DNA from: Chitinophagales bacterium
GTDB lineage: Bacteria > Bacteroidota > Bacteroidia > Chitinophagales > UBA10324
Assembly: GCA_019694975.1 (NCBI GenBank)
Contig: JAIBAY010000008.1
Coordinates: 124,001 to 188,000 of the forward strand
Length of the DNA: 64,000 nt
Reading direction: 5' to 3'
The position numbers and the translations under genes were made by a program. The notes beneath the pieces were generated by a model that had not been told where the DNA came from, did not search any database, and saw only the letters and a program-made list of their open reading frames with translations. This document shows, piece by piece, positions 1-64,000 of this stretch. The number at the start of each line of letters is the position of its first letter. The first letter of the stretch is position 1.

Positions 1-236
<236 letters not shown>

Positions 237-501
237 TTAGTGATGATAAATAACCCGGTGCAAGATAAGAAAAGTGCAATGGTTTAAAGTGTTGGGCCTT
301 GTCACCAGTATGTCATGACCGATCATCACACGCGCGTCATCCACCTGCCATTGCGATTGCCAATATGTTCAGGGGAGCATGGTTATTTGCCTTGCTGCAT
401 TATGGTGCTGAAAAATGATGCTCTATCCCGGAAGCATAACTAAATAAAGCGAGTCAGCAAAGGCAAATATGCGAGGGTTACGGTACTACCGGGTTTTAGG
501 A

Positions 502-1149
502 TCACCGGAGATCTACCACTTCAATGCCGGGGTATTTTTTGGTATCAAACGCAAAGAATGCATCATTCAGCTCCACATTAGGAGTAAGCTTTTTAATTTC
601 ATAGGTGTACCTGTTTCCGTTTTTATCAAAGACGGTAGCACTCTGAATAGTTTTCGCAGCCTTGTCTATAGCCAACCGTACTTTGAAATAGGGTTTGTTC
701 TTATCATTTGGCGTCAGATCGATGATCTGCAGCGTCTTTCCGGCTATTGTCTTTTCTTCGTTAAAAGCATAGAGGAAATTTTTCTCATAAATGGTAAAGA
801 TCTCTGTTGGTGAGATGTTGTTATCATCCTTTTCGAAAGTGTTGATCTGTACTTCATTTTCGGCTTTCAAGTAGGTCCAGACAGTGATATTATCAGAAAT
901 TATCTCCTGGTTGCTGAGCATTAATTTATACTTATTCCCTTTCAGGTAAAGTGTTCCCGATTGCTGATTTGTTTTGCTATCAGATCCGCCTTCCAGGGTA
1001 AGCGCAAAATCAGCCTGCACCGATTTATACCCTTTATATTTGGCACTTACGCCATTCAGAATCTGCTGTGCTTTGACGTCAGGCTGTTGTGCAGCTATGG
1101 ATAAGCAATACAATACACAGCAAGTAAAGAGACCGGCTGTCTTCTTCAT
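502..1149 (-). CDS. lolA: LolA-like periplasmic lipoprotein carrier protein
   Basis: 215 residues with an N-terminal signal peptide (MKKTAGLFTCCVLYCLSIAA, cleavage near residue 20). The body is a single LolA-type half-barrel. It begins with the characteristic helix and 'SVQADFALTLEGG', followed by repeated beta strands ('SGTLYLKGNKYKLML', 'SDNITVWTYL') and a C-terminal 'IDLTPNDKNKPYFKVRLAID' strand pair. LolA proteins escort lipoproteins through the periplasm to the outer membrane. The gene lies 66 nt downstream of ftsK on the same strand and is probably co-transcribed with it; ftsK-lolA is a recurrent arrangement in bacteria. Family membership is clear from length and pattern. The absence of LolB in Bacteroidota is general knowledge and leaves the acceptor undefined. 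Confidence 0.88.
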   Translation of the reverse strand: MKKTAGLFTCCVLYCLSIAAQQPDVKAQQILNGVSAKYKGYKSVQADFALTLEGGSDSKTNQQSGTLYLKGNKYKLMLSNQEIISDNITVWTYLKAENEVQINTFEKDDNNISPTEIFTIYEKNFLYAFNEEKTIAGKTLQIIDLTPNDKNKPYFKVRLAIDKAAKTIQSATVFDKNGNRYTYEIKKLTPNVELNDAFFAFDTKKYPGIEVVDLR

Positions 1150-1215
1150 AAATGAGAAATTAAAGGTGTGTTGGTGAAAATGTGTTTCAGCAAACTGGCT
1201 TGATCGGGTGAAAGT

Positions 1216-3774
1216 CTAATAAATTCCGCTTTTCTCCTTCAGGTGAGCCAAAAACTGTTCCAATTCCAGTTCGTCCTTTATCAGCACATCACGGGCTTTA
1301 CTGCCCTGATTAGGGCCAACGATGCCGGTGGATTCCAGTTGATCCATTAACCGTCCGGCACGGTTGTAACCAAGTTTAAGGCGTCGTTGCAGCAGTGAGG
1401 TGCTGCCTTGCTGATACTGTACAATCAGGCTTGCGGCTTCTTCAAATAATTCATCGCGTTCATTCGGATCCAGGAAGTCACCACCTTCGCCTTCTTCATC
1501 TTTTACTTCCGGCAGGAGGTGCGCTTCGGGGTATCCCTTCTGTGCGGCGATGAAATCACATACCTTTTCAACTTCAGGGGTGTCAACGAAGCCACATTGC
1601 AACCTGATAGTTTCTCCACCTATAGAAAGCAACAGGTCGCCGCGCCCGATTAGCTGATCGGCGCCGCCATGATCGAGAATTGTGCGCGAATCAACCTTGG
1701 AGGTTACTTTAAATGCTATTCGCGCGGGAAAGTTTGCTTTAATGGTACCGGTGATGATATTTACCGAAGGCCTTTGCGTAGCAATGATGAGGTGAATACC
1801 GATGGCACGTGCCAGTTGGGCAAGCCGCGCTATGGGTGTTTCAATTTCCTTTCCGGCAGTCATGATGAGATCCGCAAATTCATCAATCACGAGGATTATA
1901 TAAGGCAGGAAGCGGTGACCTTTGGTCGGAAGCAGCTTTCGGTTCAGAAATTTCTCATTGTATTCCTTTATGTTTCTGCATTGCGCGTTTTTCAGCAGGT
2001 CGTAACGCAGATCCATTTCAACGGTCAATGCTTTGAGCGTATTCACCACCTTTTTGGTATCTACAATAATCGGGTCGGCTTCACCGGGTAATTTGGCAAG
2101 AAAATGTTTTTCAATGCTTGTATAAAGCGACAGTTCCACCTTCTTGGGGTCAATCAGTACAAATTTTATTTGCGATGGATGTTTTTTATAAAGCAATGAA
2201 ACCAGTATGGAGTTAACACCAACAGATTTTCCCTGTCCGGTAGCACCGGCCATCAGCATATGCGGCATACGCGCGAGGTCAGCAATGAATATTTCATTCG
2301 ATATTGTTTTTCCCAATGCAATTGGGAGGTCCATTGCCGCGTTCTGAAATTTTTCTGATGCCAGCATGGAACGCATGGAAACGGTCTCTTTGTGCATATT
2401 AGGCACTTCGATACCGATGGTGCCTTTTCCGGGAATAGGGGCGATAATGCGTATTCCCAGTGCGGAAAGTGATAAGGCGATGTCGTCTTCCAGGTTTTTT
2501 ATTTTGGAAATCCGTACACCAGGAGCGGGCACTATTTCATAAAGTGTGACCGTGGGACCAACTGTAGCTTTAATATTTTGGATCTCAATGCCGTAATTCT
2601 GTAAAGTTTTTACGATCTGATCTTTGTTACGCATCAGTTCATCCGAATCGATCCGTATCTTTTCAGAACCATAATTTTCCAGCAGATCCAGTGTCGGGTA
2701 TTGATACTTTGGCAGATCAATTGCAGGGTCGTAGTTTTCACGAACGGCTGTTTCCGCATCAGCCAGTTCTTCCTCTTTTGTTGCCACAATGTCGAGCGCT
2801 ATATCCGATTCATCTCTTGGCGGCAAGCTGCTGAGCGGAGCATTGATTTCCCCGATTGGGGTGCTGATTTCTTCAGCTGTTTCCTCATCTTGCTCATCAA
2901 TTGTTTCCACCACCAGCGACCCGACGGTAATTTTGTTAGCCGGTTCCAGTTCCTTCAACTCCATTTCAGCAGGTTCATGCTCCGGTGATGTGAATGTTTC
3001 GGCAGCAGGTAAATCAGGGGCGGCCGCAGGTGATTCAGCAATGTTATCATCTGCATTGCTGATTGCCGTACTTAGTCGTGGTGTAGCAGCAGTTTTGAAA
3101 GGATTAAAGTGATGAAAACTATAATTGAAAACTATAACCACATAAGCAAGCACTGCGAAAATCAGGAGTGCACCCGTGCCGATGACTCCGAGGAATCCCA
3201 CCAGCCAGCTGTTCAGCATATTTCCCATTGCACCGCCGAATGGAAAGCCATTCCCGGAAAAAAAGAAACTCAAAGTGGCAGGCAGGAGAACTAATGCGAA
3301 AAGCGCGACTTTCAGCAATCTCGTAACAGCGAATACCCTGATGTTGAATAATAAATTGACGCCGGCAACGAATAGTACAGCAACGAATAGGAAAGAGGTG
3401 AGTCCAAAGGCATTGTACATGAAAAAATGAGAAACATAGGCGCCTAACCGTCCCAAATAGTTTTCTACTTCGAAGGTGCCGGTAAGGAAGTTTCGCCAGG
3501 AGAATTGAAAAATTTTGTCCTGGTCTGTCTTCCATGTAAAAAGATAAGAGACCAGCGCAACAAACAGGTACAATGAGGAAAGCAGCATGGTGAGGCCTGC
3601 CAGTTTTGGCAATCTTTCGTCGTTGCGCAATGAAGTGAACCAGCTTTCGGCCTGTTTCTTCTTTTTCTTTTCGCGCGTCTTTTCCGTTACCGCTTTGGAT
3701 TCAGTTACTCTCTCCTCCTTCGTTTCTTTCGCCTTTTCTTTTTCCGCCTTTAATTTATTGGTCGTTTCAGCCAT
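1216..3774 (-). CDS. ftsK: DNA translocase FtsK/SpoIIIE
   Basis: 852 residues. The cytoplasmic N-terminus is very lysine/glutamate rich (residues 1-45). Four membrane segments follow at about 57-80, 118-142, 151-172 and 190-215, then a variable acidic linker to about 350. The motor domain carries Walker A GATGQGKS at 510-517 and Walker B IILVIDEFADL near 626-636. The last ~65 residues form the winged-helix gamma domain, which in this family reads KOPS polarity sequences. FtsK pumps chromosome ends across the closing division septum and activates XerCD recombination at dif. The linker is short compared with E. coli FtsK (1329 residues), which is usual for Bacteroidota. First gene of a probable ftsK-lolA operon; divergent from pruA across a 195-nt gap. 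Confidence 0.97.
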   Translation of the reverse strand: MAETTNKLKAEKEKAKETKEERVTESKAVTEKTREKKKKKQAESWFTSLRNDERLPKLAGLTMLLSSLYLFVALVSYLFTWKTDQDKIFQFSWRNFLTGTFEVENYLGRLGAYVSHFFMYNAFGLTSFLFVAVLFVAGVNLLFNIRVFAVTRLLKVALFALVLLPATLSFFFSGNGFPFGGAMGNMLNSWLVGFLGVIGTGALLIFAVLAYVVIVFNYSFHHFNPFKTAATPRLSTAISNADDNIAESPAAAPDLPAAETFTSPEHEPAEMELKELEPANKITVGSLVVETIDEQDEETAEEISTPIGEINAPLSSLPPRDESDIALDIVATKEEELADAETAVRENYDPAIDLPKYQYPTLDLLENYGSEKIRIDSDELMRNKDQIVKTLQNYGIEIQNIKATVGPTVTLYEIVPAPGVRISKIKNLEDDIALSLSALGIRIIAPIPGKGTIGIEVPNMHKETVSMRSMLASEKFQNAAMDLPIALGKTISNEIFIADLARMPHMLMAGATGQGKSVGVNSILVSLLYKKHPSQIKFVLIDPKKVELSLYTSIEKHFLAKLPGEADPIIVDTKKVVNTLKALTVEMDLRYDLLKNAQCRNIKEYNEKFLNRKLLPTKGHRFLPYIILVIDEFADLIMTAGKEIETPIARLAQLARAIGIHLIIATQRPSVNIITGTIKANFPARIAFKVTSKVDSRTILDHGGADQLIGRGDLLLSIGGETIRLQCGFVDTPEVEKVCDFIAAQKGYPEAHLLPEVKDEEGEGGDFLDPNERDELFEEAASLIVQYQQGSTSLLQRRLKLGYNRAGRLMDQLESTGIVGPNQGSKARDVLIKDELELEQFLAHLKEKSGIY

Positions 3775-3871
3775 ACGATTCCCTCTAAAAATGTTTGGTA
3801 AAGTTAGCTGTTACCTAAGCCGTACAGGTGTTACTGATTAAAAGTTTTCAACACGAAAATGGTTAAACGTC

Positions 3872-3879
3872 TATCTTTG
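3872..3879 (+). promoter_or_regulatory. Promoter -7 element TATCTTTG for pruA
   Basis: Exact match to the Bacteroidota -7 consensus TAnnTTTG, 90 nt upstream of the pruA ATG in the gap between divergent ftsK and pruA. No clear -33 TTG was found at the expected distance. It would leave a ~85-nt leader. Confidence 0.5.
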
Positions 3880-3969
3880 CGGCCGTATTTTGCTAAGAGT
3901 GAAATTCATCTGATAAGCATGTAAACTGAAAGTACACCGCAATCAATCATAACGTTAAAATTATCTTTT

Positions 3970-5601
3970 ATGAGCACCGGATTTTTTAAAGTACCAGTAC
4001 CAGCAAATGAACCAAACCTGATGTATGCACCAGGTTCGGCGGAACGCGCATCGTTGAAAGCAGCGCTCAGTGCGTTTAAATCCGAGACGGCCGATCTGCC
4101 CATGTTTATTGACGGAAAGGAAGTAAGGACGGGTAAAAAAATTGAGATGCATCCTCCTCATGAACATCATCACGTGCTTGGCCATTATCATGCAGGCAGT
4201 GCGGAACATGTGACGATGGCAATTGATGCCGCTCTCAAAGCAAAGAGGAACTGGGAAAACATGCCGTGGGAACACAGGGCCGCTATTTTTCTGAAAGCAG
4301 CCGACCTGCTGGCCGGTCCGTATCGTGCGCGAATCAATGCAGCCACCATGCTTTGCCAGTCGAAGAATGCTTTCCAGGCAGAGATTGATGCCGCCTGTGA
4401 GCTGATAGATTTTTTAAGGTTTAACGTGCAGTTTGCAACGGAGATCTACAGTCAGCAACCACTTTCGTCCAAAGGAATATGGAACCGGACGGAGCAACGC
4501 GCGCTGGAGGGATTTGTATTTGCGATTACACCGTTCAATTTTACCGCTATTGCCGGGAATCTGCCGACCAGTGCGGCGATGATGGGTAATACGGTGGTAT
4601 GGAAACCATCCAACACGCAAATCTTTTCTGCCTGGGTAATTATGGATGTTCTGAGAGCGGCAGGATTACCGGATGGTGTCATTAACCTGATCTATACACC
4701 AGGTGCTGAAACAGGCAAGATCGTTTTTTCACATCCTGATTTTGCAGGGATTCATTTTACCGGTTCAACGGAAGTATTTCAAGGCTTCTGGAAAACGATC
4801 GGCAACAATATCGCTTCTTATAAGACGTATCCGCGCATAGTTGGTGAAACCGGTGGAAAGGATTTTGTGCTGGCTCATGCTTCGGCAGATGCGAAGGCGG
4901 TGGTAACGGCACTGTCAAGAGGTGCCTTTGAATACCAGGGGCAAAAATGCTCAGCGGCATCACGGGCTTACATACCTTCCAATCTCTGGAAGCAGGTGAA
5001 GGAGGGAATCATTGCCGATACGAACTCCTTCCGGATTGGATCAACAGAAGATTTTACCAATTTTATCAATGCGGTAATTGATGAAAAATCATTCGATCAG
5101 CTTGCCGGCTATATTGACCAGGCAAAGCGGGATGCCGGCATTGAAATTATAGCAGGCGGAGGTTATGACAAACGGGAAGGATATTTCATTCAACCTACTG
5201 TTATCAGGGCAGATGATCCGAAGTATAAAACCATGTGCACCGAGTTGTTTGGACCAGTGTTATCGGTTTATGTATATGACGAGCATAAGTTTGAAGAAAC
5301 GCTTGACCTGGTGGACAGCACTTCAGCTTATGCACTTACAGGCTGCGTTTTTTCACAGGACAGAAATATCATCAATCATGTGTCGAAGCGGCTTGTAAAT
5401 GCTGCAGGTAATTTCTATATCAACGACAAGCCAACCGGTGCAGTAGTAGCGCAGCAGCCGTTTGGCGGAGCACGTGCATCCGGAACAAATGACAAAGCCG
5501 GCTCGATGATTAACCTGCTTCGCTGGGTTTCACCGCGATCAATAAAAGAAACTTTTGTGCCACCTACCGATTACCGGTATCCTTTTATGCTGGAAGCCTG
5601 A
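3970..5601 (+). CDS. pruA: L-glutamate gamma-semialdehyde (1-pyrroline-5-carboxylate) dehydrogenase
   Basis: 543 residues, the length of the single-function, mitochondrial-type P5C dehydrogenases, not the PutA fusion. Aldehyde dehydrogenase signatures are intact: 'AITPFNFTAIAGNLP' (about 185-199), 'HFTGSTEVF', the general base Glu293 in ETGGKDF, and the nucleophile Cys327 in YQGQKCSAASR. The C-terminal 'QQPFGGARASGTNDKAG' is also typical. The enzyme oxidises glutamate semialdehyde to glutamate with NAD+, the last step of proline catabolism and of the arginase route from arginine. Arginase and arginine decarboxylase are encoded within 5 kb, so the context fits arginine/proline use. No proline dehydrogenase gene is visible in the window. 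Confidence 0.95.
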   Translation: MSTGFFKVPVPANEPNLMYAPGSAERASLKAALSAFKSETADLPMFIDGKEVRTGKKIEMHPPHEHHHVLGHYHAGSAEHVTMAIDAALKAKRNWENMPWEHRAAIFLKAADLLAGPYRARINAATMLCQSKNAFQAEIDAACELIDFLRFNVQFATEIYSQQPLSSKGIWNRTEQRALEGFVFAITPFNFTAIAGNLPTSAAMMGNTVVWKPSNTQIFSAWVIMDVLRAAGLPDGVINLIYTPGAETGKIVFSHPDFAGIHFTGSTEVFQGFWKTIGNNIASYKTYPRIVGETGGKDFVLAHASADAKAVVTALSRGAFEYQGQKCSAASRAYIPSNLWKQVKEGIIADTNSFRIGSTEDFTNFINAVIDEKSFDQLAGYIDQAKRDAGIEIIAGGGYDKREGYFIQPTVIRADDPKYKTMCTELFGPVLSVYVYDEHKFEETLDLVDSTSAYALTGCVFSQDRNIINHVSKRLVNAAGNFYINDKPTGAVVAQQPFGGARASGTNDKAGSMINLLRWVSPRSIKETFVPPTDYRYPFMLEA

Positions 5602-5699
5602 ACTGTTTTGTTACATGTTTAAAGGTGGTAATGACGCCAAAAATGGCTGGCGGATTTTACGGAGCTGCATAATTAGCATTCAATATTTGTGTACGAATG

Positions 5700-7478
5700 C
5701 TACATCTGTTGCGGCACATCAATACCCAGCAGTTTCATTCCGCTCTTAATAACTGCAGCAGTGCGGCCTGACAGTTGAAGCCGGAACATGCGCTGATCAG
5801 TATTCTCAGCATTCAAAATCTGCAGTGATGCATAGAAGTGATTATACTCCTTTGCCAGGTGATAAAGGTAATTGGCCAGTGTGGAGGGTTCAAATCCCGC
5901 TGCAGCTTGCCGGATGATGGATGGATAATCAGCTAACAGCATGATGAGCTGCCGTTCAATACTTTCGAATGAGTTCACTATCGCTGTTCCTTCCACAGCT
6001 ATGCTTCTTTCCGCAGCTTTCCTGAGAAGGGAACAAATCCTGGCATGTGCATATTGAATAAACGGACCGGTAAAACCATGGAAGTCGATCGATTCTTCCG
6101 GATTGAAAATCATTTTCTTTTTCGGGTCCACTTTCAGGATGAAGAACTTGAGAGCGCCAATCCCCAACTGATGAAAAAGAGTGCGTTGCTGTTCTGCCGT
6201 GAAATATTCAATCTTTCCAACTTCCAGTGTTTTTTGTGCAGCCGTAGCATCCATTTCATCGAGCAGGTCATCAGCATCTACCACAGTACCTTCCCGTGTT
6301 TTCATTCTGCCGCTGGGCAGATCAACGAGTCCGTATGACAGGTGATGAATGCCTTCGGCATAAGGCCGGCTGAGTTTCGAGCATACAAGTTTTAACACCT
6401 TGAAATGGTAATCCTGTTCATTCGCAACGGTATAAACCATAACATCAGGTGCGTATTCTTCATACCGGAGATCAGCCGTGCCGAGATCCTGTGTAATATA
6501 CACGGATGTGCCATCTGCCCGCAGCAGCACTTTCTCATCCAGCCCTTCCGCAGTCAGATCAACCCATACCGAACCATCAGGTTTTTTGAAGAATACATTT
6601 TTGGCCAGTCCTTCCGCTACAATTCGCTTGCCTAACAGATACGTATCGGATTCCATATATGCCTTGTCAAAGTCATTGCCGATTTTCCGGTAAGTTTCTT
6701 CGAATCCCTGGTAAACCCATTGATTCAGCATTTGCCAGAGGTTCCTGACTTCAGCGTCGCCTTGTTCCCATTTCAGCAGCATGGCTGCTATCGCCTGGTT
6801 GAGTGGTGCCTGCTTTTTTGCAGTATCTTCCGGCAGCCCTTGTGCAATAAGTTCTTTTATCTGGTGGCGCAATTCCTGTTCGAATCTTACATAGTATTCG
6901 CCAACAAGATGATCACCTTTTATGCCTGTACTCTCAGGCGTTTCATGATTACCGTATTGCTGGTAGGCCAGCATGGACTTGCAGATATGTACACCACGGT
7001 CGTTGTAGATGTTAACCTTGATCACCTCATTGCCGGCAGCTTTGAGAATAGCCGCCATGGCATGACCGATGAAGATATTTCTCAGGTGGCCAAGGTGCAG
7101 CGGCTTATTGGTATTAGGCCCGCAATACTCCACCATTACTTTTTTTCCTGTTGAAGGAAGTACACCAAACCCGCTTGCGCTGACCTGTTCGTTGAAAACG
7201 CTTAACCAATAAGCATCCTTCAAACGTAGATTAAGAAATCCCTTCACCACCTCATATCGGTCCAGTAACGGCAATTCAGCGATGAGCTGTTCACCTATTT
7301 CGGAAGCTGTCTGATCGGGTGTTTTTTTGGATAACCTGGCAAAGGAGAAAGCGACGACCGTGAAATCAAAAGGGAAATCCTTAGGAGGAATATTGATCTG
7401 CACCTGTTCCGGCACTATATGATGGCCATATAGCCTTGCTATAATTTGGGCAGTTTTTTCTTTGAGCTGAGATTGCAT
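5700..7478 (-). CDS. argS: Arginyl-tRNA synthetase
   Basis: 592 residues, class I synthetase. The HIGH-type signature reads HLGH in 'GPNTNKPLHLGHLRN' (about residues 118-132). An N-terminal Add-1 domain (1-90) precedes the catalytic core, and the C-terminal ~130 residues form the DALR anticodon-binding domain ('GFTGPFIQYAHARI' onwards). The KMSKS position is represented by 'SGRMKTREGTVV', the usual relaxed form in ArgRS. It charges tRNA-Arg; one such tRNA (anticodon UCU) lies at 24647. The neighbouring downstream-oriented gene is arginase, upstream on the same strand, with a 111-nt gap between them. Convergent with pruA. Confidence 0.97.
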   Translation of the reverse strand: MQSQLKEKTAQIIARLYGHHIVPEQVQINIPPKDFPFDFTVVAFSFARLSKKTPDQTASEIGEQLIAELPLLDRYEVVKGFLNLRLKDAYWLSVFNEQVSASGFGVLPSTGKKVMVEYCGPNTNKPLHLGHLRNIFIGHAMAAILKAAGNEVIKVNIYNDRGVHICKSMLAYQQYGNHETPESTGIKGDHLVGEYYVRFEQELRHQIKELIAQGLPEDTAKKQAPLNQAIAAMLLKWEQGDAEVRNLWQMLNQWVYQGFEETYRKIGNDFDKAYMESDTYLLGKRIVAEGLAKNVFFKKPDGSVWVDLTAEGLDEKVLLRADGTSVYITQDLGTADLRYEEYAPDVMVYTVANEQDYHFKVLKLVCSKLSRPYAEGIHHLSYGLVDLPSGRMKTREGTVVDADDLLDEMDATAAQKTLEVGKIEYFTAEQQRTLFHQLGIGALKFFILKVDPKKKMIFNPEESIDFHGFTGPFIQYAHARICSLLRKAAERSIAVEGTAIVNSFESIERQLIMLLADYPSIIRQAAAGFEPSTLANYLYHLAKEYNHFYASLQILNAENTDQRMFRLQLSGRTAAVIKSGMKLLGIDVPQQM

Positions 7479-7589
7479 GGTACAGGTGACTGGCAGTTAA
7501 TATTTGGCGAAAGATGTGAAGCAGTTTCCCGGACTGGCATCGAAGCGGTTTCCGGGAATCAGGAAACACCGGCCCGGCTTGCCACGTTA

Positions 7590-8537
7590 TCAGTCATAGA
7601 GCAACTGGTTGGTTACCTTCAGGAGAATCTCAAAAGCATTTTCCGCCATCAGGTTTTCTTTGTCGAGCGTAGGGTTGATTTCTGTTATTTCAAAACAACA
7701 CACTTTAGGACTTTGCATGAGGCGTTGTAACAACGAAGCAGCTTGTTTTTCCGTAATGCCGTTGGGTGCAGGTGTACCTGTTCCGCGTGAGATGGTCGGG
7801 TCCATGCTGTCGACATCAAAACTCACATAGATGTAATCACACGGTTCCACGGCGGTTAATATCTCGCGTGCAATTTTATCGATGCCCAGGTTATTGATTT
7901 CATCGGTTGAAAACATCTTCACTTTGTTTTGGCGGATGAGATAGTCTTCCTGCGGTTCGGTATCACGTACGGCAACAAAAACAAGATTCTCATAGCGGAG
8001 CTTAGGGGCCATCCCGTTCATGTTTTTGCATTCTTCCCAGAATTCGCGGGTGCTTTCATCCGGTGTGTTAGAACCCTGCGAAATATTATCCTCTGCCAGC
8101 GACATTGCCAGTGGCATGCCATGCATGTTTCCCGAAGGGGTAGTGTAAGGTGAATGCAGATCTGCATGTGCATCAATCCATATTACACCGATGCGGGCAT
8201 CAGGATACGCTGCCTTAACGCCAGCTATAGTACCGGCTGCCGAGGAATGATCTCCGGCAATGACTATGGGGAATTGATCTTCTTTCAACGTCTTCTCCAC
8301 TGCCGCACTCACCCTTTGGCATACAGCGAGCACACCTTTACCTCGCCGGGCATGCGGAGAGCGGGCAGGTTCCAGCAGCATGCTGTTTTCATCAGCAATT
8401 TCCAGTTCGGGAAACTGCTTAAAAAAAGTACTGCCAAAATCAAGCGCTGCAATTTTTATGGCATCAAATCCCAGGCTTGCACCGCGTGTTCCCGCACCGA
8501 TTTCTGATTTGACCGCGATAATTTTAATGCTTTTCAT
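7590..8537 (-). CDS. rocF: Arginase (ureohydrolase family)
   Basis: 315 residues. All six Mn ligands of the ureohydrolase fold are present: His97 in GDHSS; Asp122, His124 and Asp126 in IDAHADLH; Asp241 and Asp243 in SFDVDSMDP. The enzyme hydrolyses L-arginine to ornithine and urea. Agmatinase and formiminoglutamase share the same ligands, but 'SPYTTPSGNMHGMPLA' near residue 129-144 matches arginases (S/N substrate loop and MHG). A divergent arginine decarboxylase lies 264 nt away and pruA 2 kb away, which supports arginine as substrate. Co-oriented with argS downstream. No urease genes are seen in the window. Confidence 0.9.
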   Translation of the reverse strand: MKSIKIIAVKSEIGAGTRGASLGFDAIKIAALDFGSTFFKQFPELEIADENSMLLEPARSPHARRGKGVLAVCQRVSAAVEKTLKEDQFPIVIAGDHSSAAGTIAGVKAAYPDARIGVIWIDAHADLHSPYTTPSGNMHGMPLAMSLAEDNISQGSNTPDESTREFWEECKNMNGMAPKLRYENLVFVAVRDTEPQEDYLIRQNKVKMFSTDEINNLGIDKIAREILTAVEPCDYIYVSFDVDSMDPTISRGTGTPAPNGITEKQAASLLQRLMQSPKVCCFEITEINPTLDKENLMAENAFEILLKVTNQLLYD

Positions 8538-8801
8538 GGTGTAAAAATAATCACAAAATCGGGAGTTGAAGTTGGAAAGATGCGGAGGTAATTAAGAGTT
8601 GCCTTGCTGATTTGAATGGTAAGTATCACATTACTGTGTTTGACTTTTCAATTGGTGAATACTGGAGCAATGATCAGTTTTAAAGAAATAGGCCACCCTG
8701 TAAAGATTACCGGAAGGCGTAAAAAAATAATTTCAGAAATCTAAAAATCATGTAGTTTCGCACGTCAAAAAAATCACGCCTCTCATTGCCAGCCACAGGA
8801 A

Positions 8802-10196
8802 ATGACCAACACCTATAAGGATCTCGTCCGCCAGACATTTGATTTCCCACAAGAAGGTTTTGAAGTAATAGAGAATGAGCTGTACTTTAACGGCGTGCCG
8901 GTGATGGAAGTCATTCAGAAATATGGCACACCCTTGAAGCTGATTTATCTCCCCAAGATCAGTTCACAGATCAACAAAGCCAAATCACTTTTCAAAAAAG
9001 CTTTTAAGGAACACAAATACGGCGGCAAATATTACTATTGTTACTGTACCAAGAGTTCACACTTCAAGCATATACTCGAAGAAGTGCTGAAGAATGATGT
9101 GCATATAGAAACATCTTATGCATACGACATCAATATTATCCGTAAGCTGTATGAGAAGAAACTGTTTGACAAAAACAAATTTATCATCTGTAACGGTTTC
9201 AAGACCCGCACTTACACCACCAAAATTGCCGCGCTGATCAATGACGGTTTCACCAACGTGATTCCCATACTGGATAATAAATCAGAGATAGAAGCTTATC
9301 AGCGCACGGTGAAAGGTACGTGTAACATCGGGATACGGATCGCGGCAGAGGAAGAACCGACCTTTGAATTTTATACTTCACGGCTGGGCATACGCTGGCG
9401 CGACATTCTTGAATTTTATGTGCAGAAGATTCATAACAACAAGAAGTTTAACCTGAAGATGCTGCACTTCTTCATCAATACCGGCATTCGCGACAATGCG
9501 TATTACTGGAGTGAGCTGAATAAAGCGTTGAATGTTTATTGTCAGCTTCGGAAAATATGCCCGACGCTCGACTCCATCAACATTGGCGGAGGTTTCCCGA
9601 TTAAGAATTCGCTGGGCTTCGACTATGACTATGAATATATGATCCGCGAAATAGTGCTGCAGATCAAGACGGCCTGCAAAAAGAACAAGATACCCGTTCC
9701 GAACATATTTACCGAGTTCGGGAGTTTTACGGTAGGAGAGTGTGGCGCTAATCTTTATAAGGTAATCGCACAGAAGCAACAGAATGACTCCGAGTTATGG
9801 TATATGGTAGACAGTTCATTTATCACCACGTTGCCCGACACCTGGGGCATTGGTCAGCGTTTCCTGATGCTGCCGATCAACAAATGGGAAAAGGATTACC
9901 AGAAAGTTAACCTTGGCGGACTCACCTGCGACAGCCAGGATTATTACAATTCAGAAGTGCACATCAACCAGGTATTTCTACCCAAAAACAGCAATGGAGA
10001 ACCGCTCTATATCGGCTTCTTTCATACCGGCGCATACCAGGATCAGCTTTCAGGATATGGCGGCATCAAGCACTGCCTGATTCCATCTCCAAAGGTGGTT
10101 TTAATTTCCAAGGATAAAAAGGGAAACCTCACCGACCGATTGTTCGCCAAGCAGCAGACTTCGGCGAGCATGCTGAAGATCCTCGGATATAAGTAG
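8802..10196 (+). CDS. speA: Arginine decarboxylase, fold-III PLP type (biosynthetic, short Bacteroidota form)
   Basis: 464 residues. An alanine-racemase-like barrel is followed by a beta domain. The PLP lysine is Lys84 in YYYCYCTKSSHF, followed by 'IETSYAYDINIIRKLYEKK'. 'LDSINIGGGFPI' supplies the glycine-rich phosphate-binding loop, and 'FTEFGSFTVGECGANLY' is the start of the C-terminal domain. It is shorter than E. coli SpeA (~630) because the helical insert is reduced. I name it arginine decarboxylase because this family in Bacteroidota is so assigned and because arginase and argS are adjacent. Diaminopimelate or carboxynorspermidine decarboxylase are less likely alternatives. Product would be agmatine, the entry to putrescine and spermidine. 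Start ATG at 8802 is supported by the strong N-terminal conservation. Confidence 0.85.
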   Translation: MTNTYKDLVRQTFDFPQEGFEVIENELYFNGVPVMEVIQKYGTPLKLIYLPKISSQINKAKSLFKKAFKEHKYGGKYYYCYCTKSSHFKHILEEVLKNDVHIETSYAYDINIIRKLYEKKLFDKNKFIICNGFKTRTYTTKIAALINDGFTNVIPILDNKSEIEAYQRTVKGTCNIGIRIAAEEEPTFEFYTSRLGIRWRDILEFYVQKIHNNKKFNLKMLHFFINTGIRDNAYYWSELNKALNVYCQLRKICPTLDSINIGGGFPIKNSLGFDYDYEYMIREIVLQIKTACKKNKIPVPNIFTEFGSFTVGECGANLYKVIAQKQQNDSELWYMVDSSFITTLPDTWGIGQRFLMLPINKWEKDYQKVNLGGLTCDSQDYYNSEVHINQVFLPKNSNGEPLYIGFFHTGAYQDQLSGYGGIKHCLIPSPKVVLISKDKKGNLTDRLFAKQQTSASMLKILGYK

Positions 10197-10256
10197 CTGC
10201 CTGTCACCATACAAATTATTCAGGGTTAACCCTAAATTCCTTTCGCTGTATCCGAT

Positions 10257-10736
10257 ATGATTTATACGGCCTGTTATCCTTCACCACTGGGAAACTTATT
10301 GCTGCAGGCAGATGATGCTGCTGTGATGAAAGTACATTTTATGGAAGAGACGGAAAGCGTTGCATCGGCCACTTCACCGGTTTTGAGCAGATGTATGCTG
10401 GAACTGGATGAATATTTTAAAGGAAAGCGCAAGGTGTTTTCCATTCCTGTCAATCCAAACGGCACAGCCTTTCAGCAAAAGGTGTGGACGCAACTGATGA
10501 CCATTCCTTTTTCAAAAACTATCTCGTATGCGGAACTGGCGTTGCAACTGGGCAACAAAAGAGTAATACGGGCAGCAGGTACGGCGAATGGAAGAAATCC
10601 GGTTGCAATCATTATTCCCTGCCACAGGGTAATTGGAAGCGATGGCTCACTGACCGGTTATGGAGGCGGATTGTGGCGGAAGAAATGGTTGCTTGATTTT
10701 GAAAGGAAACAACGGCAGGGTGAGTTATTCGACTGA
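10257..10736 (+). CDS. ogt: Methylated-DNA-protein cysteine methyltransferase
   Basis: 159 residues. The suicide cysteine is Cys122 in IIIPCHRVIGSDG, followed by 'LTGYGGGLWRKKWLLDFE', the full signature of O6-alkylguanine-DNA alkyltransferases. Residues 1-70 form the small N-terminal domain, and the helix-turn-helix ('TIPFSKTISYAELALQLG', about 82-99) carries the DNA-binding helix and arginine finger region ('KRVIRAAGTANGRNP'). The protein removes alkyl groups from O6-guanine in a one-turnover reaction. It is encoded 60 nt downstream of the arginine decarboxylase on the same strand and may share its transcript. No AdaA-type regulator domain is fused. Confidence 0.95.
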   Translation: MIYTACYPSPLGNLLLQADDAAVMKVHFMEETESVASATSPVLSRCMLELDEYFKGKRKVFSIPVNPNGTAFQQKVWTQLMTIPFSKTISYAELALQLGNKRVIRAAGTANGRNPVAIIIPCHRVIGSDGSLTGYGGGLWRKKWLLDFERKQRQGELFD

Positions 10737-10906
10737 ATCCATTAAAGGGTTCTTTGTCATACCGGATCACAGCTTTTTGTTGTTGAAAAAAATATTTCAC
10801 TGCAACATTATGTGGCGGTAGTTACGTATTGCCCTGCCACAATAATAACTTCTTGCAGGAGAAACGGTTGGTTGCATGCCCTTCCATAAACAGAGCAGGA
10901 TAATAG

Positions 10907-10990
10907 TGCCGGAGGAGAGATTCGAACTCTCATGCCCTTGCGAGCGCTGCGCCCTGAACACAGTGTGTCTACCAATTCCACCACTTCGGC
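10907..10990 (-). tRNA. tRNA-Leu(CAG)
   Basis: 84-nt class II tRNA on the minus strand. Read 5' to 3' it has acceptor GCCGAAG, D-arm with GGTAGAC, anticodon stem CTGTG/CGCAG around loop TTCAGGG (anticodon CAG at 10954-10956), a long variable arm, T-arm GAGAG-TTCGAAT-CTCTC, acceptor strand CTCCGGC and discriminator A. The discriminator A73 and the long variable arm fit leucine. CCA is not encoded (CTA follows). Positions 5 and 68 form A-C instead of a Watson-Crick pair. Confidence 0.93.
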
Positions 10991-11001
10991 CTGAAGAGTC
11001 G

Positions 11002-11009
11002 CAAAGGTA
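11002..11009 (-). promoter_or_regulatory. Promoter -7 element TACCTTTG for tRNA-Leu
   Basis: Read on the minus strand, TACCTTTG matches TAnnTTTG and lies 12 nt before the first base of tRNA-Leu. It would start transcription just upstream of the mature 5' end. Confidence 0.5.
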
Positions 11010-11081
11010 AAGGGAATTTACAGAAATGAAAACTGATTTCTGCATTTGTAAACCCGGCAACTCATGATATGCGTATGAAAA

Positions 11082-11897
11082 TCATACGGAGACATTGAAG
11101 TCTCTCAATGCATGGTTCAGTGACGTCTTTAAATCAGTGCTGGCTTTACGCCGGCCGATGATCAGTGCAGCACTCACATTGTATTCACCGGCAGGAAAAT
11201 GCTTGGTAAAGCTGCCGGGAATGACCACACTTCTCGCAGGAATACGGCCTTTATATTCTACAGGTTGTGCGCCGGTTACATCAATAATTTTGGTGCTGGC
11301 CGTCAATACCACATTGGCACCCAGTACTGCTTCCTGTTCTACAATCACACCTTCCACCACGATACATCTTGATCCCACGAAGCAATTATCTTCTATTATC
11401 ACCGGGTTTGCCTGCACAGGTTCGAGCACACCACCAATGCCAACTCCACCACTCAGGTGCACATTTTTCCCGATTTGCGCGCAGGATCCAACGGTAGCCC
11501 ATGTATCAACTAAAGTACCATCATCCACATACGCACCGATATTTACATAGGAAGGAAGCAGGATCACATTTTTGCCAAGGAAAGAACCGTACCGTGCGAT
11601 GCCATGCGGCACTGCACGTACACCAAGCTCCTTATAGTTTTTTTTCAATGGGATCTTATCGTAGAACACCATAGGGCCGGCCACCATCTCTTCCATCGGG
11701 CTCACTGCAAAATACAGGAGGATGGCTTTTTTAATCCATTCATTGGTGACCCATTCAGTACCTGTTTTCTCTGCTACCCGGATCTTCCCCTGGTCAAGCA
11801 ATTGAATAACTTCCGCCACGGATTTCTTTACCTGTTCATCCTGCAGCAATGCACGGTTGTTCCAGGTTTCTTCGATCAAAGCTTTGAGCTCGTTCAT
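11082..11897 (-). CDS. dapD: 2,3,4,5-tetrahydropyridine-2,6-dicarboxylate N-succinyltransferase
   Basis: 271 residues. The N-terminal helical domain (1-100) is followed by a left-handed beta helix of hexapeptide repeats ('GKNVILLPSYVNIGAYVDDGTLVDTWATVGSCAQIGKNVHLSGG...'); the long stretch 'GGVGIGGVLEPVQANPVIIEDNCFVGSRC' is diagnostic of DapD. The enzyme succinylates tetrahydrodipicolinate in the lysine/meso-diaminopimelate pathway, so this organism uses the succinylase branch. It is followed at 85-nt distance by the convergent-free tRNA-Leu and preceded by pfkA on the same strand (81 nt). Start ATG at 11895-11897 (complement) gives 'MNELKALIEETWNNR', matching the usual N-terminus. Confidence 0.96.
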   Translation of the reverse strand: MNELKALIEETWNNRALLQDEQVKKSVAEVIQLLDQGKIRVAEKTGTEWVTNEWIKKAILLYFAVSPMEEMVAGPMVFYDKIPLKKNYKELGVRAVPHGIARYGSFLGKNVILLPSYVNIGAYVDDGTLVDTWATVGSCAQIGKNVHLSGGVGIGGVLEPVQANPVIIEDNCFVGSRCIVVEGVIVEQEAVLGANVVLTASTKIIDVTGAQPVEYKGRIPARSVVIPGSFTKHFPAGEYNVSAALIIGRRKASTDLKTSLNHALRDFNVSV

Positions 11898-11978
11898 TAA
11901 TGTCTTATTACGAAAATTAAATGAGCAGGTTCAGCCGGGAAATGAAGCGTATAACCAACTTTTCGGTCGGGCAAATTC

Positions 11979-12962
11979 TCAGATTGACAATACTGTTGCG
12001 AGTTTCATCAGAAAGGGACTGATCTCCAGATTGTGTTTGGTAGCTTTGGTAAACGGCGTGAAGGTGACGCTGTGATGCATGACACCAACCATTAAATTTT
12101 TCTTTCCTTCCAGCAATGCTTCCACGGCTGAAAGACCAAGTCTGCTGGCCAGTACTCTATCCTGGCAGGTTGGGTTGCCGCCGCGTTGCATGTGACCAAT
12201 CACGGAGACTCTTGTGTCATATTGGTTAAACTTCGCTTTTACTTTTCTTGCCACTTCAAAAGCACCGCCTTCTTCTTCTCCTTCAGCGACCACCACTATA
12301 CCGGATGATTTCTTGCGTTGCCAGCCACGTTCCAGTTTAGCAATGAGTTGATCAATGGAAAGCGGGCTTTCCGGAATCAGTATTGCTTCAGCGCCTGTCG
12401 CTATGCCACTGCGCATGGCAATAAATCCGGCATCGCGACCCATTACCTCTACAAAGAACAAACGGTTATGGGAATCGGCTGTGTCGCGTATCTTATCAAT
12501 CGCCTCCATTGCTGTATTGATGGCGGTGTCATATCCAATGGTGTTATCCGTTCCATAGAGATCGTTGTCGATGGTACAAGGCAATCCGATAAAGGGAACA
12601 TCGTAATGATTATTAAATTCCAGTGCACCGCGGAATGTTCCGTCACCACCGAGTGCAACGATGGCATCAATACCAAACTTCCGTATACTTTCATTGGCAG
12701 CTACCATTCCTTCCTCCGTCATGAAGCGCTTACTGCGGGCGGTCTTCAGGATGGTTCCTCCTCGGTGTATGATATTACTGACTGACCGGGATTGCATTTC
12801 AAAAATTTCTCCGTCAATAAATCCTTCATAGCCGCGCATGATACCATAAACTTTTATCCCGTTATAGACAGCGGTTCGAACAACTGCCCGTATAGCTGCA
12901 TTCATACCCGGTGCATCGCCTCCCGAAGTGAAAACGCCGATTGATTTAATGTTTGATTTCAT
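11979..12962 (-). CDS. pfkA: 6-phosphofructokinase
   Basis: 327 residues when started at the ATG at 12960-12962; a TTG two codons upstream adds only two residues. Motifs: TSGGDAPGMNAAIR (nucleotide loop), ALGGDGTFRGA (residues 103-113) and the catalytic TIDND loop with the base Asp132, then 'EVMGRDAGFIAM' and 'GHMQRGGNPTCQDRVLASRLG'. It phosphorylates fructose 6-phosphate in glycolysis. The GGDG glycine at the E. coli Gly104 position indicates ATP use, while the E. coli Gly124 position, Gly in ATP enzymes and Lys in pyrophosphate enzymes, is Cys129 here (LPCTIDND). Same strand as dapD. The family is certain; donor preference is inferred as ATP. Confidence 0.95.
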   Translation of the reverse strand: MKSNIKSIGVFTSGGDAPGMNAAIRAVVRTAVYNGIKVYGIMRGYEGFIDGEIFEMQSRSVSNIIHRGGTILKTARSKRFMTEEGMVAANESIRKFGIDAIVALGGDGTFRGALEFNNHYDVPFIGLPCTIDNDLYGTDNTIGYDTAINTAMEAIDKIRDTADSHNRLFFVEVMGRDAGFIAMRSGIATGAEAILIPESPLSIDQLIAKLERGWQRKKSSGIVVVAEGEEEGGAFEVARKVKAKFNQYDTRVSVIGHMQRGGNPTCQDRVLASRLGLSAVEALLEGKKNLMVGVMHHSVTFTPFTKATKHNLEISPFLMKLATVLSI

Positions 12963-13114
12963 TACCAATGATTTTGCGGTGCGAAAATAGGAAATAGGTA
13001 GAATGTAGGTGTAAAATGCTTACAGGCCGACTTGTGATAGTGTCAAAAAAATAAATAAGTGATCAGGAGGTTGGGATGAAAGGAAAAATTGACGGGCGGT
13101 GAAACGCGATGGTT

Positions 13115-13516
13115 TCATTCCTTTGGCTTATAATGGTATTTTGTGCGAACGAGATCCGGCGACTGATATTCTATCACCATCTCTTTTTCATCTATACTTT
13201 TAATCGTGTAGGCAATTGTTTTTTTTGTCTTCAGATCAGTTAACGAAAGCACGCCTGATTTTTCATTCAAGGTCCAGTTACCCACAGTGCTCTTCTGTGC
13301 TTTATTAAAGAGATAGGTTCCGTCTGCCTTAATTTCTAATAAATCATTTTTAGCCGTACTATCCGGCGCCCTCACCACGCCGAATTCTTCCACACCGGCG
13401 AACCCCCACTTTTTTATGAGTCGTTCTTTTGTTGTTTGAGAAAAGCAAGTGTTGCTCATGAACAAAACCAGCACCAGGCAAACAGGAGTGTAATAAAGAT
13501 GTTTAGTGATCGTCAT
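13115..13516 (-). CDS. Small secreted lipocalin-like protein, function unknown
   Basis: 133 residues with a clear signal peptide (to about residue 26, 'LFMSNTCFSQ'). The mature part has the pattern of small Bacteroidota lipocalin-like proteins: 'LIKKWGFAGVEEFG', 'LLEIKADGTYLFNKAQKSTVGNWTL', 'GVLSLTDLKTKKTIAYTIKSIDEKEMVIEYQ'. This is a barrel with a strand reporting threshold of substance versus elapsed 'GNW' turn. Such domains occur in secreted proteins with no assigned ligand. No operon partner is close: 146 nt separates it from pfkA and 118 nt from DedA. I can support a secreted beta-rich protein but not a function. Confidence 0.72.
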   Translation of the reverse strand: MTITKHLYYTPVCLVLVLFMSNTCFSQTTKERLIKKWGFAGVEEFGVVRAPDSTAKNDLLEIKADGTYLFNKAQKSTVGNWTLNEKSGVLSLTDLKTKKTIAYTIKSIDEKEMVIEYQSPDLVRTKYHYKPKE

Positions 13517-13634
13517 CGTTATGAATTAGAGGAGAAATATAGTGATACCGGAGCTTTCCGGATAATCCGGATTAAAGAAAGACCAGCAATATAGTTTAAA
13601 GGATGCCCCAGTATAGTGTTGGTGTGGCAGCCAC

Positions 13635-14309
13635 TCAGGCGGCCTGATCATTTTCCTTTTTCAACTTGCGCGATTCCCTGATAAAACGGATAATAATAGG
13701 TCCGGTAAAAACGATCACCATGCCGATAATGATGTATTCCAGGTTATCCCTGACAACAGGCTGCGTGCCGAGGAAAAAACCGGCTGTCACCAGTGGAAGT
13801 ACCCAGACGATAGCACCAATCACGGAGAAAAGGAAGAATTTCCTGAAATCGACACGGATAACACCTGAAAGTATGGGTGCAAAAGTGCGGATGACCGGCA
13901 GGAATCGTCCGAGTATAAGGGCTGTGGGCCCATACTTTTGATAAAATTTATCTGCCATGATGAGATACTCATGCTTAAAAAATATGGATTCTTTTCTTTT
14001 AAAAAGCAGCGGGCCAGCCTGCCGGCCAAACCAATAGCCGACAATGTTTCCTAATGTGGCAGCAACAATCATGGTCAGCGATACCACGCAAACATTGCGG
14101 TGCAGGTCGCCGGTTGAGGTAAGCACACCGGCCGTAAACACCAGTGAATCACCCGGGAAAAAAAAGCAGAAGAAGATACCGGTCTCCGCAAAAACCATCA
14201 GAAACAGTAACACCAGGCCTCCATAAAGAATCAGTGTCTCAGGATTGAAAATGGATCCCGGTTCCTTAAGAATTTCCCGGAAGAAATTTATGACATCTAA
14301 GAATATCAT
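13635..14309 (-). CDS. DedA-family membrane protein
   Basis: About 224 residues from the ATG at 14307-14309; an upstream ATG at 14370-14372 would add 21 residues ('MDIIFTPWQSIRIIFIYFVKR') not usual in the family. Signatures are 'FAETGIFFCFFFPGDSLVFTAGVL' (split re-entrant loop with FPGDS), 'GYWFGRQAGPLLFKRKESIFF', 'GPTALILGRFLPVIRTFAPILSGVIRVDFRKFFLFSVIGAIVWV' (the conserved GRFxPxxRTxxPxxAG-type loop), and several membrane helices. DedA proteins act in undecaprenyl-phosphate/phospholipid translocation and in membrane homeostasis. The gene is divergent from the symporter at 14462. Family sure, substrate not determined. Confidence 0.92.
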   Translation of the reverse strand: MIFLDVINFFREILKEPGSIFNPETLILYGGLVLLFLMVFAETGIFFCFFFPGDSLVFTAGVLTSTGDLHRNVCVVSLTMIVAATLGNIVGYWFGRQAGPLLFKRKESIFFKHEYLIMADKFYQKYGPTALILGRFLPVIRTFAPILSGVIRVDFRKFFLFSVIGAIVWVLPLVTAGFFLGTQPVVRDNLEYIIIGMVIVFTGPIIIRFIRESRKLKKENDQAA

Positions 14310-14461
14310 TCGTTTGACAAAGTAGATAAATATTATTCGTATTGACTGCCAGGGTGTAAAAATTATATCCATGACAGGCTGTTATATCTTGCCGGTGTTG
14401 ATATTTCGAAAATCCGCTTGCATAAAATATCCCTACTTTGGTTCACATAAATTCTTAACGG

Positions 14462-16240
14462 ATGCAATTGGAAATTTTAGACTGGGCGATTATTGCAGTA
14501 TATTTTATCGTGACTACCTATATCGGGCTTAAGTTTTCAAAGCAGGCAGGCAAAGACACTGCAGGATTTTTTCTTGGTGGAAGAAACCTGCCATGGTACC
14601 TCGCAGGCACCTCCATGGTGGCTACAACCTTTGCCGCGGATACACCGCTGGCTGTTACTGAACTGGTGTCGAAAAACGGCATTGCAGGTAACTGGTTATG
14701 GTGGAGTTTTCTGTTTGGCGGCATGCTCACGGTGTTTTTCTTTTCGCGGCTCTGGCGGCGCGCCAACATCATGACTGAAGTAGAACTCATAGAGCTACGG
14801 TATAGCGGCAAGCCGGCCGCATTTCTGCGAGGGTTCAAAGGAGTGTACCTGGGACTTTTTATGAATACACTTATCATTGGATGGGTCAACCTCGCAATGA
14901 TATCCATCCTAAAAGTTTTCTTTGGTATCAGTACAGAGGAAGCGTTGCTGTATGCTGCAGTGATGATGTTGCTGACGGCAGTGTATTCTTCTATCAGCGG
15001 CTTACTGGGTGTAGCGGTTACAGACGCCTTTCAGTTTGTGGTTGCCATGACAGGCTGTATTGTGCTGGCTGTCTTGGTATTGCACAGCGAACGGATTGGT
15101 GGAATTTCCGGATTGAAAGAGCAACTTCCCGGGTGGTCGCTTGATTTCTTCCCGGAGATAAAAGGACATTCATACACGGGTAATGTGGCAACAACACTCA
15201 CCATCAGCTTCGGTGCTTTCCTGGCATATGTTGGTTTGCAGTGGTGGGCCAGCTGGTATCCGGGCGCCGAACCAGGCGGCGGCGGCTATGTGGCGCAACG
15301 GATGATGAGTACTAAAAATGAAAAGCATTCCATTTATGCCACGTTGTTATTCCAGGTTGCGCATTATTGCATCAGGCCGTGGCCATGGATCATCGTTGGC
15401 CTTTGTTCTATGGTATTGTATCCCGAACTGGCAATGGAAGACAAGAAGGAAGGGTTTGTGATGGCCATGAAAGACTATTTGCCTACCGGCCTGAAGGGAT
15501 TCCTGCTGGTCGCTTTTTTTGCGGCGTATATGAGTACGCTCTCCACACAACTGAACTGGGGTGCCAGTTATTTATTGAATGATGTTTACAAAAGATTTGT
15601 GAAGCAGCCGTCAATTTTCAGCGATGCAAAGTCAGGTGAAAAACATTATGTGGCCGTGAGCCGAGCCATCACCATTATCCTTATGGTGGTATCACTGGCT
15701 GTTACCACGCAGATGAAAACGATCTCCGGTGTGTGGTCTTTTCTGATTGAATGCGGTGCAGGGCTGGGACTTGTACTCATACTCCGCTGGTACTGGTGGC
15801 GGATCAATGCATGGAGCGAAATTGCGGCTACCGTAGCTCCGTTTGCCGGTTTTGCTTTTTCAAGATTTGTGATGCATTGGGAATTCCCGGACAGTTTCTT
15901 CGTGACAGTAGGATTTACCACCTTGTGCTGGCTGATTGTAACATTTATCACACCGCCTGCTGATGCAGCTACACTCCGCTCTTTTTACGAACGCATCCAT
16001 CCCGGAGGCTGGTGGGAACCTGTGCGTTTGGCGGCAGGAATGGAACGATCATCACAGCAAATCGGTAAGCTCACTATTTGCTGGCTGAGCGCTGTTGTCA
16101 TGACGTATTCCATTCTGTTTCTCACCGGTTCATTGATATTCATGGAATGGGCGTATGCGGCGATCTATGCCTGCACAGCGGTTGTCAGTGGGATCTTGCT
16201 GCGAACGTTTATTACCCGCACAAAAATTTTCATGGATTGA
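14462..16240 (+). CDS. Sodium:solute symporter (SSS family)
   Basis: 592 residues with about 13-14 hydrophobic segments in the LeuT-fold order of the SSS family. Typical features are 'LEILDWAIIAVYFIVTTYIGLKFS' (helix 1), 'GRNLPWYLAGTSMVATTFAADTPLAV' (helix 2-3 Na site region), and 'AFFAAYMSTLSTQLNWGASYLLNDVYKRF' (helix 8, the SSS family signature region with the Na2-site serines). The substrate cannot be read from sequence; 'ADTPL' and the tryptophan-rich 'QWWASWYPGAEPGGGGYVAQRMMS' are shared with a Bacteroidota subfamily often annotated only as Na+:solute symporter. The next gene begins 24 nt after the stop and is probably co-transcribed. Confidence 0.92.
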   Translation: MQLEILDWAIIAVYFIVTTYIGLKFSKQAGKDTAGFFLGGRNLPWYLAGTSMVATTFAADTPLAVTELVSKNGIAGNWLWWSFLFGGMLTVFFFSRLWRRANIMTEVELIELRYSGKPAAFLRGFKGVYLGLFMNTLIIGWVNLAMISILKVFFGISTEEALLYAAVMMLLTAVYSSISGLLGVAVTDAFQFVVAMTGCIVLAVLVLHSERIGGISGLKEQLPGWSLDFFPEIKGHSYTGNVATTLTISFGAFLAYVGLQWWASWYPGAEPGGGGYVAQRMMSTKNEKHSIYATLLFQVAHYCIRPWPWIIVGLCSMVLYPELAMEDKKEGFVMAMKDYLPTGLKGFLLVAFFAAYMSTLSTQLNWGASYLLNDVYKRFVKQPSIFSDAKSGEKHYVAVSRAITIILMVVSLAVTTQMKTISGVWSFLIECGAGLGLVLILRWYWWRINAWSEIAATVAPFAGFAFSRFVMHWEFPDSFFVTVGFTTLCWLIVTFITPPADAATLRSFYERIHPGGWWEPVRLAAGMERSSQQIGKLTICWLSAVVMTYSILFLTGSLIFMEWAYAAIYACTAVVSGILLRTFITRTKIFMD

Positions 16241-16264
16241 TGCTTCGGTGAACTGAATGTTCTG

Positions 16265-17926
16265 ATGATGAAAAAGCTGTTCCTGCTGTCGATAGTCTTC
16301 CGGATGAGTGGTGTAATGGCACAGAGTACTTTTCTGCCATTGCATGATGAATCCTATCATTACCTCCAACGGCTGGAAATAAAATCAGGCAACATCACAG
16401 ATGCACTGCATTTTTCATCCCTCCCTTTGCAAAGGAAGGATGTTGTCATTTTCCTCGATTCCATCCAAAGGACTGCAGTAACAAATTCTGCTGTTGACAG
16501 CCAGTCAATTGATTTCCTGCTCACTGATAACGATGAATGGTCGGAATATGAAGGAGCAGCAAGCAGGAAGCCTTTACTGAAATATCTCTACCGCGACAAA
16601 GCCAGCCTTTATCAGCATCGCGATCCAGACTTTATGGTGAAGGTGAACCCGGTGCTTGATCTGCAGGTGGGCACTGAATCAGCTTCCGGGAAAACTATAT
16701 ATACCAATACCAGGGGACTGGAATTAAGAGGATGGATTGCAAAGAAAGTGGGTTACTATTTCCTGTTGAATGAAAACCAGGCGCGCTTTCCGCTCTACGT
16801 AAGAGAAAGAATTGATTCCTTCGGTGCTATTCCGGGCGAAGGGTATTATAAGCCGTTTAAAGAAGATGGAGTTGATTTCTTTTCTGCCAAAGGATACTTT
16901 GATTTCACTGCTGCCAGATTTATTACCGTGCAGTTTGGTAACGATAAGAATTTTCTGGGCAACGGAATCAGGTCGCTCGCCCTGTCGGATTTCTCGGAAG
17001 ACTACCTGTTTCTGAAGTTGCAGACACACGTGTGGCGGATCAGTTATCAGAATTTATTCGTTGACATGACTGCCGATTTTTTACGCAGTGGTGATCAGCT
17101 GCTGCCGAGAAAATATGGCGCCATGCATCACCTAAGCCTCAATGCCACGCATTTTTTAAATGTCGGTGTATGGGAGAGCGTAGTCTTCCACCGCAATGAT
17201 GGCTACGAGTTGCAATACCTAAATCCGATCATTTTTTACCGTTCGGTGGAACAGTTGCTGGGAAGCCCGGATAATACGATGCTCGGCATGGATGCACGTG
17301 TAAATTTCCTGCGCCATTTTTCCGGTTACGGTCAGTTCCTGATCGATGATCTTAATATTCAGGCATCGAAAGGTGAGAAAGGTTATTGGGGCAATAAAAC
17401 CGGATTTCAGCTGGGCATAAAATATATTGATGTTTTTGGGCTTGATAATCTTGATGTACAACTGGAATGGAACCATATCAGACCTTATGTTTATACACAC
17501 AACGACACGGTAGCCAATTATACCAACTATAATCAACCGCTGGCACATCCAACCGGTGCCAACCTCAATGAATGGATTGGTGTCGTCCGCTATCAACCGG
17601 TCTTCCCGCTCACGATTCAATGGCGTGTAACAGCAGCGAAGACAGGCAGGGATACTTCGGGCAGCAATTGGGGAGCGGACATTTTTATTCCCACAACTGA
17701 AGCGAATGTTGCATCAGTGTATGGCAACAAGGCAGGGCAAGGTGTGGGTACCGATTTATTCCTGAGTGAGTTTACTGCCTGTTATATGATCAGGCATAAT
17801 ATTTTTCTGGATGCGGCATTTATCTATCGGAAAACAACTTCAGCGGAAGACACATTTTCCTCCGGCACCACTGTTTTTCAATTTGGAATAAGGATGAATG
17901 TAGCCAGCAGGAACTTTCAGTTTTAA
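16265..17926 (+). CDS. Outer-membrane beta-barrel protein, Wzi/RemB-like
   Basis: 553 residues with a signal peptide ('MMKKLFLLSIVFRMSGVMAQ'). The mature protein has an N-terminal helical segment (about 25-110) and then a series of amphipathic strands with aromatic girdles. 'FITVQFGNDKNFLGNGIRSLALSDFSEDYLFLKL' resembles the 'G.dr.f.G.G.rSL.lSdfs' stretch of the capsule-assembly Wzi family, to which the gliding protein RemB of Flavobacterium johnsoniae belongs. I infer an outer-membrane barrel that holds surface polysaccharide or supports motility. It lies 24 nt downstream of the symporter. It is convergent with the MerR gene with only 9 nt between stops. The barrel is well supported; Wzi/RemB kinship is moderate. 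Confidence 0.7.
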   Translation: MMKKLFLLSIVFRMSGVMAQSTFLPLHDESYHYLQRLEIKSGNITDALHFSSLPLQRKDVVIFLDSIQRTAVTNSAVDSQSIDFLLTDNDEWSEYEGAASRKPLLKYLYRDKASLYQHRDPDFMVKVNPVLDLQVGTESASGKTIYTNTRGLELRGWIAKKVGYYFLLNENQARFPLYVRERIDSFGAIPGEGYYKPFKEDGVDFFSAKGYFDFTAARFITVQFGNDKNFLGNGIRSLALSDFSEDYLFLKLQTHVWRISYQNLFVDMTADFLRSGDQLLPRKYGAMHHLSLNATHFLNVGVWESVVFHRNDGYELQYLNPIIFYRSVEQLLGSPDNTMLGMDARVNFLRHFSGYGQFLIDDLNIQASKGEKGYWGNKTGFQLGIKYIDVFGLDNLDVQLEWNHIRPYVYTHNDTVANYTNYNQPLAHPTGANLNEWIGVVRYQPVFPLTIQWRVTAAKTGRDTSGSNWGADIFIPTTEANVASVYGNKAGQGVGTDLFLSEFTACYMIRHNIFLDAAFIYRKTTSAEDTFSSGTTVFQFGIRMNVASRNFQF

Positions 17927-17935
17927 GAAAATCAT

Positions 17936-18361
17936 TTATTCCTTTTCACCTGAGGATATCTCGTTTTCAGCAGCGTTTCCCGGTGTTATTTCGGCTATTG
18001 GATGGCGTTCGGTTTCATTTGTTTTTTTATCGAGATTGTCTTTCAGACTTACCAGGAATGACCGGATTTTCTTCAGCGATTCAATCATAGCCACCCGCTC
18101 CGTCACCTGGTCGGGATTCTGCATCAGTTTTTTTCGGGCACCTTCAATGGTATATCCTTTTTCCTTCAGGAGGTGATAAATGATTTTCAGGTTTTCGATA
18201 TCCTGTTTGGTAAAGAAACGGTCGCCTTTCCTGTTCTTTTTTGGCCTGAGAATTTCAAACTCCTGTTCCCAGAAGCGAATGTTGGATATAGAAAGATTGA
18301 ATTGCTTTGCTACTTCGCCGATTGAATGATAATATTTCTCCGATTCAACTTCGTCTGACAT
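17936..18361 (-). CDS. MerR-family transcriptional regulator
   Basis: 141 residues. The N-terminal winged helix starts 'YYHSIGEVAKQFNLSISNIRFWEQEFEILRPKKN' (residues 9-42), with the MerR helix-turn-helix and the wing 'KGDRFFTKQDIENLKIIYHLLKEKGYTIEGARKKL'. The C-terminal 60 residues form a coiled coil ('MIESLKKIRSFLVSLKDNLDKK') and an acidic tail, and no metal-binding cysteines are present. It is the short MerR type found throughout Bacteroidota, effector unknown. It sits alone between the convergent barrel gene and the CotH-kinase gene. Likely a cytoplasmic dimer acting on promoters with long spacers. Confidence 0.9.
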   Translation of the reverse strand: MSDEVESEKYYHSIGEVAKQFNLSISNIRFWEQEFEILRPKKNRKGDRFFTKQDIENLKIIYHLLKEKGYTIEGARKKLMQNPDQVTERVAMIESLKKIRSFLVSLKDNLDKKTNETERHPIAEITPGNAAENEISSGEKE

Positions 18362-18474
18362 GCGTCATTTTATTGAATGGATAAAAATACGGGTAAGAAC
18401 TGAAAACAGGAAGGAAAGTTTCATGCTGCAAGCAACACCACCGTTTGGCACACAACGGTTTCAATTGCACTCTG

Positions 18475-20592
18475 CTAAATGACGATGAGTTTCTTTGTCC
18501 ACAAGCAGGATCCGTCGTTGACGGTAATCAGGTAGCATCCGGGTGACAGTTGCGGCGGTACCTTCCACGAAAGCTGATGTGTGCCGGCAGTAAGCACGCC
18601 ATTAAAAATTATGGACAGTGGTTTTCCTGACATATCTAACAACTCTATTTTTTCTGTTGCATAGTTCGTGAGTTTCAGCATCATTGTCAAGCTGCCGTTA
18701 ATGTTTACCGGATTAGGTGTTATTGTGATTCTGTTTTCAGTTGTTGTACCGATGAAAGCATCAGTGTAACAATCGGTTTGCAACTGATCATCCATCCAGA
18801 GTATTCGTGCAGTAATCCAGTTCTTTAATGTATCAACTTCCTCTGCGTAGGTAGCGGGATAATAAGCATTGGGCCAGACATAAACCCCAAGAATCGGATA
18901 CTTCGCAAACTGCCGCTCTTTGGCGCTGTCTAACAGCAATGCGAAGGAATCTATGAGCTGATGCATGTGGTTCAGTTCAAAGACTGATGACCGCAAATCC
19001 TGCCACCTGCAACGCAAATGCTGGTAATAAACAGTATCCTGCAACAGCCGTTGCCACCAAAAGGGATTCAATCCACCATCGTAGTTGAAAGGGCAGGGAA
19101 AGTCCCATTGCCAGCCTATGCTGTAGGCGCCATTGTAGTAATCAGCATTGCCAAATGCAAGGTTGAAATCCCAAATCGGGCCCATCGTCATTTTTCCGTC
19201 CTTGCTTGCTTTGTCTTTATGAAAAAAACTGCTCCAGCGATAGCCATCTACATTTTTGCTTATCTCGTTCAGTAAGGCAAAATCAATGAACGATGCTTCA
19301 TCGGCGTATTTTCTGAAACCGTTTTCAGGGTCATCAAAATCCGTAGCCATCAGGGCATCTTCAAATGAATCAGTATAAGCCTGTATGTAGCTCTTCTGCT
19401 CATTCGTTATCTGATCAGGCTGAGGATCGTGATACTGAATAAAAATTGTTTGCCAGATGTCGGGGCCATCACAGGGAGGATATGCTGAAGTAAAGCCATC
19501 AACCTGTTCACCGTCATATTTGTCTATTTTGAGAATGTATCCGCCTGTCAGTTCATCACCTGCATTGTCGTTCTCTTTCAATTCTGCAATGTTAACCCGC
19601 CCCGAATCCTGCTTGATTTTTTCTTCCAGCACATAAACTCCCTGGTAATCGTTGTTCAGGATTACTTCACAAAAACGTGTACGGGAGGCATAGCGGCCCA
19701 TTTCGTTGGACAAACGATAGATCAGCGCATTGCGCATCATTGATTTATCGTTATACGGGGCATATAGTATCCAGTCGTTTTCTTCCGGCATGGTGAGCAA
19801 CGATACATTGAGGTTGCCACCTGTATCATCCCGTGTTTCGAAAGAGTAGGAAGGCTGCGGGAAGGAGATGGAACTGCTTCCTCTTTTCTCAATGGAGATA
19901 TGCCCGGAGAAGTTGTTGGGCACATCTTCCGGATGATTGGAAGATCCGGGGCCATTGTCAATGATGCCCATCTCTGCGTCGATACGCGCGAGATCAGAGA
20001 TCAGCTGACCATTCGTATTGATGATGATCAACGGAAGATCGGATGATACGATTTGCGGAGGCGGGCTTGCAGCACCGGTATCAAAGGTAACCGACCAGTT
20101 GTGCAGGATGCCGAAATCAGCATAAGGATATTCATCAACAATCAGCAGTTGCCACGTCCCATTCGGATCCTGCGAATTATTGAATGTTCCGAGATTACCT
20201 TCCGGCAGATAAATACCTGTAAATGGAGCGCTTCCCTGCGTAATGCTGACCGTGGCATCCATCCAAAAGCAGGTATGCTGATAATCATCTCCATCTCCGC
20301 CATTGTGTGAGGTGAGTTCCACCAGGGTATTGTCTGGAGACTTAAGCCAGATCACCAGGTCATCGTCCCAGGTATGACTGACATTAATGCAGACCGAAAC
20401 GATTCCGAAAGCCGAATCAATGGATGCCGGAATAACGCCGGTGACCTCAAGGTTATAGAAGTTGAGCTGACCATCATCGGTAACAACACCAGTATCTCCT
20501 TCAAAAGTCTGGGCACTCAGCACATTAATATGCAAGAAAGAAAGCAGCAGCAGACTTAGAAAATACAGTGGGAGGCGCCAGCGGATAGTCAT
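18475..20592 (-). CDS. Secreted CotH-kinase protein with P-domain and T9SS type A sorting signal
   Basis: About 705 residues from the ATG at 20590-20592; a TTG ten codons earlier is less likely. Order: signal peptide ('RWRLPLYFLSLLLLSFLHINVLSAQ'); a proprotein-convertase P-domain (about 28-170: 'VTGVIPASIDSAFGIVSVCINVSHTWDDDLVIWL', then 'DPNGTWQLLIVDEYPYADFGILHNWSVTF'); a CotH-type protein-kinase domain (about 190-600: 'ISIEKRGSSS', 'NDWILYAPYNDKSMMRNALIYRLS', 'YQGVYVLEEKIKQDSGRVNIAEL', 'GPIWDFNLAFGNADYYNG'); and a C-terminal sorting domain ('ITPNPVNINGS' to 'KLIVI'). CotH kinases phosphorylate secreted or surface proteins. The metal-motif aspartate often seen as WDFD is WDFN here, a variant I also recall from Bacteroidota members. 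Substrate unknown. Confidence 0.88.
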   Translation of the reverse strand: MTIRWRLPLYFLSLLLLSFLHINVLSAQTFEGDTGVVTDDGQLNFYNLEVTGVIPASIDSAFGIVSVCINVSHTWDDDLVIWLKSPDNTLVELTSHNGGDGDDYQHTCFWMDATVSITQGSAPFTGIYLPEGNLGTFNNSQDPNGTWQLLIVDEYPYADFGILHNWSVTFDTGAASPPPQIVSSDLPLIIINTNGQLISDLARIDAEMGIIDNGPGSSNHPEDVPNNFSGHISIEKRGSSSISFPQPSYSFETRDDTGGNLNVSLLTMPEENDWILYAPYNDKSMMRNALIYRLSNEMGRYASRTRFCEVILNNDYQGVYVLEEKIKQDSGRVNIAELKENDNAGDELTGGYILKIDKYDGEQVDGFTSAYPPCDGPDIWQTIFIQYHDPQPDQITNEQKSYIQAYTDSFEDALMATDFDDPENGFRKYADEASFIDFALLNEISKNVDGYRWSSFFHKDKASKDGKMTMGPIWDFNLAFGNADYYNGAYSIGWQWDFPCPFNYDGGLNPFWWQRLLQDTVYYQHLRCRWQDLRSSVFELNHMHQLIDSFALLLDSAKERQFAKYPILGVYVWPNAYYPATYAEEVDTLKNWITARILWMDDQLQTDCYTDAFIGTTTENRITITPNPVNINGSLTMMLKLTNYATEKIELLDMSGKPLSIIFNGVLTAGTHQLSWKVPPQLSPGCYLITVNDGSCLWTKKLIVI

Positions 20593-20654
20593 AAAGCAAA
20601 TTTGCAGGTTATTAAAATACAAGTGACAATTTTTATTGAATATGCCAAACAGTG

Positions 20655-22763
20655 TTACCTGGCTGGCAGATACTTTTTTGCATTCAGGGTATCACCCATG
20701 TAATAATACGTGGCGCCGATATTGTATCGCGCATTCTGATTCTCCGGATTCACTGACAGTGCTTTTGCAAATGCTTTCAATGCATTTGGAAAATCTTTCA
20801 GCGCACCATAACTATTACCCAAATTCACCCACACGATATCAGCCTCCGGATTGATGGTCACCGCTTTGTTATAGTATTCAATGGCCGTTTTATAGTCTCC
20901 CATTTCGGCATACGTGTTACCCATATTATACGGCGGAAATTCATCCTTTGGATTAAGCTCCATTGCCTTGTTAAGCATTGCGATAGATTGGGGGAAGTTA
21001 TGCATTCGTGAAAAGAAAAGGCCCATGTTGTTATATGGATCTGAAGAAGTGGAATCAAGTTCAATGGCTTTGCTGAACATTTCAAAGGATTGCTGATACT
21101 GCTTGTTCTCGCCATAGGCAACGCCTGCCGCCACATAGAAATGCTGATCTTTTTTAGTCATGTTGTCGCCGGCGGTTTCAAAGCATTGCACGGCTTTCTT
21201 ATAATCCTCCAACTCCTTGTAACCCATTCCCAGGTTAAACCATGCTTCACCGTAATCAGGCAGGATTTTAACAGCCTCTGTCAATTGCCTCACACCTTCA
21301 GTAAGAAATTGCTGTTTAATGCCTGCGTTTTTTTCCGTAAGGCCTTTTTCCATCACGAGTATACTGCCGTAAGCATAGCGGATACGGGCACTGTTGGGAT
21401 GTGTTTGCACATCAGTTTTGGTGAGTGTGATGTTATCTTTCCAGTCGTTGTTGCGTGCGACGGTTTTTACAGCATACAAGACAAGTATGATCACTGCAAT
21501 TGATATAATTCCCTTATTTGATCCTGCCAATGCCCTGATGTTCCGGTAGGCCATTGCGGCCATATCCGTATTACATATTTGCGCCAGCAAAAAAGCAATA
21601 CCAATGCAGAAGCCAAGCGCCGGCATATAGAGAAAGCGCTCGGCAAGCGTAGCCTCAATAAGAAACAGGATGTTGGAGGTTAATGAAAGTGTTGCTGCAA
21701 AGAAGAATATGGAAAAGGCGACCGGTTTTTTTGATTTCCATCCGCGAACGGCAAAAACAATGCATCCGATAATGACGGCCACTGTCAGCCAAACCTCTGG
21801 TGCGGCCAGTGAAAAAAGCGGAATCGTATTGTAAGAATAATCGAAGCAAAGCGGAACAGGCATCACTAAAAGGAGCATGTATCTGCCGATGATATACAGC
21901 GCTGTTGTCAGACGTGTAAGCGTATCATCACCTGCCGCAGCCAGGCTGTTGTTGATGAGCAGGATTTCATTAAAGCCAGTAAGTCCGTTGAGCACCGCGA
22001 CCCTGACGCCAAGGTATATAAGCAATGCTGCCACAAATGGAAGAGAACTGATGATGATTTTCCGGCTGCTTGCCGGTGAAAAGAAGTAAACTGCCAGGGG
22101 CGCCACTGCCACCATCGTAACCGCCGTTTCTTTAGAGAGTAAAGCCAATAGCTGTGTGACGCCTGCAAGCGATAGCAACCATAGTTGGTTAGTGCGCGCA
22201 TACTTCACCGCCGCCCATAGTGAGATCATTGAAAAGAGGAAACACAATATTTCATCACAGCTCTTAATATTAGCTACCACTTCGGTATGTATCGGATGGG
22301 CAATAAAAAGCAGCGTTGCGATGAGCGGGATAACGATATTGGTTTTTTCGAAGAAATAGAGCAGAATACTCAGCAATACGCTGGCAGTGATCGCATACAG
22401 TATCACATTCACCCAATGAAAAAAGTGAGGGTTGGCAGGAGCTATCTGCCATTCAACAGCAAACAATGCGGTGGAAAGCGGCCGGTACAAGCCTTCTTCC
22501 CTGTCCCAAAATCCGGCGCGGTAAGCCGTGGTGAATATTTCAGGCATTGCAGTAATACCTTCTTTGGTGAATTTGTTTTTTCCAATCACCGTTTCATCGT
22601 CGAGTACAAAATCGTGCTGCAGTGTGTTGGCATAAAGTAAAAAGGCAAAGATGCCGGTTACTATCATCAGCCATCTTTTTAAAGATGAATGCACCTTACC
22701 TTTTTCAGCCGTCACCGCTTTTAATACTGTGTCAGTTTGTTTTTTATCTTTTTTCACCTTCAC
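20655..22763 (-). CDS. TMTC-like membrane glycosyltransferase with C-terminal TPR repeats
   Basis: About 702 residues if started at the GTG at 22761-22763 (VKVKKDKKQTD). The open frame runs up to an ATG at 22979, but that start overlaps mazG head-to-head and codes for a non-conserved stretch. About 10 hydrophobic helices fill residues 30-420. The first loop carries 'NTLQHDFVLDDETVIGKNKF', the acidic DD motif of GT-C glycosyltransferases. The last ~250 residues contain six to seven TPRs ('YGEAWFNLGMGYKELEDYKKAVQCFETA', 'DPYNNMGLFFSRMHNFPQSIAMLNKAMEL'). This is the layout of TMTC O-mannosyltransferases and their bacterial relatives. I infer a polyprenyl-sugar-dependent transferase with a protein-binding superhelix; acceptor unknown. 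Confidence 0.82.
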   Translation of the reverse strand: MKVKKDKKQTDTVLKAVTAEKGKVHSSLKRWLMIVTGIFAFLLYANTLQHDFVLDDETVIGKNKFTKEGITAMPEIFTTAYRAGFWDREEGLYRPLSTALFAVEWQIAPANPHFFHWVNVILYAITASVLLSILLYFFEKTNIVIPLIATLLFIAHPIHTEVVANIKSCDEILCFLFSMISLWAAVKYARTNQLWLLSLAGVTQLLALLSKETAVTMVAVAPLAVYFFSPASSRKIIISSLPFVAALLIYLGVRVAVLNGLTGFNEILLINNSLAAAGDDTLTRLTTALYIIGRYMLLLVMPVPLCFDYSYNTIPLFSLAAPEVWLTVAVIIGCIVFAVRGWKSKKPVAFSIFFFAATLSLTSNILFLIEATLAERFLYMPALGFCIGIAFLLAQICNTDMAAMAYRNIRALAGSNKGIISIAVIILVLYAVKTVARNNDWKDNITLTKTDVQTHPNSARIRYAYGSILVMEKGLTEKNAGIKQQFLTEGVRQLTEAVKILPDYGEAWFNLGMGYKELEDYKKAVQCFETAGDNMTKKDQHFYVAAGVAYGENKQYQQSFEMFSKAIELDSTSSDPYNNMGLFFSRMHNFPQSIAMLNKAMELNPKDEFPPYNMGNTYAEMGDYKTAIEYYNKAVTINPEADIVWVNLGNSYGALKDFPNALKAFAKALSVNPENQNARYNIGATYYYMGDTLNAKKYLPAR

Positions 22764-22938
22764 AAAATAATAAATCCGGCCACAGTATAAATCTGGGTTG
22801 GCACCTGTGATCTGCCTATTGCGTTTAAGGAGTCCCGGTACCTGTTTCCGGCAGAGAACCGGCATTTTCAATTGAGTAATCATCTGTCTTTTATCAGGAA
22901 TAACATTTTCGTAATATCGCCGGCATAAAATCAACAGC

Positions 22939-23745
22939 ATGACACCTGCACAGATTGCCTTCGACCGTTTGCTGATCATAATGAATCAACTGCGTGAACA
23001 ATGTCCGTGGGATAAAAAGCAGACCCTTGAGTCGCTGAGGCTATTGACGATTGAAGAGACCTATGAGCTGGCGGATGCCATCGACGTGCAGGATATGAAA
23101 TTGCTCAAAGAGGAAATTGGTGATGTGCTGCTGCACATGGTGTTTTATGCTAGAATTGCGGAGGAGAAATCGGCTTTTGATATTACAGATGTCATCAACA
23201 CCCTCTGTGATAAACTGATCCGTCGTCATCCGCACATCTACGGCGATCCCGATAATGGCGGTGAGCTGGTGAAAGTTGCGTCGGAGCTCGAGGTGAAACA
23301 CAACTGGGAGCAGATCAAGATGAAGGAGAGAAAGAAATCTGTGCTGGAGGGCGTGCCTGTTTCGCTGCCTGCCGTGGTAAAGGCTTTTCGTATTCAGGAT
23401 AAGGCCAAGCAGGTTGGCTTTGAATGGGAAAACAAAGAAGATGTATGGAAGAAGGTGGAGGAGGAACTGGATGAATTCCGGCAATATACCAGCCGTGAAA
23501 AACTAACGGAAGAAGAAAAGGAACGGATGCAGCAGGAGTTTGGCGATGTTCTTTTTTCATTGGTCAACTTTTCGCGTTTCCTTGAAATTGATCCTGAAGC
23601 CGCGCTGGAGAAAACCAATAAGAAATTCATCGCCCGTTTCCGGATGATGGAAGACCTTGCGCTGCAACAGGAGCGGCCATTAAAGGAAATGACACTTGCC
23701 GAAATGGATGCGCTTTGGAATAAGGCGAAGGAAGTATATCGCTGA
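22939..23745 (+). CDS. mazG: Nucleoside triphosphate pyrophosphohydrolase
   Basis: 268 residues with two tandem MazG helical bundles. The first begins 'LREQCPWDKKQTLESLRLLTIEETYELADAI' (EExxE Mg site, residues about 20-50) and continues 'KEEIGDVLLHMVFYARIAEE' (the D of EIGDVL). 'KLIRRHPHIYGD' leads into the second domain with 'VEEELDEFR' and 'EEFGDVLFSLVNFSRFL'-like motifs (here 'QQEFGDVLFSLVNF'). MazG hydrolyses non-canonical and canonical NTPs to NMPs, limiting mutagenic nucleotides and, in E. coli, tempering the stringent response. Length equals E. coli MazG (263). Divergent from the TPR gene. Confidence 0.96.
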   Translation: MTPAQIAFDRLLIIMNQLREQCPWDKKQTLESLRLLTIEETYELADAIDVQDMKLLKEEIGDVLLHMVFYARIAEEKSAFDITDVINTLCDKLIRRHPHIYGDPDNGGELVKVASELEVKHNWEQIKMKERKKSVLEGVPVSLPAVVKAFRIQDKAKQVGFEWENKEDVWKKVEEELDEFRQYTSREKLTEEEKERMQQEFGDVLFSLVNFSRFLEIDPEAALEKTNKKFIARFRMMEDLALQQERPLKEMTLAEMDALWNKAKEVYR

Positions 23746-23835
23746 ACAGATTGCTGCAGTTGGTTTCAGGAATTTATTCCTGTGTAACTTTTTGCGCGGA
23801 TATTTGAGGAAGCTAAAAGCAAGAACACCGGCTGA

Positions 23836-24516
23836 TCATACAATTTGCCAGTCTATCGGTGTTTTTCCCCCGCTAATCAGCAAGCTGTTTGTTTTGGAAA
23901 AATGCCTGCATCCATAAAAATTAGTGGCAGAAAAAGGAGATGGATGAGCAGCTTTCAGGATATGATGTTTCGACGAATCAATTAATGCCTGCTTTTCCTG
24001 CGCGAATTTGCCCCATAACAGAAAGACAACTCCGGCACTTTTTTCAGAGATGGTTCGAATCACGGCATCGGTAAAGATTTCCCATCCTTTGCCATGATGA
24101 GAGGCAGGCTGATTGGCTCTTACGGTGAGCAGGGCATTCAGCAACAACACTCCTTGTTCGGCCCATTTGGTGAGATTGCCTGACGTGGAGACAGGAATGG
24201 CGAGGTCATTTTTCAGTTCTTTAAAAATATTGATCAGCGAAGGAGGAGGAGGAATTCCATCTGCCACGGAGAAGCACAGTCCATGCGCCTGCCCCGGACC
24301 ATGATAAGGATCCTGCCCGATGATAACGGCTTTTACGCGAGGGAAAGGAGTGAGGTTGAAAGCATTGAATATCTGCGGGCCGGGCGGATAGATCACCTGT
24401 CCGGCTGCTTTTTCTTGTTTTAAAAATTGTCGCAGGTTGTCGAAATAGGGTTGCTCAAATTCATCATGCAGCAGTTGCTTCCAGCTTTCTTCTATCTGCA
24501 CTTCGATGCGGCTCAT
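23836..24516 (-). CDS. ung: Uracil-DNA glycosylase, family 1
   Basis: 226 residues from the ATG at 24514-24516. The frame extends to a TTG at 24537, but that codon is the tail of the promoter -7 element (24535-24542), so it cannot be the start. The catalytic motif GQDPYHG holds Asp69 and Tyr71, followed by '[12 protein letters not shown]'. The C-terminal HPSP loop is in '[25 protein letters not shown]'. The enzyme removes uracil from DNA at the start of base excision repair. Length and motifs match E. coli Ung (229). Same strand as the upstream region only; divergent from the tRNA-Arg. Confidence 0.97.
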
Positions 24517-24534
24517 GGATAAATGGTATAAACA

Positions 24535-24542
24535 CAAAAGTA
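24535..24542 (-). promoter_or_regulatory. Promoter -7 element TACTTTTG for ung
   Basis: Minus-strand match to TAnnTTTG, ending 18 nt before the ung ATG. Its last three bases are the TTG that a gene finder could take as a start. Confidence 0.55.
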
Positions 24543-24563
24543 ATGTTCACTTTTCTTTTTCTT

Positions 24564-24571
24564 TATCTTTG
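24564..24571 (+). promoter_or_regulatory. Promoter -7 element TATCTTTG for tRNA-Arg
   Basis: Exact TAnnTTTG match on the plus strand, 76 nt upstream of tRNA-Arg; the divergent ung promoter lies only 20 nt away. Confidence 0.4.
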
Positions 24572-24646
24572 GCAGCCTGTTTACGGGTGACTGCATACAT
24601 TCCTCTGCATGATGGAGCAGTGATGCTTTAGTCGTCTCCCTCAAAT

Positions 24647-24722
24647 GGTCTCGTAGCTCAGGGGATAGAGCAACAGCCTTCTAAGCTGTGGGTCGTTGGT
24701 TCGATTCCAACCGAGATCACCA
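24647..24722 (+). tRNA. tRNA-Arg(UCU)
   Basis: 76 nt including an apparent encoded CCA (24720-24722). Acceptor GGTCTCG pairs with CGAGATC (one G-U pair), discriminator A. D-arm GCTCAGGGGATAGAGC; anticodon stem ACAGC/GCTGT with loop CTTCTAA, anticodon TCT; T-arm with GGTTCGATTCC. It reads AGA codons. It stands alone, not in a tRNA cluster. Confidence 0.96.
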
Positions 24723-24776
24723 CCGGTTTATCAAGGCGTAACAGCTATTACCGCCTTTAACGTCTGCTGTACATAC

Positions 24777-25016
24777 ATGACAATTACCATTTTGTTTTTT
24801 CACCAGGGCGAGCTGATCCGTTTAACGGTGAGTTATGCACCTTCACTCGATCACGCAGAGCGTGAAGGAACCTGGGATACAGACAATAACCACGTTGCGC
24901 TATCCTGGCGGCTCTTCAAAGAATTTAAACAAGAACGGGATTATGCGAAACGAAAAGAGCTGCTTGCATCCATTCGTCATGATGTGGAAGATACCAACCG
25001 GAAAGCTTTAGGTTGA
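24777..25016 (+). CDS. Possible small hypothetical protein
   Basis: 79 codons from the ATG at 24777, downstream of tRNA-Arg. The predicted protein starts 'MTITILFFHQGELIRLTVSY' and ends with a charged helical stretch ('WRLFKEFKQERDYAKRKELLASIRHDVEDTNRK'). The amino-acid mix is that of a soluble, expressed protein rather than of a random frame, and no other gene covers 24723-25139. I recognise no family and see no -7 element directly upstream, so it could be transcribed from the tRNA promoter or not at all. Low confidence. Confidence 0.35.
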   Translation: MTITILFFHQGELIRLTVSYAPSLDHAEREGTWDTDNNHVALSWRLFKEFKQERDYAKRKELLASIRHDVEDTNRKALG

Positions 25017-25139
25017 CTGTTGAGCTTCAGGGTTATACCGGCATTCCAGGCTTGCATTGGTTACTGTTACTTTCATCGCGCCAGAAGTGACAAAAGCATT
25101 TATAATACACCGAATGATGATGGTGTAATTTTTCGAGGT

Positions 25140-26123
25140 TCAGTCCAATATCTTATCCAGCCTGTTTTGCAGTGCTTTACCTAATGATGAATCTCCGAAA
25201 TCTGGTATAAGGAAATAAGCTTTCGCAAGATGCAACTGATCGACAGAAGAAATGACCTGGTAAAAATTTCGGGCCATTGATCGCAGATCAGCAAGTGAAC
25301 CTAAAGAAAGCAGATGAATATTTTTTGCCGTCAATACAGGAAATATACTGCGGGCGATACGCTGCATATCTTCCAATACAAGGAAAACGGCACTGCCCGG
25401 GTGATTGTTTATTTCGTCTAAGTTTTGCAACCTGAAGACCGGTGTGGCCGGTGCATAATGCCGGTATTTTGTTCCCGGAATGGCAGCAGGTGTTTTATCG
25501 GTTTGAGTGCTGATAGTTACATCCGGCAATACCGATCTTATTTCTGCTTCTCCAATTATTCCTGGCCTGAGGATGATAACTTCATTATGGCTTCTTGCAT
25601 CCACAATGGTTGATTCCAAACCCACAGCGGAATCACCGCCGTCCACAATGCCGGCAATCTTAGCGCCGAGATCAGCTGCTACCATAGCAGCGGCAGTGGG
25701 AGAGATGGTGCCCGATGTGTTGGCACTCGGTGCTGCCAGTGGAACATTAATTTGCGCTATAATGGAAAGAAAAACCGGATGGCCGGGAATGCGCGCAATA
25801 ACCTGCCGGTTACCCGCAGTGGCAAAAAGTAATGGCGAATCATCAGGCAGGTCAAGCATAAAACTCAATGGCCCGGGAGAGAAACGATGCATCAGTAGCA
25901 GTGTGTTTACAGGAATGGCCGCAACAAATGAATAAACCTCTTCGATGCTATGAAAATGACAAATCAGCGGATTGTCGGCCGGCCGGTTCTTTATTTCAAA
26001 AATTTTTGCAACGGCTTCGGGGTTGGTGGCAATTGCGGCAAGTCCGTAAACGGTTTCCGTTGGTACGGCCACTGCTTCTCCCTGCAGCAGTAACTTAACG
26101 GCATCTTCCGCGGAGATTATCAT
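25140..26123 (-). CDS. tsaC: L-threonylcarbamoyladenylate synthase, Sua5 type
   Basis: 327 residues: a YrdC-like catalytic domain (1-200) plus the C-terminal Sua5 domain (about 210-327), so this is the long Sua5 form. 'AVPTETVYGLAA' and 'FEIKNRPADNPLICHF' bind ATP and bicarbonate-threonine intermediates; 'APSANTSGTISPT' is the second signature. The enzyme makes threonylcarbamoyl-AMP for the t6A37 modification of ANN-decoding tRNAs, including the tRNA-Arg(UCU) encoded nearby. Its ATG directly follows the TGA of the upstream GumN-family gene with no base between them, so translation is probably coupled. Family certain. Confidence 0.94.
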   Translation of the reverse strand: MIISAEDAVKLLLQGEAVAVPTETVYGLAAIATNPEAVAKIFEIKNRPADNPLICHFHSIEEVYSFVAAIPVNTLLLMHRFSPGPLSFMLDLPDDSPLLFATAGNRQVIARIPGHPVFLSIIAQINVPLAAPSANTSGTISPTAAAMVAADLGAKIAGIVDGGDSAVGLESTIVDARSHNEVIILRPGIIGEAEIRSVLPDVTISTQTDKTPAAIPGTKYRHYAPATPVFRLQNLDEINNHPGSAVFLVLEDMQRIARSIFPVLTAKNIHLLSLGSLADLRSMARNFYQVISSVDQLHLAKAYFLIPDFGDSSLGKALQNRLDKILD

Positions 26124-27443
26124 TCAGGGTAACAGTTGAAATGAAGTGAAAAACCTGTTCCTGAATTCTTTATTATACTTCTTCCTGTAGGTATAAAGCA
26201 AAACGTAAACGGTCCCGCTTTTCTCATAACAATGCACATGGCAGTTTCTGCCGTCAGTGGTTTTAAGTTCGAACTGCAGCCTGTTGTTGTGAACGGTGTC
26301 TGCAATAGTTTTATCGAAGAAGACCGGCATTTTAAACTGATGTTGTATGACAGATCTCAACACGCTATCCTGCAAGCCGCTGCCCACATACAGATCGTAG
26401 CTGTGCTTTTCCGTGCTGTAGGTGGAAGACGTTGCGGAGTAATGCATGGCTGTCAGCGAACCGATTTTTTCACTGCTCAACCATGGCAAGACCGGAAAAT
26501 CTGCCCTGAATTTATTTTGCGGAGATGATTTGCGAAACCAGCCATTCGCCAGGTAATTGTTATAGGAAGGAATCACCGGCAATACGGAATAGCCCTTGTC
26601 GCGCAGCAAATTCACCAGCCCTTCTGTTTCACCAAGATGGCCTGCCCCAACCGCTATGAAGGTGGAATGTTTTTTTATCATCGTGTCGATCCTGTCCGCC
26701 ATGCGGTGGTTACGAATCGTGATGAGGCCGTCGTATAAACTGTCGGGAAGGGAGAAATCATTTTCGAATGACATCATCCGGACGAGATCATTGTCGAGGT
26801 AATAACGTACAATCTCATTGTACGTATTCGATTCTTTACCGGATTGTCTGACGGTTTCCATCAGCATCATGGCCTGGTCTGCATAACTGAGCACATCAAA
26901 GACATGCAATTGTTCGGCGATGGTTTCCAGCCCCTGTACATTTTTCTCCTGTTCCATGGCAAGGTGCTGAAAGTATTCATCCAGAAAGTAGGTATTGTTG
27001 TTATCCGCCGAGTCAGCTGATGAATACACTGACTGTGAAAGGATGGCAGCAGTATAGACAGGTTTGAGCCGCTCATAATTCCTGATGCTCTCGCCGGTTC
27101 TTGCGCGGCAATAACGGTCAACGGAATCATACTGTGCCGCGGTAAGTAACCTGTTAAGTGAATAGCTTGTATCCATGAATAATCCCTGCATGATGTTGAA
27201 ACGGGAATCATCATCGATAACAATTTCCATGGCAAACGCCTCACAGGATTCAAAGGCAGCCGGCACAGAATCAGCGAGGCGGAACACTCTCGCATCTCTT
27301 GTATGCATGGTGCCATAGAGATAGGAAGGAGCAGATAGGCCATTTCCGGTTATCTTCCATAACAGGGAATTTCCCTGCGCTGATGCAGTGTTATGTTGGT
27401 AAAACACCCCTAGGGCAATTACAAGAAAAACAGCGGATCTCAT
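26124..27443 (-). CDS. TraB/GumN-family secreted protein
   Basis: About 439 residues from the ATG at 27441-27443; a TTG four codons earlier is the alternative. The signal peptide ends near 'HNTASAQG'. The TraB/GumN (Tiki-like) fold is marked by 'LLWKITGNGLSAPSYLYGTMHTRD' (GTMH, a putative metal site), 'CEAFAMEIVIDD' (conserved E), 'ETIAEQLHVFD' and 'TFIAVGAGHLGETEGLVNLLRDKGYSVLPV' (GAGHL). Eukaryotic relatives (Tiki) are metalloproteases that cleave Wnt; bacterial members are suspected proteases. The last ~140 residues after the GumN domain form a beta-rich extension. The gene is first of a two-gene unit with tsaC. Function inferred from fold only. Confidence 0.85.
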   Translation of the reverse strand: MRSAVFLVIALGVFYQHNTASAQGNSLLWKITGNGLSAPSYLYGTMHTRDARVFRLADSVPAAFESCEAFAMEIVIDDDSRFNIMQGLFMDTSYSLNRLLTAAQYDSVDRYCRARTGESIRNYERLKPVYTAAILSQSVYSSADSADNNNTYFLDEYFQHLAMEQEKNVQGLETIAEQLHVFDVLSYADQAMMLMETVRQSGKESNTYNEIVRYYLDNDLVRMMSFENDFSLPDSLYDGLITIRNHRMADRIDTMIKKHSTFIAVGAGHLGETEGLVNLLRDKGYSVLPVIPSYNNYLANGWFRKSSPQNKFRADFPVLPWLSSEKIGSLTAMHYSATSSTYSTEKHSYDLYVGSGLQDSVLRSVIQHQFKMPVFFDKTIADTVHNNRLQFELKTTDGRNCHVHCYEKSGTVYVLLYTYRKKYNKEFRNRFFTSFQLLP

Positions 27444-27554
27444 GGAATGGTGCAAGATAATACAACGCCGTGCAAAACATTAAACCCATAATTTCGAAAA
27501 TGACTTTTGCGACGTTGCACCTCGCTGATCAATGCTGATAAAAGCAACCTGTTC

Positions 27555-28412
27555 TTATTGCATAAATTTTTCAATTGCCGCCGCCACTTCATCAGGTGAT
27601 TCCTCCTGCGGAAAGTGCCCGGTGCCCGGCAATTTCAAAACTTTGGAAGATGGAAAACCTGCTATGAACCTATCCAGGTAATGTGGTTTGATCACGGCAT
27701 CCTTCATACCCCAGATCAACAGTGTTGGTTTATAAGAAATCGCTTCCCGTTTTTCCCATAGTTCACCAAACCATTCCTGGTCGTTTAATAACGATTTTGC
27801 AAATGCCAGCGGGCCGTTGCGCTCCTTGCTGTTTGCAAACGGTTTCGTAAATTGCTTGAGTGTCTTACGCGAAAGTTTTTTATCGCCGAATGAGTTTGGC
27901 AGGATAAATCGTGGCGAGAAATTCAGGTACCGGTATAATAATGGGAGCAGCGGGCTCCTCAATATTTTGCTGAACTTTTTAAAGCCGGGATCTTCACTGC
28001 TGTTCCACAGCCATGTATTGAGAATTACCAGTCTTTTGATTTTGCCCGGATTCCTGATTGCGAAATGCAATCCTATCGGTCCGCCGAAATCATGCACGAC
28101 CAGCGTTATATTATCCAGTTGCAGGTCCAGTATGAATTTTTCCAGCGTCAGGCTGTGGTTTAAGGTGGAATAGTCATAGTGTTCCGGTTTATCGGAGAGG
28201 CCGAATCCAATATGATCTATGGCTATGCAGCGATACTTTAATTTAAGACGCTTGATGACATTGCGGAAATCGAAACTCCAGGATGGTGTTCCGTGAACAA
28301 AAACCAAAGTTTCCCCTTGTCCTTCATCAATGTAATGCAGCCGGAAGTTCCCGATGTGATAATATCCGGAGCGGAAGGGATAAGCCTGTTTGTCGAGCCA
28401 TTGATCATGCAT
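27555..28412 (-). CDS. Alpha/beta hydrolase of haloalkane-dehalogenase type
   Basis: 285 residues. HGTPSWSFDFRNV (residues 40-52) is the oxyanion loop, 'IAIDHIGFGLSDKP' is shared with haloalkane dehalogenases, and the nucleophile elbow 'LVVHDFGGPIGLHFAIRNP' places Asp108, not Ser, as nucleophile. 'LVILNTWLW' follows. The catalytic His sits in 'LPGTGHFPQEESPDEV' and an acid in 'WGMKDAVIKPHYLDRF'. In true dehalogenases the residue after the nucleophile is Trp and the residue after HG is Asn or Glu; here they are Phe109 and Thr42. Halide binding is therefore doubtful, and an epoxide or other Asp-nucleophile hydrolase is possible. Located 69 nt downstream of alkB on the same strand. Confidence 0.85.
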   Translation of the reverse strand: MHDQWLDKQAYPFRSGYYHIGNFRLHYIDEGQGETLVFVHGTPSWSFDFRNVIKRLKLKYRCIAIDHIGFGLSDKPEHYDYSTLNHSLTLEKFILDLQLDNITLVVHDFGGPIGLHFAIRNPGKIKRLVILNTWLWNSSEDPGFKKFSKILRSPLLPLLYRYLNFSPRFILPNSFGDKKLSRKTLKQFTKPFANSKERNGPLAFAKSLLNDQEWFGELWEKREAISYKPTLLIWGMKDAVIKPHYLDRFIAGFPSSKVLKLPGTGHFPQEESPDEVAAAIEKFMQ

Positions 28413-28481
28413 AGTTTGTCATGCTATACGGTGATGATAAGTTTTGCAGTGAAATTGAACAGCTTAAAAAAAATGGAAGAT

Positions 28482-29522
28482 TCAGGCAGCATCTTTTCTT
28501 TTTTGAAGAAAATCATTCAGCACCGGATGCACTTTTTTGAACCATAGCGGCGGGATCATGGCCCAGTAAAATGATCCGAAATAACCTGCAGGCAGTACGG
28601 GGCTCTCTTCGTAGTGAATCAGTTTGTAATAAGGTTTTGATGCAGTGATATGATGATCGGAATGACGCGACAGCTCAATCAGGGCAAAGCGGCTGACAGG
28701 TAAATCGCACTGCCAGCTGTGTGTGGCATTTACTTTCTGGCCCTGTTCACGGGTAAGTCCATAGTGTTCGATGTAGTTCACATATTCCAGCAGGAAGAAT
28801 GCAATGAAACTCTGGTGCAGATATGCCATCAAGCCAATTGTACCTGTCCAAAAGAAAATGATTGCACAGAGCATCAGTTGCAGGATAACCAGTTGAACCA
28901 CGATGTTTTTTAAGCCGGCCGCAGGTTGGTTTGCTTTAAGCAGGCGTTCCGCTTCGAGTTTAAATGCGCTGCGTATTTGTGCCGGCACTGTGCGGACGAA
29001 GAACCGGTAAAACGATTCGCCGTAAAGCGCTGTAGCCGGATCGCGCGGTGTTCCCACATAACGGTGATGTCCACGGATGTGTTCTACGTAAAAATGACTG
29101 TAATTCACCAGCAAAAGATTCCAGATACCACCCAGCCGCGCGAACCATTGTTTACGGTGGATGAGTTCATGTGCGCTGTTGATACCTTCTATGCCTCCGC
29201 TAATTCCGGTTGACAGCGATGCAATCCATATAAACCTGCCTGTCAGCATGCCGGTGTAAATACCATACAGCAGTGTGAATATGGCGAGTGTATGGAAAAG
29301 TATGTGTAATCCGAGCACAGTGTTGGGCACCGTTCCGTCATCAATATCATTGGATGCTTTAACAGGTTTGGTAATGTGTTCGATGCAGATCAGCAGCAAC
29401 ATGGTGTAAACGGTATTGCTGCATGACCACCAGCCGCCGGCAAGGTTGCCGGCAATGGTAACGGCGCCCGGTGTAAGACTGAGAAAATAGCGAAGAGAAT
29501 GTTGAGCGGAACGGCTTTTCAT
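28482..29522 (-). CDS. alkB: AlkB-type membrane di-iron alkane 1-monooxygenase
   Basis: 346 residues. The four histidine motifs of AlkB are present: HELIH at 118-122, EHIRGHH at 147-153, 'NYIEHYGL' at 249-256 and 'LSRHSDHH' at 284-291. About six membrane helices surround them. The enzyme hydroxylates the terminal carbon of medium-chain alkanes at a di-iron site, using electrons from rubredoxin. It is shorter than Pseudomonas AlkB (~400) at the N-terminus. No rubredoxin or rubredoxin reductase gene is seen in the window, so electron supply must come from elsewhere. The family also holds xylene and other monooxygenases; the substrate is inferred. The next gene on the strand encodes an alpha/beta hydrolase. 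Confidence 0.9.
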   Translation of the reverse strand: MKSRSAQHSLRYFLSLTPGAVTIAGNLAGGWWSCSNTVYTMLLLICIEHITKPVKASNDIDDGTVPNTVLGLHILFHTLAIFTLLYGIYTGMLTGRFIWIASLSTGISGGIEGINSAHELIHRKQWFARLGGIWNLLLVNYSHFYVEHIRGHHRYVGTPRDPATALYGESFYRFFVRTVPAQIRSAFKLEAERLLKANQPAAGLKNIVVQLVILQLMLCAIIFFWTGTIGLMAYLHQSFIAFFLLEYVNYIEHYGLTREQGQKVNATHSWQCDLPVSRFALIELSRHSDHHITASKPYYKLIHYEESPVLPAGYFGSFYWAMIPPLWFKKVHPVLNDFLQKRKDAA

Positions 29523-29853
29523 CAGGATTCAAATCTACTGATAAACCTTTTCCGTTCAAAAAATGAAAGTAATAAGCATGCGGATCCGGATCGCAAGTTG
29601 GCGAAAGTATTGGTATAGATTCCCGTGCAGGTTGAACAGCTGCATTATCCGCTAAAGGGGTTTATGTGGCAGCATGAATCCAATTTTACCGTTTGAAAAA
29701 ATGCTGAACGCAATTCAGGCAACCTTACTCTTGTTGAAGCGGCACGGAGAATGCAAACATGCCATAAAAACGCTGCATTAATGTTTTGATAAAAATCCAT
29801 TACCGCTTCTGAAAATCATTTTTAGAATTTATATTTACAGGAAACGGCTCATC
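29523..29853. other. Intergenic gap between alkB and the T9SS gene at 29854
   Basis: 331 bases between divergent genes. The only notable element is TATATTTA at 29830-29837, one base off the TAnnTTTG -7 consensus and 16 nt before the ATG of the downstream gene. I see no convincing reading frame, tRNA or hairpin. Confidence 0.5.
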
Positions 29854-30600
29854 ATGAAGAAATTAATACTGTGCGGCATAACCATTTTGTTTTCCATAAG
29901 CATCGCTTACCCGCAGGCTTGTACGCCTGAATGGTCGCAGCCGGGATCCGGTATCTATCCTGATACGGCCACCAATATGCCGGCGGGACCTGCGAATGTG
30001 CCGTATGATTTCACGGTGCAGTTTAAAGTGCCGTTAAAAGATTCATCTGTTATTGCAACAGGTATTGATGTGAACAGGGTGGAACTAACCGGTGTAACTG
30101 GATTAGATGCCATACCTTCCACAGTTGCCTTTCATTACAACTGCAATCCCACAAACTGCACATTCAAAGCGGATTCCGTTGGGTGCGTGCGTATTCAGGG
30201 TACTCCTACTACAGAAGGTGTATATCCGTTAACCATATCGGCAAAGGTCTTTATTACGCAGAATACTTTTCTTCCGGTAGATTTCTCCGGATACTATATC
30301 ACCGTCAGCAACAGCATTGGAATTCCCGGTTTATCCACCAACCGGTTTGATGTAGGACAGAACACCCCGAATCCCGCTCAGTCAAAAACTGAGATTCCTG
30401 TAAACCTTGTACATGGCAGCATGATTGAAATAAAAGTTTCGAACGTCATTGGCAACCAGGTATATAAAAATTCAATGGTTGGCCATACAGGGCTGAATTC
30501 CATTTCACTCGATGTTTCAAAATTTAAACCGGGTATTTATTTTTATACGGTAAGCGATGAAAAGAATGCTATCACCAGGAGGATGGTGATAGATAAATGA
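29854..30600 (+). CDS. Small secreted protein with T9SS type A sorting domain
   Basis: 248 residues. The signal peptide is 'MKKLILCGITILFSISIAYPQA'. The mature region ('CTPEWSQPGSGIYPDTATNMPAGPANVPYDFTVQF') is a beta-sandwich-like module with internal cysteines ('FHYNCNPTNCTFKADSVGCVRIQGTP'). The last ~75 residues are a type A sorting domain: 'VGQNTPNPAQSKTEIPVNL', then 'KPGIYFYTVSDEKNAITRRMVIDK'. The T9SS would export it and either release it or attach it to A-LPS. The central domain, with 'TPTTEGVYPLTISAKV', resembles repeats found in Bacteroidota secreted proteins of unknown function. No neighbour suggests a role. Confidence 0.85.
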   Translation: MKKLILCGITILFSISIAYPQACTPEWSQPGSGIYPDTATNMPAGPANVPYDFTVQFKVPLKDSSVIATGIDVNRVELTGVTGLDAIPSTVAFHYNCNPTNCTFKADSVGCVRIQGTPTTEGVYPLTISAKVFITQNTFLPVDFSGYYITVSNSIGIPGLSTNRFDVGQNTPNPAQSKTEIPVNLVHGSMIEIKVSNVIGNQVYKNSMVGHTGLNSISLDVSKFKPGIYFYTVSDEKNAITRRMVIDK

Positions 30601-30729
30601 ATGCTGTATTGCTGTACGGCCGATCCCCGGCTTCCACTCACAATCGTTATGTTTTTTCCCGCATAGGCCGGCTCGAAAACGGCTCTTACCTCAGCACGTC
30701 ATGTTCACCAGTCAACAATATTTTTCCCG

Positions 30730-32034
30730 ATGCAACCTGAAAGAATAATTGTGATTGGAGCAGGTGCCGCCGGCTTGATGGCCGCATATGAACTGGTTAA
30801 AGAAGGCAAAGAAGTGATCATTTTGGAAGGGCGTGAACGGGTTGGTGGTCGCATTCACACACTGAGCAATAATGCTTTCTCACATCCTGTTGAATCAGGC
30901 GCTGAATTTATTCACGGTGCTTTACCTGTAACGCTTCAACTGCTGAAGGAGGCAGGTATTGAATATGAAGCTGTATCAGGATCTGTCTGGCAGATAAGAT
31001 CCGGCATGCTTCAGCAGGAAGAAGCATTTTATGAAAACCAGGCATTGCTGGAAGAACGGCTGCGAGAATTACAGCGTGATATGACCGTGGAGGACTTTAT
31101 CAATGCCTTTTTCAGTGATGAAAAACATGCTGCCATTCGTGCCTACATTACCGGATTCGCGGAAGGATATGATGCTGCTGATATCAAAAGGGCCAGCATA
31201 TTTGCGTTGCGTGATGAATGGATGAATGAAGAAGCCGGAGCGAATTTCCGGGTGAAAGGAGGTTATATAAAAATGATTGACTTCCTTTTAGCGGAATGCC
31301 TTGCAAGAGGTGTTATGCTGCAGCTTCATGCTACCGTTAAGGAGGTGACATGGTCAGGCAATGAAGTGATGGTAAGTTGTCGTAACGGCAAGCAGTTTAC
31401 CGGGAATAAAGTCATCATTACCGTTCCGCTGGGTGTGCTGTTGCAGCAGGCAGGCGGAGAAAGTGCAATCTCATTTACGCCGGAAATTACAGACGCAAGG
31501 AATGCGATTGCAAAAATGGGTTTTGGGAAAGTGATCAAAGTGCTGATTGAATTCAGGACTGCATTCTGGAAGCAGGGCGATACCACTAAACGTGTCGGAA
31601 GAGATGGGCGAGATTTAAGTTTCCTGATTTCAGATGCACCCATTCCGACATGGTGGACGCAGCATCCTGAGCAAAGTACATTACTGACAGGATGGCTGGC
31701 TGGTCCTGCTGCAGGAAAATGGCAAATAACCTCTGAGGAATTTATTTTGGAGCATGCCATGCAATCGCTGGCTGCAATTTTCGGGACAGAGAATGATGAA
31801 CTGAAAAAAATGGTTGTTGCCTCGCAAGTGGCGAACTGGGCAGCTGATGAATATACATTGGGTGCCTATGCTTATGCCACGCTTGATACAACGCAGGCAA
31901 TTGATACATTAAACAATTCAGTGGGTGATACTTTGTTTTTTGCGGGAGAGGCATTTTACCTGGGACCGGCTATGGGCACTGTGGAAGCGGCACTGACGAG
32001 TGCTATTGCGGTTTCAAAGCAGATACTGCAATAA
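30730..32034 (+). CDS. Flavin-containing amine oxidoreductase
   Basis: 434 residues. An N-terminal Rossmann FAD motif 'IIVIGAGAAGLMAAYELVKEGKEVIILEGRERVGGRIHT' (residues 5-43) is followed by 'VESGAEFIHGALP', the flavin/substrate boundary of monoamine oxidase-like enzymes. 'GGYIKMIDFLL' and 'VIITVPLGVLLQQ' are typical mid-domain motifs. The C-terminal 'DTLFFAGEAFYLGPAMGTVEAALTSAIAVSKQIL' closes the FAD site. The protein is cytoplasmic (no signal). It oxidises a primary or polyamine-type amine; a polyamine substrate would fit the agmatine pathway seen at 8802, but that is only an inference. No Lys-tRNA or other partner is adjacent. Confidence 0.88.
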   Translation: MQPERIIVIGAGAAGLMAAYELVKEGKEVIILEGRERVGGRIHTLSNNAFSHPVESGAEFIHGALPVTLQLLKEAGIEYEAVSGSVWQIRSGMLQQEEAFYENQALLEERLRELQRDMTVEDFINAFFSDEKHAAIRAYITGFAEGYDAADIKRASIFALRDEWMNEEAGANFRVKGGYIKMIDFLLAECLARGVMLQLHATVKEVTWSGNEVMVSCRNGKQFTGNKVIITVPLGVLLQQAGGESAISFTPEITDARNAIAKMGFGKVIKVLIEFRTAFWKQGDTTKRVGRDGRDLSFLISDAPIPTWWTQHPEQSTLLTGWLAGPAAGKWQITSEEFILEHAMQSLAAIFGTENDELKKMVVASQVANWAADEYTLGAYAYATLDTTQAIDTLNNSVGDTLFFAGEAFYLGPAMGTVEAALTSAIAVSKQILQ

Positions 32035-32328
32035 GCCGATCCGGTCAGTATTGATTTTCAAAGAAGAAATAGTATAAGCATTCAAAAAATAAATGCCGGA
32101 TTGTTGCTCATTTGTACAAAAGCGTTTTTTAGTCCGATGCGTTTATTTCAATATGGTACTGTGCTCTTCTTATATTTTGGATGCCTTAGGATATGCTGTA
32201 ACCATACATTGGTTTTTCGCAAGCGGTGTATTCAGGAGATAAAAAACTTCCACCGGAAAAAATATTTTTTACGCTGAGCTACAGATCAGATTACAGCAAC
32301 ACCTGATTGAATGTTTCAGGAAAACTTT

Positions 32329-35300
32329 TCATCGTACCAATGTCAGATTACCTTTCCTGAGTTCGTTTTTTCCATTATCAAACTCCAGGCTGATCCAATA
32401 AATATACACACCTGCTTCAGCCGGCAAGCCGTCTGTATTGCCATCCCAGCCGGTATCTTTTGAAGTTGACTGAAAAATCAGGTTGCCCCAGCGATTAAAT
32501 ATTTTCATTTCCAAAGCCTGCAGATTCATGTTTGCAGGAAGGAAGATATCATTCAATCCATCGCCGTTAGGTGTAAAAGCATTGGGTATGAAAGCGATGG
32601 TGGCAGGAATCACTTCCACAAATGATTTCATTATTGTATCGCTGCAATCACCTGTTCCGGTGGCCATGAGCGTGACGGAATATTCGCCGGGTGTTGCATA
32701 ACGATGAGCAGGATCTTCTTCACTGCTGAAAGTGCCATCATCAAAATCCCAATAAAATGCAGCAGCGCCAATGCTCTTATTGGTGAACTGAAAAAGTGCA
32801 TTGGTTAATTCCACCGGCAGATTCATTGCAGGCGCAACGGAAAAATCAGCAACGGGATTTGCATACACCTGTATCAGATCGGTGAGCACTAATGTAGTGC
32901 TGCAACCTGCTGCATTGCTGACAGTTTCTGTAACGGACCATTTGCCTGTATCAAATGTATGCGCAGCATTTTGCGCCGCTGAAGTATCGCCATCGCCAAA
33001 TGACCAGTGCCATGCAATGCCGCCATTACTCTGATCAGTAAAAATTACCTGCAGCGGTTCGCAGCCTTCGAGCACAGAAGGATAGAATGCAACAGAAGGT
33101 GATGCTACCACTTTGATGAGGACTGAATCAGTTGCTATGCAATTGCCAAGGATGCCCGTAACAGAATACAGCGTGGTATCAGTAGGGAAAACGGTTACCG
33201 AATTGCCATTGAGATTGCCCGGGCTCCAGGCGAACTGCGTGGCCGTACCGGAAGCATGCAGCAGCGTTCCGGCGCCCTCGCAAATCAGTGTATCATCGGC
33301 AGTAGCGGTTACCGTTGGCAGTGGTTCCACGGCAACGAATACTGTTGCAGCGCCATTGCATCCGTTGGCATCCGAGCCGGTAACTGTGTAGGTGGTGCTG
33401 TTCAGTGGGCTTACTGTGACGGGTGAAAATGTCTGCCCTCCGGGATTCCAGGAGAAGAAGCTTAATCCTGTAACAGTAAGTTGTGCCTGCCCGCCTTCAC
33501 AGATGCTGACAGGGTTGGCAACTGCATTTACTATAGGCGCCGGATAAACAGTGACTGTTGATGTTGCTGTTGCGCTGCAACCTGATGCATTGAAACCTGT
33601 TACCGTATAAACGGTGGTAGCAGCCGGATTGGCCGTCGGATTCGCAACGTTCGGATCATTCAAGCCTGTTGCAGGCAGCCAACTATAATTGATGCCGCCG
33701 GCCGCAGTAAGCGTTGTTGCATCGCCTGCACAAATAGCAACGGCAGCAGGATTACTGGTAACGGATGGTAATGGATTCACCGTAACGGTAACAGTTGCTT
33801 GACCGCTGCAGCCATTAATATCATTGCCGCTGACCGTGTACGTTGTAGTAGTGGCAGGACTGACGTTGATGGGTGATGTTACCTGACTGCCGGGGCTCCA
33901 GGTAAAATTATTCAGGCCGATTACTGAAAGTGTGGAGGTTTCTCCTGAACAAATAATTGCCGGATCTGCAAGTGTATTAACCACCGGATTTGAATTGACG
34001 TTAACAGTAGCGGTGGAGGAGTTGATGCAGCCATTAGCGCCAATACCAGTTACTGTATAAACCGTGGTAGCAGCCGGATTAGCAGTTGGATTGGCAACGG
34101 TGCTGCTGCTTAAGCCAGTGGCGGGTGACCAGCTGTATGAAACACCGCCTGAAGCCAGTAAGCCAATTGCTCCACCTGAACAGATCGAAGCGGGATTTGG
34201 ATTGACTGTAATGAGCGGCAAAGCATTGACAGCAACGGTTACAGAATCCTGCCGTGTACATCCATTAGCATCTGTGCCCGAAACCGTATATACTGTTGTC
34301 ACTGCAGGACTGACCGATACCGGAGAAGCCGACATATTGCCAGGCATCCATGTAAATGAAGAAATGCCTGAAACGGTTAATTGAGCAGCAGAACCGGCGC
34401 AGATGAAGTTGGGATTTGCCTGCACACTGAAAGGCAGGGAAGGAAGCACGGATACTGTAACAGTGTCGTATGTAATACAACCATTGATGTCAGTGACGGT
34501 GCATACATAGGTTCCTGAATCCAGGTTCGTGGCATTCACCGTTGTTTGTGGAGGAACAGTATTCCAGGAATAAGTAAAAGGTGCGGCTGTTCCACTGACA
34601 AATAAATTGATGCTGCCATCACTTCCGCCATGACAAGTAACATCGTTTGGGATGGCAAAAATATTCTGCGAATACGGCACACCGGAGAGTGCAAGAATAA
34701 AGGCATTGGTAAAACCAGTGGTGCCATTCAGGTTTTTAATCGTAATGGTTTGCAGGTTTTTTTTCTGATCAGCACAGGTGAGTGAAATATCTATTGGATA
34801 GAAACGCGGATTGGAAGGCAAACCATCGATGTTGTAGGGAGCAGCAGTGGTTCTGATGCACCGGCTGAAACAGCAATACACGGCATTGGCGCCATTGAAC
34901 CAATCCGACAAGGTAAAATTTCCATAGTTAGATGTACTACCGTCAGTGAACGTAAGTTTGATGTTGAGGGTGCTGTTCCCTTCTGCAGAAAAACCCATCA
35001 GGCTGATCTTAGCGTAAGAGCCGGTGGTGAAGAGTGTGATCAATTTGGTTTGGCCAACATCAACATATACTGCATTCGCAGCATTGTAAGGCGCCATCTG
35101 ATAAGTCCTCGTGCCGCTAACCACTGTACCATCATCAACAATTCCGGCAGCTAATCCTGCACCGGCTGCAAAAGTTTCAGAGTACAACACATGAGCGGTG
35201 AGGTCGGTTGACATGGAAGTGGTAGCGAGTGAATTCGGCGCAGATTCTGCAACAAGATCACTGTTGAACCCGGTGATTACAACCGGCGAATACGTTTGTG

Positions 35301-35358
35301 CCATGGATACTGCCTGCAACAGCAACAGGAAAAACAGGAGCAGGCAAAAACAACGCAT
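32329..35358 (-). CDS. Large surface protein with Ig-like repeats, PKD domains and CHU (T9SS type B) C-terminus
   Basis: 1009 residues. A signal peptide (to 'AVSMAQ') leads into a unique N-terminal beta domain (20-235). A SprB-like repeat is at about 237-303 ('NDVTCHGGSDGSINLFVSGTAAPFTYSW'). Six Ig-like modules of 73-77 residues occupy about 306-752. Two PKD domains follow ('WHWSFGDGDTS' near 784; 'FYWDFDDGTFSSEEDPAHRY' near 868). The gliding-motility-associated CHU C-terminus spans 920-1009 ('FIPNAFTPNGDGLNDIFLP', 'IFNRWGNLIFQS', 'WDGNTDGLPAEAGVYIYW'). Type B cargo is exported by the T9SS and often stays on the surface, acting in adhesion or gliding. The Ig modules alternate in type (see findings). 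A role in adhesion is inference. Confidence 0.92.
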   Translation of the reverse strand: MRCFCLLLFFLLLLQAVSMAQTYSPVVITGFNSDLVAESAPNSLATTSMSTDLTAHVLYSETFAAGAGLAAGIVDDGTVVSGTRTYQMAPYNAANAVYVDVGQTKLITLFTTGSYAKISLMGFSAEGNSTLNIKLTFTDGSTSNYGNFTLSDWFNGANAVYCCFSRCIRTTAAPYNIDGLPSNPRFYPIDISLTCADQKKNLQTITIKNLNGTTGFTNAFILALSGVPYSQNIFAIPNDVTCHGGSDGSINLFVSGTAAPFTYSWNTVPPQTTVNATNLDSGTYVCTVTDINGCITYDTVTVSVLPSLPFSVQANPNFICAGSAAQLTVSGISSFTWMPGNMSASPVSVSPAVTTVYTVSGTDANGCTRQDSVTVAVNALPLITVNPNPASICSGGAIGLLASGGVSYSWSPATGLSSSTVANPTANPAATTVYTVTGIGANGCINSSTATVNVNSNPVVNTLADPAIICSGETSTLSVIGLNNFTWSPGSQVTSPINVSPATTTTYTVSGNDINGCSGQATVTVTVNPLPSVTSNPAAVAICAGDATTLTAAGGINYSWLPATGLNDPNVANPTANPAATTVYTVTGFNASGCSATATSTVTVYPAPIVNAVANPVSICEGGQAQLTVTGLSFFSWNPGGQTFSPVTVSPLNSTTYTVTGSDANGCNGAATVFVAVEPLPTVTATADDTLICEGAGTLLHASGTATQFAWSPGNLNGNSVTVFPTDTTLYSVTGILGNCIATDSVLIKVVASPSVAFYPSVLEGCEPLQVIFTDQSNGGIAWHWSFGDGDTSAAQNAAHTFDTGKWSVTETVSNAAGCSTTLVLTDLIQVYANPVADFSVAPAMNLPVELTNALFQFTNKSIGAAAFYWDFDDGTFSSEEDPAHRYATPGEYSVTLMATGTGDCSDTIMKSFVEVIPATIAFIPNAFTPNGDGLNDIFLPANMNLQALEMKIFNRWGNLIFQSTSKDTGWDGNTDGLPAEAGVYIYWISLEFDNGKNELRKGNLTLVR
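33103..34443 (-). repeat. Six Ig-like protein repeats coded in tandem
   Basis: Codons 306-752 of the surface-protein gene encode six modules of 73-77 residues with the shared core ICxG...LTxxG...W.PG...TTxYTVTGxDxNGC...VTVxV. Modules 1, 3 and 5 share 'SPVxVSP'-type text and modules 2 and 4 share 'VANPTANPAATTVYTVTG'. The pattern therefore is A-B-A-B-A plus a divergent sixth. Confidence 0.85.
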
Positions 35359-35687
35359 TACGGTGTGGAATTGATGCCCAAAAATAACCGATTTTGCGAC
35401 TTGAATGCTATATTAAAAGCCTGTTGAACCCCTTGCCTGCAGCAAACAACGTTTTGCCAATTTCCATGCTTCAAATTAATAACAGATATTGACCGCAGCA
35501 TTTTTTGAAATGCAGGAGAGAAGAAGTCTGGATAGGTGCATTTTCACAAATGGATTGCATGCTGGCATGTTAACACTGTGCGGTAGCAAGCTGATTTCAA
35601 TGAATACTCAATTTTCATTTTTTGACTGCTGCCGGATTCGATCTATTGTAGCAAGCATTAAACGATCAACACATTAAACAACTGCAT
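35359..35687. other. Intergenic gap between divergent surface-protein and GH43 genes
   Basis: 329 bases. Apart from the minus-strand -7 element at 35379-35386 I find no conserved motif, hairpin or credible gene. No clear plus-strand promoter was found for the GH43 gene. Confidence 0.5.
35379..35386 (-). promoter_or_regulatory. Promoter -7 element TATTTTTG for the Ig/PKD protein
   Basis: Minus-strand TAnnTTTG match ending 20 nt before the start codon at 35358. Confidence 0.5.
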
Positions 35688-37448
35688 ATGAAATTACATC
35701 AGAACCTGCTTTTAATTTGCTGCATGGTGGAGTTATGCCTCTTGAAAGCCACTGCACAGTCATCAGGCATAACCACGTATTGTAATCCTATGGATATTAA
35801 TTACCAGTATAATTTTGAGCAACTCAACAGTAAAATATCATATCGTTCCGGTGCCGATCCCGTTATCGTAAATCACAACGGGACGTATTATTTATTTGTC
35901 ACCATATCCGGCGGTTACTGGCATTCAACGGATTTGTTACACTGGAATTATATCACTCCGTCTAAATGGCCAATGGAGGATATATGCGCTCCGGCCGCTC
36001 TTTCGGTGCGTGACACGCTTTACCTGTTTCAATCCACCTTTGATCAGCGCCCTATTTTCTTTACCACAACACCGGAAAACGGGAAACTTCATTTCTATAA
36101 CCGGTGGTTGCCGCAACTGCCAAAGGAAGTGGGACCATGGGATCCTTGCATATTTTATGATGAAGACAAAGACCGGTGGTATATGTATTGGGGTTCGTCC
36201 AACGTATATCCGATTTACGGAGCAGAATTGGATAAGCAACATCAACTCACTTATAAATCTGCTTATAAAGGACTGATCAGCCTGCATCCGGAAGAACATG
36301 GCTGGGAGAGGTTCGGAAAGAATCATACGGATACCATCCGGCCTTTCATTGAAGGTGCCTGGATGAATAAATACCATGATAAGTACTATCTGCAATATGG
36401 AGCACCGGGCACTGAGTTCAATGTGTATGCCAATGGCACATACATTGCCGATGATCCTTTAGGGCCATTTGAATATGCGCGCTACAATCCTGTCTCGTAC
36501 AAACCCGGCGGCTTCATGACCGGCGCCGGTCACGGTAATACGTTCCAGGACAAATACGGCAATTACTGGAATACCGGTACACCGTGGATTGCCATCAACT
36601 GGAATTTCGAACGGCGTATCGCCATGTTTCCGGCAGGCTTTGATGCAGATGATCAGCTTTATTCAGATACGCGTTTTGGCGATTTCCCGCATTACCTCCC
36701 AACAGGGAAATGGAATAACCGGAATGAATTGTTTACCGGCTGGATGTTGCTGTCTTATCAGAAAACTTGTACTGCCGCTTCGCAAATGGATACCTTTTCC
36801 GCCGATAAGGTGACTGATGAAAACCCAAGAACGTTCTGGGTAGCTGCTGCCAATAACAATGCACAATGGCTGAACATTGATTTGCAGCATATATGCGAAG
36901 TAAGAGCGATGCAGGTCAATTTCGTGGATTACAAATCGGCCATTTTTTACAGTGATTCTACTGTGTTCACCCAATTCAGAATGTATGGATCTGTTGACGG
37001 AAAGCAATGGGAAATGATTGCCGATCTTACCAAAGAAAAACGTGACCGGCCCAATGCTTATATCGAATTGCCGCAGGCAAAAAAGGTTCGTTATATCCGG
37101 TATGAACACGTTTATGTGGCTGCGTCTAATCTTGCCATCAGCGATATCAGGGTGTTTGGGAAGTATGAAGGCGCCCCGCCGGAAACACCACGTATGTTTA
37201 TGGTTGCGCGGCAGGAAGATGCCCGCAATGCAGTCATTTCCTGGAAGCCCGGAAAGGATGTAGTCGGTTATAACATACTATGGGGAATCGCAGCAGACAA
37301 ACTGTACCAGACGTACCAGGTATTTGCCGGCGGAGAAGCAAGACTCGAACTGCGTGCGCTTACGAAAGGGCAATCGTATTATTTTTCCATAGAAGCTTTT
37401 AATGAAAGCGGAGTATCGCAACCGGCTAAAGTGGTTTTCATCCGTTAA
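35688..37448 (+). CDS. Secreted family 43-type glycosidase with discoidin and fibronectin III domains
   Basis: 586 residues with a signal peptide to 'ATAQ'. Five-bladed propeller of GH43 type occupies about 28-340. Candidate catalytic residues are Asp57 in RSGADPVIV (base), Asp152 in GPWDPCIFYD (pKa modulator) and Glu222 in 'PFIEGAWMNKYHDKYYLQY' (acid). Residues ~345-485 form an F5/8 type C (discoidin) carbohydrate-binding domain ('QMDTFSADKVTDENPRTFWVA', 'VRYIRYEHVYVAASNLAISDIRVFG'), and ~495-586 a fibronectin type III domain. It lacks a T9SS sorting domain, so is likely periplasmic or surface-linked by other means. The exact glycoside is unknown; arabinan, xylan or galactan hydrolysis are typical of the clan. 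Next gene is an arylsulfotransferase. Confidence 0.85.
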   Translation: MKLHQNLLLICCMVELCLLKATAQSSGITTYCNPMDINYQYNFEQLNSKISYRSGADPVIVNHNGTYYLFVTISGGYWHSTDLLHWNYITPSKWPMEDICAPAALSVRDTLYLFQSTFDQRPIFFTTTPENGKLHFYNRWLPQLPKEVGPWDPCIFYDEDKDRWYMYWGSSNVYPIYGAELDKQHQLTYKSAYKGLISLHPEEHGWERFGKNHTDTIRPFIEGAWMNKYHDKYYLQYGAPGTEFNVYANGTYIADDPLGPFEYARYNPVSYKPGGFMTGAGHGNTFQDKYGNYWNTGTPWIAINWNFERRIAMFPAGFDADDQLYSDTRFGDFPHYLPTGKWNNRNELFTGWMLLSYQKTCTAASQMDTFSADKVTDENPRTFWVAAANNNAQWLNIDLQHICEVRAMQVNFVDYKSAIFYSDSTVFTQFRMYGSVDGKQWEMIADLTKEKRDRPNAYIELPQAKKVRYIRYEHVYVAASNLAISDIRVFGKYEGAPPETPRMFMVARQEDARNAVISWKPGKDVVGYNILWGIAADKLYQTYQVFAGGEARLELRALTKGQSYYFSIEAFNESGVSQPAKVVFIR

Positions 37449-37471
37449 ACAGGTGACAGATCATTTTCTTC

Positions 37472-37501
37472 CTCCTGATCACCCCACGGTTTGATCAGGA
37501 G
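37472..37501. repeat. Perfect 10-bp inverted repeat between GH43 and arylsulfotransferase genes
   Basis: CTCCTGATCA (37472-37481) and TGATCAGGAG (37492-37501) are exact reverse complements around a 10-nt spacer. It lies 24 nt after the GH43 stop. No T-run follows, so it is either a factor-dependent terminator, an mRNA 3' stabiliser or an operator. Confidence 0.6.
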
Positions 37502-37544
37502 AAAAGCTGTTAAAAGAATTTTATCTGTAGTCTTATCGATGATT

Positions 37545-37552
37545 TATCTTTG
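37545..37552 (+). promoter_or_regulatory. Promoter -7 element TATCTTTG for the arylsulfotransferase
   Basis: TAnnTTTG match ending 21 nt before the ATG at 37574. Its TTG (37550-37552) is in frame with the gene and could be mistaken for a start. Confidence 0.55.
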
Positions 37553-37573
37553 GTCGCTATAAATTTCACTTTC

Positions 37574-39667
37574 ATGGTAAACAGCTTCGTACGTAGTCTT
37601 TTCCTAATCATAGTTTATTGCCTGTCAAGCAATGCAGTCTTCGCGCAGTTTCAGTATATCTCACCGCTTCCGGGTTCGAAGATGCATCATCCGCAAACCA
37701 ATATCATACTGCGCAACGGCAACCTGATTGCTGCTTCCACGCTAAGGCCGGAAAATTTTGTGGTGTCAGGTTCTGCCAGTGGAAGACATGATGTGGATGT
37801 GATACTTTCTGATGATGGAAAGACCATACTCCTTCAACCCACCGTACCATTTGCCAATAATGAATCAGTGACCGTTGCCGTATCTGATGCATTGCGCACT
37901 AAGCAGAACGAAATCATCAAAGGCACCGAGTTTAATTTTCAGACGGAACCATTGTACAATGCAGCAGACCAGCAGCGATTGGCCGATGCACACCGGCATG
38001 TGTTTGAAGAGGAATTCGGAACAGCAGCGGCGGAGACCACAAGTGATACACGTGACCTTTCGGACTGGACCGGCGGATTACCACCACTTACCATCTGGGC
38101 CAACAACAATCCGGCACCGGGAAGTGTGTTTTTTCACAACTTCGATTTTTCATATCAGCCTACTGCACACTATTGCATCATGGGCAATAATGCCGATTCA
38201 GTTTACGGAAAATTCGATCAAACCAAAGGAATCGGATTCACCATTAATCAAAACGGTTACCTGACGCTGTTTAACAACAACCTCAACAGGCACGAGATGC
38301 TTGACTCAAACTATAAGATGATTGATAAGTTCTATTGTGGCAACGGATATATTGCCGATGTGCATGAGTTTATAGTGTTGCCGAACGGGCATTCCTACCT
38401 GATAGCCTACGACCCGCAATACGTGGATATGACGGTTTATAATCCCAATTACAATCCAAATGCTGTGGTCATCGGTGCAGTTATACAGGAACTGGATGCT
38501 TCAAAGCATGTGGTGTTTCAATGGCGCAGCTGGGACCACTTTGAAATCACGGATGCCACGCATATTTTGTTATCTACCAGTGAAATTGATTATGTGCATG
38601 CTAACTCTATTCAGCTCGAGGCAGATGGTACCAGCTTTCTTTTGTCGAGCAGGCACATGGATGAGGTAACGAAAATCAGCTTTACTACCGGCGATATCAT
38701 CTGGCGGCTGGGCGGACTGCACAACGAGTTTACCTTTATCGGCGATCCGCAGAAGTTCTCTTATCAGCATGATGTGCGGCGTCTTTCAAATGGTCATCTC
38801 ACTGTTTTCGATAATGGAAACTATCACAGCCCCGCTAAAAGCGCAGCGAAAGAATATATTCTCGATGAAACCAATAAAACCATCACGTTAACCTGGAAGT
38901 ACGAAAGAAACCTGACCGGCAGTAGTTCAGCCATGGGAAGCATGCAGCGTTTGCCTAACGGGAATACATTTATCTGCTGGGGCCTCGTCTATAGTGTTCA
39001 GTTTCCCAGTGTTACAGAGGTGACGGCGCAGGGCGATGTTGTTTGGGAGATGAGATTGGATCCTGAATTCAATGATGGTATTTATCGTTCTCACAGATTT
39101 GAATGGACTCCGTGTTCGAGGCCTTCATTCGGTACCATGCAGGCAATTGATATCACTGCCGTTTCCGCAAAACTTAAATGGTCAAGTGCAACAAACGCTG
39201 GTTCTTACCAGGTACAGTACAAACCAACCACATCATCCGTCTGGACAACGAAAAACACCAATAAAAAATCTGTAACTGTTGGCGGGCTTGCACCGAATAC
39301 AACCTACGACTGGCAGGTGCGATCCATTTGCAGTTCTCCCAATCCTCCGATGTCAGGTTATACCGCCAAGCGAAAATTTACCACACTGCCCCAGAAAATA
39401 GCGGATGATTTACTACCGATCACGCTCAATGCTTACCCTAACCCTGCCTCAGGGAACCTGACGCTGGATATTACTTTGTCGGCAGATGGCCCGGTATCAC
39501 TCCACGTCTACAATATGCTGGGTCAGCAGCAGATGTCCGGAAGCTATGATGCGCAGTCCGGCACCAACAGCATTGCAGTGGATGTTTCACGTTGGGCTAA
39601 CGGAATTTATTTTGTTGAAGCCATTTCAGGCACACAGCGCACTACGAGTAAAATAACGATCGAGTAG
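37574..39667 (+). CDS. Secreted arylsulfotransferase-family protein with FN3 and T9SS type A sorting domain
   Basis: 697 residues from the ATG at 37574; the TTG at 37550 is inside the promoter. Signal peptide ends near 'SNAVFAQ'. An Ig-like domain (about 25-120: 'LSDDGKTILLQPTVPFANNESVTVAVS') precedes a six-bladed-propeller arylsulfotransferase (Arylsulfotran_2 type, about 150-500). Marker segments are 'DVHEFIVLPNGHSYLIAYD', 'SWDHFEITDATHILLSTSEIDYVHANSIQLEADG', 'HDVRRLSNGHLTVFDNGNYH' and 'GSMQRLPNGNTFICWG'. An FN3 domain (~520-600) and a sorting domain ('LNAYPNPASGNLTLDI', 'NGIYFVEAISG') follow. ASSTs transfer sulfate between phenols without PAPS; the sulfate donor is unknown. Neighbouring GH43 points to polysaccharide or phenolic glycan work, but this is inference. 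Confidence 0.85.
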   Translation: MVNSFVRSLFLIIVYCLSSNAVFAQFQYISPLPGSKMHHPQTNIILRNGNLIAASTLRPENFVVSGSASGRHDVDVILSDDGKTILLQPTVPFANNESVTVAVSDALRTKQNEIIKGTEFNFQTEPLYNAADQQRLADAHRHVFEEEFGTAAAETTSDTRDLSDWTGGLPPLTIWANNNPAPGSVFFHNFDFSYQPTAHYCIMGNNADSVYGKFDQTKGIGFTINQNGYLTLFNNNLNRHEMLDSNYKMIDKFYCGNGYIADVHEFIVLPNGHSYLIAYDPQYVDMTVYNPNYNPNAVVIGAVIQELDASKHVVFQWRSWDHFEITDATHILLSTSEIDYVHANSIQLEADGTSFLLSSRHMDEVTKISFTTGDIIWRLGGLHNEFTFIGDPQKFSYQHDVRRLSNGHLTVFDNGNYHSPAKSAAKEYILDETNKTITLTWKYERNLTGSSSAMGSMQRLPNGNTFICWGLVYSVQFPSVTEVTAQGDVVWEMRLDPEFNDGIYRSHRFEWTPCSRPSFGTMQAIDITAVSAKLKWSSATNAGSYQVQYKPTTSSVWTTKNTNKKSVTVGGLAPNTTYDWQVRSICSSPNPPMSGYTAKRKFTTLPQKIADDLLPITLNAYPNPASGNLTLDITLSADGPVSLHVYNMLGQQQMSGSYDAQSGTNSIAVDVSRWANGIYFVEAISGTQRTTSKITIE

Positions 39668-39991
39668 CCACGCTGTTAAAATCTGATGGTTCTGGTTAAG
39701 TCATCATGATGTGGATACTGCATGGCTAAAGGGCGAAAGTGGTCCGTTATTTTTTATTCCGGCCAGTAACAGTAATCCGTCACTGGGATTCATTCCTTAT
39801 CTTTATGCACGCATCCGGCATTCAAGTCGTCAGGTTAAACGTTTTGCAGAGCTGCCTGTGACATGCGTGATAGTTTCATTTCAATAAATAATATGTAAGG
39901 CAACGGCATCGCTGAATAGCTGCATGCCGTGGTCTTACCGCTGAGGAATCAGTTTCAATTATAGATTTACCTTGTACGAGCGAATATCTTT
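39668..39991. other. Intergenic gap before the HD-PycTM gene
   Basis: 324 bases with no credible reading frame or RNA. TACCTTG at 39968-39974 is a one-base-short version of the -7 element, 17 nt before the downstream ATG. A TATCTTTA at 39985 overlaps the start codon and cannot be its promoter. Confidence 0.45.
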
Positions 39992-41230
39992 ATGAAAAAA
40001 GCATCTCCCATTCTGCTGAAATCCGCCGACTATGTATTCAACCTGTTGCGCGAAAAATTACCCGCTAATCACATCTATCATAATTATGCGCACACTACGG
40101 AAGTGGTGGAAGCAGTGGCTGAAATTGCGGAAGGCATTGGCTTATCGAAAGAAGAAACGGAAATGGTGCTGTTGGCAGCATGGTTTCACGATACGGGGTT
40201 CATTGAAGTCTATGCCGGCCATGAGGAAAGAAGTAAGGCAATTGCCGAACGGTTCCTGGTAGAAAATCTTTATCCCGCTGAAAAAATTGAACGCATCAAA
40301 GGATGCATTGATGCCACCAAATATCCGCAACGGCCGACCAACCTGCTCGAATACATTATTTGCGATGCAGACCTTTCAGGCATTGCCAGTAAAAAATACT
40401 GGGAGAATGCAAATTTCCTGCGGCAGGAACAGGAACTCGTGCTGAACAAAAAATATACGGAGTCTGAATGGATCAAAACGGAAATAGAATTTCTGACGCA
40501 GCATAAATATCATACACCTTATTGTTACCTGGCGTATGAGAAAAGAAAAACACAGCATGTGCTGGAACTCAGGCAGAAACTGGAAGATTTGGAAAAGTCG
40601 GAAGGAAAGGAGCGGGAAAAGCGCAGCCGGAAAGAAGAAGAGCGGTTAATAAAAGAAAGCAGGCCTGATCGAGGCATAGAAACCGTTTTCCGGCTCACCA
40701 TCAACAACCATATGAGTCTTTCAAAAATGGCGGATGACAAGGCGAATTTTTTGTTGTCCATTAATGGTATCATTCTGTCTTTTGCATTGGCAAACCTGGT
40801 GTCGAAGCTGGATGTGCAAACCAATTACTTCCTTGTGGGGCCAACGGCTATTCTGATGCTGGTCTGTCTTGTCTCTATCATCTTTGCTGTGCTCTCCACG
40901 CGTCCGAAGCTGATTGCCGGAAGCACTACGAGAGAGGATATTGAAAAGAAACGCGCCAATCTTTTATTCTTCGGAAACTTTCACAAGATGCAGCTGGATG
41001 AATTCAACTGGGGTTTTTCAGAGATGATGAAAGACAGGGAGTTTCTCTATGGCAGCATGATACGCGACCTTTATTATCTCGGGCAGGTTTTGGGAAGGAA
41101 GTATTTCCTCATTAGAATTGCTTATACTGTCTTTATGTGGGGAATCATTATAGCCGTGTTGTCATATGCAGTCAGTTACTGGTATTACTTTATGTATAGT
41201 CCGCTGCCACAATATTCTTATCCCCAGTAA
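39992..41230 (+). CDS. HD phosphohydrolase fused to a Pycsar-effector-type membrane domain (PycTM, DUF5706)
   Basis: 412 residues in two halves. Residues 10-180 are an HD domain: His34 in HNYAHTTEVV, His66-Asp67 in WFHDTGF, His77 in YAGHEER and Asp125/Asp127 in CDADLSG supply the usual metal ligands. A coiled coil (185-225) joins to 'SLSKMADDKANFLLSINGIILSFALA' and two hydrophobic helices (253-270, 282-303). 'STRPK', 'NLLFFGNF' (324-330) and a third helix (373-396) follow. The C-terminal part matches the membrane module of Pycsar antiphage effectors. In that family, cUMP or cCMP made by PycC triggers membrane damage. No cyclase gene is adjacent. The HD domain might hydrolyse a nucleotide that controls the membrane part. 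SixA follows 2 nt downstream. See findings. Confidence 0.88.
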   Translation: MKKASPILLKSADYVFNLLREKLPANHIYHNYAHTTEVVEAVAEIAEGIGLSKEETEMVLLAAWFHDTGFIEVYAGHEERSKAIAERFLVENLYPAEKIERIKGCIDATKYPQRPTNLLEYIICDADLSGIASKKYWENANFLRQEQELVLNKKYTESEWIKTEIEFLTQHKYHTPYCYLAYEKRKTQHVLELRQKLEDLEKSEGKEREKRSRKEEERLIKESRPDRGIETVFRLTINNHMSLSKMADDKANFLLSINGIILSFALANLVSKLDVQTNYFLVGPTAILMLVCLVSIIFAVLSTRPKLIAGSTTREDIEKKRANLLFFGNFHKMQLDEFNWGFSEMMKDREFLYGSMIRDLYYLGQVLGRKYFLIRIAYTVFMWGIIIAVLSYAVSYWYYFMYSPLPQYSYPQ

Positions 41231-41232
41231 TC

Positions 41233-41742
41233 ATGAAACAGCTTATAATAGTTCGTCATGCAAAATCGAGCTGGAAGGATGAACGCGCCGATGACCATGA
41301 CCGCACCTTAAGCAAGCGCGGCGAACGGGATGCACCATTCATGGCCGGCGTGCTGAAGCAGTTAAAAGTCGAACCTGATCTGATGGTATCGAGTACGGCG
41401 AAACGTGCATATGCAACGGCCAGTTACTTTGCAACGGTGCTTGGCTATAAGAAACACCATATTGTACAAAACAACAGGTTATATCTTGCTGCACCGGATG
41501 AGCTGTTGGAAATTATCAATGAACTGCCTGATGAAAAGAACACCGTATTGATCTTTGGTCACAATCCGGGAATTACCACGCTGGTGAACGACCTCTCCGG
41601 CGCCGGTATTCAGAATGTGCCAACCAGTGGTATCTGCGCCATCAGCATTGATGTAGATCAATGGCAGGATGTGCGGACAGGCAGCGGACAACTGGTTTTC
41701 TTCAAGTATCCAAAGTTGTACTTTAACGATTCAGATGATTAA
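41233..41742 (+). CDS. SixA-type histidine phosphatase
   Basis: 169 residues. Phosphoglycerate-mutase-like fold with the catalytic RHAKSSW (Arg8-His9) at the N-terminus, 'TLSKRGERDAPFMAGVL' (Arg and Asp near 35-40), 'MVSSTAKRAYATASYFA' and 'IFGHNPGITTLVNDLSG' supplying the second histidine. SixA in E. coli dephosphorylates the HPt domain of ArcB and other phospho-histidines; in other phyla its partner is often unknown. The start codon follows the stop of the HD-PycTM gene after 2 nt and the holin-like gene begins within 5 nt, so the three are very likely one operon. Confidence 0.9.
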   Translation: MKQLIIVRHAKSSWKDERADDHDRTLSKRGERDAPFMAGVLKQLKVEPDLMVSSTAKRAYATASYFATVLGYKKHHIVQNNRLYLAAPDELLEIINELPDEKNTVLIFGHNPGITTLVNDLSGAGIQNVPTSGICAISIDVDQWQDVRTGSGQLVFFKYPKLYFNDSDD

Positions 41743-41746
41743 GGAT

Positions 41747-42091
41747 ATGAATCTGCTTGTCAAAATATTAATCAGTGGCCTGGCGGTATTAATTACTTCC
41801 TACCTTCTCCCGGGCGTTGCAGTGGAAGGCATGACCAGCGCCGTAATTGTAGCCGCTGTGCTGGCTTTGCTGAATGCAGTCATCAAGCCGATCATGATTA
41901 TTCTCACGTTTCCTGTAACCATTTTAACGTTAGGTTTATTTCTGCTGGTGATCAATGCCTGTGTGATATTACTGGCCAGTGAACTGGTGCCCGGATTTTC
42001 GGTAGATGGCTTCTGGTGGGCGTTACTTTTTTCTATTATCCTGTCCATGGTGAATGCAATATTTGACTCAATGGCTTCCGGTAATCAATAA
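41747..42091 (+). CDS. Four-helix membrane protein of the phage holin 4 family
   Basis: 114 residues from the ATG at 41747; an ATG at 41735 overlaps the SixA stop by 8 nt and is also possible. Four hydrophobic helices match the PF04020-type architecture: 'NLLVKILISGLAVLITSYLLPGVAVEG', 'SAVIVAAVLALLNAVIKPIMIILTFPVTILTLGLF', 'LLVINACVILLASELVPGFSVDGFWWALLFSIILSMVNAIFDS'. The repeated 'LxPGxxVxGFWxA' is characteristic. Despite the name, chromosomal members of this family are not shown to be holins and are common housekeeping proteins of unknown function. Operon partner of SixA and HD-PycTM; the dnaX gene follows at 82 nt with its own -7 element. Confidence 0.87.
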   Translation: MNLLVKILISGLAVLITSYLLPGVAVEGMTSAVIVAAVLALLNAVIKPIMIILTFPVTILTLGLFLLVINACVILLASELVPGFSVDGFWWALLFSIILSMVNAIFDSMASGNQ

Positions 42092-42156
42092 GGGTTGATT
42101 GTCAGTCGCGGCTGCATGGCCGCTCATTTTTATCATCTGTTTTTGTAGAGATGGAA

Positions 42157-42164
42157 TATATTTG
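42157..42164 (+). promoter_or_regulatory. Promoter -7 element TATATTTG for dnaX
   Basis: Exact TAnnTTTG match, only 9 nt before the dnaX ATG at 42174. A start site 4-7 nt beyond the element would leave an almost leaderless mRNA. Confidence 0.45.
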
Positions 42165-42173
42165 TAACCCGCC

Positions 42174-43934
42174 ATGGAAAACTTCATTGTATCAGCACGG
42201 AAGTATCGCCCCGCTCGTTTTGAGGATGTGATTGGTCAGCCTCAGGTTACCGGCACCCTGAAAAATGCCATACGAACCAATCAGCTGGCCCAGGCATTTC
42301 TTTTTTGCGGCCCGCGTGGTGTAGGTAAAACAACCTGTGCAAGGATTCTGGCGAAGGCGGTTAATTGTGAAAATATTTCTGCGGATTTTGAACCGTGTAA
42401 TGAGTGCGATGCCTGCAAAGCCTTCAATCATAATGCATCCTTCAATATTCATGAGTTGGATGCCGCTTCCAATAACTCAGTAGAAGACATCCGTGCCCTG
42501 ATTGAGCAGGTGCGCTTTGCACCACAGACCGGTAAAAAGAAGATCTATATCATTGACGAGGTGCACATGCTTTCCCAGCAGGCCTTCAATGCCTTTTTGA
42601 AGACACTGGAAGAGCCTCCGTCCTATGCGATATTTATTCTTGCCACCACGGAAAAGCATAAGATCATTCCCACCATATTATCACGCTGCCAGATTTTTGA
42701 TTTCAACCGCATCAAAACGGAAGAGATGGTAAAGCACCTGCAGGGCATAGCGAAAAAGGAAGGAATAAGCGCGGAGGAGGATGCATTGCACATCATTGCA
42801 CAAAAAGCGGATGGTGCATTGCGGGACGCATTATCCATGTTTGACAGAATCAGCATATTCTCCAACCGCAAAATTCAATACGCTGCCGTTGTTGAAAACC
42901 TGAATATCCTCGACTACGATTATTTTTTTAAGCTGATTGACTATTTCGTGGCCGCCGATACCTCTTCGGCATTGCTCACATTTGACCAGGTGCTGCAAAA
43001 GGGTTTCGACGGTGAAAATTTCCTTTCCGGCATGGCTGATCACTTTCGCGACCTGCTTGTAGCCAAAGACACTGCCACACAGGTGCTCATGGATTTCTCT
43101 GAAAACATTCGCAAGCGATATGTGCAACAGGCGCTCTATACACCTGCCGCCTTTATTATTTCAGGCCTTGCCATTATCAATGATGCGGAAATCCAGTACA
43201 AAGCAAGCAGGAATAAAAGATTGTGCGTGGAACTGGCGCTTATCAGGCTATGCCACCTGCAACAGGTAATTGATCTCTCTAAAGAATTTTCTTCGGGAGT
43301 AAAAAAAAAATTCCTGAATAAGGAGGAAGAGGAACAGCCTGCAACAAAACAGGTAACCACAGATTTCCCTGCTTCCGGTAAACCCGTAACTGCACCTTCC
43401 GTTACAAAAGATAAGAAGACTGAGCCCGCTGTAAAGACCGGCGGCGGAGGGTCCGTTCGGCTTACATCACTGGATAATTTAAAAAAGGAACTGCTGGAAA
43501 AACCAAAGGCGGAAGACGCGGCGCCAGTGCCGGAGGCCGCAGAAGCGGTTTATGATGAAATTGACAGCTATGCCTTTCAGCAGGTTTGGAAAAGTTACCT
43601 GGAGATTATTGAAAAGGATAAGAAGCAGGTGATCTTAAAGATCCTCGAAGCGTTTCCGCCGGAAGTTGTTTCCGGTAAAACGATTCTGATCCTTGTTGGA
43701 ACAGAAGCCTATCTCAGTGCCTTAAACTCTGAAAGGGAAGAGATGTACTACTTCCTGAAAAAGGAATTGGATAAAAAGGCTATAGACCTTGTCATCCAGG
43801 TAGATAAACAAAAATCACGGACAGAAACTGCACGCAAGCCATATACTACGGGTGAAAAATTCAATCACATGCTGCAAAAAAACCCGAAGCTGCAGGATTT
43901 GAAAGACAGGCTGAAGCTGGAGTTGGATTATTAA
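42174..43934 (+). CDS. dnaX: DNA polymerase III subunit gamma/tau, with A10 slippage site
   Basis: 586 residues. Walker [15 protein letters not shown] (46-59), zinc ribbon Cys65, Cys75, Cys78 and Cys81, Walker B '[10 protein letters not shown]', and sensor/arginine finger '[12 protein letters not shown]' (166-177) define the AAA+ clamp-loader ATPase. Domain III runs to about 366 ('[10 protein letters not shown]'). An exact run of ten adenines at 43301-43310 codes for V376(a)KKK. A one-base shift either way gives a stop after 2-3 further residues: TGA at 43315-43317 or TAA at 43319-43321. The tail (380-586), rich in acidic and lysine stretches, is the tau-specific region that would bind polymerase and helicase. 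Tau length is shorter than E. coli (643). A gamma-like product of ~380 residues is predicted but not shown. Confidence 0.95.
43301..43310 (+). promoter_or_regulatory. A10 slippery tract inside dnaX (candidate transcriptional slippage / frameshift site)
   Basis: Ten consecutive A at codons 376-379 (GTA AAA AAA AAA TTC). With one A lost in RNA the frame reads AAT TCC TGA; with one A gained it reads ATT CCT GAA TAA. Either product would be 380-382 residues, ending just after domain III. The placement mimics the A9 slippage site in Thermus thermophilus dnaX. Confidence 0.6.
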
Positions 43935-44044
43935 ACTGCATCGGATTTTCTTATGTAATCAGTGCCGCACAACACAGGTCCGGCAGGCTTGTGCATTAGT
44001 TGCAAAACGGATGACAGACTGAATGGAATGGCAAGCGGCGTCCA

Positions 44045-44076
44045 TTGTGTATTCGCTCTGCTTTTTCCTATTTTTG
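44045..44076 (+). promoter_or_regulatory. Promoter for the pyruvate dehydrogenase E2 gene (-33 TTG and -7 TATTTTTG)
   Basis: TTG at 44045-44047 and TATTTTTG at 44069-44076 are separated by 21 nt, the spacing expected for Bacteroidota sigma factor. The ATG lies 24 nt after the -7 element. The best complete promoter in the window. Confidence 0.6.
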
Positions 44077-44100
44077 ATGCGATCAAAAGAAATTTAAGAC

Positions 44101-45342
44101 ATGGCTGATGTAGTACGAATGCCCAAGATGAGTGATACGATGACGGAAGGTGTGATCGTTGCCTGGCATAAAAAGGTTGGTGATAAAATTAAATCCGGTG
44201 ATCTGTTGGCAGAGATTGAAACTGATAAAGCGGTAATGGAATTTGAAAGTTTCCAGGAAGGAGTTCTTTTATACATCGGCCCCGACAAAGGTGAAGCAGT
44301 AAAGGTGGATGAGGTAATTGCCGTGCTCGGTAAGGAAGGAGAAGACTACCAGGCATTGCTGAAGCCGGCAACAAACGGAACTGCCGAGAAAAAACCTGAT
44401 GCGGTTACAGCGGAGGTTCCTATAGCAACGAAAAATGAAGTAGCTGCCACCGGCAATGTAACAGCAACTGAGCAGGATAGCGGACGGATTAAAGCATCTC
44501 CGCTTGCTAAAAAGATTGCCAGTGAGTCCGGTGTCCCGATAGCGAAGATTAAAGGTTCCGGTGATGAAGGGCGGATTGTGAAGCGCGACGTAGAAAATTT
44601 CCTGACGGCGAATACAGGAGCCGCCGGCTATGTTTCCATGCCTGCCGTTGCCGGAGTGGAATCATTTGATGAGGTTCCCGTATCGCAAATGCGCAAAACG
44701 ATTGCAAGAAGGTTGGCGGAGAGTAAATTCAGTGCGCCTCATTTTTATCTTACGATGGAGGTCAATATGGACCGTTGCGTGGAAGCGCGAACCGCTTTAA
44801 ATGAAGAATTTCCCGACCGGAAGGTTTCCTTTAACGATATCATCATCAAGGCAGCGGCATTGGCTTTAAAAAAGAACCCGAAGGTGAATGCCAGCTGGCT
44901 GACCGATAAGATCAGGTACAATCATCATGTTCACATTGGTATGGCTGTAGCGGTGGAGGAAGGGTTACTGGTGCCTGTAATCAAATTCGCTGATCAGAAA
45001 TCATTATCACAGATCAGCGAAGAAGCAAGGATGTTTGCAGGTAAGGCAAAGGAAAAAAAGTTGCAGCCGGAAGAGATGCAGGGCAATACATTTACAATTT
45101 CCAATTTAGGCATGATGGATATTGATCATTTTACGGCCATCATTAATCCACCCGATGCATGTATACTGGCTATCGGTAAAATCAGGAAAATTCCGGTAGT
45201 GATACATGACCAGGTAAAAGTCAGCAGTGTGCTCACTGTTACACTTTCCTGTGATCACCGTGTTGTGGATGGTGCTACCGGTGCGCGCTTTCTGCAGACT
45301 TTCAAATCATATCTCGGAAACCCGCTGAGCATGCTTTATTAG
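44101..45342 (+). CDS. pdhC: Dihydrolipoamide acetyltransferase, E2 of pyruvate dehydrogenase
   Basis: 413 residues. One lipoyl domain (1-80) with lipoylated Lys43 in IETDKAVMEFES; E3/E1-binding domain at about 127-165 ('IKASPLAKKIASESGVPIAKIKGSGDEGRIVKRDVENF'); a 2-oxoacid acyltransferase domain (190-413) with the active-site His in SCDHRVVDGATGARF. The N-terminal 'MADVVRMPKMSDTMTEGVIVAWHKKVGDK' is the form found in Bacteroidota PDH E2, with a single lipoyl domain as opposed to two or three in E. coli. It transfers the acetyl group to CoA. E1 genes are not in the window; the E3 gene begins at the window start but is unlinked. Own promoter at 44045-44076. Confidence 0.93.
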   Translation: MADVVRMPKMSDTMTEGVIVAWHKKVGDKIKSGDLLAEIETDKAVMEFESFQEGVLLYIGPDKGEAVKVDEVIAVLGKEGEDYQALLKPATNGTAEKKPDAVTAEVPIATKNEVAATGNVTATEQDSGRIKASPLAKKIASESGVPIAKIKGSGDEGRIVKRDVENFLTANTGAAGYVSMPAVAGVESFDEVPVSQMRKTIARRLAESKFSAPHFYLTMEVNMDRCVEARTALNEEFPDRKVSFNDIIIKAAALALKKNPKVNASWLTDKIRYNHHVHIGMAVAVEEGLLVPVIKFADQKSLSQISEEARMFAGKAKEKKLQPEEMQGNTFTISNLGMMDIDHFTAIINPPDACILAIGKIRKIPVVIHDQVKVSSVLTVTLSCDHRVVDGATGARFLQTFKSYLGNPLSMLY

Positions 45343-45440
45343 CAGTAAGATCAATTGCGCGGATAACAAAGTCCGCAGGAAGTTTCAGGCGTTTGATGCT
45401 AAACGATTCAACGATCTGCTCTCCGCGCAGGTTGCGGCTC

Positions 45441-46289
45441 TTATATTTTTACAAATTTCCGTGTTATCGTTTTATCGCCCGTTCTCAACTCAATAATATA
45501 AGTTCCATTAGCAAAATCTGACAATGAGAAGGAGGCGTATTGCTTTCCTTCCTGCTGTATGTCTTGTTGCAGCATGGCCAGCCTTTTTCCTGATAAGTCA
45601 TATAATGAAATGACCACTGCAGTGCTGTTGGACAGATAGTAACTGAGCAGTATTTCAGATGACGCCGGGTTAGGGTAGAGGCTGAACTCATGGCTATCGC
45701 AGATATCATCGATTCCTACACCAAATGCTTCCGGTATTGTAAGTGTGGAAGTGTGGATCACATCACCACTCGTATTGTTATTGTTGTTGGAAAAGTTAAA
45801 TGCACCGTAAAAAGTTACATCACCGGTGCCTGCAATTGGTGCTGTCCAGGAAAAACTCCAGGTGGCAGTATGGCCGGGCCAAGTTGTTCCTGCACTTTTA
45901 TGGGTGATGTACTTATTCGTATTGCTTGTAAATTTTGTCTTATTGGCATCCAGCAAGGCCATTGTTCCTAAAAGTGTACCGGCATTATTCTGCGGTGAAA
46001 TCTGAAAGCCGAATTTAGTCAGCGAAGGATCAGTGATGCTGGCAGTAATGGTGTAGGTATAGCCGGGCACATAACCGGTTGCCGGCACATCGGAAGTAAT
46101 CACATCAGATATCAGCGTAGCAGTGCCCGGGTGGCAGCCTAAGCGTGCGCAGGTCTTGTTATCAGCCGGTGATCCTGTATTGCCTGCCGGCGCACCTGAA
46201 CCATTACCTTCCGCTGGCTGCAATGAATTACCGGCGACAATAATTGCTGCAATGAGGGAGAAAACTATGAATCGTGTATTTCTTTTCAT
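45441..46289 (-). CDS. Secreted paralogue 1: C-x4-CH domain protein with T9SS type A sorting domain
   Basis: 282 residues with a signal peptide. The mature N-terminus is proline/glycine rich ('GNGSGAPAGNTGSPADNKT') and runs into Cys47-x4-Cys52-His53 ('TCARLGCHPG'). A beta-sandwich domain of ~150 residues follows ('YTYTITASITDPSLTKFGFQISPQ', 'WSFSWTAPIAGTGDVTFYGAFNFSNNNN'), of the choice-of-anchor V/Reeler-like type. The C-terminus ('FSLYPNPASSEILLSYYL' to 'RKFVKI') is a T9SS sorting domain. The two other copies lie immediately upstream on the same strand. C-x4-CH is an attested, rarer haem-c attachment spacing, so haem or metal binding is possible. Function unknown. Confidence 0.86.
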   Translation of the reverse strand: MKRNTRFIVFSLIAAIIVAGNSLQPAEGNGSGAPAGNTGSPADNKTCARLGCHPGTATLISDVITSDVPATGYVPGYTYTITASITDPSLTKFGFQISPQNNAGTLLGTMALLDANKTKFTSNTNKYITHKSAGTTWPGHTATWSFSWTAPIAGTGDVTFYGAFNFSNNNNNTSGDVIHTSTLTIPEAFGVGIDDICDSHEFSLYPNPASSEILLSYYLSNSTAVVISLYDLSGKRLAMLQQDIQQEGKQYASFSLSDFANGTYIIELRTGDKTITRKFVKI

Positions 46290-46308
46290 GGCAAAATTAA
46301 TTCGGCCG

Positions 46309-46316
46309 CAAAGCTA
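46309..46316 (-). promoter_or_regulatory. Promoter -7 element TAGCTTTG for secreted paralogue 1
   Basis: Minus-strand TAnnTTTG match 19 nt before the start. With four following bases it forms TAGCTTTGCGGC, identical to the promoter of paralogue 2. Confidence 0.6.
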
Positions 46317-46483
46317 AACTATGCAACTGAGATTCTTCAGCAGCTGCGGTAAAAGCGATAGTATCAAAACTGATGCTTTCATTTTTTTTGAAGGAAATCA
46401 AAGCTTAATAAACAGCGGGCAGCAGACAGCGGACAGTCAGCCGGAAATTTTGATGATAATATTTCGGCAGCGGCTGCCGGGAA

Positions 46484-46511
46484 AAAGCAAACCCTTCCGT
46501 TGCCGGAAGGG
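46484..46511 (-). terminator. Intrinsic terminator after secreted paralogue 2
   Basis: On the minus strand a 7-bp stem CCCTTCC/GGAAGGG with a 6-nt loop is followed by TTTGCTTTTT. It lies about 160 nt downstream of the paralogue 2 stop. Confidence 0.6.
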
Positions 46512-46672
46512 CTTGCCTCGCATGAATCAAATGGAATGAGGGGTTTAAAGGAATTATCTTTTATGCATTGCAGCTGACTTCAGTAAACAACATCGGATTT
46601 GACTGAAGCAAAACACAGTCGGGGAAATTTACTGATGAACATATCCTTGAAATTTTCGAATGAAGCATCATG

Positions 46673-47524
46673 TTAAAGCCTGGTAACTTTTCTCGTAATC
46701 ACCTGGTCGCCGGCATGTAGCTTTACTATATACACACCCGATCCGACATCGCTGAGTGGAAGGTCAATATGATAGGTGCCGGGAGCCTGGTCATTCCTGC
46801 TCAGTTCCTTCACTGCTTTGCCCGACAAATCAAACAAAGTAATATCCACCGGCCCTGCCTGTGAAAGTGCGTAGCTGATATTCACATGATCGGCTGCCGG
46901 ATTCGGAAATACATTAAGTGATTCTATGCTTACCACATCGTTGACAGCCGTGCCAAAGCCTTCGGGAATCACAAGTGTTGCAGTATGAATCACATCGCCG
47001 CTTGTTCCGCCATTGTTGTTGGCAAAATCAAATGCTCCGTAGAAAGTTACATCACCTGTTCCTGCAGCAGGAGCGGTCCAGTGAAATGACCATGTTGCCG
47101 TATGATCAGGGAATAAGTTTCCATTGCTGGTATGGGTAATATATTTATTGGAGCTGCTCGTGAATTTGGTTTTTACGGCATCTGATATTGACATAGTTCC
47201 AAGCACAGTGCCCGCTGTATTTTGCGGTGTTATTTCAAACCCGAACTTAACCAGGTTTGGATCGGTGATGGTGGCTGTTATTGTGTATGTAGAATCCGGA
47301 ACATAACCGGTTACAGGAACATCGGAAGTGATTACATCAAAAATTGCTGTTGATCCGCCGGGATGACAACCGCTTTTTGCACAGGTCTTACCATTATCAC
47401 CCGGAGCTCCGGCAACCGATGATGGCGCTCCTTCGGGATAGCTTGTGGCAGAATGCATGGACAGACCGATGATGGCCATGCCGGTGAAAAGTGTAAACGC
47501 AATAAAAAGTAAGTTCTTTTTCAT
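46673..47524 (-). CDS. Secreted paralogue 2: C-x4-CH domain protein with T9SS type A sorting domain
   Basis: 283 residues. Signal peptide 'MKKNLLFIAFTLFTGMAIIGLSMHSATS'. 'YPEGAPSSVAGAPGDNGKT' leads to Cys48-x4-Cys53-His54 ('TCAKSGCHPGG'). The domain that follows ('STYTITATITDPNLVKFGFEITPQ', 'GNLFPDHTATWSFHW') is nearly colinear with paralogue 1 and shares the GTVLGTMSxxDAxKTKFTSxxNKYITH core. The C-terminal sorting domain is 'LNVFPNPAADHVNISYAL' to 'ITRKVTRL'. Own promoter (47542-47549) and terminator flank it, so the three copies are not a single operon. Probably arose by duplication; target surface and role unknown. Confidence 0.86.
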   Translation of the reverse strand: MKKNLLFIAFTLFTGMAIIGLSMHSATSYPEGAPSSVAGAPGDNGKTCAKSGCHPGGSTAIFDVITSDVPVTGYVPDSTYTITATITDPNLVKFGFEITPQNTAGTVLGTMSISDAVKTKFTSSSNKYITHTSNGNLFPDHTATWSFHWTAPAAGTGDVTFYGAFDFANNNGGTSGDVIHTATLVIPEGFGTAVNDVVSIESLNVFPNPAADHVNISYALSQAGPVDITLFDLSGKAVKELSRNDQAPGTYHIDLPLSDVGSGVYIVKLHAGDQVITRKVTRL

Positions 47525-47541
47525 ACCAATTTTGTTTGCCG

Positions 47542-47549
47542 CAAAGCTA
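47542..47549 (-). promoter_or_regulatory. Promoter -7 element TAGCTTTG for secreted paralogue 2
   Basis: Minus-strand TAnnTTTG match 17 nt before the start codon; extended TAGCTTTGCGGC is shared with paralogue 1. Confidence 0.6.
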
Positions 47550-47789
47550 TCCGTCAGGCCCTTACCCTTAAAATGTTATGCACTGAGCGGGCGATTTTTG
47601 AGCTCGACCGGTAAAAACACACCTTCGGATAATATCATCATTCGAAAGAGCTTCATTATCAGCTATCTCAAAACAAGCAATCAATGCGGTCATGCCGGAT
47701 TTATTTCTGCATCTTAAAAAGTTGTAATTGAGGTTCAGCGGAGCAACGATTTGGAGTTGAAAAGAACACCCGTCGGTATGCAGGTGGAC

Positions 47790-47821
47790 AAAAAAAAGGG
47801 GGAACATTGCCCCCCTTTTTT
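47790..47821 (-). terminator. Strong intrinsic terminator after secreted paralogue 3
   Basis: GGGGG-AACATTG-CCCCCC hairpin preceded by A8 and followed by T6 on the plus strand, so it reads as a terminator on either strand. It lies 18 nt beyond the stop of the minus-strand gene at 47840. Confidence 0.8.
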
Positions 47822-47839
47822 AATTTTCAAACGCTAAGA

Positions 47840-49135
47840 TTATTCTGTCTTAACGATTTTAATGACCTGTTGAACGTCACCTTGTTCGATTCTCACAAAG
47901 TAAATTCCGGGTGTAAGGTCTTCATTGATTTCAAAAGGCATTGCAGGGTCAACATCATTATAAATATGAATGGCTCTGCCACTGATATCCAGCAACCTGA
48001 TGATGGCCTTTTCTTTAGACAATGAACCGATTTGTATGTTGACCGCATTGCTGAACGGATTAGGATAAGCGGCAGCATTAATGGCAGGCTCTTCACCCAT
48101 CTTGCAACTAATCGTAACGGCTGTTGCTTTGGATGTTTTATTGCAACCGGTTGCCGTTATCGTCACTTTCACGGTATAGGAACCAGATAGTGTTGCGAGG
48201 TAAGTACTGTTGGTCGCACCACTGATATTCACACCATCTTTCTGCCATTTGTAGGTAACACCGGTTGTTGGAGTGCCGCCTCTGGTCAGCAATATGCTGC
48301 CTGCTGTACAAGCCCCTGCTGAAATAGTAGCGGTAGGTGCCGGATTTACGGTTATCGTTACCGTCTTACTGCAAGCGCCTCCGTCTCCGGTAACCGTATA
48401 GGTAGTTGTTGAAGTGGGTTTGGCAACAACAACAGCACCGGTCGTAACATCAAGGCCGGTGGATGGTGCCCAGGTATAGGATGTTGCTCCGCTGGCAGTA
48501 ATGGTTTGTTTGCTGCCTTTGCAGATAGTAGCGGCCACCGGTGTAACAGTAAGGTTACAGGCAGATACGGCTTCCTGCACCGTGTAGGTGGAGGTTTTAA
48601 CTATGTCGCCACTTGTGCCGCCATTATTATTGGCATACATGAAAGAACCGTAAAAGGTAACAGCGCCTGTTCCTGCAACCGGAGCTTTCCAGTTGAAAGA
48701 CCAGGTGGCAGTATGCCCGTTCCAGGTATTGCCTGAAGTGGTGTGGGTGATGTACTTGCCGTTTGATGCAGTGAATTTGGTTTTTGTTGCATCTGTCAGG
48801 CTCATCGTACCCAATACTGTACCGGCTGCGTTTTGTGGTGAAATCTCAAAACCGAATTTCACCAGCGATGGATCTGAAATGGTTGCCGTTACCTGGTAGG
48901 TTGTGCCGGGCACATAACCGGCTGCCGGAATGTTTGATGTCATGGCATTCAGCATGGTGCCTGCCGTTCCGGAATGGCATCCGCTCTTTGTGCATGTTTT
49001 GTTATTGTCGCCGGGCGATCCTGTTACGGATGATGGTGCACCGTCGGGATAACTGATGGCTGTGATAAAAGTTGCGCTGATTAAACCGCTTGCAACAACG
49101 ATGAAAATCAGCAAAGAATGTAATTTGTTTTTCAT
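47840..49135 (-). CDS. Secreted paralogue 3: C-x4-CH domain protein with two added Ig-like modules and T9SS sorting domain
   Basis: 431 residues. Signal peptide to 'ISATFITA'. 'YPDGAPSSVTGSPGDNNKT' leads to Cys48-x4-Cys53-His54 ('TCTKSGCHSG') and the same ~150-residue domain ('TTYQVTATISDPSLVKFGFEISPQ', 'NGHTATWSFNWKAPVAGTGAVTFYGSFMYANNNGG'). It differs by about 155 residues inserted before the sorting domain (about 195-350): an Ig-like module ('CNLTVTPVAATICKGSKQTITASGATSYTW') like those of the 32329 protein, and a second ('PTATISAGACTAGSILLTRGGTPTTGVTYKWQKDG'). The tail 'NAAAYPNPFSNAVNIQIG' to 'VIKIVKTE' is the T9SS type A domain. It is the most upstream of the three. Confidence 0.88.
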   Translation of the reverse strand: MKNKLHSLLIFIVVASGLISATFITAISYPDGAPSSVTGSPGDNNKTCTKSGCHSGTAGTMLNAMTSNIPAAGYVPGTTYQVTATISDPSLVKFGFEISPQNAAGTVLGTMSLTDATKTKFTASNGKYITHTTSGNTWNGHTATWSFNWKAPVAGTGAVTFYGSFMYANNNGGTSGDIVKTSTYTVQEAVSACNLTVTPVAATICKGSKQTITASGATSYTWAPSTGLDVTTGAVVVAKPTSTTTYTVTGDGGACSKTVTITVNPAPTATISAGACTAGSILLTRGGTPTTGVTYKWQKDGVNISGATNSTYLATLSGSYTVKVTITATGCNKTSKATAVTISCKMGEEPAINAAAYPNPFSNAVNIQIGSLSKEKAIIRLLDISGRAIHIYNDVDPAMPFEINEDLTPGIYFVRIEQGDVQQVIKIVKTE

Positions 49136-49169
49136 AAAGGCTTTGGTTTGAAAGTGAATTGAATGAAAC

Positions 49170-49177
49170 CAAAACTA
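49170..49177 (-). promoter_or_regulatory. Promoter -7 element TAGTTTTG for secreted paralogue 3
   Basis: Minus-strand TAnnTTTG match 34 nt before the start codon; the flanking GCGGC of the other two paralogues is not conserved here. Confidence 0.5.
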
Positions 49178-49310
49178 TAGGCTCATGTCAAGGCGCCACA
49201 AACAACAATGCCGAAATGGACAGAATCAGCGTTGAACGGTGAATACCATAAGCTGAAGGAGAAAATTAAATATAGAAATTATAATAATTTGTAATTCGAG
49301 TGTAATTCGG

Positions 49311-51008
49311 TCAATTCAGTGCGCTGTCATCGGCAGCCGTAAGCCAGTTATTCACGGAAGCGATAGTTGCTGTTGCAGCGTTGGCATCGAAAGGAGATTG
49401 CAGGCCTGCCTCCGCTACCAGTTGCAGAAATGATTTGCTGCCGCCGGCCTTGCAAAGCCGTATATAATCATCCATGGCAGCCTTCCTGTCTGTGGTTGCC
49501 TTTACCCAGAACTGGAATGCACATAACTGTGCGAGTGTGTAATCGATATAGTAGAACGGGTGTTTATAGATATGCGCCTGCCTTTGCCAGAATCCGCCTT
49601 CTTCCAGGAAATCATTATGTTCATAGACCCGGTGAGGCAGATACTTTTTTTCAAGTGAACGCCAGTATGCATTCCTTTCTTTTGGCGTGAGCCCGGGATG
49701 TTCATAGATATGATGCTGAAATTCATCAACCGCAACACCGTAAGGAAGAAAAATAAGTGAATGGCTCAGGTGTGCAAACTTGTACTTATCGGTTTGCCCG
49801 TCAAAAAACAGGTTCATCCACGGCCATGTTAAAAATTCCATACTCATGGAATGTATTTCAGCCGCTTCGCTGGTCGGGAAATAATATTCTTCCAGGCCAA
49901 GGTGGCGGCTGCAATAGGTTTGAAAGGCATGGCCTGCCTCATGTGTCAGCACATCAATATCGCCGGAGGTGCCGTTAAAATTGGAAAAGATAAACGGGCT
50001 CCGCGTTTCACTCAGGAAGGTGCAGTATCCGCCGCCGGCCTTGTTGGGTTTATTCACAAGATCCATCAGTTCATTCTCAATCATGTAACTGAAAAATTCG
50101 CCTGTTTCCGGCGACAGTTCATCATACATATGCTTTGCATGCTGCACGATCCATTCCGGCGTACCCTGTGGTGTTGCATTGCCCGAATTGAAATCCAGCG
50201 GTTCATCGAAATACAGCAGTTGTTCAAGGCCGAGCCGCCTGCGTTGTCTTTCTTTCAGCTGCGACACAAGCGGTACAACGTTTTCCTCCACCATTTTTCT
50301 GAATGCGCGCACCATCGTCGCATCGTAATCAGTACGGCACATACGGAGGTAACCAACACTCACAAAATTTTTGAAGCCAAGCTTCCCGGCGATGGTGTGC
50401 CTGACTTTCACCAGCTCATCAAAAATACGGTCCAGTGCCTGTGCATTGGCAGCATAGAATTCATCCGTTCGCTCATGTGCCGCTTTGCGTATGGCGCGGT
50501 CAGTGGATAGTTTATAAGGAACCATGCCGCTCAGGTTCAGTTTCTTTCCGTCGAATTCTATCTCGGCGGATGCGATCAGTTTCGTGTATTCTGTCGTGAG
50601 TTCATTTTCACGCTGAAGATCGCTGATGATGGCCGGCGAAAAGGATTGCAGTGTTACGCTTGCTATGTCAAACAGTTGCTTGCCGTACCTGCTTTCCAAC
50701 TCGCCCCTGCAGGGCGAGTTGATCAGAGCCTTGTAAAAGGCTGAAACAAGATCGAGGTAAATAGGATAGGAGTTGTCGAAGTATTCCTGTTCCGCTTCAA
50801 AAAAAGGATCACTCGTATCAATGGTATGGCGGATGCTTGCCACGTTGCTCATGGTTTCAAAATGCGACCGCAGTCTGTAGATTTCATCAATGACCTCCAT
50901 CTGCGCCTTCGCCGCTGCCGTTTGACGGAACGTTTCCATTAATGCATTGAATTGACCGGCTAGCTGATCAAGGTCCGGCCGCTCGTATTTTATCTGGCTG
51001 AATTTCAT
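49311..51008 (-). CDS. M3-family oligoendopeptidase
   Basis: 565 residues. The zinc motif HEAGH is in 'DVLTHEAGHAFQTYCSRH', with the third ligand Glu in 'FPTSEAAEIHSMSMEF'. The mostly helical body ('YDELSPETGEFFSYMIENELMDLVNKPNKAGGGYCTFL') matches the PepF/M3 oligoendopeptidase group of Bacteroidota, which lack a signal peptide and cut short peptides in the cytoplasm. The protein begins 'MKFSQIKYERPDLDQLAGQFNALMETFRQ', the usual N-terminus. It is followed by no gene on this strand within 170 nt. The -7 element at 51026-51033 lies 18 nt upstream. Confidence 0.93.
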   Translation of the reverse strand: MKFSQIKYERPDLDQLAGQFNALMETFRQTAAAKAQMEVIDEIYRLRSHFETMSNVASIRHTIDTSDPFFEAEQEYFDNSYPIYLDLVSAFYKALINSPCRGELESRYGKQLFDIASVTLQSFSPAIISDLQRENELTTEYTKLIASAEIEFDGKKLNLSGMVPYKLSTDRAIRKAAHERTDEFYAANAQALDRIFDELVKVRHTIAGKLGFKNFVSVGYLRMCRTDYDATMVRAFRKMVEENVVPLVSQLKERQRRRLGLEQLLYFDEPLDFNSGNATPQGTPEWIVQHAKHMYDELSPETGEFFSYMIENELMDLVNKPNKAGGGYCTFLSETRSPFIFSNFNGTSGDIDVLTHEAGHAFQTYCSRHLGLEEYYFPTSEAAEIHSMSMEFLTWPWMNLFFDGQTDKYKFAHLSHSLIFLPYGVAVDEFQHHIYEHPGLTPKERNAYWRSLEKKYLPHRVYEHNDFLEEGGFWQRQAHIYKHPFYYIDYTLAQLCAFQFWVKATTDRKAAMDDYIRLCKAGGSKSFLQLVAEAGLQSPFDANAATATIASVNNWLTAADDSALN

Positions 51009-51025
51009 AGTGGCATAAAGTGGGC

Positions 51026-51033
51026 AAAACTAC
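51026..51033 (-). promoter_or_regulatory. Promoter -7 element TAGTTTTG for the M3 peptidase
   Basis: Minus-strand TAnnTTTG match 17 nt before the start codon at 51008. It lies in the short gap after folB. Confidence 0.5.
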
Positions 51034-51057
51034 AAGTTATCAGTGCTCCTTCCATAT

Positions 51058-51426
51058 CTATTTTTTTATGTTTCTTACCCAACTATCCTCAATCCAAACT
51101 TTCTTCACCCTTCCTCCAAGCGGAGGATGCAGCTTGGCAACACGCAATTTGATGCTTGTGACAGCAGGAAATTTTTGCGCAATGCCCGACATTATATTGG
51201 CAACAACCGTCTCCAGCAGGTGAGTGGGCTGCATCATCAGGTCGCGGATATGGTCATACACAAGTTCATAATTAACGGTATGGGCCAGTTCGTCATTTAA
51301 GTCACCTGTTCTTGCTGTCGTGGTAAGGTGGATGGTAACTTCTATTTCATTACCCAGCAATTGCTCTTCCGGGTAATACCCGATGGGAGCTTTAAACTTC
51401 ATGCCTTCGATTACGATAGTTGCCAT
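51058..51426 (-). CDS. folB: Dihydroneopterin aldolase
   Basis: 122 residues from the ATG at 51424-51426; an ATG five codons upstream ('MKLFP') is less likely. 'ATIVIEGMKFKAPIGYYPEEQLLGNEIEVTIHL' carries the conserved substrate glutamate (E) and the Tyr of the pterin pocket; 'DELAHTVNYELVYDHIRDLM' and 'LLETVVANIMSGIAQKFPAVTSIKLRVAKLHPPLGGRV' complete the fold. The enzyme converts dihydroneopterin to 6-hydroxymethyl-dihydropterin in folate synthesis; it is an octamer. The M3 peptidase gene follows on the same strand but has its own promoter. Possible -7 element GATATTTG at 51455-51462. Confidence 0.92.
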   Translation of the reverse strand: MATIVIEGMKFKAPIGYYPEEQLLGNEIEVTIHLTTTARTGDLNDELAHTVNYELVYDHIRDLMMQPTHLLETVVANIMSGIAQKFPAVTSIKLRVAKLHPPLGGRVKKVWIEDSWVRNIKK

Positions 51427-51739
51427 AGGGAATAGTTTCATGCGGTTGAGAATACAAATATCCGCAAATTAAAAAGTTCCGCTGTCCTGTATCCATGAAG
51501 GTGCATGAATGATTTACTTTCTTTGTGCAGCTTAAAAGTTGTGAGAAGCCAATAATAAGATTAACCGTTTTCGATTGCGTAAGCGCCCATTACTGTTTAT
51601 GTCTCCGTTATTCTGCAGGAGTTGCTGAAATCATGTATTAACCCGTTGATACAGCATAATTTTGTAACAGTATAGGATACATAAGTTGAAAACGAAAAGA
51701 GAAAATCAGGAAACGATATTACTTCACTGAAATTGAATA
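51427..51739. other. Intergenic gap between divergent folB and sulfotransferase
   Basis: 313 bases with candidate -7 elements GATATTTG (minus, 51455-51462) and TAATTTTG (plus, 51657-51664). The rest is AT-rich, and I see no gene or structured RNA. Confidence 0.5.
51657..51664 (+). promoter_or_regulatory. Promoter -7 element TAATTTTG for the sulfotransferase
   Basis: Exact TAnnTTTG match, 75 nt before the ATG at 51740. Confidence 0.4.
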
Positions 51740-52888
51740 ATGGCAAAGAAGACATTCCGGATTGCATTCAGCACCATTGCGGTTACACCATTCATCAATT
51801 TTATCCGGTTGGTGACGCGCTATCCCATTTCCCGCAAATACCTTGGTAGATGCTTCCTCGCCGGATTGATCAGCATGATAGCGGAACCATTCCGGCTGGT
51901 GGAGCAACTGCTTTATGCGCGCAAGCTGCACCGGACGAGACTGCCGGCCTCGCCTGTTTTTATCTTAGGCCATTGGCGGAGTGGCACAACCTTGCTGCAT
52001 AACCTCATGTGCAAGGATCAGCAATTTGCCTATATCACCACCTATCAGGGTGTATTTGTAAACCAGTTTTTTGCAAGCCGCTGGTTATTCCGGCCGTTAA
52101 TGAAATGGCTGATGCCGGAAAAGCGGCCTTCGGATAATGTGCTCTTATCACCTGACTTTCCGCAGGAAGAAGGGTTTGCTTTGTGTAACATGCATTCCTA
52201 TGCCTTTTATAACTTCTGGTACTTTCCCCGTCAATGGAAACATTTTTACGACCGTTATGTTTCCTGCCGGGATTTAACTGCAAAGCAAAAGCGGCAATAC
52301 AGTAAGCGGTATAAGAAGCTGATTGCGCAATCCTTACTGGAACATCAGAAAGAGAATTTTATTTCGAAAAACCCTGTGAATACAGGCAGCATTCAGATGA
52401 TCCTGGAGATGTTTCCGGATGCCCGCTTTATATACCTCTACCGGAACCCCGTGATGGTTTTTCATTCAACATTTAAATTTTTTACGGCAGTGATGGAAAC
52501 GCTCCGCTTGCAGGTATTTACACCACCGGAGATGGAGGAGCTGATCTTTGAATTGTATGAAAGACTGATCAGTGAATATGAAAAGCAGAAAGCGCTGATC
52601 CCTCCACATCATCTTATTGAAATACGGTATGAGGATTTCCTGCAGCATCCTGAGGAACATCTGAAGCAGATTTATACTTCATTGAATCTGCCAGGATTTG
52701 ATAGAGCGCTTCCTCACTTCATGACTTATCTTGACACACAAAAGTCATTTGAGAAGAACAAGCATCTTTCAGACCCGTTACACCTTGAAAAAGTAAAAAC
52801 CCGTTGGGGCTTTGCCATGAAAAAATATGGCTATGCTGAAGCTGCAACAGGCGCGAAAGAATCTTCGTCAACGCATCAATTGCAATAA
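51740..52888 (+). CDS. PAPS-dependent sulfotransferase family protein
   Basis: 382 residues. The 5'-phosphosulfate loop is 'PVFILGHWRSGTTLLHNLM' (residues 71-89), the 3'-phosphate site is in 'DARFIYLYRNPVMVFHSTFKFF' (about 222-243), and the family's 'SKNPVNTGSIQMIL' lies between. An N-terminal amphipathic segment without a clear cleavage site suggests membrane association. It would transfer sulfate from PAPS to a lipid, glycan or small molecule; no PAPS synthesis genes are in the window. A second, unrelated, sulfate-transfer protein (ASST type, secreted) is encoded at 37574, so sulfated compounds are handled on both sides of the membrane. Substrate unknown. Confidence 0.88.
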   Translation: MAKKTFRIAFSTIAVTPFINFIRLVTRYPISRKYLGRCFLAGLISMIAEPFRLVEQLLYARKLHRTRLPASPVFILGHWRSGTTLLHNLMCKDQQFAYITTYQGVFVNQFFASRWLFRPLMKWLMPEKRPSDNVLLSPDFPQEEGFALCNMHSYAFYNFWYFPRQWKHFYDRYVSCRDLTAKQKRQYSKRYKKLIAQSLLEHQKENFISKNPVNTGSIQMILEMFPDARFIYLYRNPVMVFHSTFKFFTAVMETLRLQVFTPPEMEELIFELYERLISEYEKQKALIPPHHLIEIRYEDFLQHPEEHLKQIYTSLNLPGFDRALPHFMTYLDTQKSFEKNKHLSDPLHLEKVKTRWGFAMKKYGYAEAATGAKESSSTHQLQ

Positions 52889-52940
52889 GTGGGGCTGACT
52901 GCTGAATGCATCAATCTTTTATTTCCCCGCTTTCAATCCA

Positions 52941-52948
52941 TACATTTG
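52941..52948 (+). promoter_or_regulatory. Promoter -7 element TACATTTG for the acyl-CoA dehydrogenase
   Basis: Exact TAnnTTTG match, 19 nt before the ATG at 52968. Confidence 0.5.
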
Positions 52949-52967
52949 CACCATAAATATTGAAACA

Positions 52968-54146
52968 ATGCCCACTGATCGTTACCAGCAACCCGATTAC
53001 TACCAGGTAGATGAGTTATTAACCGACGAGCAAAAACTGATTCGTGACACCGTGCGTGCATGGGTGAAGAAAGAGGTCTCTCCCATCATAGAAGACTATG
53101 CACAACGCGCAGAGTTTCCGAAGCAACTGATAAAAGGATTGGCGGAGCAAGGTTGCTTTGGGCCGACGGTGCCGGTGGAGTATGGCGGCGGTGGCCTCGA
53201 TTACATCTCCTACGGACTGATGATGCAGGAGATAGAGCGCGGCGATTCAGGTATCCGGTCAACAGCATCGGTACAAGGCTCGCTCGTCATGTTCCCGATC
53301 TACGCCTATGGCAATGAGGAACAGCGGAAAAAATATCTGCCTAAGCTGGCCAGCGGCGAATGGATGGGATGCTTCGGACTGACGGAGCCGGATTATGGCT
53401 CCAATCCTTCCGATATGATCTCCAATTTCAAAGATGCAGGTGACCATGTAATCCTGAACGGAGCGAAAATGTGGATCTCCAATGCGCCGTTTGCTGATAT
53501 AGCTGTGGTATGGGCAAAAGATGAAGCCGGTGTCATCCGCGGATTGATCCTCGAACGCGGCATGAATGGATTCACCACGCCGGAAACACATGGCAAATGG
53601 TCGTTAAGAGCTTCTGCCACAGGTGAACTGGTATTTGACAATGTGCAGGTGCCTAAAGAAAATATCCTTCCTAACGTGAAAGGGCTGAAAGGTCCGTTGG
53701 GTTGTTTAAGTAAAGCACGTTACGGCATTGCCTGGGGTGCACTGGGTGCTGCCATGGATTGCTATGATTCAGCGCTCCGTTATTCACAGGAACGGGTTCA
53801 GTTCGGCAAACCGATCGGCGGATTTCAGCTCACGCAGAAAAAGCTGGCGGAAATGATTACGGAAATCACCAAGGCGCAGCTGCTTGTCTGGCGGCTGGGC
53901 GTGCTGATGAATGAAAACAGGGCCACGCCCGGACAGATTTCCATGGCGAAAAGAAATTCGGTGGAGATTGCACTGAATATTGCGCGCGAAGCCCGGCAGA
54001 TACATGGCGGAATGGGTATTACCGGCGAATATCCGATCATGCGCCACATGATGAATCTTGAATCAGTGGTTACCTATGAAGGCACACATGATATTCATCT
54101 CCTCATCACCGGAATGGATGTGACGGGCATCAATGCCTTCAAATAA
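52968..54146 (+). CDS. gcdH: Acyl-CoA dehydrogenase, glutaryl-CoA dehydrogenase-like
   Basis: 392 residues. Typical order: N-terminal helical domain, 'GCFGLTEPDYGSNPSDMISNF' (flavin/substrate hinge), middle beta domain, 'RVQFGKPIGGFQLTQKKLAEM' and the active-site glutamate Glu371 in VVTYEGTHDIHLL. The YEGTHDIH placement is that of glutaryl-CoA dehydrogenases; 'GEYPIMRHMMNLESVVTYEG' is also diagnostic. It oxidises glutaryl-CoA to glutaconyl/crotonyl-CoA in lysine and tryptophan breakdown, feeding electrons to ETF. Isovaleryl- or other short-chain activities cannot be excluded. Divergent from pcm. Start ATG at 52968 is well spaced after the promoter at 52941. Confidence 0.9.
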   Translation: MPTDRYQQPDYYQVDELLTDEQKLIRDTVRAWVKKEVSPIIEDYAQRAEFPKQLIKGLAEQGCFGPTVPVEYGGGGLDYISYGLMMQEIERGDSGIRSTASVQGSLVMFPIYAYGNEEQRKKYLPKLASGEWMGCFGLTEPDYGSNPSDMISNFKDAGDHVILNGAKMWISNAPFADIAVVWAKDEAGVIRGLILERGMNGFTTPETHGKWSLRASATGELVFDNVQVPKENILPNVKGLKGPLGCLSKARYGIAWGALGAAMDCYDSALRYSQERVQFGKPIGGFQLTQKKLAEMITEITKAQLLVWRLGVLMNENRATPGQISMAKRNSVEIALNIAREARQIHGGMGITGEYPIMRHMMNLESVVTYEGTHDIHLLITGMDVTGINAFK

Positions 54147-54344
54147 CAACGGATAATTGCACCTGATGGCGGAGGAATTTATTGCCACCGTGCTATTGGT
54201 GATGGTGTTTGGGTGGATAAACCTCCTTCTCCTCAACCTGATGTATCGCTGCACTGAACCATGCAGGCTGCTGAATCTGTCACGTCACAACAGCAGCAAA
54301 TATGGTCACGCGATTAGTTCAGCGGATCAAACCAAAGTAACTCC

Positions 54345-55001
54345 TTATGTTTTTTTTCCCGGCAGCAATGGCACAAACTTAAATGTGTCGAACACTTCTT
54401 CCCGGATCTCATCACCGGAAATTTTTGTGTAACGCTTCATGAGTTGTGTTTCTCCCTCGCCAACCGGAATCACCAGCATACCACCGGGCTTGAGCTGCGT
54501 TAATAATTTCTCCGGAAGAAAAGGGGCCGCAGCCGTCACTAGTATCTTGTCAAACGGCGCGAAGGACGGCAGCCCTTCGTACCCGTCGCCATAAAAGCAC
54601 TTCACCTGTGCATATCCGAGTGAAGGCAAGAGCGCTTTGGTTTTCTCATAGAGCTTTTTCATCCTTTCAATCGTAAAAACGCGTGCTTTCATCTCAGCAA
54701 GGATGCAGGCCTGGTATCCTGACCCTGTTCCCACTTCCAGGATTTTTTCACCTTTTTTGACTTCCAGCAGCTGCGTCTGATACGCGACTGTATATGGCTG
54801 CGAAATAGTTTGACCTTCACCTATCGGGAAAGCGCTGTCTTCATAGGCCCGTTCGATAAAAGCGCTTTCAAAAGCAAACAGGTGACGCGGCACTGCTTCC
54901 ATTGCGCGCAAAACTTCGGCATCATGAATGCCTTTCGCCTTCACGGTCTCCACTAATTTCTTTCTCATGCCTTTGTGGCGGAAGGTGTCTGCCTGGTTCA
55001 T
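54345..55001 (-). CDS. pcm: Protein-L-isoaspartate O-methyltransferase
   Basis: 218 residues. S-adenosylmethionine motif I 'ILEVGTGSGYQACILAEM' (about 89-106), preceded by 'AFPIGEGQTISQPYTVAYQTQLL', the isoaspartyl recognition segment of PCMT. The N-terminus 'MNQADTFRHKGMRKKLVETVKAKG' is standard. The enzyme repairs isomerised Asp/Asn residues by methylating L-isoaspartate. Upstream promoter element at 55030-55037. The gene is convergent with the acyl-CoA dehydrogenase and divergent from the phosphohexomutase. Length is normal (208-220). Confidence 0.95.
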   Translation of the reverse strand: MNQADTFRHKGMRKKLVETVKAKGIHDAEVLRAMEAVPRHLFAFESAFIERAYEDSAFPIGEGQTISQPYTVAYQTQLLEVKKGEKILEVGTGSGYQACILAEMKARVFTIERMKKLYEKTKALLPSLGYAQVKCFYGDGYEGLPSFAPFDKILVTAAAPFLPEKLLTQLKPGGMLVIPVGEGETQLMKRYTKISGDEIREEVFDTFKFVPLLPGKKT

Positions 55002-55029
55002 GGATGTTGCCGTTAAATCCTGCTGCGGG

Positions 55030-55037
55030 CAAAGTTA
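55030..55037 (-). promoter_or_regulatory. Promoter -7 element TAACTTTG for pcm
   Basis: Minus-strand TAnnTTTG match 28 nt before the pcm start codon. Confidence 0.5.
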
Positions 55038-55413
55038 ATCGTATCGCGGAGTATTTGTTGGATGTGATGTAAAGAGTGGAAGTAAGTGGAAGTATATCAT
55101 TTAATGTATGCTGATTTTTTGAGGTTATTGAACAATGAAGCAACGGATCATATCGATAGCTATACCATCGAAGCAACCGTATATGATTTGGTTAATAGCC
55201 GGCAGCCAGGCAGTGTCAACCAGAAGCTGTCACAAAATACCTGGAGTCATCCTGTGCCGATTGATCAGGATCCGGGTCTCTTCAATTCATTGACTCATGC
55301 CGGAATAAATCCGCCATGACCGCATTGATTGCCTGTTCTGAGATAGCTTCTGATTCTTCATCTGCTTCATTGTCCCGCCGCCTGCCGACTTATGTTTTAA
55401 ACGAAGGAGTACC

Positions 55414-55421
55414 TATATTTG
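55414..55421 (+). promoter_or_regulatory. Promoter -7 element TATATTTG for the phosphohexomutase
   Basis: Exact TAnnTTTG match 39 nt before the ATG at 55461. Its TTG (55419-55421) is in frame with the gene and is a false-start trap. Confidence 0.55.
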
Positions 55422-55460
55422 CCGCCTTCACAAATACATGCATTCAAACGCAATTACCCT

Positions 55461-56864
55461 ATGACTCCCATTAAATTCGGCACTGACGGATGGCGCGCCA
55501 TCATAGCACAGGATTACACAGTTGACAATGTAATCAGGGTGGCCTATGCAACAGCAAACTGGATAAAGAAAAACTATCCGCAACCCAAGGTGCTCATCGG
55601 CTATGATTGCCGCTTCGGCGGTCAACTCTTCGCCGAAACAACTGCAAAGGTGATGTGTGCCTGTGGAGTTAAAACATTTCTGGCAGAAGGATTTGTTTCC
55701 ACACCGATGGTTTCGATGGGAACAAAACATTTCGGAGCCGGCATGGGTGTGGTGATTACAGCCAGCCATAACCCGCCTTCGTATAATGGTTTTAAGCTGA
55801 AGAGCGAAGCCGGTGGCCCGAGTTCTCCAGCAGTGATTGCCGAAGTGGAGAGCATGATTCCGGACAGCATCAGCGTGGAGATGGTTGCTTTATCAACCTA
55901 TGAAGCAGGAGGCTTGCTCGAATATGTTGACCTGGAAAGCCTGTATGTAGCACTTGTCCGCAGCAATTTTGACCTGGAAGGCATCAACAACAGCCATGTA
56001 GTGGTGGCTTACGATGCCATGTATGGCGCCGGACAAAATGTTATTCCGCAGGTATTAAAAAATCCGATACTGCTGCATTGCGATTACAACCCTTCCTTCA
56101 AAGGGCAGGCGCCGGAGCCGCTTGACCGTAACCTGCAGGAATTGGCTTCACTCATCAAAAACTCACCGCATAATGTTTGCGGACTGGCAACAGATGGCGA
56201 CGCCGACAGGATTGGCATGTATGATGAAGACGGTAACTTCGTGGATGCCCATCACATCATCTTGCTGCTCATCCATTATCTGCACAAATACAAAAAAATG
56301 AATGGCAAGGTGGTGGTGGCTTTTTCAGTTTCAGATAAGGTGAAGAAACTCTGTAAGCATTATGGTTTGCCCATTGAAGTAACACCGATAGGCTTTAAAT
56401 ATATCAGCGAAAAAATGGTGAAGGAAGATGTGTTGGTGGGCGGTGAAGAATCCGGCGGCATCGCCGTTAAAGGCCACATTCCTGAGCGCGATGGAATCTG
56501 GGACGGCCTGATACTGCTGGAGTTTATGGCGAAGACCGGTAAATCAATGAAGCAGATCATCCAGGAAGTATATGATGTGGTCGGCTCTTTCAGCTTTGAT
56601 CGTCTCGATCTTCACCTTGATGAAGCGCTGAAGCAGCAGATTGTACAGAACTGTAAAGACAACAAGTACACTTCATTCGGTCAATACACTGTACAGCGCA
56701 TGGAAGATATTGACGGATACAAATATCATTTCAGCGACAATGAATGGATTATGATCCGTGCTTCAGGAACAGAACCTTTGTTGCGCGTTTATGGCGAAGC
56801 ACCTACCAAAGCGGCCGTAACAGCATTGCTGGCTACAGCCAGAATGGCTTTGCTGGGCAAGTAG
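55461..56864 (+). CDS. Phosphoglucomutase/phosphomannomutase family protein
   Basis: 467 residues from the ATG at 55461 ('MTPIKFGTDGWRAII'). The TTG 14 codons earlier is within the promoter and is rejected. Four alpha-D-phosphohexomutase domains are in order. The phosphoserine is Ser102 in VVITASHNPPSYNGFK, the Mg loop is 'ATDGDADRIGMYDEDG', the sugar loop is 'VGGEESGGIAVKGHIPERDG', and the phosphate loop is 'MIRASGTEPLLRVYGEAP'. It interconverts hexose 1- and 6-phosphates for glycogen, cell-wall or surface-sugar synthesis; glucose versus mannose preference cannot be read with certainty. The S9 peptidase gene follows after 86 nt. Confidence 0.93.
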   Translation: MTPIKFGTDGWRAIIAQDYTVDNVIRVAYATANWIKKNYPQPKVLIGYDCRFGGQLFAETTAKVMCACGVKTFLAEGFVSTPMVSMGTKHFGAGMGVVITASHNPPSYNGFKLKSEAGGPSSPAVIAEVESMIPDSISVEMVALSTYEAGGLLEYVDLESLYVALVRSNFDLEGINNSHVVVAYDAMYGAGQNVIPQVLKNPILLHCDYNPSFKGQAPEPLDRNLQELASLIKNSPHNVCGLATDGDADRIGMYDEDGNFVDAHHIILLLIHYLHKYKKMNGKVVVAFSVSDKVKKLCKHYGLPIEVTPIGFKYISEKMVKEDVLVGGEESGGIAVKGHIPERDGIWDGLILLEFMAKTGKSMKQIIQEVYDVVGSFSFDRLDLHLDEALKQQIVQNCKDNKYTSFGQYTVQRMEDIDGYKYHFSDNEWIMIRASGTEPLLRVYGEAPTKAAVTALLATARMALLGK

Positions 56865-56950
56865 GCGGCGTATTGCGAATACGCTGATGCCAGACGACAA
56901 TGCGCTGAATCTTCATCTCTCACTAATCGGGCAAACTAAATCTTACGTGT

Positions 56951-58993
56951 ATGCGGACTAACATCAATTTATTAATTGCTTTCATGCTGTTGTTTCAAGG
57001 CATGGCCTTCAGTCAGCAGGTGATGACACCCGACCTGTTATGGCAGTTAGGAAGAGTGAGCGGGGAGATGCTTTCACCTGACGGGAAGAATGTGATTTAT
57101 GGTGTCACCGTATATGACATGGCAGCCAACAAAGGTGAACGCAATCTTTTTTCCATTCCGTTAACCGGTGGTGCAGCAAAACAAATCTCTTCAACAACGG
57201 GAACAGAATACAACGTGCAGGTTACGCCATCGGGCAAAATGGGTTACCTCTACAACGGACAATGGTGGGAAGCGGAATGGGATGGCAGCGGGGCAAGGCA
57301 GATATCATTCATAGAAGGCGGAGTTGACAATGTGAAAATTTCCGCGGATGGAAAATATGTCTTGTTTTCTCAGGAAGTGAAAGTGCAGAACACCATCACC
57401 GATCGTTACCCTGATCTGCAAAAAGTAAATGCACATGGAGGAGATGACCTCATGTACCGTCATTGGGATACCTGGGAGGACGGAGCATACAATCATGTTT
57501 TTTATGCCTTGTACACTGCTACCGGTTTCACCAATGCGAAGGATATCATGCAGGGTGAGACATTCGACTGTCCGCAAACACCTTTTGGCGGAGCCGAAGA
57601 TTTTATTTTTGACGCTGCGGGAACGGGTATCTATTATGTGTGCAAAAAGAAAAGCGGAAAGGATGCCGCCGTCAGCACCAACACTGATATCTATTACTAT
57701 TCCATCCTCAATGGCACCACCTTGAATATCACCGACGGCAATAGCGGCTATGATATGCAGCCGCAACTATCTCCCAAAGCCAATGTGCTGGCCTATACTT
57801 CTATGGCACGTGACGGATTTGAAGCGGATAAGAACAGGCTGTTCATAAAAAATATCGCTACCGGTCAGCAATATGACCTCACCAAAGACTGGGACGAAAC
57901 AGTGGAGTCATTCCGTTGGAGTGCCGATGGAACAAAGATCTATTTCCTGGCGGTGAAGGAAGCAACTGAACAGATATTTGAAATGACTTTACCGAAAGAT
58001 CCTGCAAAAAATGCCGCCGTCACCATCAGGCAGGTCACTAAGGGCGACTTTGACCTGAATGCACTGATCGGCCAGCAGGGTGATTGGATGATCGCCGCCA
58101 AAAGTGATATGAATCATGCAGCAGAATTGGTGCGCGTCAATCTTAAGACCGGAGAGGTATTGAATTTAACAACAGTAAATAAGCCGGCATACGACGGCAT
58201 TAAGCTGAGCCGTATTGATAAGGTTTGGATGAAGACTACCGACGGGCAGCGGATGCTTACATGGGTGATTTATCCGCCTGATTTCGATGCCGCTAAAAAG
58301 TATCCGACACTGTTGTATTGCCAGGGTGGACCACAGTCAGCCGTTTCGCAGTTTTATTCTTTTCGCTGGAATTTTCAACTGATGGCTGCCAATGGTTATG
58401 TCGTCATCGCACCCAACCGGCGCGGTTTGCCGGGCTTTGGCACGAAGTGGAATGAAGACATCAGCCAGGATTGGGGCGGACAGCCGATCCGGGATTATCT
58501 TACGGCAATTGATTCGGCGGCAACATGGAGTTTCGTTGACAAGACACGCCTTGGTGCCGTTGGCGCCAGTTACGGCGGTTATTCCGTCTACATGCTGGAA
58601 GGATTGGGCGAAGGACGATTCAAAAGCATGATCGCGCATTGCGGCGTGTTTGATTTGAACAGTTGGTATGCCTCTACTGAAGAAATTTGGTTTGCCAACT
58701 GGGACCTCGGCGGTTCCTTCTGGCAGAAGCCCCGGCCTAAAAGTTATGCTTTATCCAATCCGATTAGTTTGATCGACCGGTGGAAGACACCGATCATGAT
58801 TATGGAAGGGGAGAGGGATTATCGTATTCCGTACACACAAGGCCTGGAAGCTTACCAGGTTGCACAACTCAAAGGCATTAAGAGCAGGTTGCTGGTATTT
58901 CCTGATGAGGGCCATTGGGTGTTGAAGCCACAGAACAGTTTATTATGGCACCGTGAGTTTTACCGTTGGCTGGATGAGACTTTGAAGAACTGA
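56951..58993 (+). CDS. Secreted S9-family serine peptidase
   Basis: 680 residues with a signal peptide ('INLLIAFMLLFQGMAFSQQ'). An N-terminal beta-propeller (about 30-420, with WD-like 'LSPDGKNVIYGVTVYDM', 'ISADGKYVLFSQ', 'LSPKANVLAYTSMARDGFEADKNRLF') is followed by an alpha/beta hydrolase catalytic domain (430-680). The nucleophile Ser is in GASYGGYSVYML, the Asp in 'MEGERDYRIPYTQG' and the His in 'FPDEGHWVLKPQNSL'. It is an acylaminoacyl- or dipeptidyl-peptidase of the prolyl oligopeptidase family acting in the periplasm or outside on peptides. No T9SS sorting domain is present. Confidence 0.93.
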   Translation: MRTNINLLIAFMLLFQGMAFSQQVMTPDLLWQLGRVSGEMLSPDGKNVIYGVTVYDMAANKGERNLFSIPLTGGAAKQISSTTGTEYNVQVTPSGKMGYLYNGQWWEAEWDGSGARQISFIEGGVDNVKISADGKYVLFSQEVKVQNTITDRYPDLQKVNAHGGDDLMYRHWDTWEDGAYNHVFYALYTATGFTNAKDIMQGETFDCPQTPFGGAEDFIFDAAGTGIYYVCKKKSGKDAAVSTNTDIYYYSILNGTTLNITDGNSGYDMQPQLSPKANVLAYTSMARDGFEADKNRLFIKNIATGQQYDLTKDWDETVESFRWSADGTKIYFLAVKEATEQIFEMTLPKDPAKNAAVTIRQVTKGDFDLNALIGQQGDWMIAAKSDMNHAAELVRVNLKTGEVLNLTTVNKPAYDGIKLSRIDKVWMKTTDGQRMLTWVIYPPDFDAAKKYPTLLYCQGGPQSAVSQFYSFRWNFQLMAANGYVVIAPNRRGLPGFGTKWNEDISQDWGGQPIRDYLTAIDSAATWSFVDKTRLGAVGASYGGYSVYMLEGLGEGRFKSMIAHCGVFDLNSWYASTEEIWFANWDLGGSFWQKPRPKSYALSNPISLIDRWKTPIMIMEGERDYRIPYTQGLEAYQVAQLKGIKSRLLVFPDEGHWVLKPQNSLLWHREFYRWLDETLKN

Positions 58994-59125
58994 ACGGACA
59001 ACCTTAGCTGCCTCATCAACGGTGCATGCTGATTGAGTCCTGCTTATTATTACACTGCTGTTCTGCCGGTATAGGAATCTTCTTCCTGCCAGATTGCTTA
59101 TCCTGCAATTACACCAAATACCTTT

Positions 59126-59133
59126 TATTTTTG
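59126..59133 (+). promoter_or_regulatory. Promoter -7 element TATTTTTG for valS
   Basis: TAnnTTTG match 19 nt before the valS ATG (59153). Confidence 0.5.
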
Positions 59134-59152
59134 CGACTCAAATATTGTGAAG

Positions 59153-61828
59153 ATGGAATTGCCCAAAACTTTTGACCCGACAGGATTAGACGACAGGTGG
59201 TATCAGCAATGGATGGAACAGCGCCTTTTCGAGTCGAAACCGGATGACAGAGAACCATATACCATTGTTATTCCTCCGCCGAATGTTACCGGCGTGCTCC
59301 ACATGGGTCATGCACTCAACAATACCATCCAGGATATATGCATTCGCCGTGCCCGCATGCAAGGGAAGAATGCCTGTTGGGTGCCGGGTACCGATCATGC
59401 CTCCATTTCCACGGAAGCGAAAGTAGTGGCCATGCTCCGCGAGAAAGGTATCGAAAAGCGCGACTTGTCCAGGGAAGAATTTCTGAAATATGCATGGGAA
59501 TGGCGAGATAAATACGGTGGTATCATCCTTACGCAGATACGGAAACTGGGTTGTAGTTGCGACTGGAACAGGACGACATTTACCATGGATGATGACTACT
59601 ACAAGGCTGTCATCCGTGTGTTCATCGACCTTTACAATAAAGGCCAAATCTATCGTGGCTATAAGATGATTAACTGGGATCCAAAGGCAAAAACTTCCTT
59701 GAGTGATGAAGAGGTGATCAAGCGGGAGGTGAAATCAAAATTATATTTCGTCCGTTATCAGTTGTCTGATGATCCCGCTGCATGGATTACCATTGCCACC
59801 GTACGTCCGGAAACTATTTTAGGCGACAGCGCTATCTGTGTGCATCCGGAAGACGTACGCTACAAAAATCTCGTAGGCCGTTATGCTTTGGTTCCGCTGA
59901 TCGACCGGCGTATTCCAATCATTGCAGATGAATATGTGGAGCGGGAATTTGGAACAGGTGCCCTGAAGGTGACGCCTGCCCATGACATGAATGACTACAA
60001 CCTTGGGCTGAAGCATCAGCTGGAAGTAATTGATACGCTCAATGAAGATGGCACGATGAGTAAAGCGGCACAGCTTTATGTCGGCCAGGATCGCTTTGAG
60101 TGCAGGAAAAATATTGTGAAAGATCTGGAGGTAGAAGGTCACCTGGTGAAAGTGGAAGACTACACCAACCAGGTTGGATTTTCTGAAAGAACAGATGTGG
60201 TGGTGGAACCGCGGCTCTCTATGCAATGGTGGTGCAGTATGCAAAGCATGGCTCAGCCAGCATTGGAAGCTGTAATGAATGACAGCATTAAATTCTATCC
60301 TTCGAAATTCAAAACAAACTACCGGCTCTGGATGGAAGGCATACGCGACTGGTGCATCAGCAGGCAGCTTTGGTGGGGACATCGCATTCCGGCATGGTAC
60401 ACACACGATGGCAGATTCGCGGTAGCGGAAACAGCAGCGGAAGCAGCGGAAATACTAAACAGGCAAGCAGCGGAGAATTCAGCAAAATCTTCCGGCAGCA
60501 GTGCAGTGGGTTCGGTCACTGCTCAGGAATTGCAGCAGGATGAAGATGTGCTTGATACCTGGTTTTCCAGCTGGTTGTGGCCATTTGAAGTGTTCAAAGG
60601 ATTAAGCAATCCGGGTAATGCTGAAGTAAAATATTATTACCCTACACAAACACTGGTGACTGCTCCTGAAATCATCTTCTTCTGGGTGGCACGTATGATC
60701 ATGAGCGGCTTTGAATACATGGAGGCCAAACCGTTTGACCAGGTGTATTTTACAGGTATTGTGCGCGATAAGCAGGGAAGAAAAATGTCGAAGTCGCTGG
60801 GTAATTCCCCTGACCTGCTGGCATTGATTGAAAAGTATGGCGCGGATGCGGTGCGTTTCGGCATCCTGATTTCATCACCTGCCGGCAATGATATTTTATT
60901 CGACGAAAAGCTGGTGGAGCAGGGCAGGAATTTCAACAATAAATTGTGGAACGTATTACGATTGGTGAAGGGATGGGAAGTAACCGGTGACCCTGAAGAT
61001 AATCGGCAGATAAGTGCAGCGAATGCGTTTGCTGTTGCCTGGTTTGAAAACAGACTGAATGCCGTAACGCAGCAGATCGGCAGATTGTTTGACCAGTTCG
61101 ATATCTCTCCGGCTTTGAAGGAAATCTATTCACTGATTTGGGACGATTTCTGTTCATGGTACCTCGAGATGATCAAACCTGAATTCGGTCAGCCCGCCGA
61201 TGCTTATTCGTATAACAAAACCATTGGTTTCATTGAACGGCTAATGCAGTTACTGCATCCTTTCATGCCGTTTATTTCCGAAGAGGTTTTTCACCAGGTT
61301 AAAGAAAGAAGTGCCGGAGAATTCCTGGTGACTTCACAATTAAGGGAAGTGCCGGATGCTGATCCGCAAATCATTGCAGGCGGTGAAAAGGCTAAGGAAA
61401 TCATCAGCGCCATAAGGGATATTCGCAACCGAAATGGATTGAAGCAAAAAGTTTTATTGTCACTTTTCATTTCCGGCAATATGAAGATGGAGGAAGGGAT
61501 GAAGCAGGTTATTTCCAAACTCGCCGCACTTAATACGATTCAGAAAACCGATTACGACATTGAGCAGTCCTTCTCATTCCTGATCGGCTCGGATAAATAC
61601 TTCCTGGAATCACCGGACGGCCTGGGCAGTGGCGAAGAAAAAGCGAGGCTTGAAAAAGACATCGAGTACCAGTTAGGTTTCCTGAACTCAGTGATGAAGA
61701 AACTCGAAAATCAAAACTTTGTTGCCAGAGCATCCGCAGACATTATTGAAAAAGAACGGAAAAAGGCAGAGGACGCAAGAGAGAAAATCAGGTTGATGGA
61801 AGAACGGTTGCGCAGTATAACAGGTTGA
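59153..61828 (+). CDS. valS: Valyl-tRNA synthetase
   Basis: 891 residues from the ATG at 59153; a GTG two codons earlier is possible. Class I signatures are 'PPNVTGVLHMGHALNNTIQD' (HMGH, about 43-62) and 'GRKMSKSLGNSPDLL' (KMSKS, near 540). The editing CP1 domain includes 'WITIATVRPETILGDSAICVHPED' (T-rich editing strand). The anticodon-binding domain and the C-terminal coiled coil ('EARLEKDIEYQLGFLNSVMKKLENQNFVARASADIIEKERKKAEDAREKIRL') end the protein. It charges tRNA-Val and hydrolyses mischarged threonine. Length is normal for bacterial ValRS. It has its own promoter and no operon partner. Confidence 0.97.
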   Translation: MELPKTFDPTGLDDRWYQQWMEQRLFESKPDDREPYTIVIPPPNVTGVLHMGHALNNTIQDICIRRARMQGKNACWVPGTDHASISTEAKVVAMLREKGIEKRDLSREEFLKYAWEWRDKYGGIILTQIRKLGCSCDWNRTTFTMDDDYYKAVIRVFIDLYNKGQIYRGYKMINWDPKAKTSLSDEEVIKREVKSKLYFVRYQLSDDPAAWITIATVRPETILGDSAICVHPEDVRYKNLVGRYALVPLIDRRIPIIADEYVEREFGTGALKVTPAHDMNDYNLGLKHQLEVIDTLNEDGTMSKAAQLYVGQDRFECRKNIVKDLEVEGHLVKVEDYTNQVGFSERTDVVVEPRLSMQWWCSMQSMAQPALEAVMNDSIKFYPSKFKTNYRLWMEGIRDWCISRQLWWGHRIPAWYTHDGRFAVAETAAEAAEILNRQAAENSAKSSGSSAVGSVTAQELQQDEDVLDTWFSSWLWPFEVFKGLSNPGNAEVKYYYPTQTLVTAPEIIFFWVARMIMSGFEYMEAKPFDQVYFTGIVRDKQGRKMSKSLGNSPDLLALIEKYGADAVRFGILISSPAGNDILFDEKLVEQGRNFNNKLWNVLRLVKGWEVTGDPEDNRQISAANAFAVAWFENRLNAVTQQIGRLFDQFDISPALKEIYSLIWDDFCSWYLEMIKPEFGQPADAYSYNKTIGFIERLMQLLHPFMPFISEEVFHQVKERSAGEFLVTSQLREVPDADPQIIAGGEKAKEIISAIRDIRNRNGLKQKVLLSLFISGNMKMEEGMKQVISKLAALNTIQKTDYDIEQSFSFLIGSDKYFLESPDGLGSGEEKARLEKDIEYQLGFLNSVMKKLENQNFVARASADIIEKERKKAEDAREKIRLMEERLRSITG

Positions 61829-62037
61829 CATCGTAAGCACCTGTTACCGGACTTTGATAATGTTTTCGCTTCAGCTGCCTGTTATGCCACACATTGCTGA
61901 AGACGATAATAGCTGGTCGCACCGTTTTTACGGAAACGGTTATACTCCGCCAACCCGCAGATCATCAACTTTCATTACGTTTGGCAAATCCATCGGCGAT
62001 GCTGCTTCGTATATGAGGCTTCAATGCATACGATGCG

Positions 62038-62454
62038 ATGATTCTTTCTACAAAATACCAGGCATACCGGCTCAAGGCTCAGCGCATCCTGCGGATCATC
62101 GGTCTCGTTATTGTTGGTGCTGTGAATGCCTTTGTATTGCTTACCAATGATTATCCTTCCGGGTCGGGTTATTTACAAGAGATGGCCGGCTTTGTAAACC
62201 ATGCAACCCGCGACCATCACATAAATTCAACTCCTTTTTCTTTCCGGTTTATGGTGCACGCCGCAGATCTGCCGGTTATGGACACTGCTGCTTCACTGCC
62301 AGTCAACTCTTCAAATTTCCACTCGCTCTTACTATCGCTCGCTACAATTGTGAGCGCAATGCTATTGATATGTTTTTGTTTCTTCAGGGGTGAAGAAGAT
62401 AGAAACACACAATTCTTTCCTGCTGTCTTCCTGCCGCCACCGGAAAATCTATAA
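62038..62454 (+). CDS. Possible small two-helix membrane protein upstream of TonB receptor
   Basis: 138 codons from the ATG at 62038. Two hydrophobic helices are predicted: about 16-36 ('LRIIGLVIVGAVNAFVLLT') and about 97-115 ('LLLSLATIVSAMLLICFCFF'). Between them lies a ~60-residue loop with several His ('HATRDHHINSTPF') and a C-terminal 'FFPAVFLPPPENL'. Small proteins ending in a proline triplet are often found next to metal-linked TonB receptors in this phylum, but the HYC/CC motifs of the named family are not visible here. Codon usage resembles the neighbours. It has no recognisable start signal, and the gene is not certain. Confidence 0.5.
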   Translation: MILSTKYQAYRLKAQRILRIIGLVIVGAVNAFVLLTNDYPSGSGYLQEMAGFVNHATRDHHINSTPFSFRFMVHAADLPVMDTAASLPVNSSNFHSLLLSLATIVSAMLLICFCFFRGEEDRNTQFFPAVFLPPPENL

Positions 62455-62638
62455 CCTCACGTACCAATAGGTCAGCACAAATTTTTTTCTTCAGCGATAT
62501 CGTTATCCTGATGCTTGTGTACTGACATTTTTCCTCCATTTATCGCTCACCGCAATTCCATGTGACTGCTGCTGATTGCTTGTTGCAATCAGGTTAGCCG
62601 GACACAGGATTACTGCTAAACTTAAATTCATTTTCGCT

Positions 62639-64000
62639 ATGAAACTGTTACCCGTTTACCTTTTTGCTTTGGTGCTGATAAACTTTCATAATGCAACAGC
62701 GCAAAGCATGCTGCTTGAAGGAACTGTCATTGACAACCTTACTAATAGTCCGGTAACCGGACTCACCGTTTCTATGGAGGAAGATCATCTCATTGCACTT
62801 ACAGATACCAATGGATACTATTCATTCCGGAATATTTCCGCCAAGATGTACACGGTCACATTCAGTAAACAGGATTATGTTACAAAAGAGATGCATATCA
62901 CCGTTTCTCCCGCAGGAACCACGGTATTAAATATTTCAATTTCACCGGCCGTTATCAGCCTGCCTGATCTTGTGGTCAGGGGTGATGTGCCGGTTACGGC
63001 CGCATCGTCACAGGTATTGAACGTTATTGATTTTCACCTCCGCCCTAAAAATTCTGCGCAGGACATGCTTCGGCTCGTGCCCGGCTTATTCATCGCCCAG
63101 CATGCCGGTGGAGGAAAAGCAGAACAGATTTTTGTGCGCGGCTTCGACTGTGATCACGGAACAGATGTGGCAGCATTTGTTGATGGTATTCCGGTTAATA
63201 TGCCTTCGCATGGCCATGGCCAGGGTTATGCAGATCTTCATTTCCTGATTCCGGAAACGGTGCAGCGAATGGATATCGCCAAGGGACCGTACTTCGCGCA
63301 AAACGGCGATTTTTCCACCGGTGCAACGGTTAGGTTCCGTACGCTCGATCAACTTGATGAGAACTCATTCAGCACAGATTTTACCTCAGCACCAACACAG
63401 CGCGGATTCAGCGGCAGCCATGCCCTGCTGATGTTGCAGCTTCCGTTACAATCAGCTGTTGTGAACTCATACATAGCCGGCGATTTCGTTTTCAACCCGT
63501 CTTATTTCGATGCAACCCAAAATTTTCACCGCTTTACCCTGTTCAATAAAAATACATTCAGGTTAAGTGAAAACACCACCGCTATGCTTTCCTATAATGG
63601 CTTCAGTTCAACATGGAATGCATCAGGCCAGGTACCGGGGCGTGCAATAGAAAGCGGCTTGATCAATCGTTTTGGTGCTATTGATTCAATGGAAGGCGGA
63701 CTGACTTCGAGAACCAACCTTAATTTTGAAATAAATTCAAAAATTGGTAACAACAATTTTCAGTCGCAGATTTATTATGCTGATTACCACTTCAAACTGT
63801 TTTCCAACTTCACCTTCTTTCTCAACGATCCTGTGCATGGAGACATGATTGAACAGGATGATGACCGTACCATTGGCGGATACAATGGTGCATTCTCTAT
63901 ACCGGGCCAACTCGGCACAATGCCGGTGAAGACTACGCTTGGACTTGGTTTGCGGGCTGATCAGACGCATGTGATGCTTTGGCATTCACCGGCAAGAGAA
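62639..64000 (+). CDS. TonB-dependent receptor with carboxypeptidase-regulatory N-domain, cut by window end
   Basis: The first 454 codons run without a stop to the window end. Signal peptide 'MKLLPVYLFALVLINFHNATAQ'. A carboxypeptidase-D regulatory-like domain follows (about 24-115: 'EGTVIDNLTNSPVTGLTVSMEEDHLIALTDTNGYYSFRNISAKMYTVTFSKQDY'). The TonB plug (about 125-235) has 'RPKNSAQDMLRLVPGLFIAQHAGGGKAEQIFVRGFDCDHGTDVAAFVDGIPVNMPSHGHGQGYADLHF', with a run of histidines near 'PSHGHGQG'. Barrel strands begin at about 245. The receptor imports a TonB-dependent substrate; the His-rich plug could suit a metal complex, but this is an inference. The gene is not closed here, so the barrel and C-terminus are unseen. 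Confidence 0.93.
   Translation, partial: MKLLPVYLFALVLINFHNATAQSMLLEGTVIDNLTNSPVTGLTVSMEEDHLIALTDTNGYYSFRNISAKMYTVTFSKQDYVTKEMHITVSPAGTTVLNISISPAVISLPDLVVRGDVPVTAASSQVLNVIDFHLRPKNSAQDMLRLVPGLFIAQHAGGGKAEQIFVRGFDCDHGTDVAAFVDGIPVNMPSHGHGQGYADLHFLIPETVQRMDIAKGPYFAQNGDFSTGATVRFRTLDQLDENSFSTDFTSAPTQRGFSGSHALLMLQLPLQSAVVNSYIAGDFVFNPSYFDATQNFHRFTLFNKNTFRLSENTTAMLSYNGFSSTWNASGQVPGRAIESGLINRFGAIDSMEGGLTSRTNLNFEINSKIGNNNFQSQIYYADYHFKLFSNFTFFLNDPVHGDMIEQDDDRTIGGYNGAFSIPGQLGTMPVKTTLGLGLRADQTHVMLWHSPARE

Follow-up and report, generated by a model that had tools for sequence, protein, structure and literature searches.

In porin-cytochrome conduits of the Mtr/Pcc type, an outer-membrane barrel is encoded together with a cytochrome that is a lipoprotein and one that sits at the surface. 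Cytochrome f is a c-type cytochrome built on a beta sandwich; in the mature protein, its haem motif comes some 20 residues after the N-terminus. In c-type cytochromes, the CXXCH spacing has been taken as nearly constant, other spacings being seen as rare exceptions that possibly need a synthase of their own. It has been reported that c-haem spacings other than two are very rare and are served by dedicated synthases (PMC10663686), and that haem c can be attached at a spacing other than two (PMC10734462, PMC10663686). The two choice-of-anchor papers that seemed most pertinent treat the letters J and K and say nothing on V, and the library that we searched mentions neither haem nor variable cysteine spacing for the curated choice-of-anchor V model, NF041895.

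In this work, we followed up a preliminary description of three choice-of-anchor V genes that lie in tandem in the window, by which we mean the whole stretch of 64,000 nucleotides of Chitinophagales DNA that was analysed. We put at about two in three the probability that their products are exported monohaem c-type cytochromes with a reeler/cytochrome-f-like fold that take part in electron exchange at the cell surface. We infer the haem from the invariant cysteines and histidine, the match to the cytochrome f fold and the cytochrome c that is the operon partner in relatives, all of which have strengthened the haem side of the preliminary suggestion that the proteins may carry a haem or a metal.

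Three paralogous genes and their expression signals

The open reading frames and motifs listed in Table 1 confirmed the preliminary reading of three minus-strand genes with a common domain, a C-x4-C-H motif near residues 47-54 and a type IX secretion system (T9SS) tail; GTLLGTMALLDANKTKF, GTVLGTMSISDAVKTKF and GTVLGTMSLTDATKTKF are likewise legible directly in the three paralogues, beside the cysteine motifs. Paralogue 3 has an additional linker region of about 160 residues between the domain and the tail. The assignment to choice-of-anchor V was right, as a profile search of the domain gave scores of 98.7, 106.1 and 101.6 bits for paralogues 1, 2 and 3 with the model NF041895 (choice_anch_V), the curated cut-off of which is 42. 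All three proteins also exceed the cut-off of TIGR04183/PF18962 for the T9SS tail, and the PorU sortase is encoded on contig C3 of the same genome (1374 bits), so that the paralogues combine the two marks of T9SS cargo, a C-terminal sorting domain and a genome with the sortase.

Table 1. Features of the three paralogues and their flanks, in window coordinates
Feature	Position	Strand	Content or evidence
Paralogue 1, 282 aa	45441..46289	-	signal peptide, CX4CH, choice-of-anchor V/reeler-like domain, T9SS tail
Paralogue 2, 283 aa	46673..47524	-	signal peptide, CX4CH, choice-of-anchor V/reeler-like domain, T9SS tail
Paralogue 3, 431 aa	47840..49135	-	signal peptide, CX4CH, choice-of-anchor V/reeler-like domain, linker, T9SS tail
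Paralogue 1 C-x4-C-H motif CARLGCH, residues 47-53	46131..46151	-	sequence and motif tally
Paralogue 2 C-x4-C-H motif CAKSGCH, residues 48-54	47363..47383	-	invariant alignment columns C30, C35, H36
Paralogue 3 C-x4-C-H motif CTKSGCH, residues 48-54	48974..48994	-	sequence and motif tally
Paralogue 1 T9SS type A sorting domain, residues 204-281	45447..45680	-	TIGR04183, E = 2.1e-15
Paralogue 2 T9SS type A sorting domain, residues 205-280	46685..46912	-	TIGR04183, E = 4.6e-14
Paralogue 3 T9SS type A sorting domain, residues 357-429	47849..48067	-	TIGR04183, E = 2.1e-10
Promoter core TAGCTTTGCGGC, 5' of paralogue 1	46305..46316	-	sequence
Promoter core TAGCTTTGCGGC, 5' of paralogue 2	47538..47549	-	sequence
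Promoter-core-like TAGTTTTG, 8 nt, begins 42 nt before the ATG of paralogue 3	49170..49177	-	sequence
Intrinsic-terminator-like hairpin and T run, 3' of paralogue 3	47799..47815	-	terminator scan

In a tree of 278 domains, which was computed without the motif columns, the three paralogues form one clade with a support of 92; their mutual identity outside the motif is 63-74%, and the closest relative from elsewhere reaches at most 62%. This comparison with other genomes, in which none of the three has a closer relative than the other two, supports a local duplication. A recent tandem duplication had been proposed, of which the close kinship stands and the recency does not, since a duplication with 63-74% identity between the copies is not very recent. 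The genome encodes six family members in all, namely the window's three and one each on contigs C6, C7 and C1, with the motifs CGTSDCH, CEYCH and CSDCH, respectively; among the loci in the set of this genome, five to six others also score well above the NF041895 cut-off. Tandem pairs were also seen in several other genomes, sometimes with unlike spacings in adjacent genes, and at loci L200, L203 and L231 a CX4CH copy stands beside a CX2CH copy. Many family members bear Ig, PKD, SprB or HYR repeats, which are typical of surface proteins.

The window contains exactly two copies of the 12-mer TAGCTTTGCGGC, which stands only 5' of paralogues 1 and 2, with 0.4 occurrences expected by chance if up to one mismatch is allowed. 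It begins at -27 in paralogue 1 and at -25 in paralogue 2 relative to the ATG, so that the identity of the two cores that had been described holds, whereas the distances are nearly equal rather than equal. A special promoter common to these two genes was ruled out: 13 of the 39 open reading frames in the window, a third of them, have TAnnTTTG in the 120 nt before their start (about 0.036 expected per frame), and TAGCTTTGCGGC is therefore an ordinary promoter core, the generic Bacteroidota sigma-A -7 element (TAnnTTTG). The point that each copy has its own promoter is correct, though ordinary, as paralogue 3 also has a version of its own, TAGTTTTG. Each copy had further been credited with its own terminator or gap; this agrees with the good terminator that follows paralogue 3, whereas the scan of the genes' own strand gave none 3' of the other two. 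By eye, a hairpin with T residues after it can be seen near 46520-46480.

Elastic cysteine spacing on a reeler-like fold

The main result, which the preliminary description did not foresee, is that the spacing between the two cysteines varies freely from one to six residues. About 260 Bacteroidota genomes gave 205 distinct domains, of which 92 have CX4CH, 66 CX2CH, 25 CX1CH, nine CX3CH, seven CX5CH and three CX6CH; in the remaining domains the motif is truncated or, once, degenerate. This tabulation bears out the preliminary statement that relatives have CxxCH at the equivalent position. Regardless of spacing, the first cysteine is conserved in 99% and the second cysteine and the histidine in 100% of 202 domains, so that the sequence hallmark of c-type cytochromes, two cysteines and then a histidine, is present throughout, with a spacing of 1-6 where the canonical value is 2. 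A second collection of 89 domains from 80 loci gave 53 CX2, 25 CX4, seven CX3, two CX6 and one CX5. Across about 280 family domains, C...CH is essentially invariant, yet its spacing ranges from CX1CH to CX6CH.

Domains that are alike outside the motif can be unlike in spacing, as in pairs with 82% identity (X4 and X3), 71% (X4 and X2) and 70% (X4 and X1). Parsimony counted 69 spacing changes on the FastTree tree, compared with about 123-132 in three of 50 label shuffles, and at least 35 changes remain when all branches with a support below 90 are collapsed. On the uncollapsed tree, CX1CH was gained or lost at least about eight times; we found no haem precedent for this shortest form.

The preliminary call of a reeler-like domain was borne out by a sequence profile, by fold matching and by relatives that pass the Pfam Reeler model. 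A profile of 85 members matched the reeler domain of Spondin-1 over the sandwich (E = 6e-5), and after the reeler only cytochrome c haem sites matched, weakly (best E 0.018). AlphaFold models of the paralogue 2 domain and of a CX2CH relative from Nonlabens had mean pLDDT values of 93.8 and 88.9, respectively. For the paralogue 2 model, Foldseek returned the reeler domain with an E value of 1e-8, and VIA-align also ranked it best (Z 14.0, 129 residues, 2.5 Å); the CX2CH relative matched it with a Z of 12.4. The relatives L011, L017 and L009 pass the gathering cut-off of PF02014, and the window's three proteins gave no match to that model at E values up to 1; by their modelled fold they are reeler-like, and they are not filed in PF02014. 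The solved reeler domain was matched from model residue 17-24 onwards, and the sequence match starts only at profile position 52; CXnCH is therefore not a shared reeler feature.

After the reeler, VIA-align placed 16 cytochrome f entries second for the paralogue 2 model, with Z values of 9.1-10.2 over 138-143 residues at 3.3-3.6 Å; for the CX2CH relative the values were 10.3-11.3, 138-145 residues and 3.1-3.4 Å, although a Z near 10 between a modelled all-beta domain and another could reflect shared architecture alone. Unrelated Ig-like folds reached a Z of about 8-9.7 and mostly began at residue 28-46, past the motif, whereas the cytochrome f alignment spans the whole domain including the haem-bearing N-terminus (model residues 11..172 on cytochrome f 1..251 for paralogue 2, and 1..159 on 1..259 for the relative). 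For paralogue 2 it starts at model residue 11-12, which corresponds to Tyr29/Pro30 of the precursor and is paired with residue 1 of cytochrome f; Tyr29 is likely the mature N-terminus. The motif letters of cytochrome f agree with the PDB sequence. Only VIA-align showed cytochrome f, which was absent from the best 50 Foldseek matches of the paralogue 2 model, and profile comparison detected no sequence homology (hhalign probability 2.6%); we therefore claim a likeness to cytochrome f and not membership. Our literature search gave no relevant paper that joins cytochrome f and reeler domains.

Gene neighbourhood and the case for haem

In relatives, the next gene downstream, on the same strand, encodes a lipoprotein of about 115-145 residues. 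Across ten of these lipoproteins the lipobox cysteine, C...CH, Met-Pro, Trp and Gly are invariant; some of the proteins match cytochrome c models, weakly, and the spacing of their cytochrome motif runs from CX2CH to CX10CH. Within 60 genomes, a lipoprotein cytochrome c was found at most 1.7 kb downstream of 17 of 119 choice-of-anchor V domains (0.1 expected), and it lies within 3 kb of DUF5777 in 57 of 67 places (0.3 expected); these expectations assume even gene placement and the 60 related genomes are not independent, but the excess is still more than hundredfold. At the C6 locus of the window's own genome and in genome G008, the gene order is choice-of-anchor V, lipoprotein cytochrome, YceI (PF04264) and a DUF5777 outer-membrane barrel (PF19089, E 1e-91). 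In the 60 genomes, 13 of the loci with the lipoprotein cytochrome also have DUF5777, about 1.5 kb from the choice-of-anchor V domain. A porin-cytochrome-like cluster is thus present at the C6 locus and at 13 loci in the 60 genomes and not at the window's three genes, which have no cytochrome, YceI or DUF5777 neighbour. No paper mentioning DUF5777 was found in our literature search, and none that joins type IX secretion, c-type cytochromes and extracellular electron transfer.

From these data, we infer the following course of events. The paralogues would be exported unfolded by Sec, and a CcsBA-type periplasmic machinery would attach one haem to both cysteines of C-x4-C-H, with the histidine right after the second cysteine as the near axial ligand. 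The folded holoprotein may then be taken across the outer membrane by the type IX system, and the C-terminal tail would either fix the domain at the surface or release it from there. The genome encodes two Cytochrom_C_asm (PF01578) proteins, one of them of CcsBA size. Co-occurrence with cytochrome c maturation was dropped as a test for haem; the maturation family is present in 258 of 258 Bacteroidota genomes and its co-occurrence is therefore uninformative.

The attachment motif is expected to be placed as in cytochrome f, in an N-terminal stretch that lies along the beta sandwich, which makes the free N-terminal amine 15-30 residues upstream, the arrangement of cytochrome f, or the histidine of the 'ITH' strand a candidate sixth ligand. 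That histidine is conserved, with glutamine in its place in 13% of members. By a home-made cleavage-site score, mostly 15-33 residues separate the predicted mature N-terminus from the motif histidine (24 in cytochrome f); a constant distance, which we had considered as a sign of an amine ligand, was rejected as too variable by this score, and such variation makes a fixed N-terminal ligand less likely. The choice-of-anchor V protein is the outermost part of the cluster in relatives, and its likely job there is therefore to exchange single electrons between the outer membrane and something extracellular; the family domain probably serves as the outer terminus of a porin-cytochrome-like relay of electrons. 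As no partner genes accompany the three genes of the window, the role of these three is assigned by analogy with the family, and these unpaired copies would do the same job as their cluster-linked relatives.

Other explanations have been considered for the conserved residues. The cysteines might form a structural disulfide in an ordinary adhesin or matrix domain like the reeler domains of eukaryotes, which would suit the reeler as best fold match (Z 14.0) and the Ig, PKD, SprB or HYR repeats of many members. However, a disulfide does not need the histidine, which is nevertheless invariant, the one-residue spacing of 25 members would make a strained CXC ring, and the CXnCH motif is not a feature that reeler domains share; we regard this explanation as quite improbable. 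Hardly better placed is the idea that Cys-Cys-His binds a metal ion (zinc, iron or copper) instead of haem in a reeler-like surface domain. An invariant triad with variable spacing is compatible with it in principle, and among the copies elsewhere in the genome L279 adjoins a multicopper oxidase and a CusA-like pump, while a T9SS protein that carries MopE copper-binding motifs comes after L280. Yet the histidine always comes immediately after the second cysteine, which is the c-haem signature, a fourth invariant ligand is absent from the family alignment, the partner encoded in the operon is a cytochrome c with a similar motif, and cytochrome f is the second fold match, all of which makes a metal site unlikely.

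A third possibility keeps the haem and changes its attachment. Single-cysteine c-haems are known, and with this precedent a single thioether could link the haem to the second cysteine, next to the histidine, leaving the first cysteine free or structural and able to drift; the drift would explain the 35 or more spacing changes and the CX1CH form. A dispensable first cysteine is hard to reconcile with its retention in 99% of members, and we consider this arrangement rather unlikely in comparison with a haem bound to both cysteines.

Comparison with known systems

If the haem is real, several hundred proteins that have so far been named only after their anchor would become candidate surface redox proteins, and the cluster of choice-of-anchor V, lipoprotein cytochrome, YceI and DUF5777 would become a concrete candidate for exchanging electrons across the outer membrane of Bacteroidota. 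We put forward tentatively, with somewhat less than even confidence, the wider proposal that choice-of-anchor V is a large unrecognised class of cytochrome-f-like surface monohaem cytochromes, the haem site of which tolerates spacings of 1-6 (2-10 in the lipoprotein partner) with ordinary CcsBA maturation, and which forms the outer end of a new DUF5777/YceI conduit of Bacteroidota. Should this be true, the 35 or more spacing changes, with all values from 1 to 6, would be a natural test set for the tolerance of the CcsBA synthase. Genome screens for CX2-4CH (as in PMC10734462) would overlook the CX1, CX5 and CX6 members.

The paralogues belong to the family described by NF041895, a model without a stated function. 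They have their predicted beta-sandwich fold in common with the reeler domain (PF02014; F-spondin 2zot, 2zou and 3coo), whereas the eukaryotic reeler domains are without the N-terminal CXnCH segment. With cytochrome f (PetA) they share, as modelled, a beta sandwich with the motif near the mature N-terminus, and two models align over the whole domain with a Z of 9-11; in contrast to the paralogues, which are predicted to be exported by T9SS, cytochrome f has CX2CH and, besides a membrane anchor, a small second domain; it is a member of the b6f complex. The rare c-haem motifs, such as CX3CH/CX4CH of multihaem cytochromes, CX15CH of MccA and CXXCK of NrfA, likewise depart from CX2CH; however, each of these spacings is fixed and belongs to a particular site, and some have a synthase of their own, whereas in choice-of-anchor V one orthologous site moves among spacings of 1-6. 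Finally, the porin-cytochrome conduits of the Mtr/Pcc type resemble the choice-of-anchor V cluster in that they too combine genes for an outer-membrane barrel, for a cytochrome that is a lipoprotein and for one at the surface, while the cluster differs from them in its putative monohaem parts, its DUF5777 barrel, the presence of YceI and the predicted export by T9SS, and the window copies stand without the cluster.

Conservation of the C6 cluster and variation in haem-motif spacing

The source genome (G000) carries on contig C6 a cluster of four genes, whose order, choice-of-anchor V (choice V), lipoprotein cytochrome c, YceI and DUF5777, is conserved in another genome, G008 (locus L281). In the C6 cytochrome the motif spacing is CX10CH (CTGTVSSSLGSCH). 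At this one orthologous site the predicted haem motifs of the small lipoprotein cytochrome range from CX2CH to CX10CH (partners in loci L027, L001, L022, L246, L210 and L086), a wider range than that of the choice V surface protein.

Coordinates of the features
Feature	Source genome	Locus
Choice V / lipoprotein cytochrome c / YceI / DUF5777 outer-membrane barrel, four-gene cluster	C6:177560-180444	L278:6540-9517
DUF5777 barrel with small lipoprotein cytochrome, example	C4:211730-217120	
C7 choice V copy of the source genome (CEYCH) with adjoining CueO-like multicopper oxidase		L279:6128-8527
T9SS protein following the C1 choice V copy (CSDCH) and bearing four metal-binding motifs of the MopE type		L280:7596-11156
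Choice V member with CGTSTSH		L102:562-1071

Divergent choice V members and metal-related neighbours

The L102 member, which has lost the second cysteine and kept the histidine, is a naturally occurring single-cysteine variant. A CX2CH member (L269) lies on a contig named Chloracidobacterium; provided that this contig is correctly binned, the member does not belong to Bacteroidota. A CusA-like pump is also encoded near the C7 copy (L279).

DUF5777 barrels and small lipoprotein cytochromes

Small lipoprotein cytochromes adjoin DUF5777 barrels at 57 of 67 places, also where the choice V gene is absent. This pairing looks like a porin-cytochrome system of Bacteroidota that has so far not been described.
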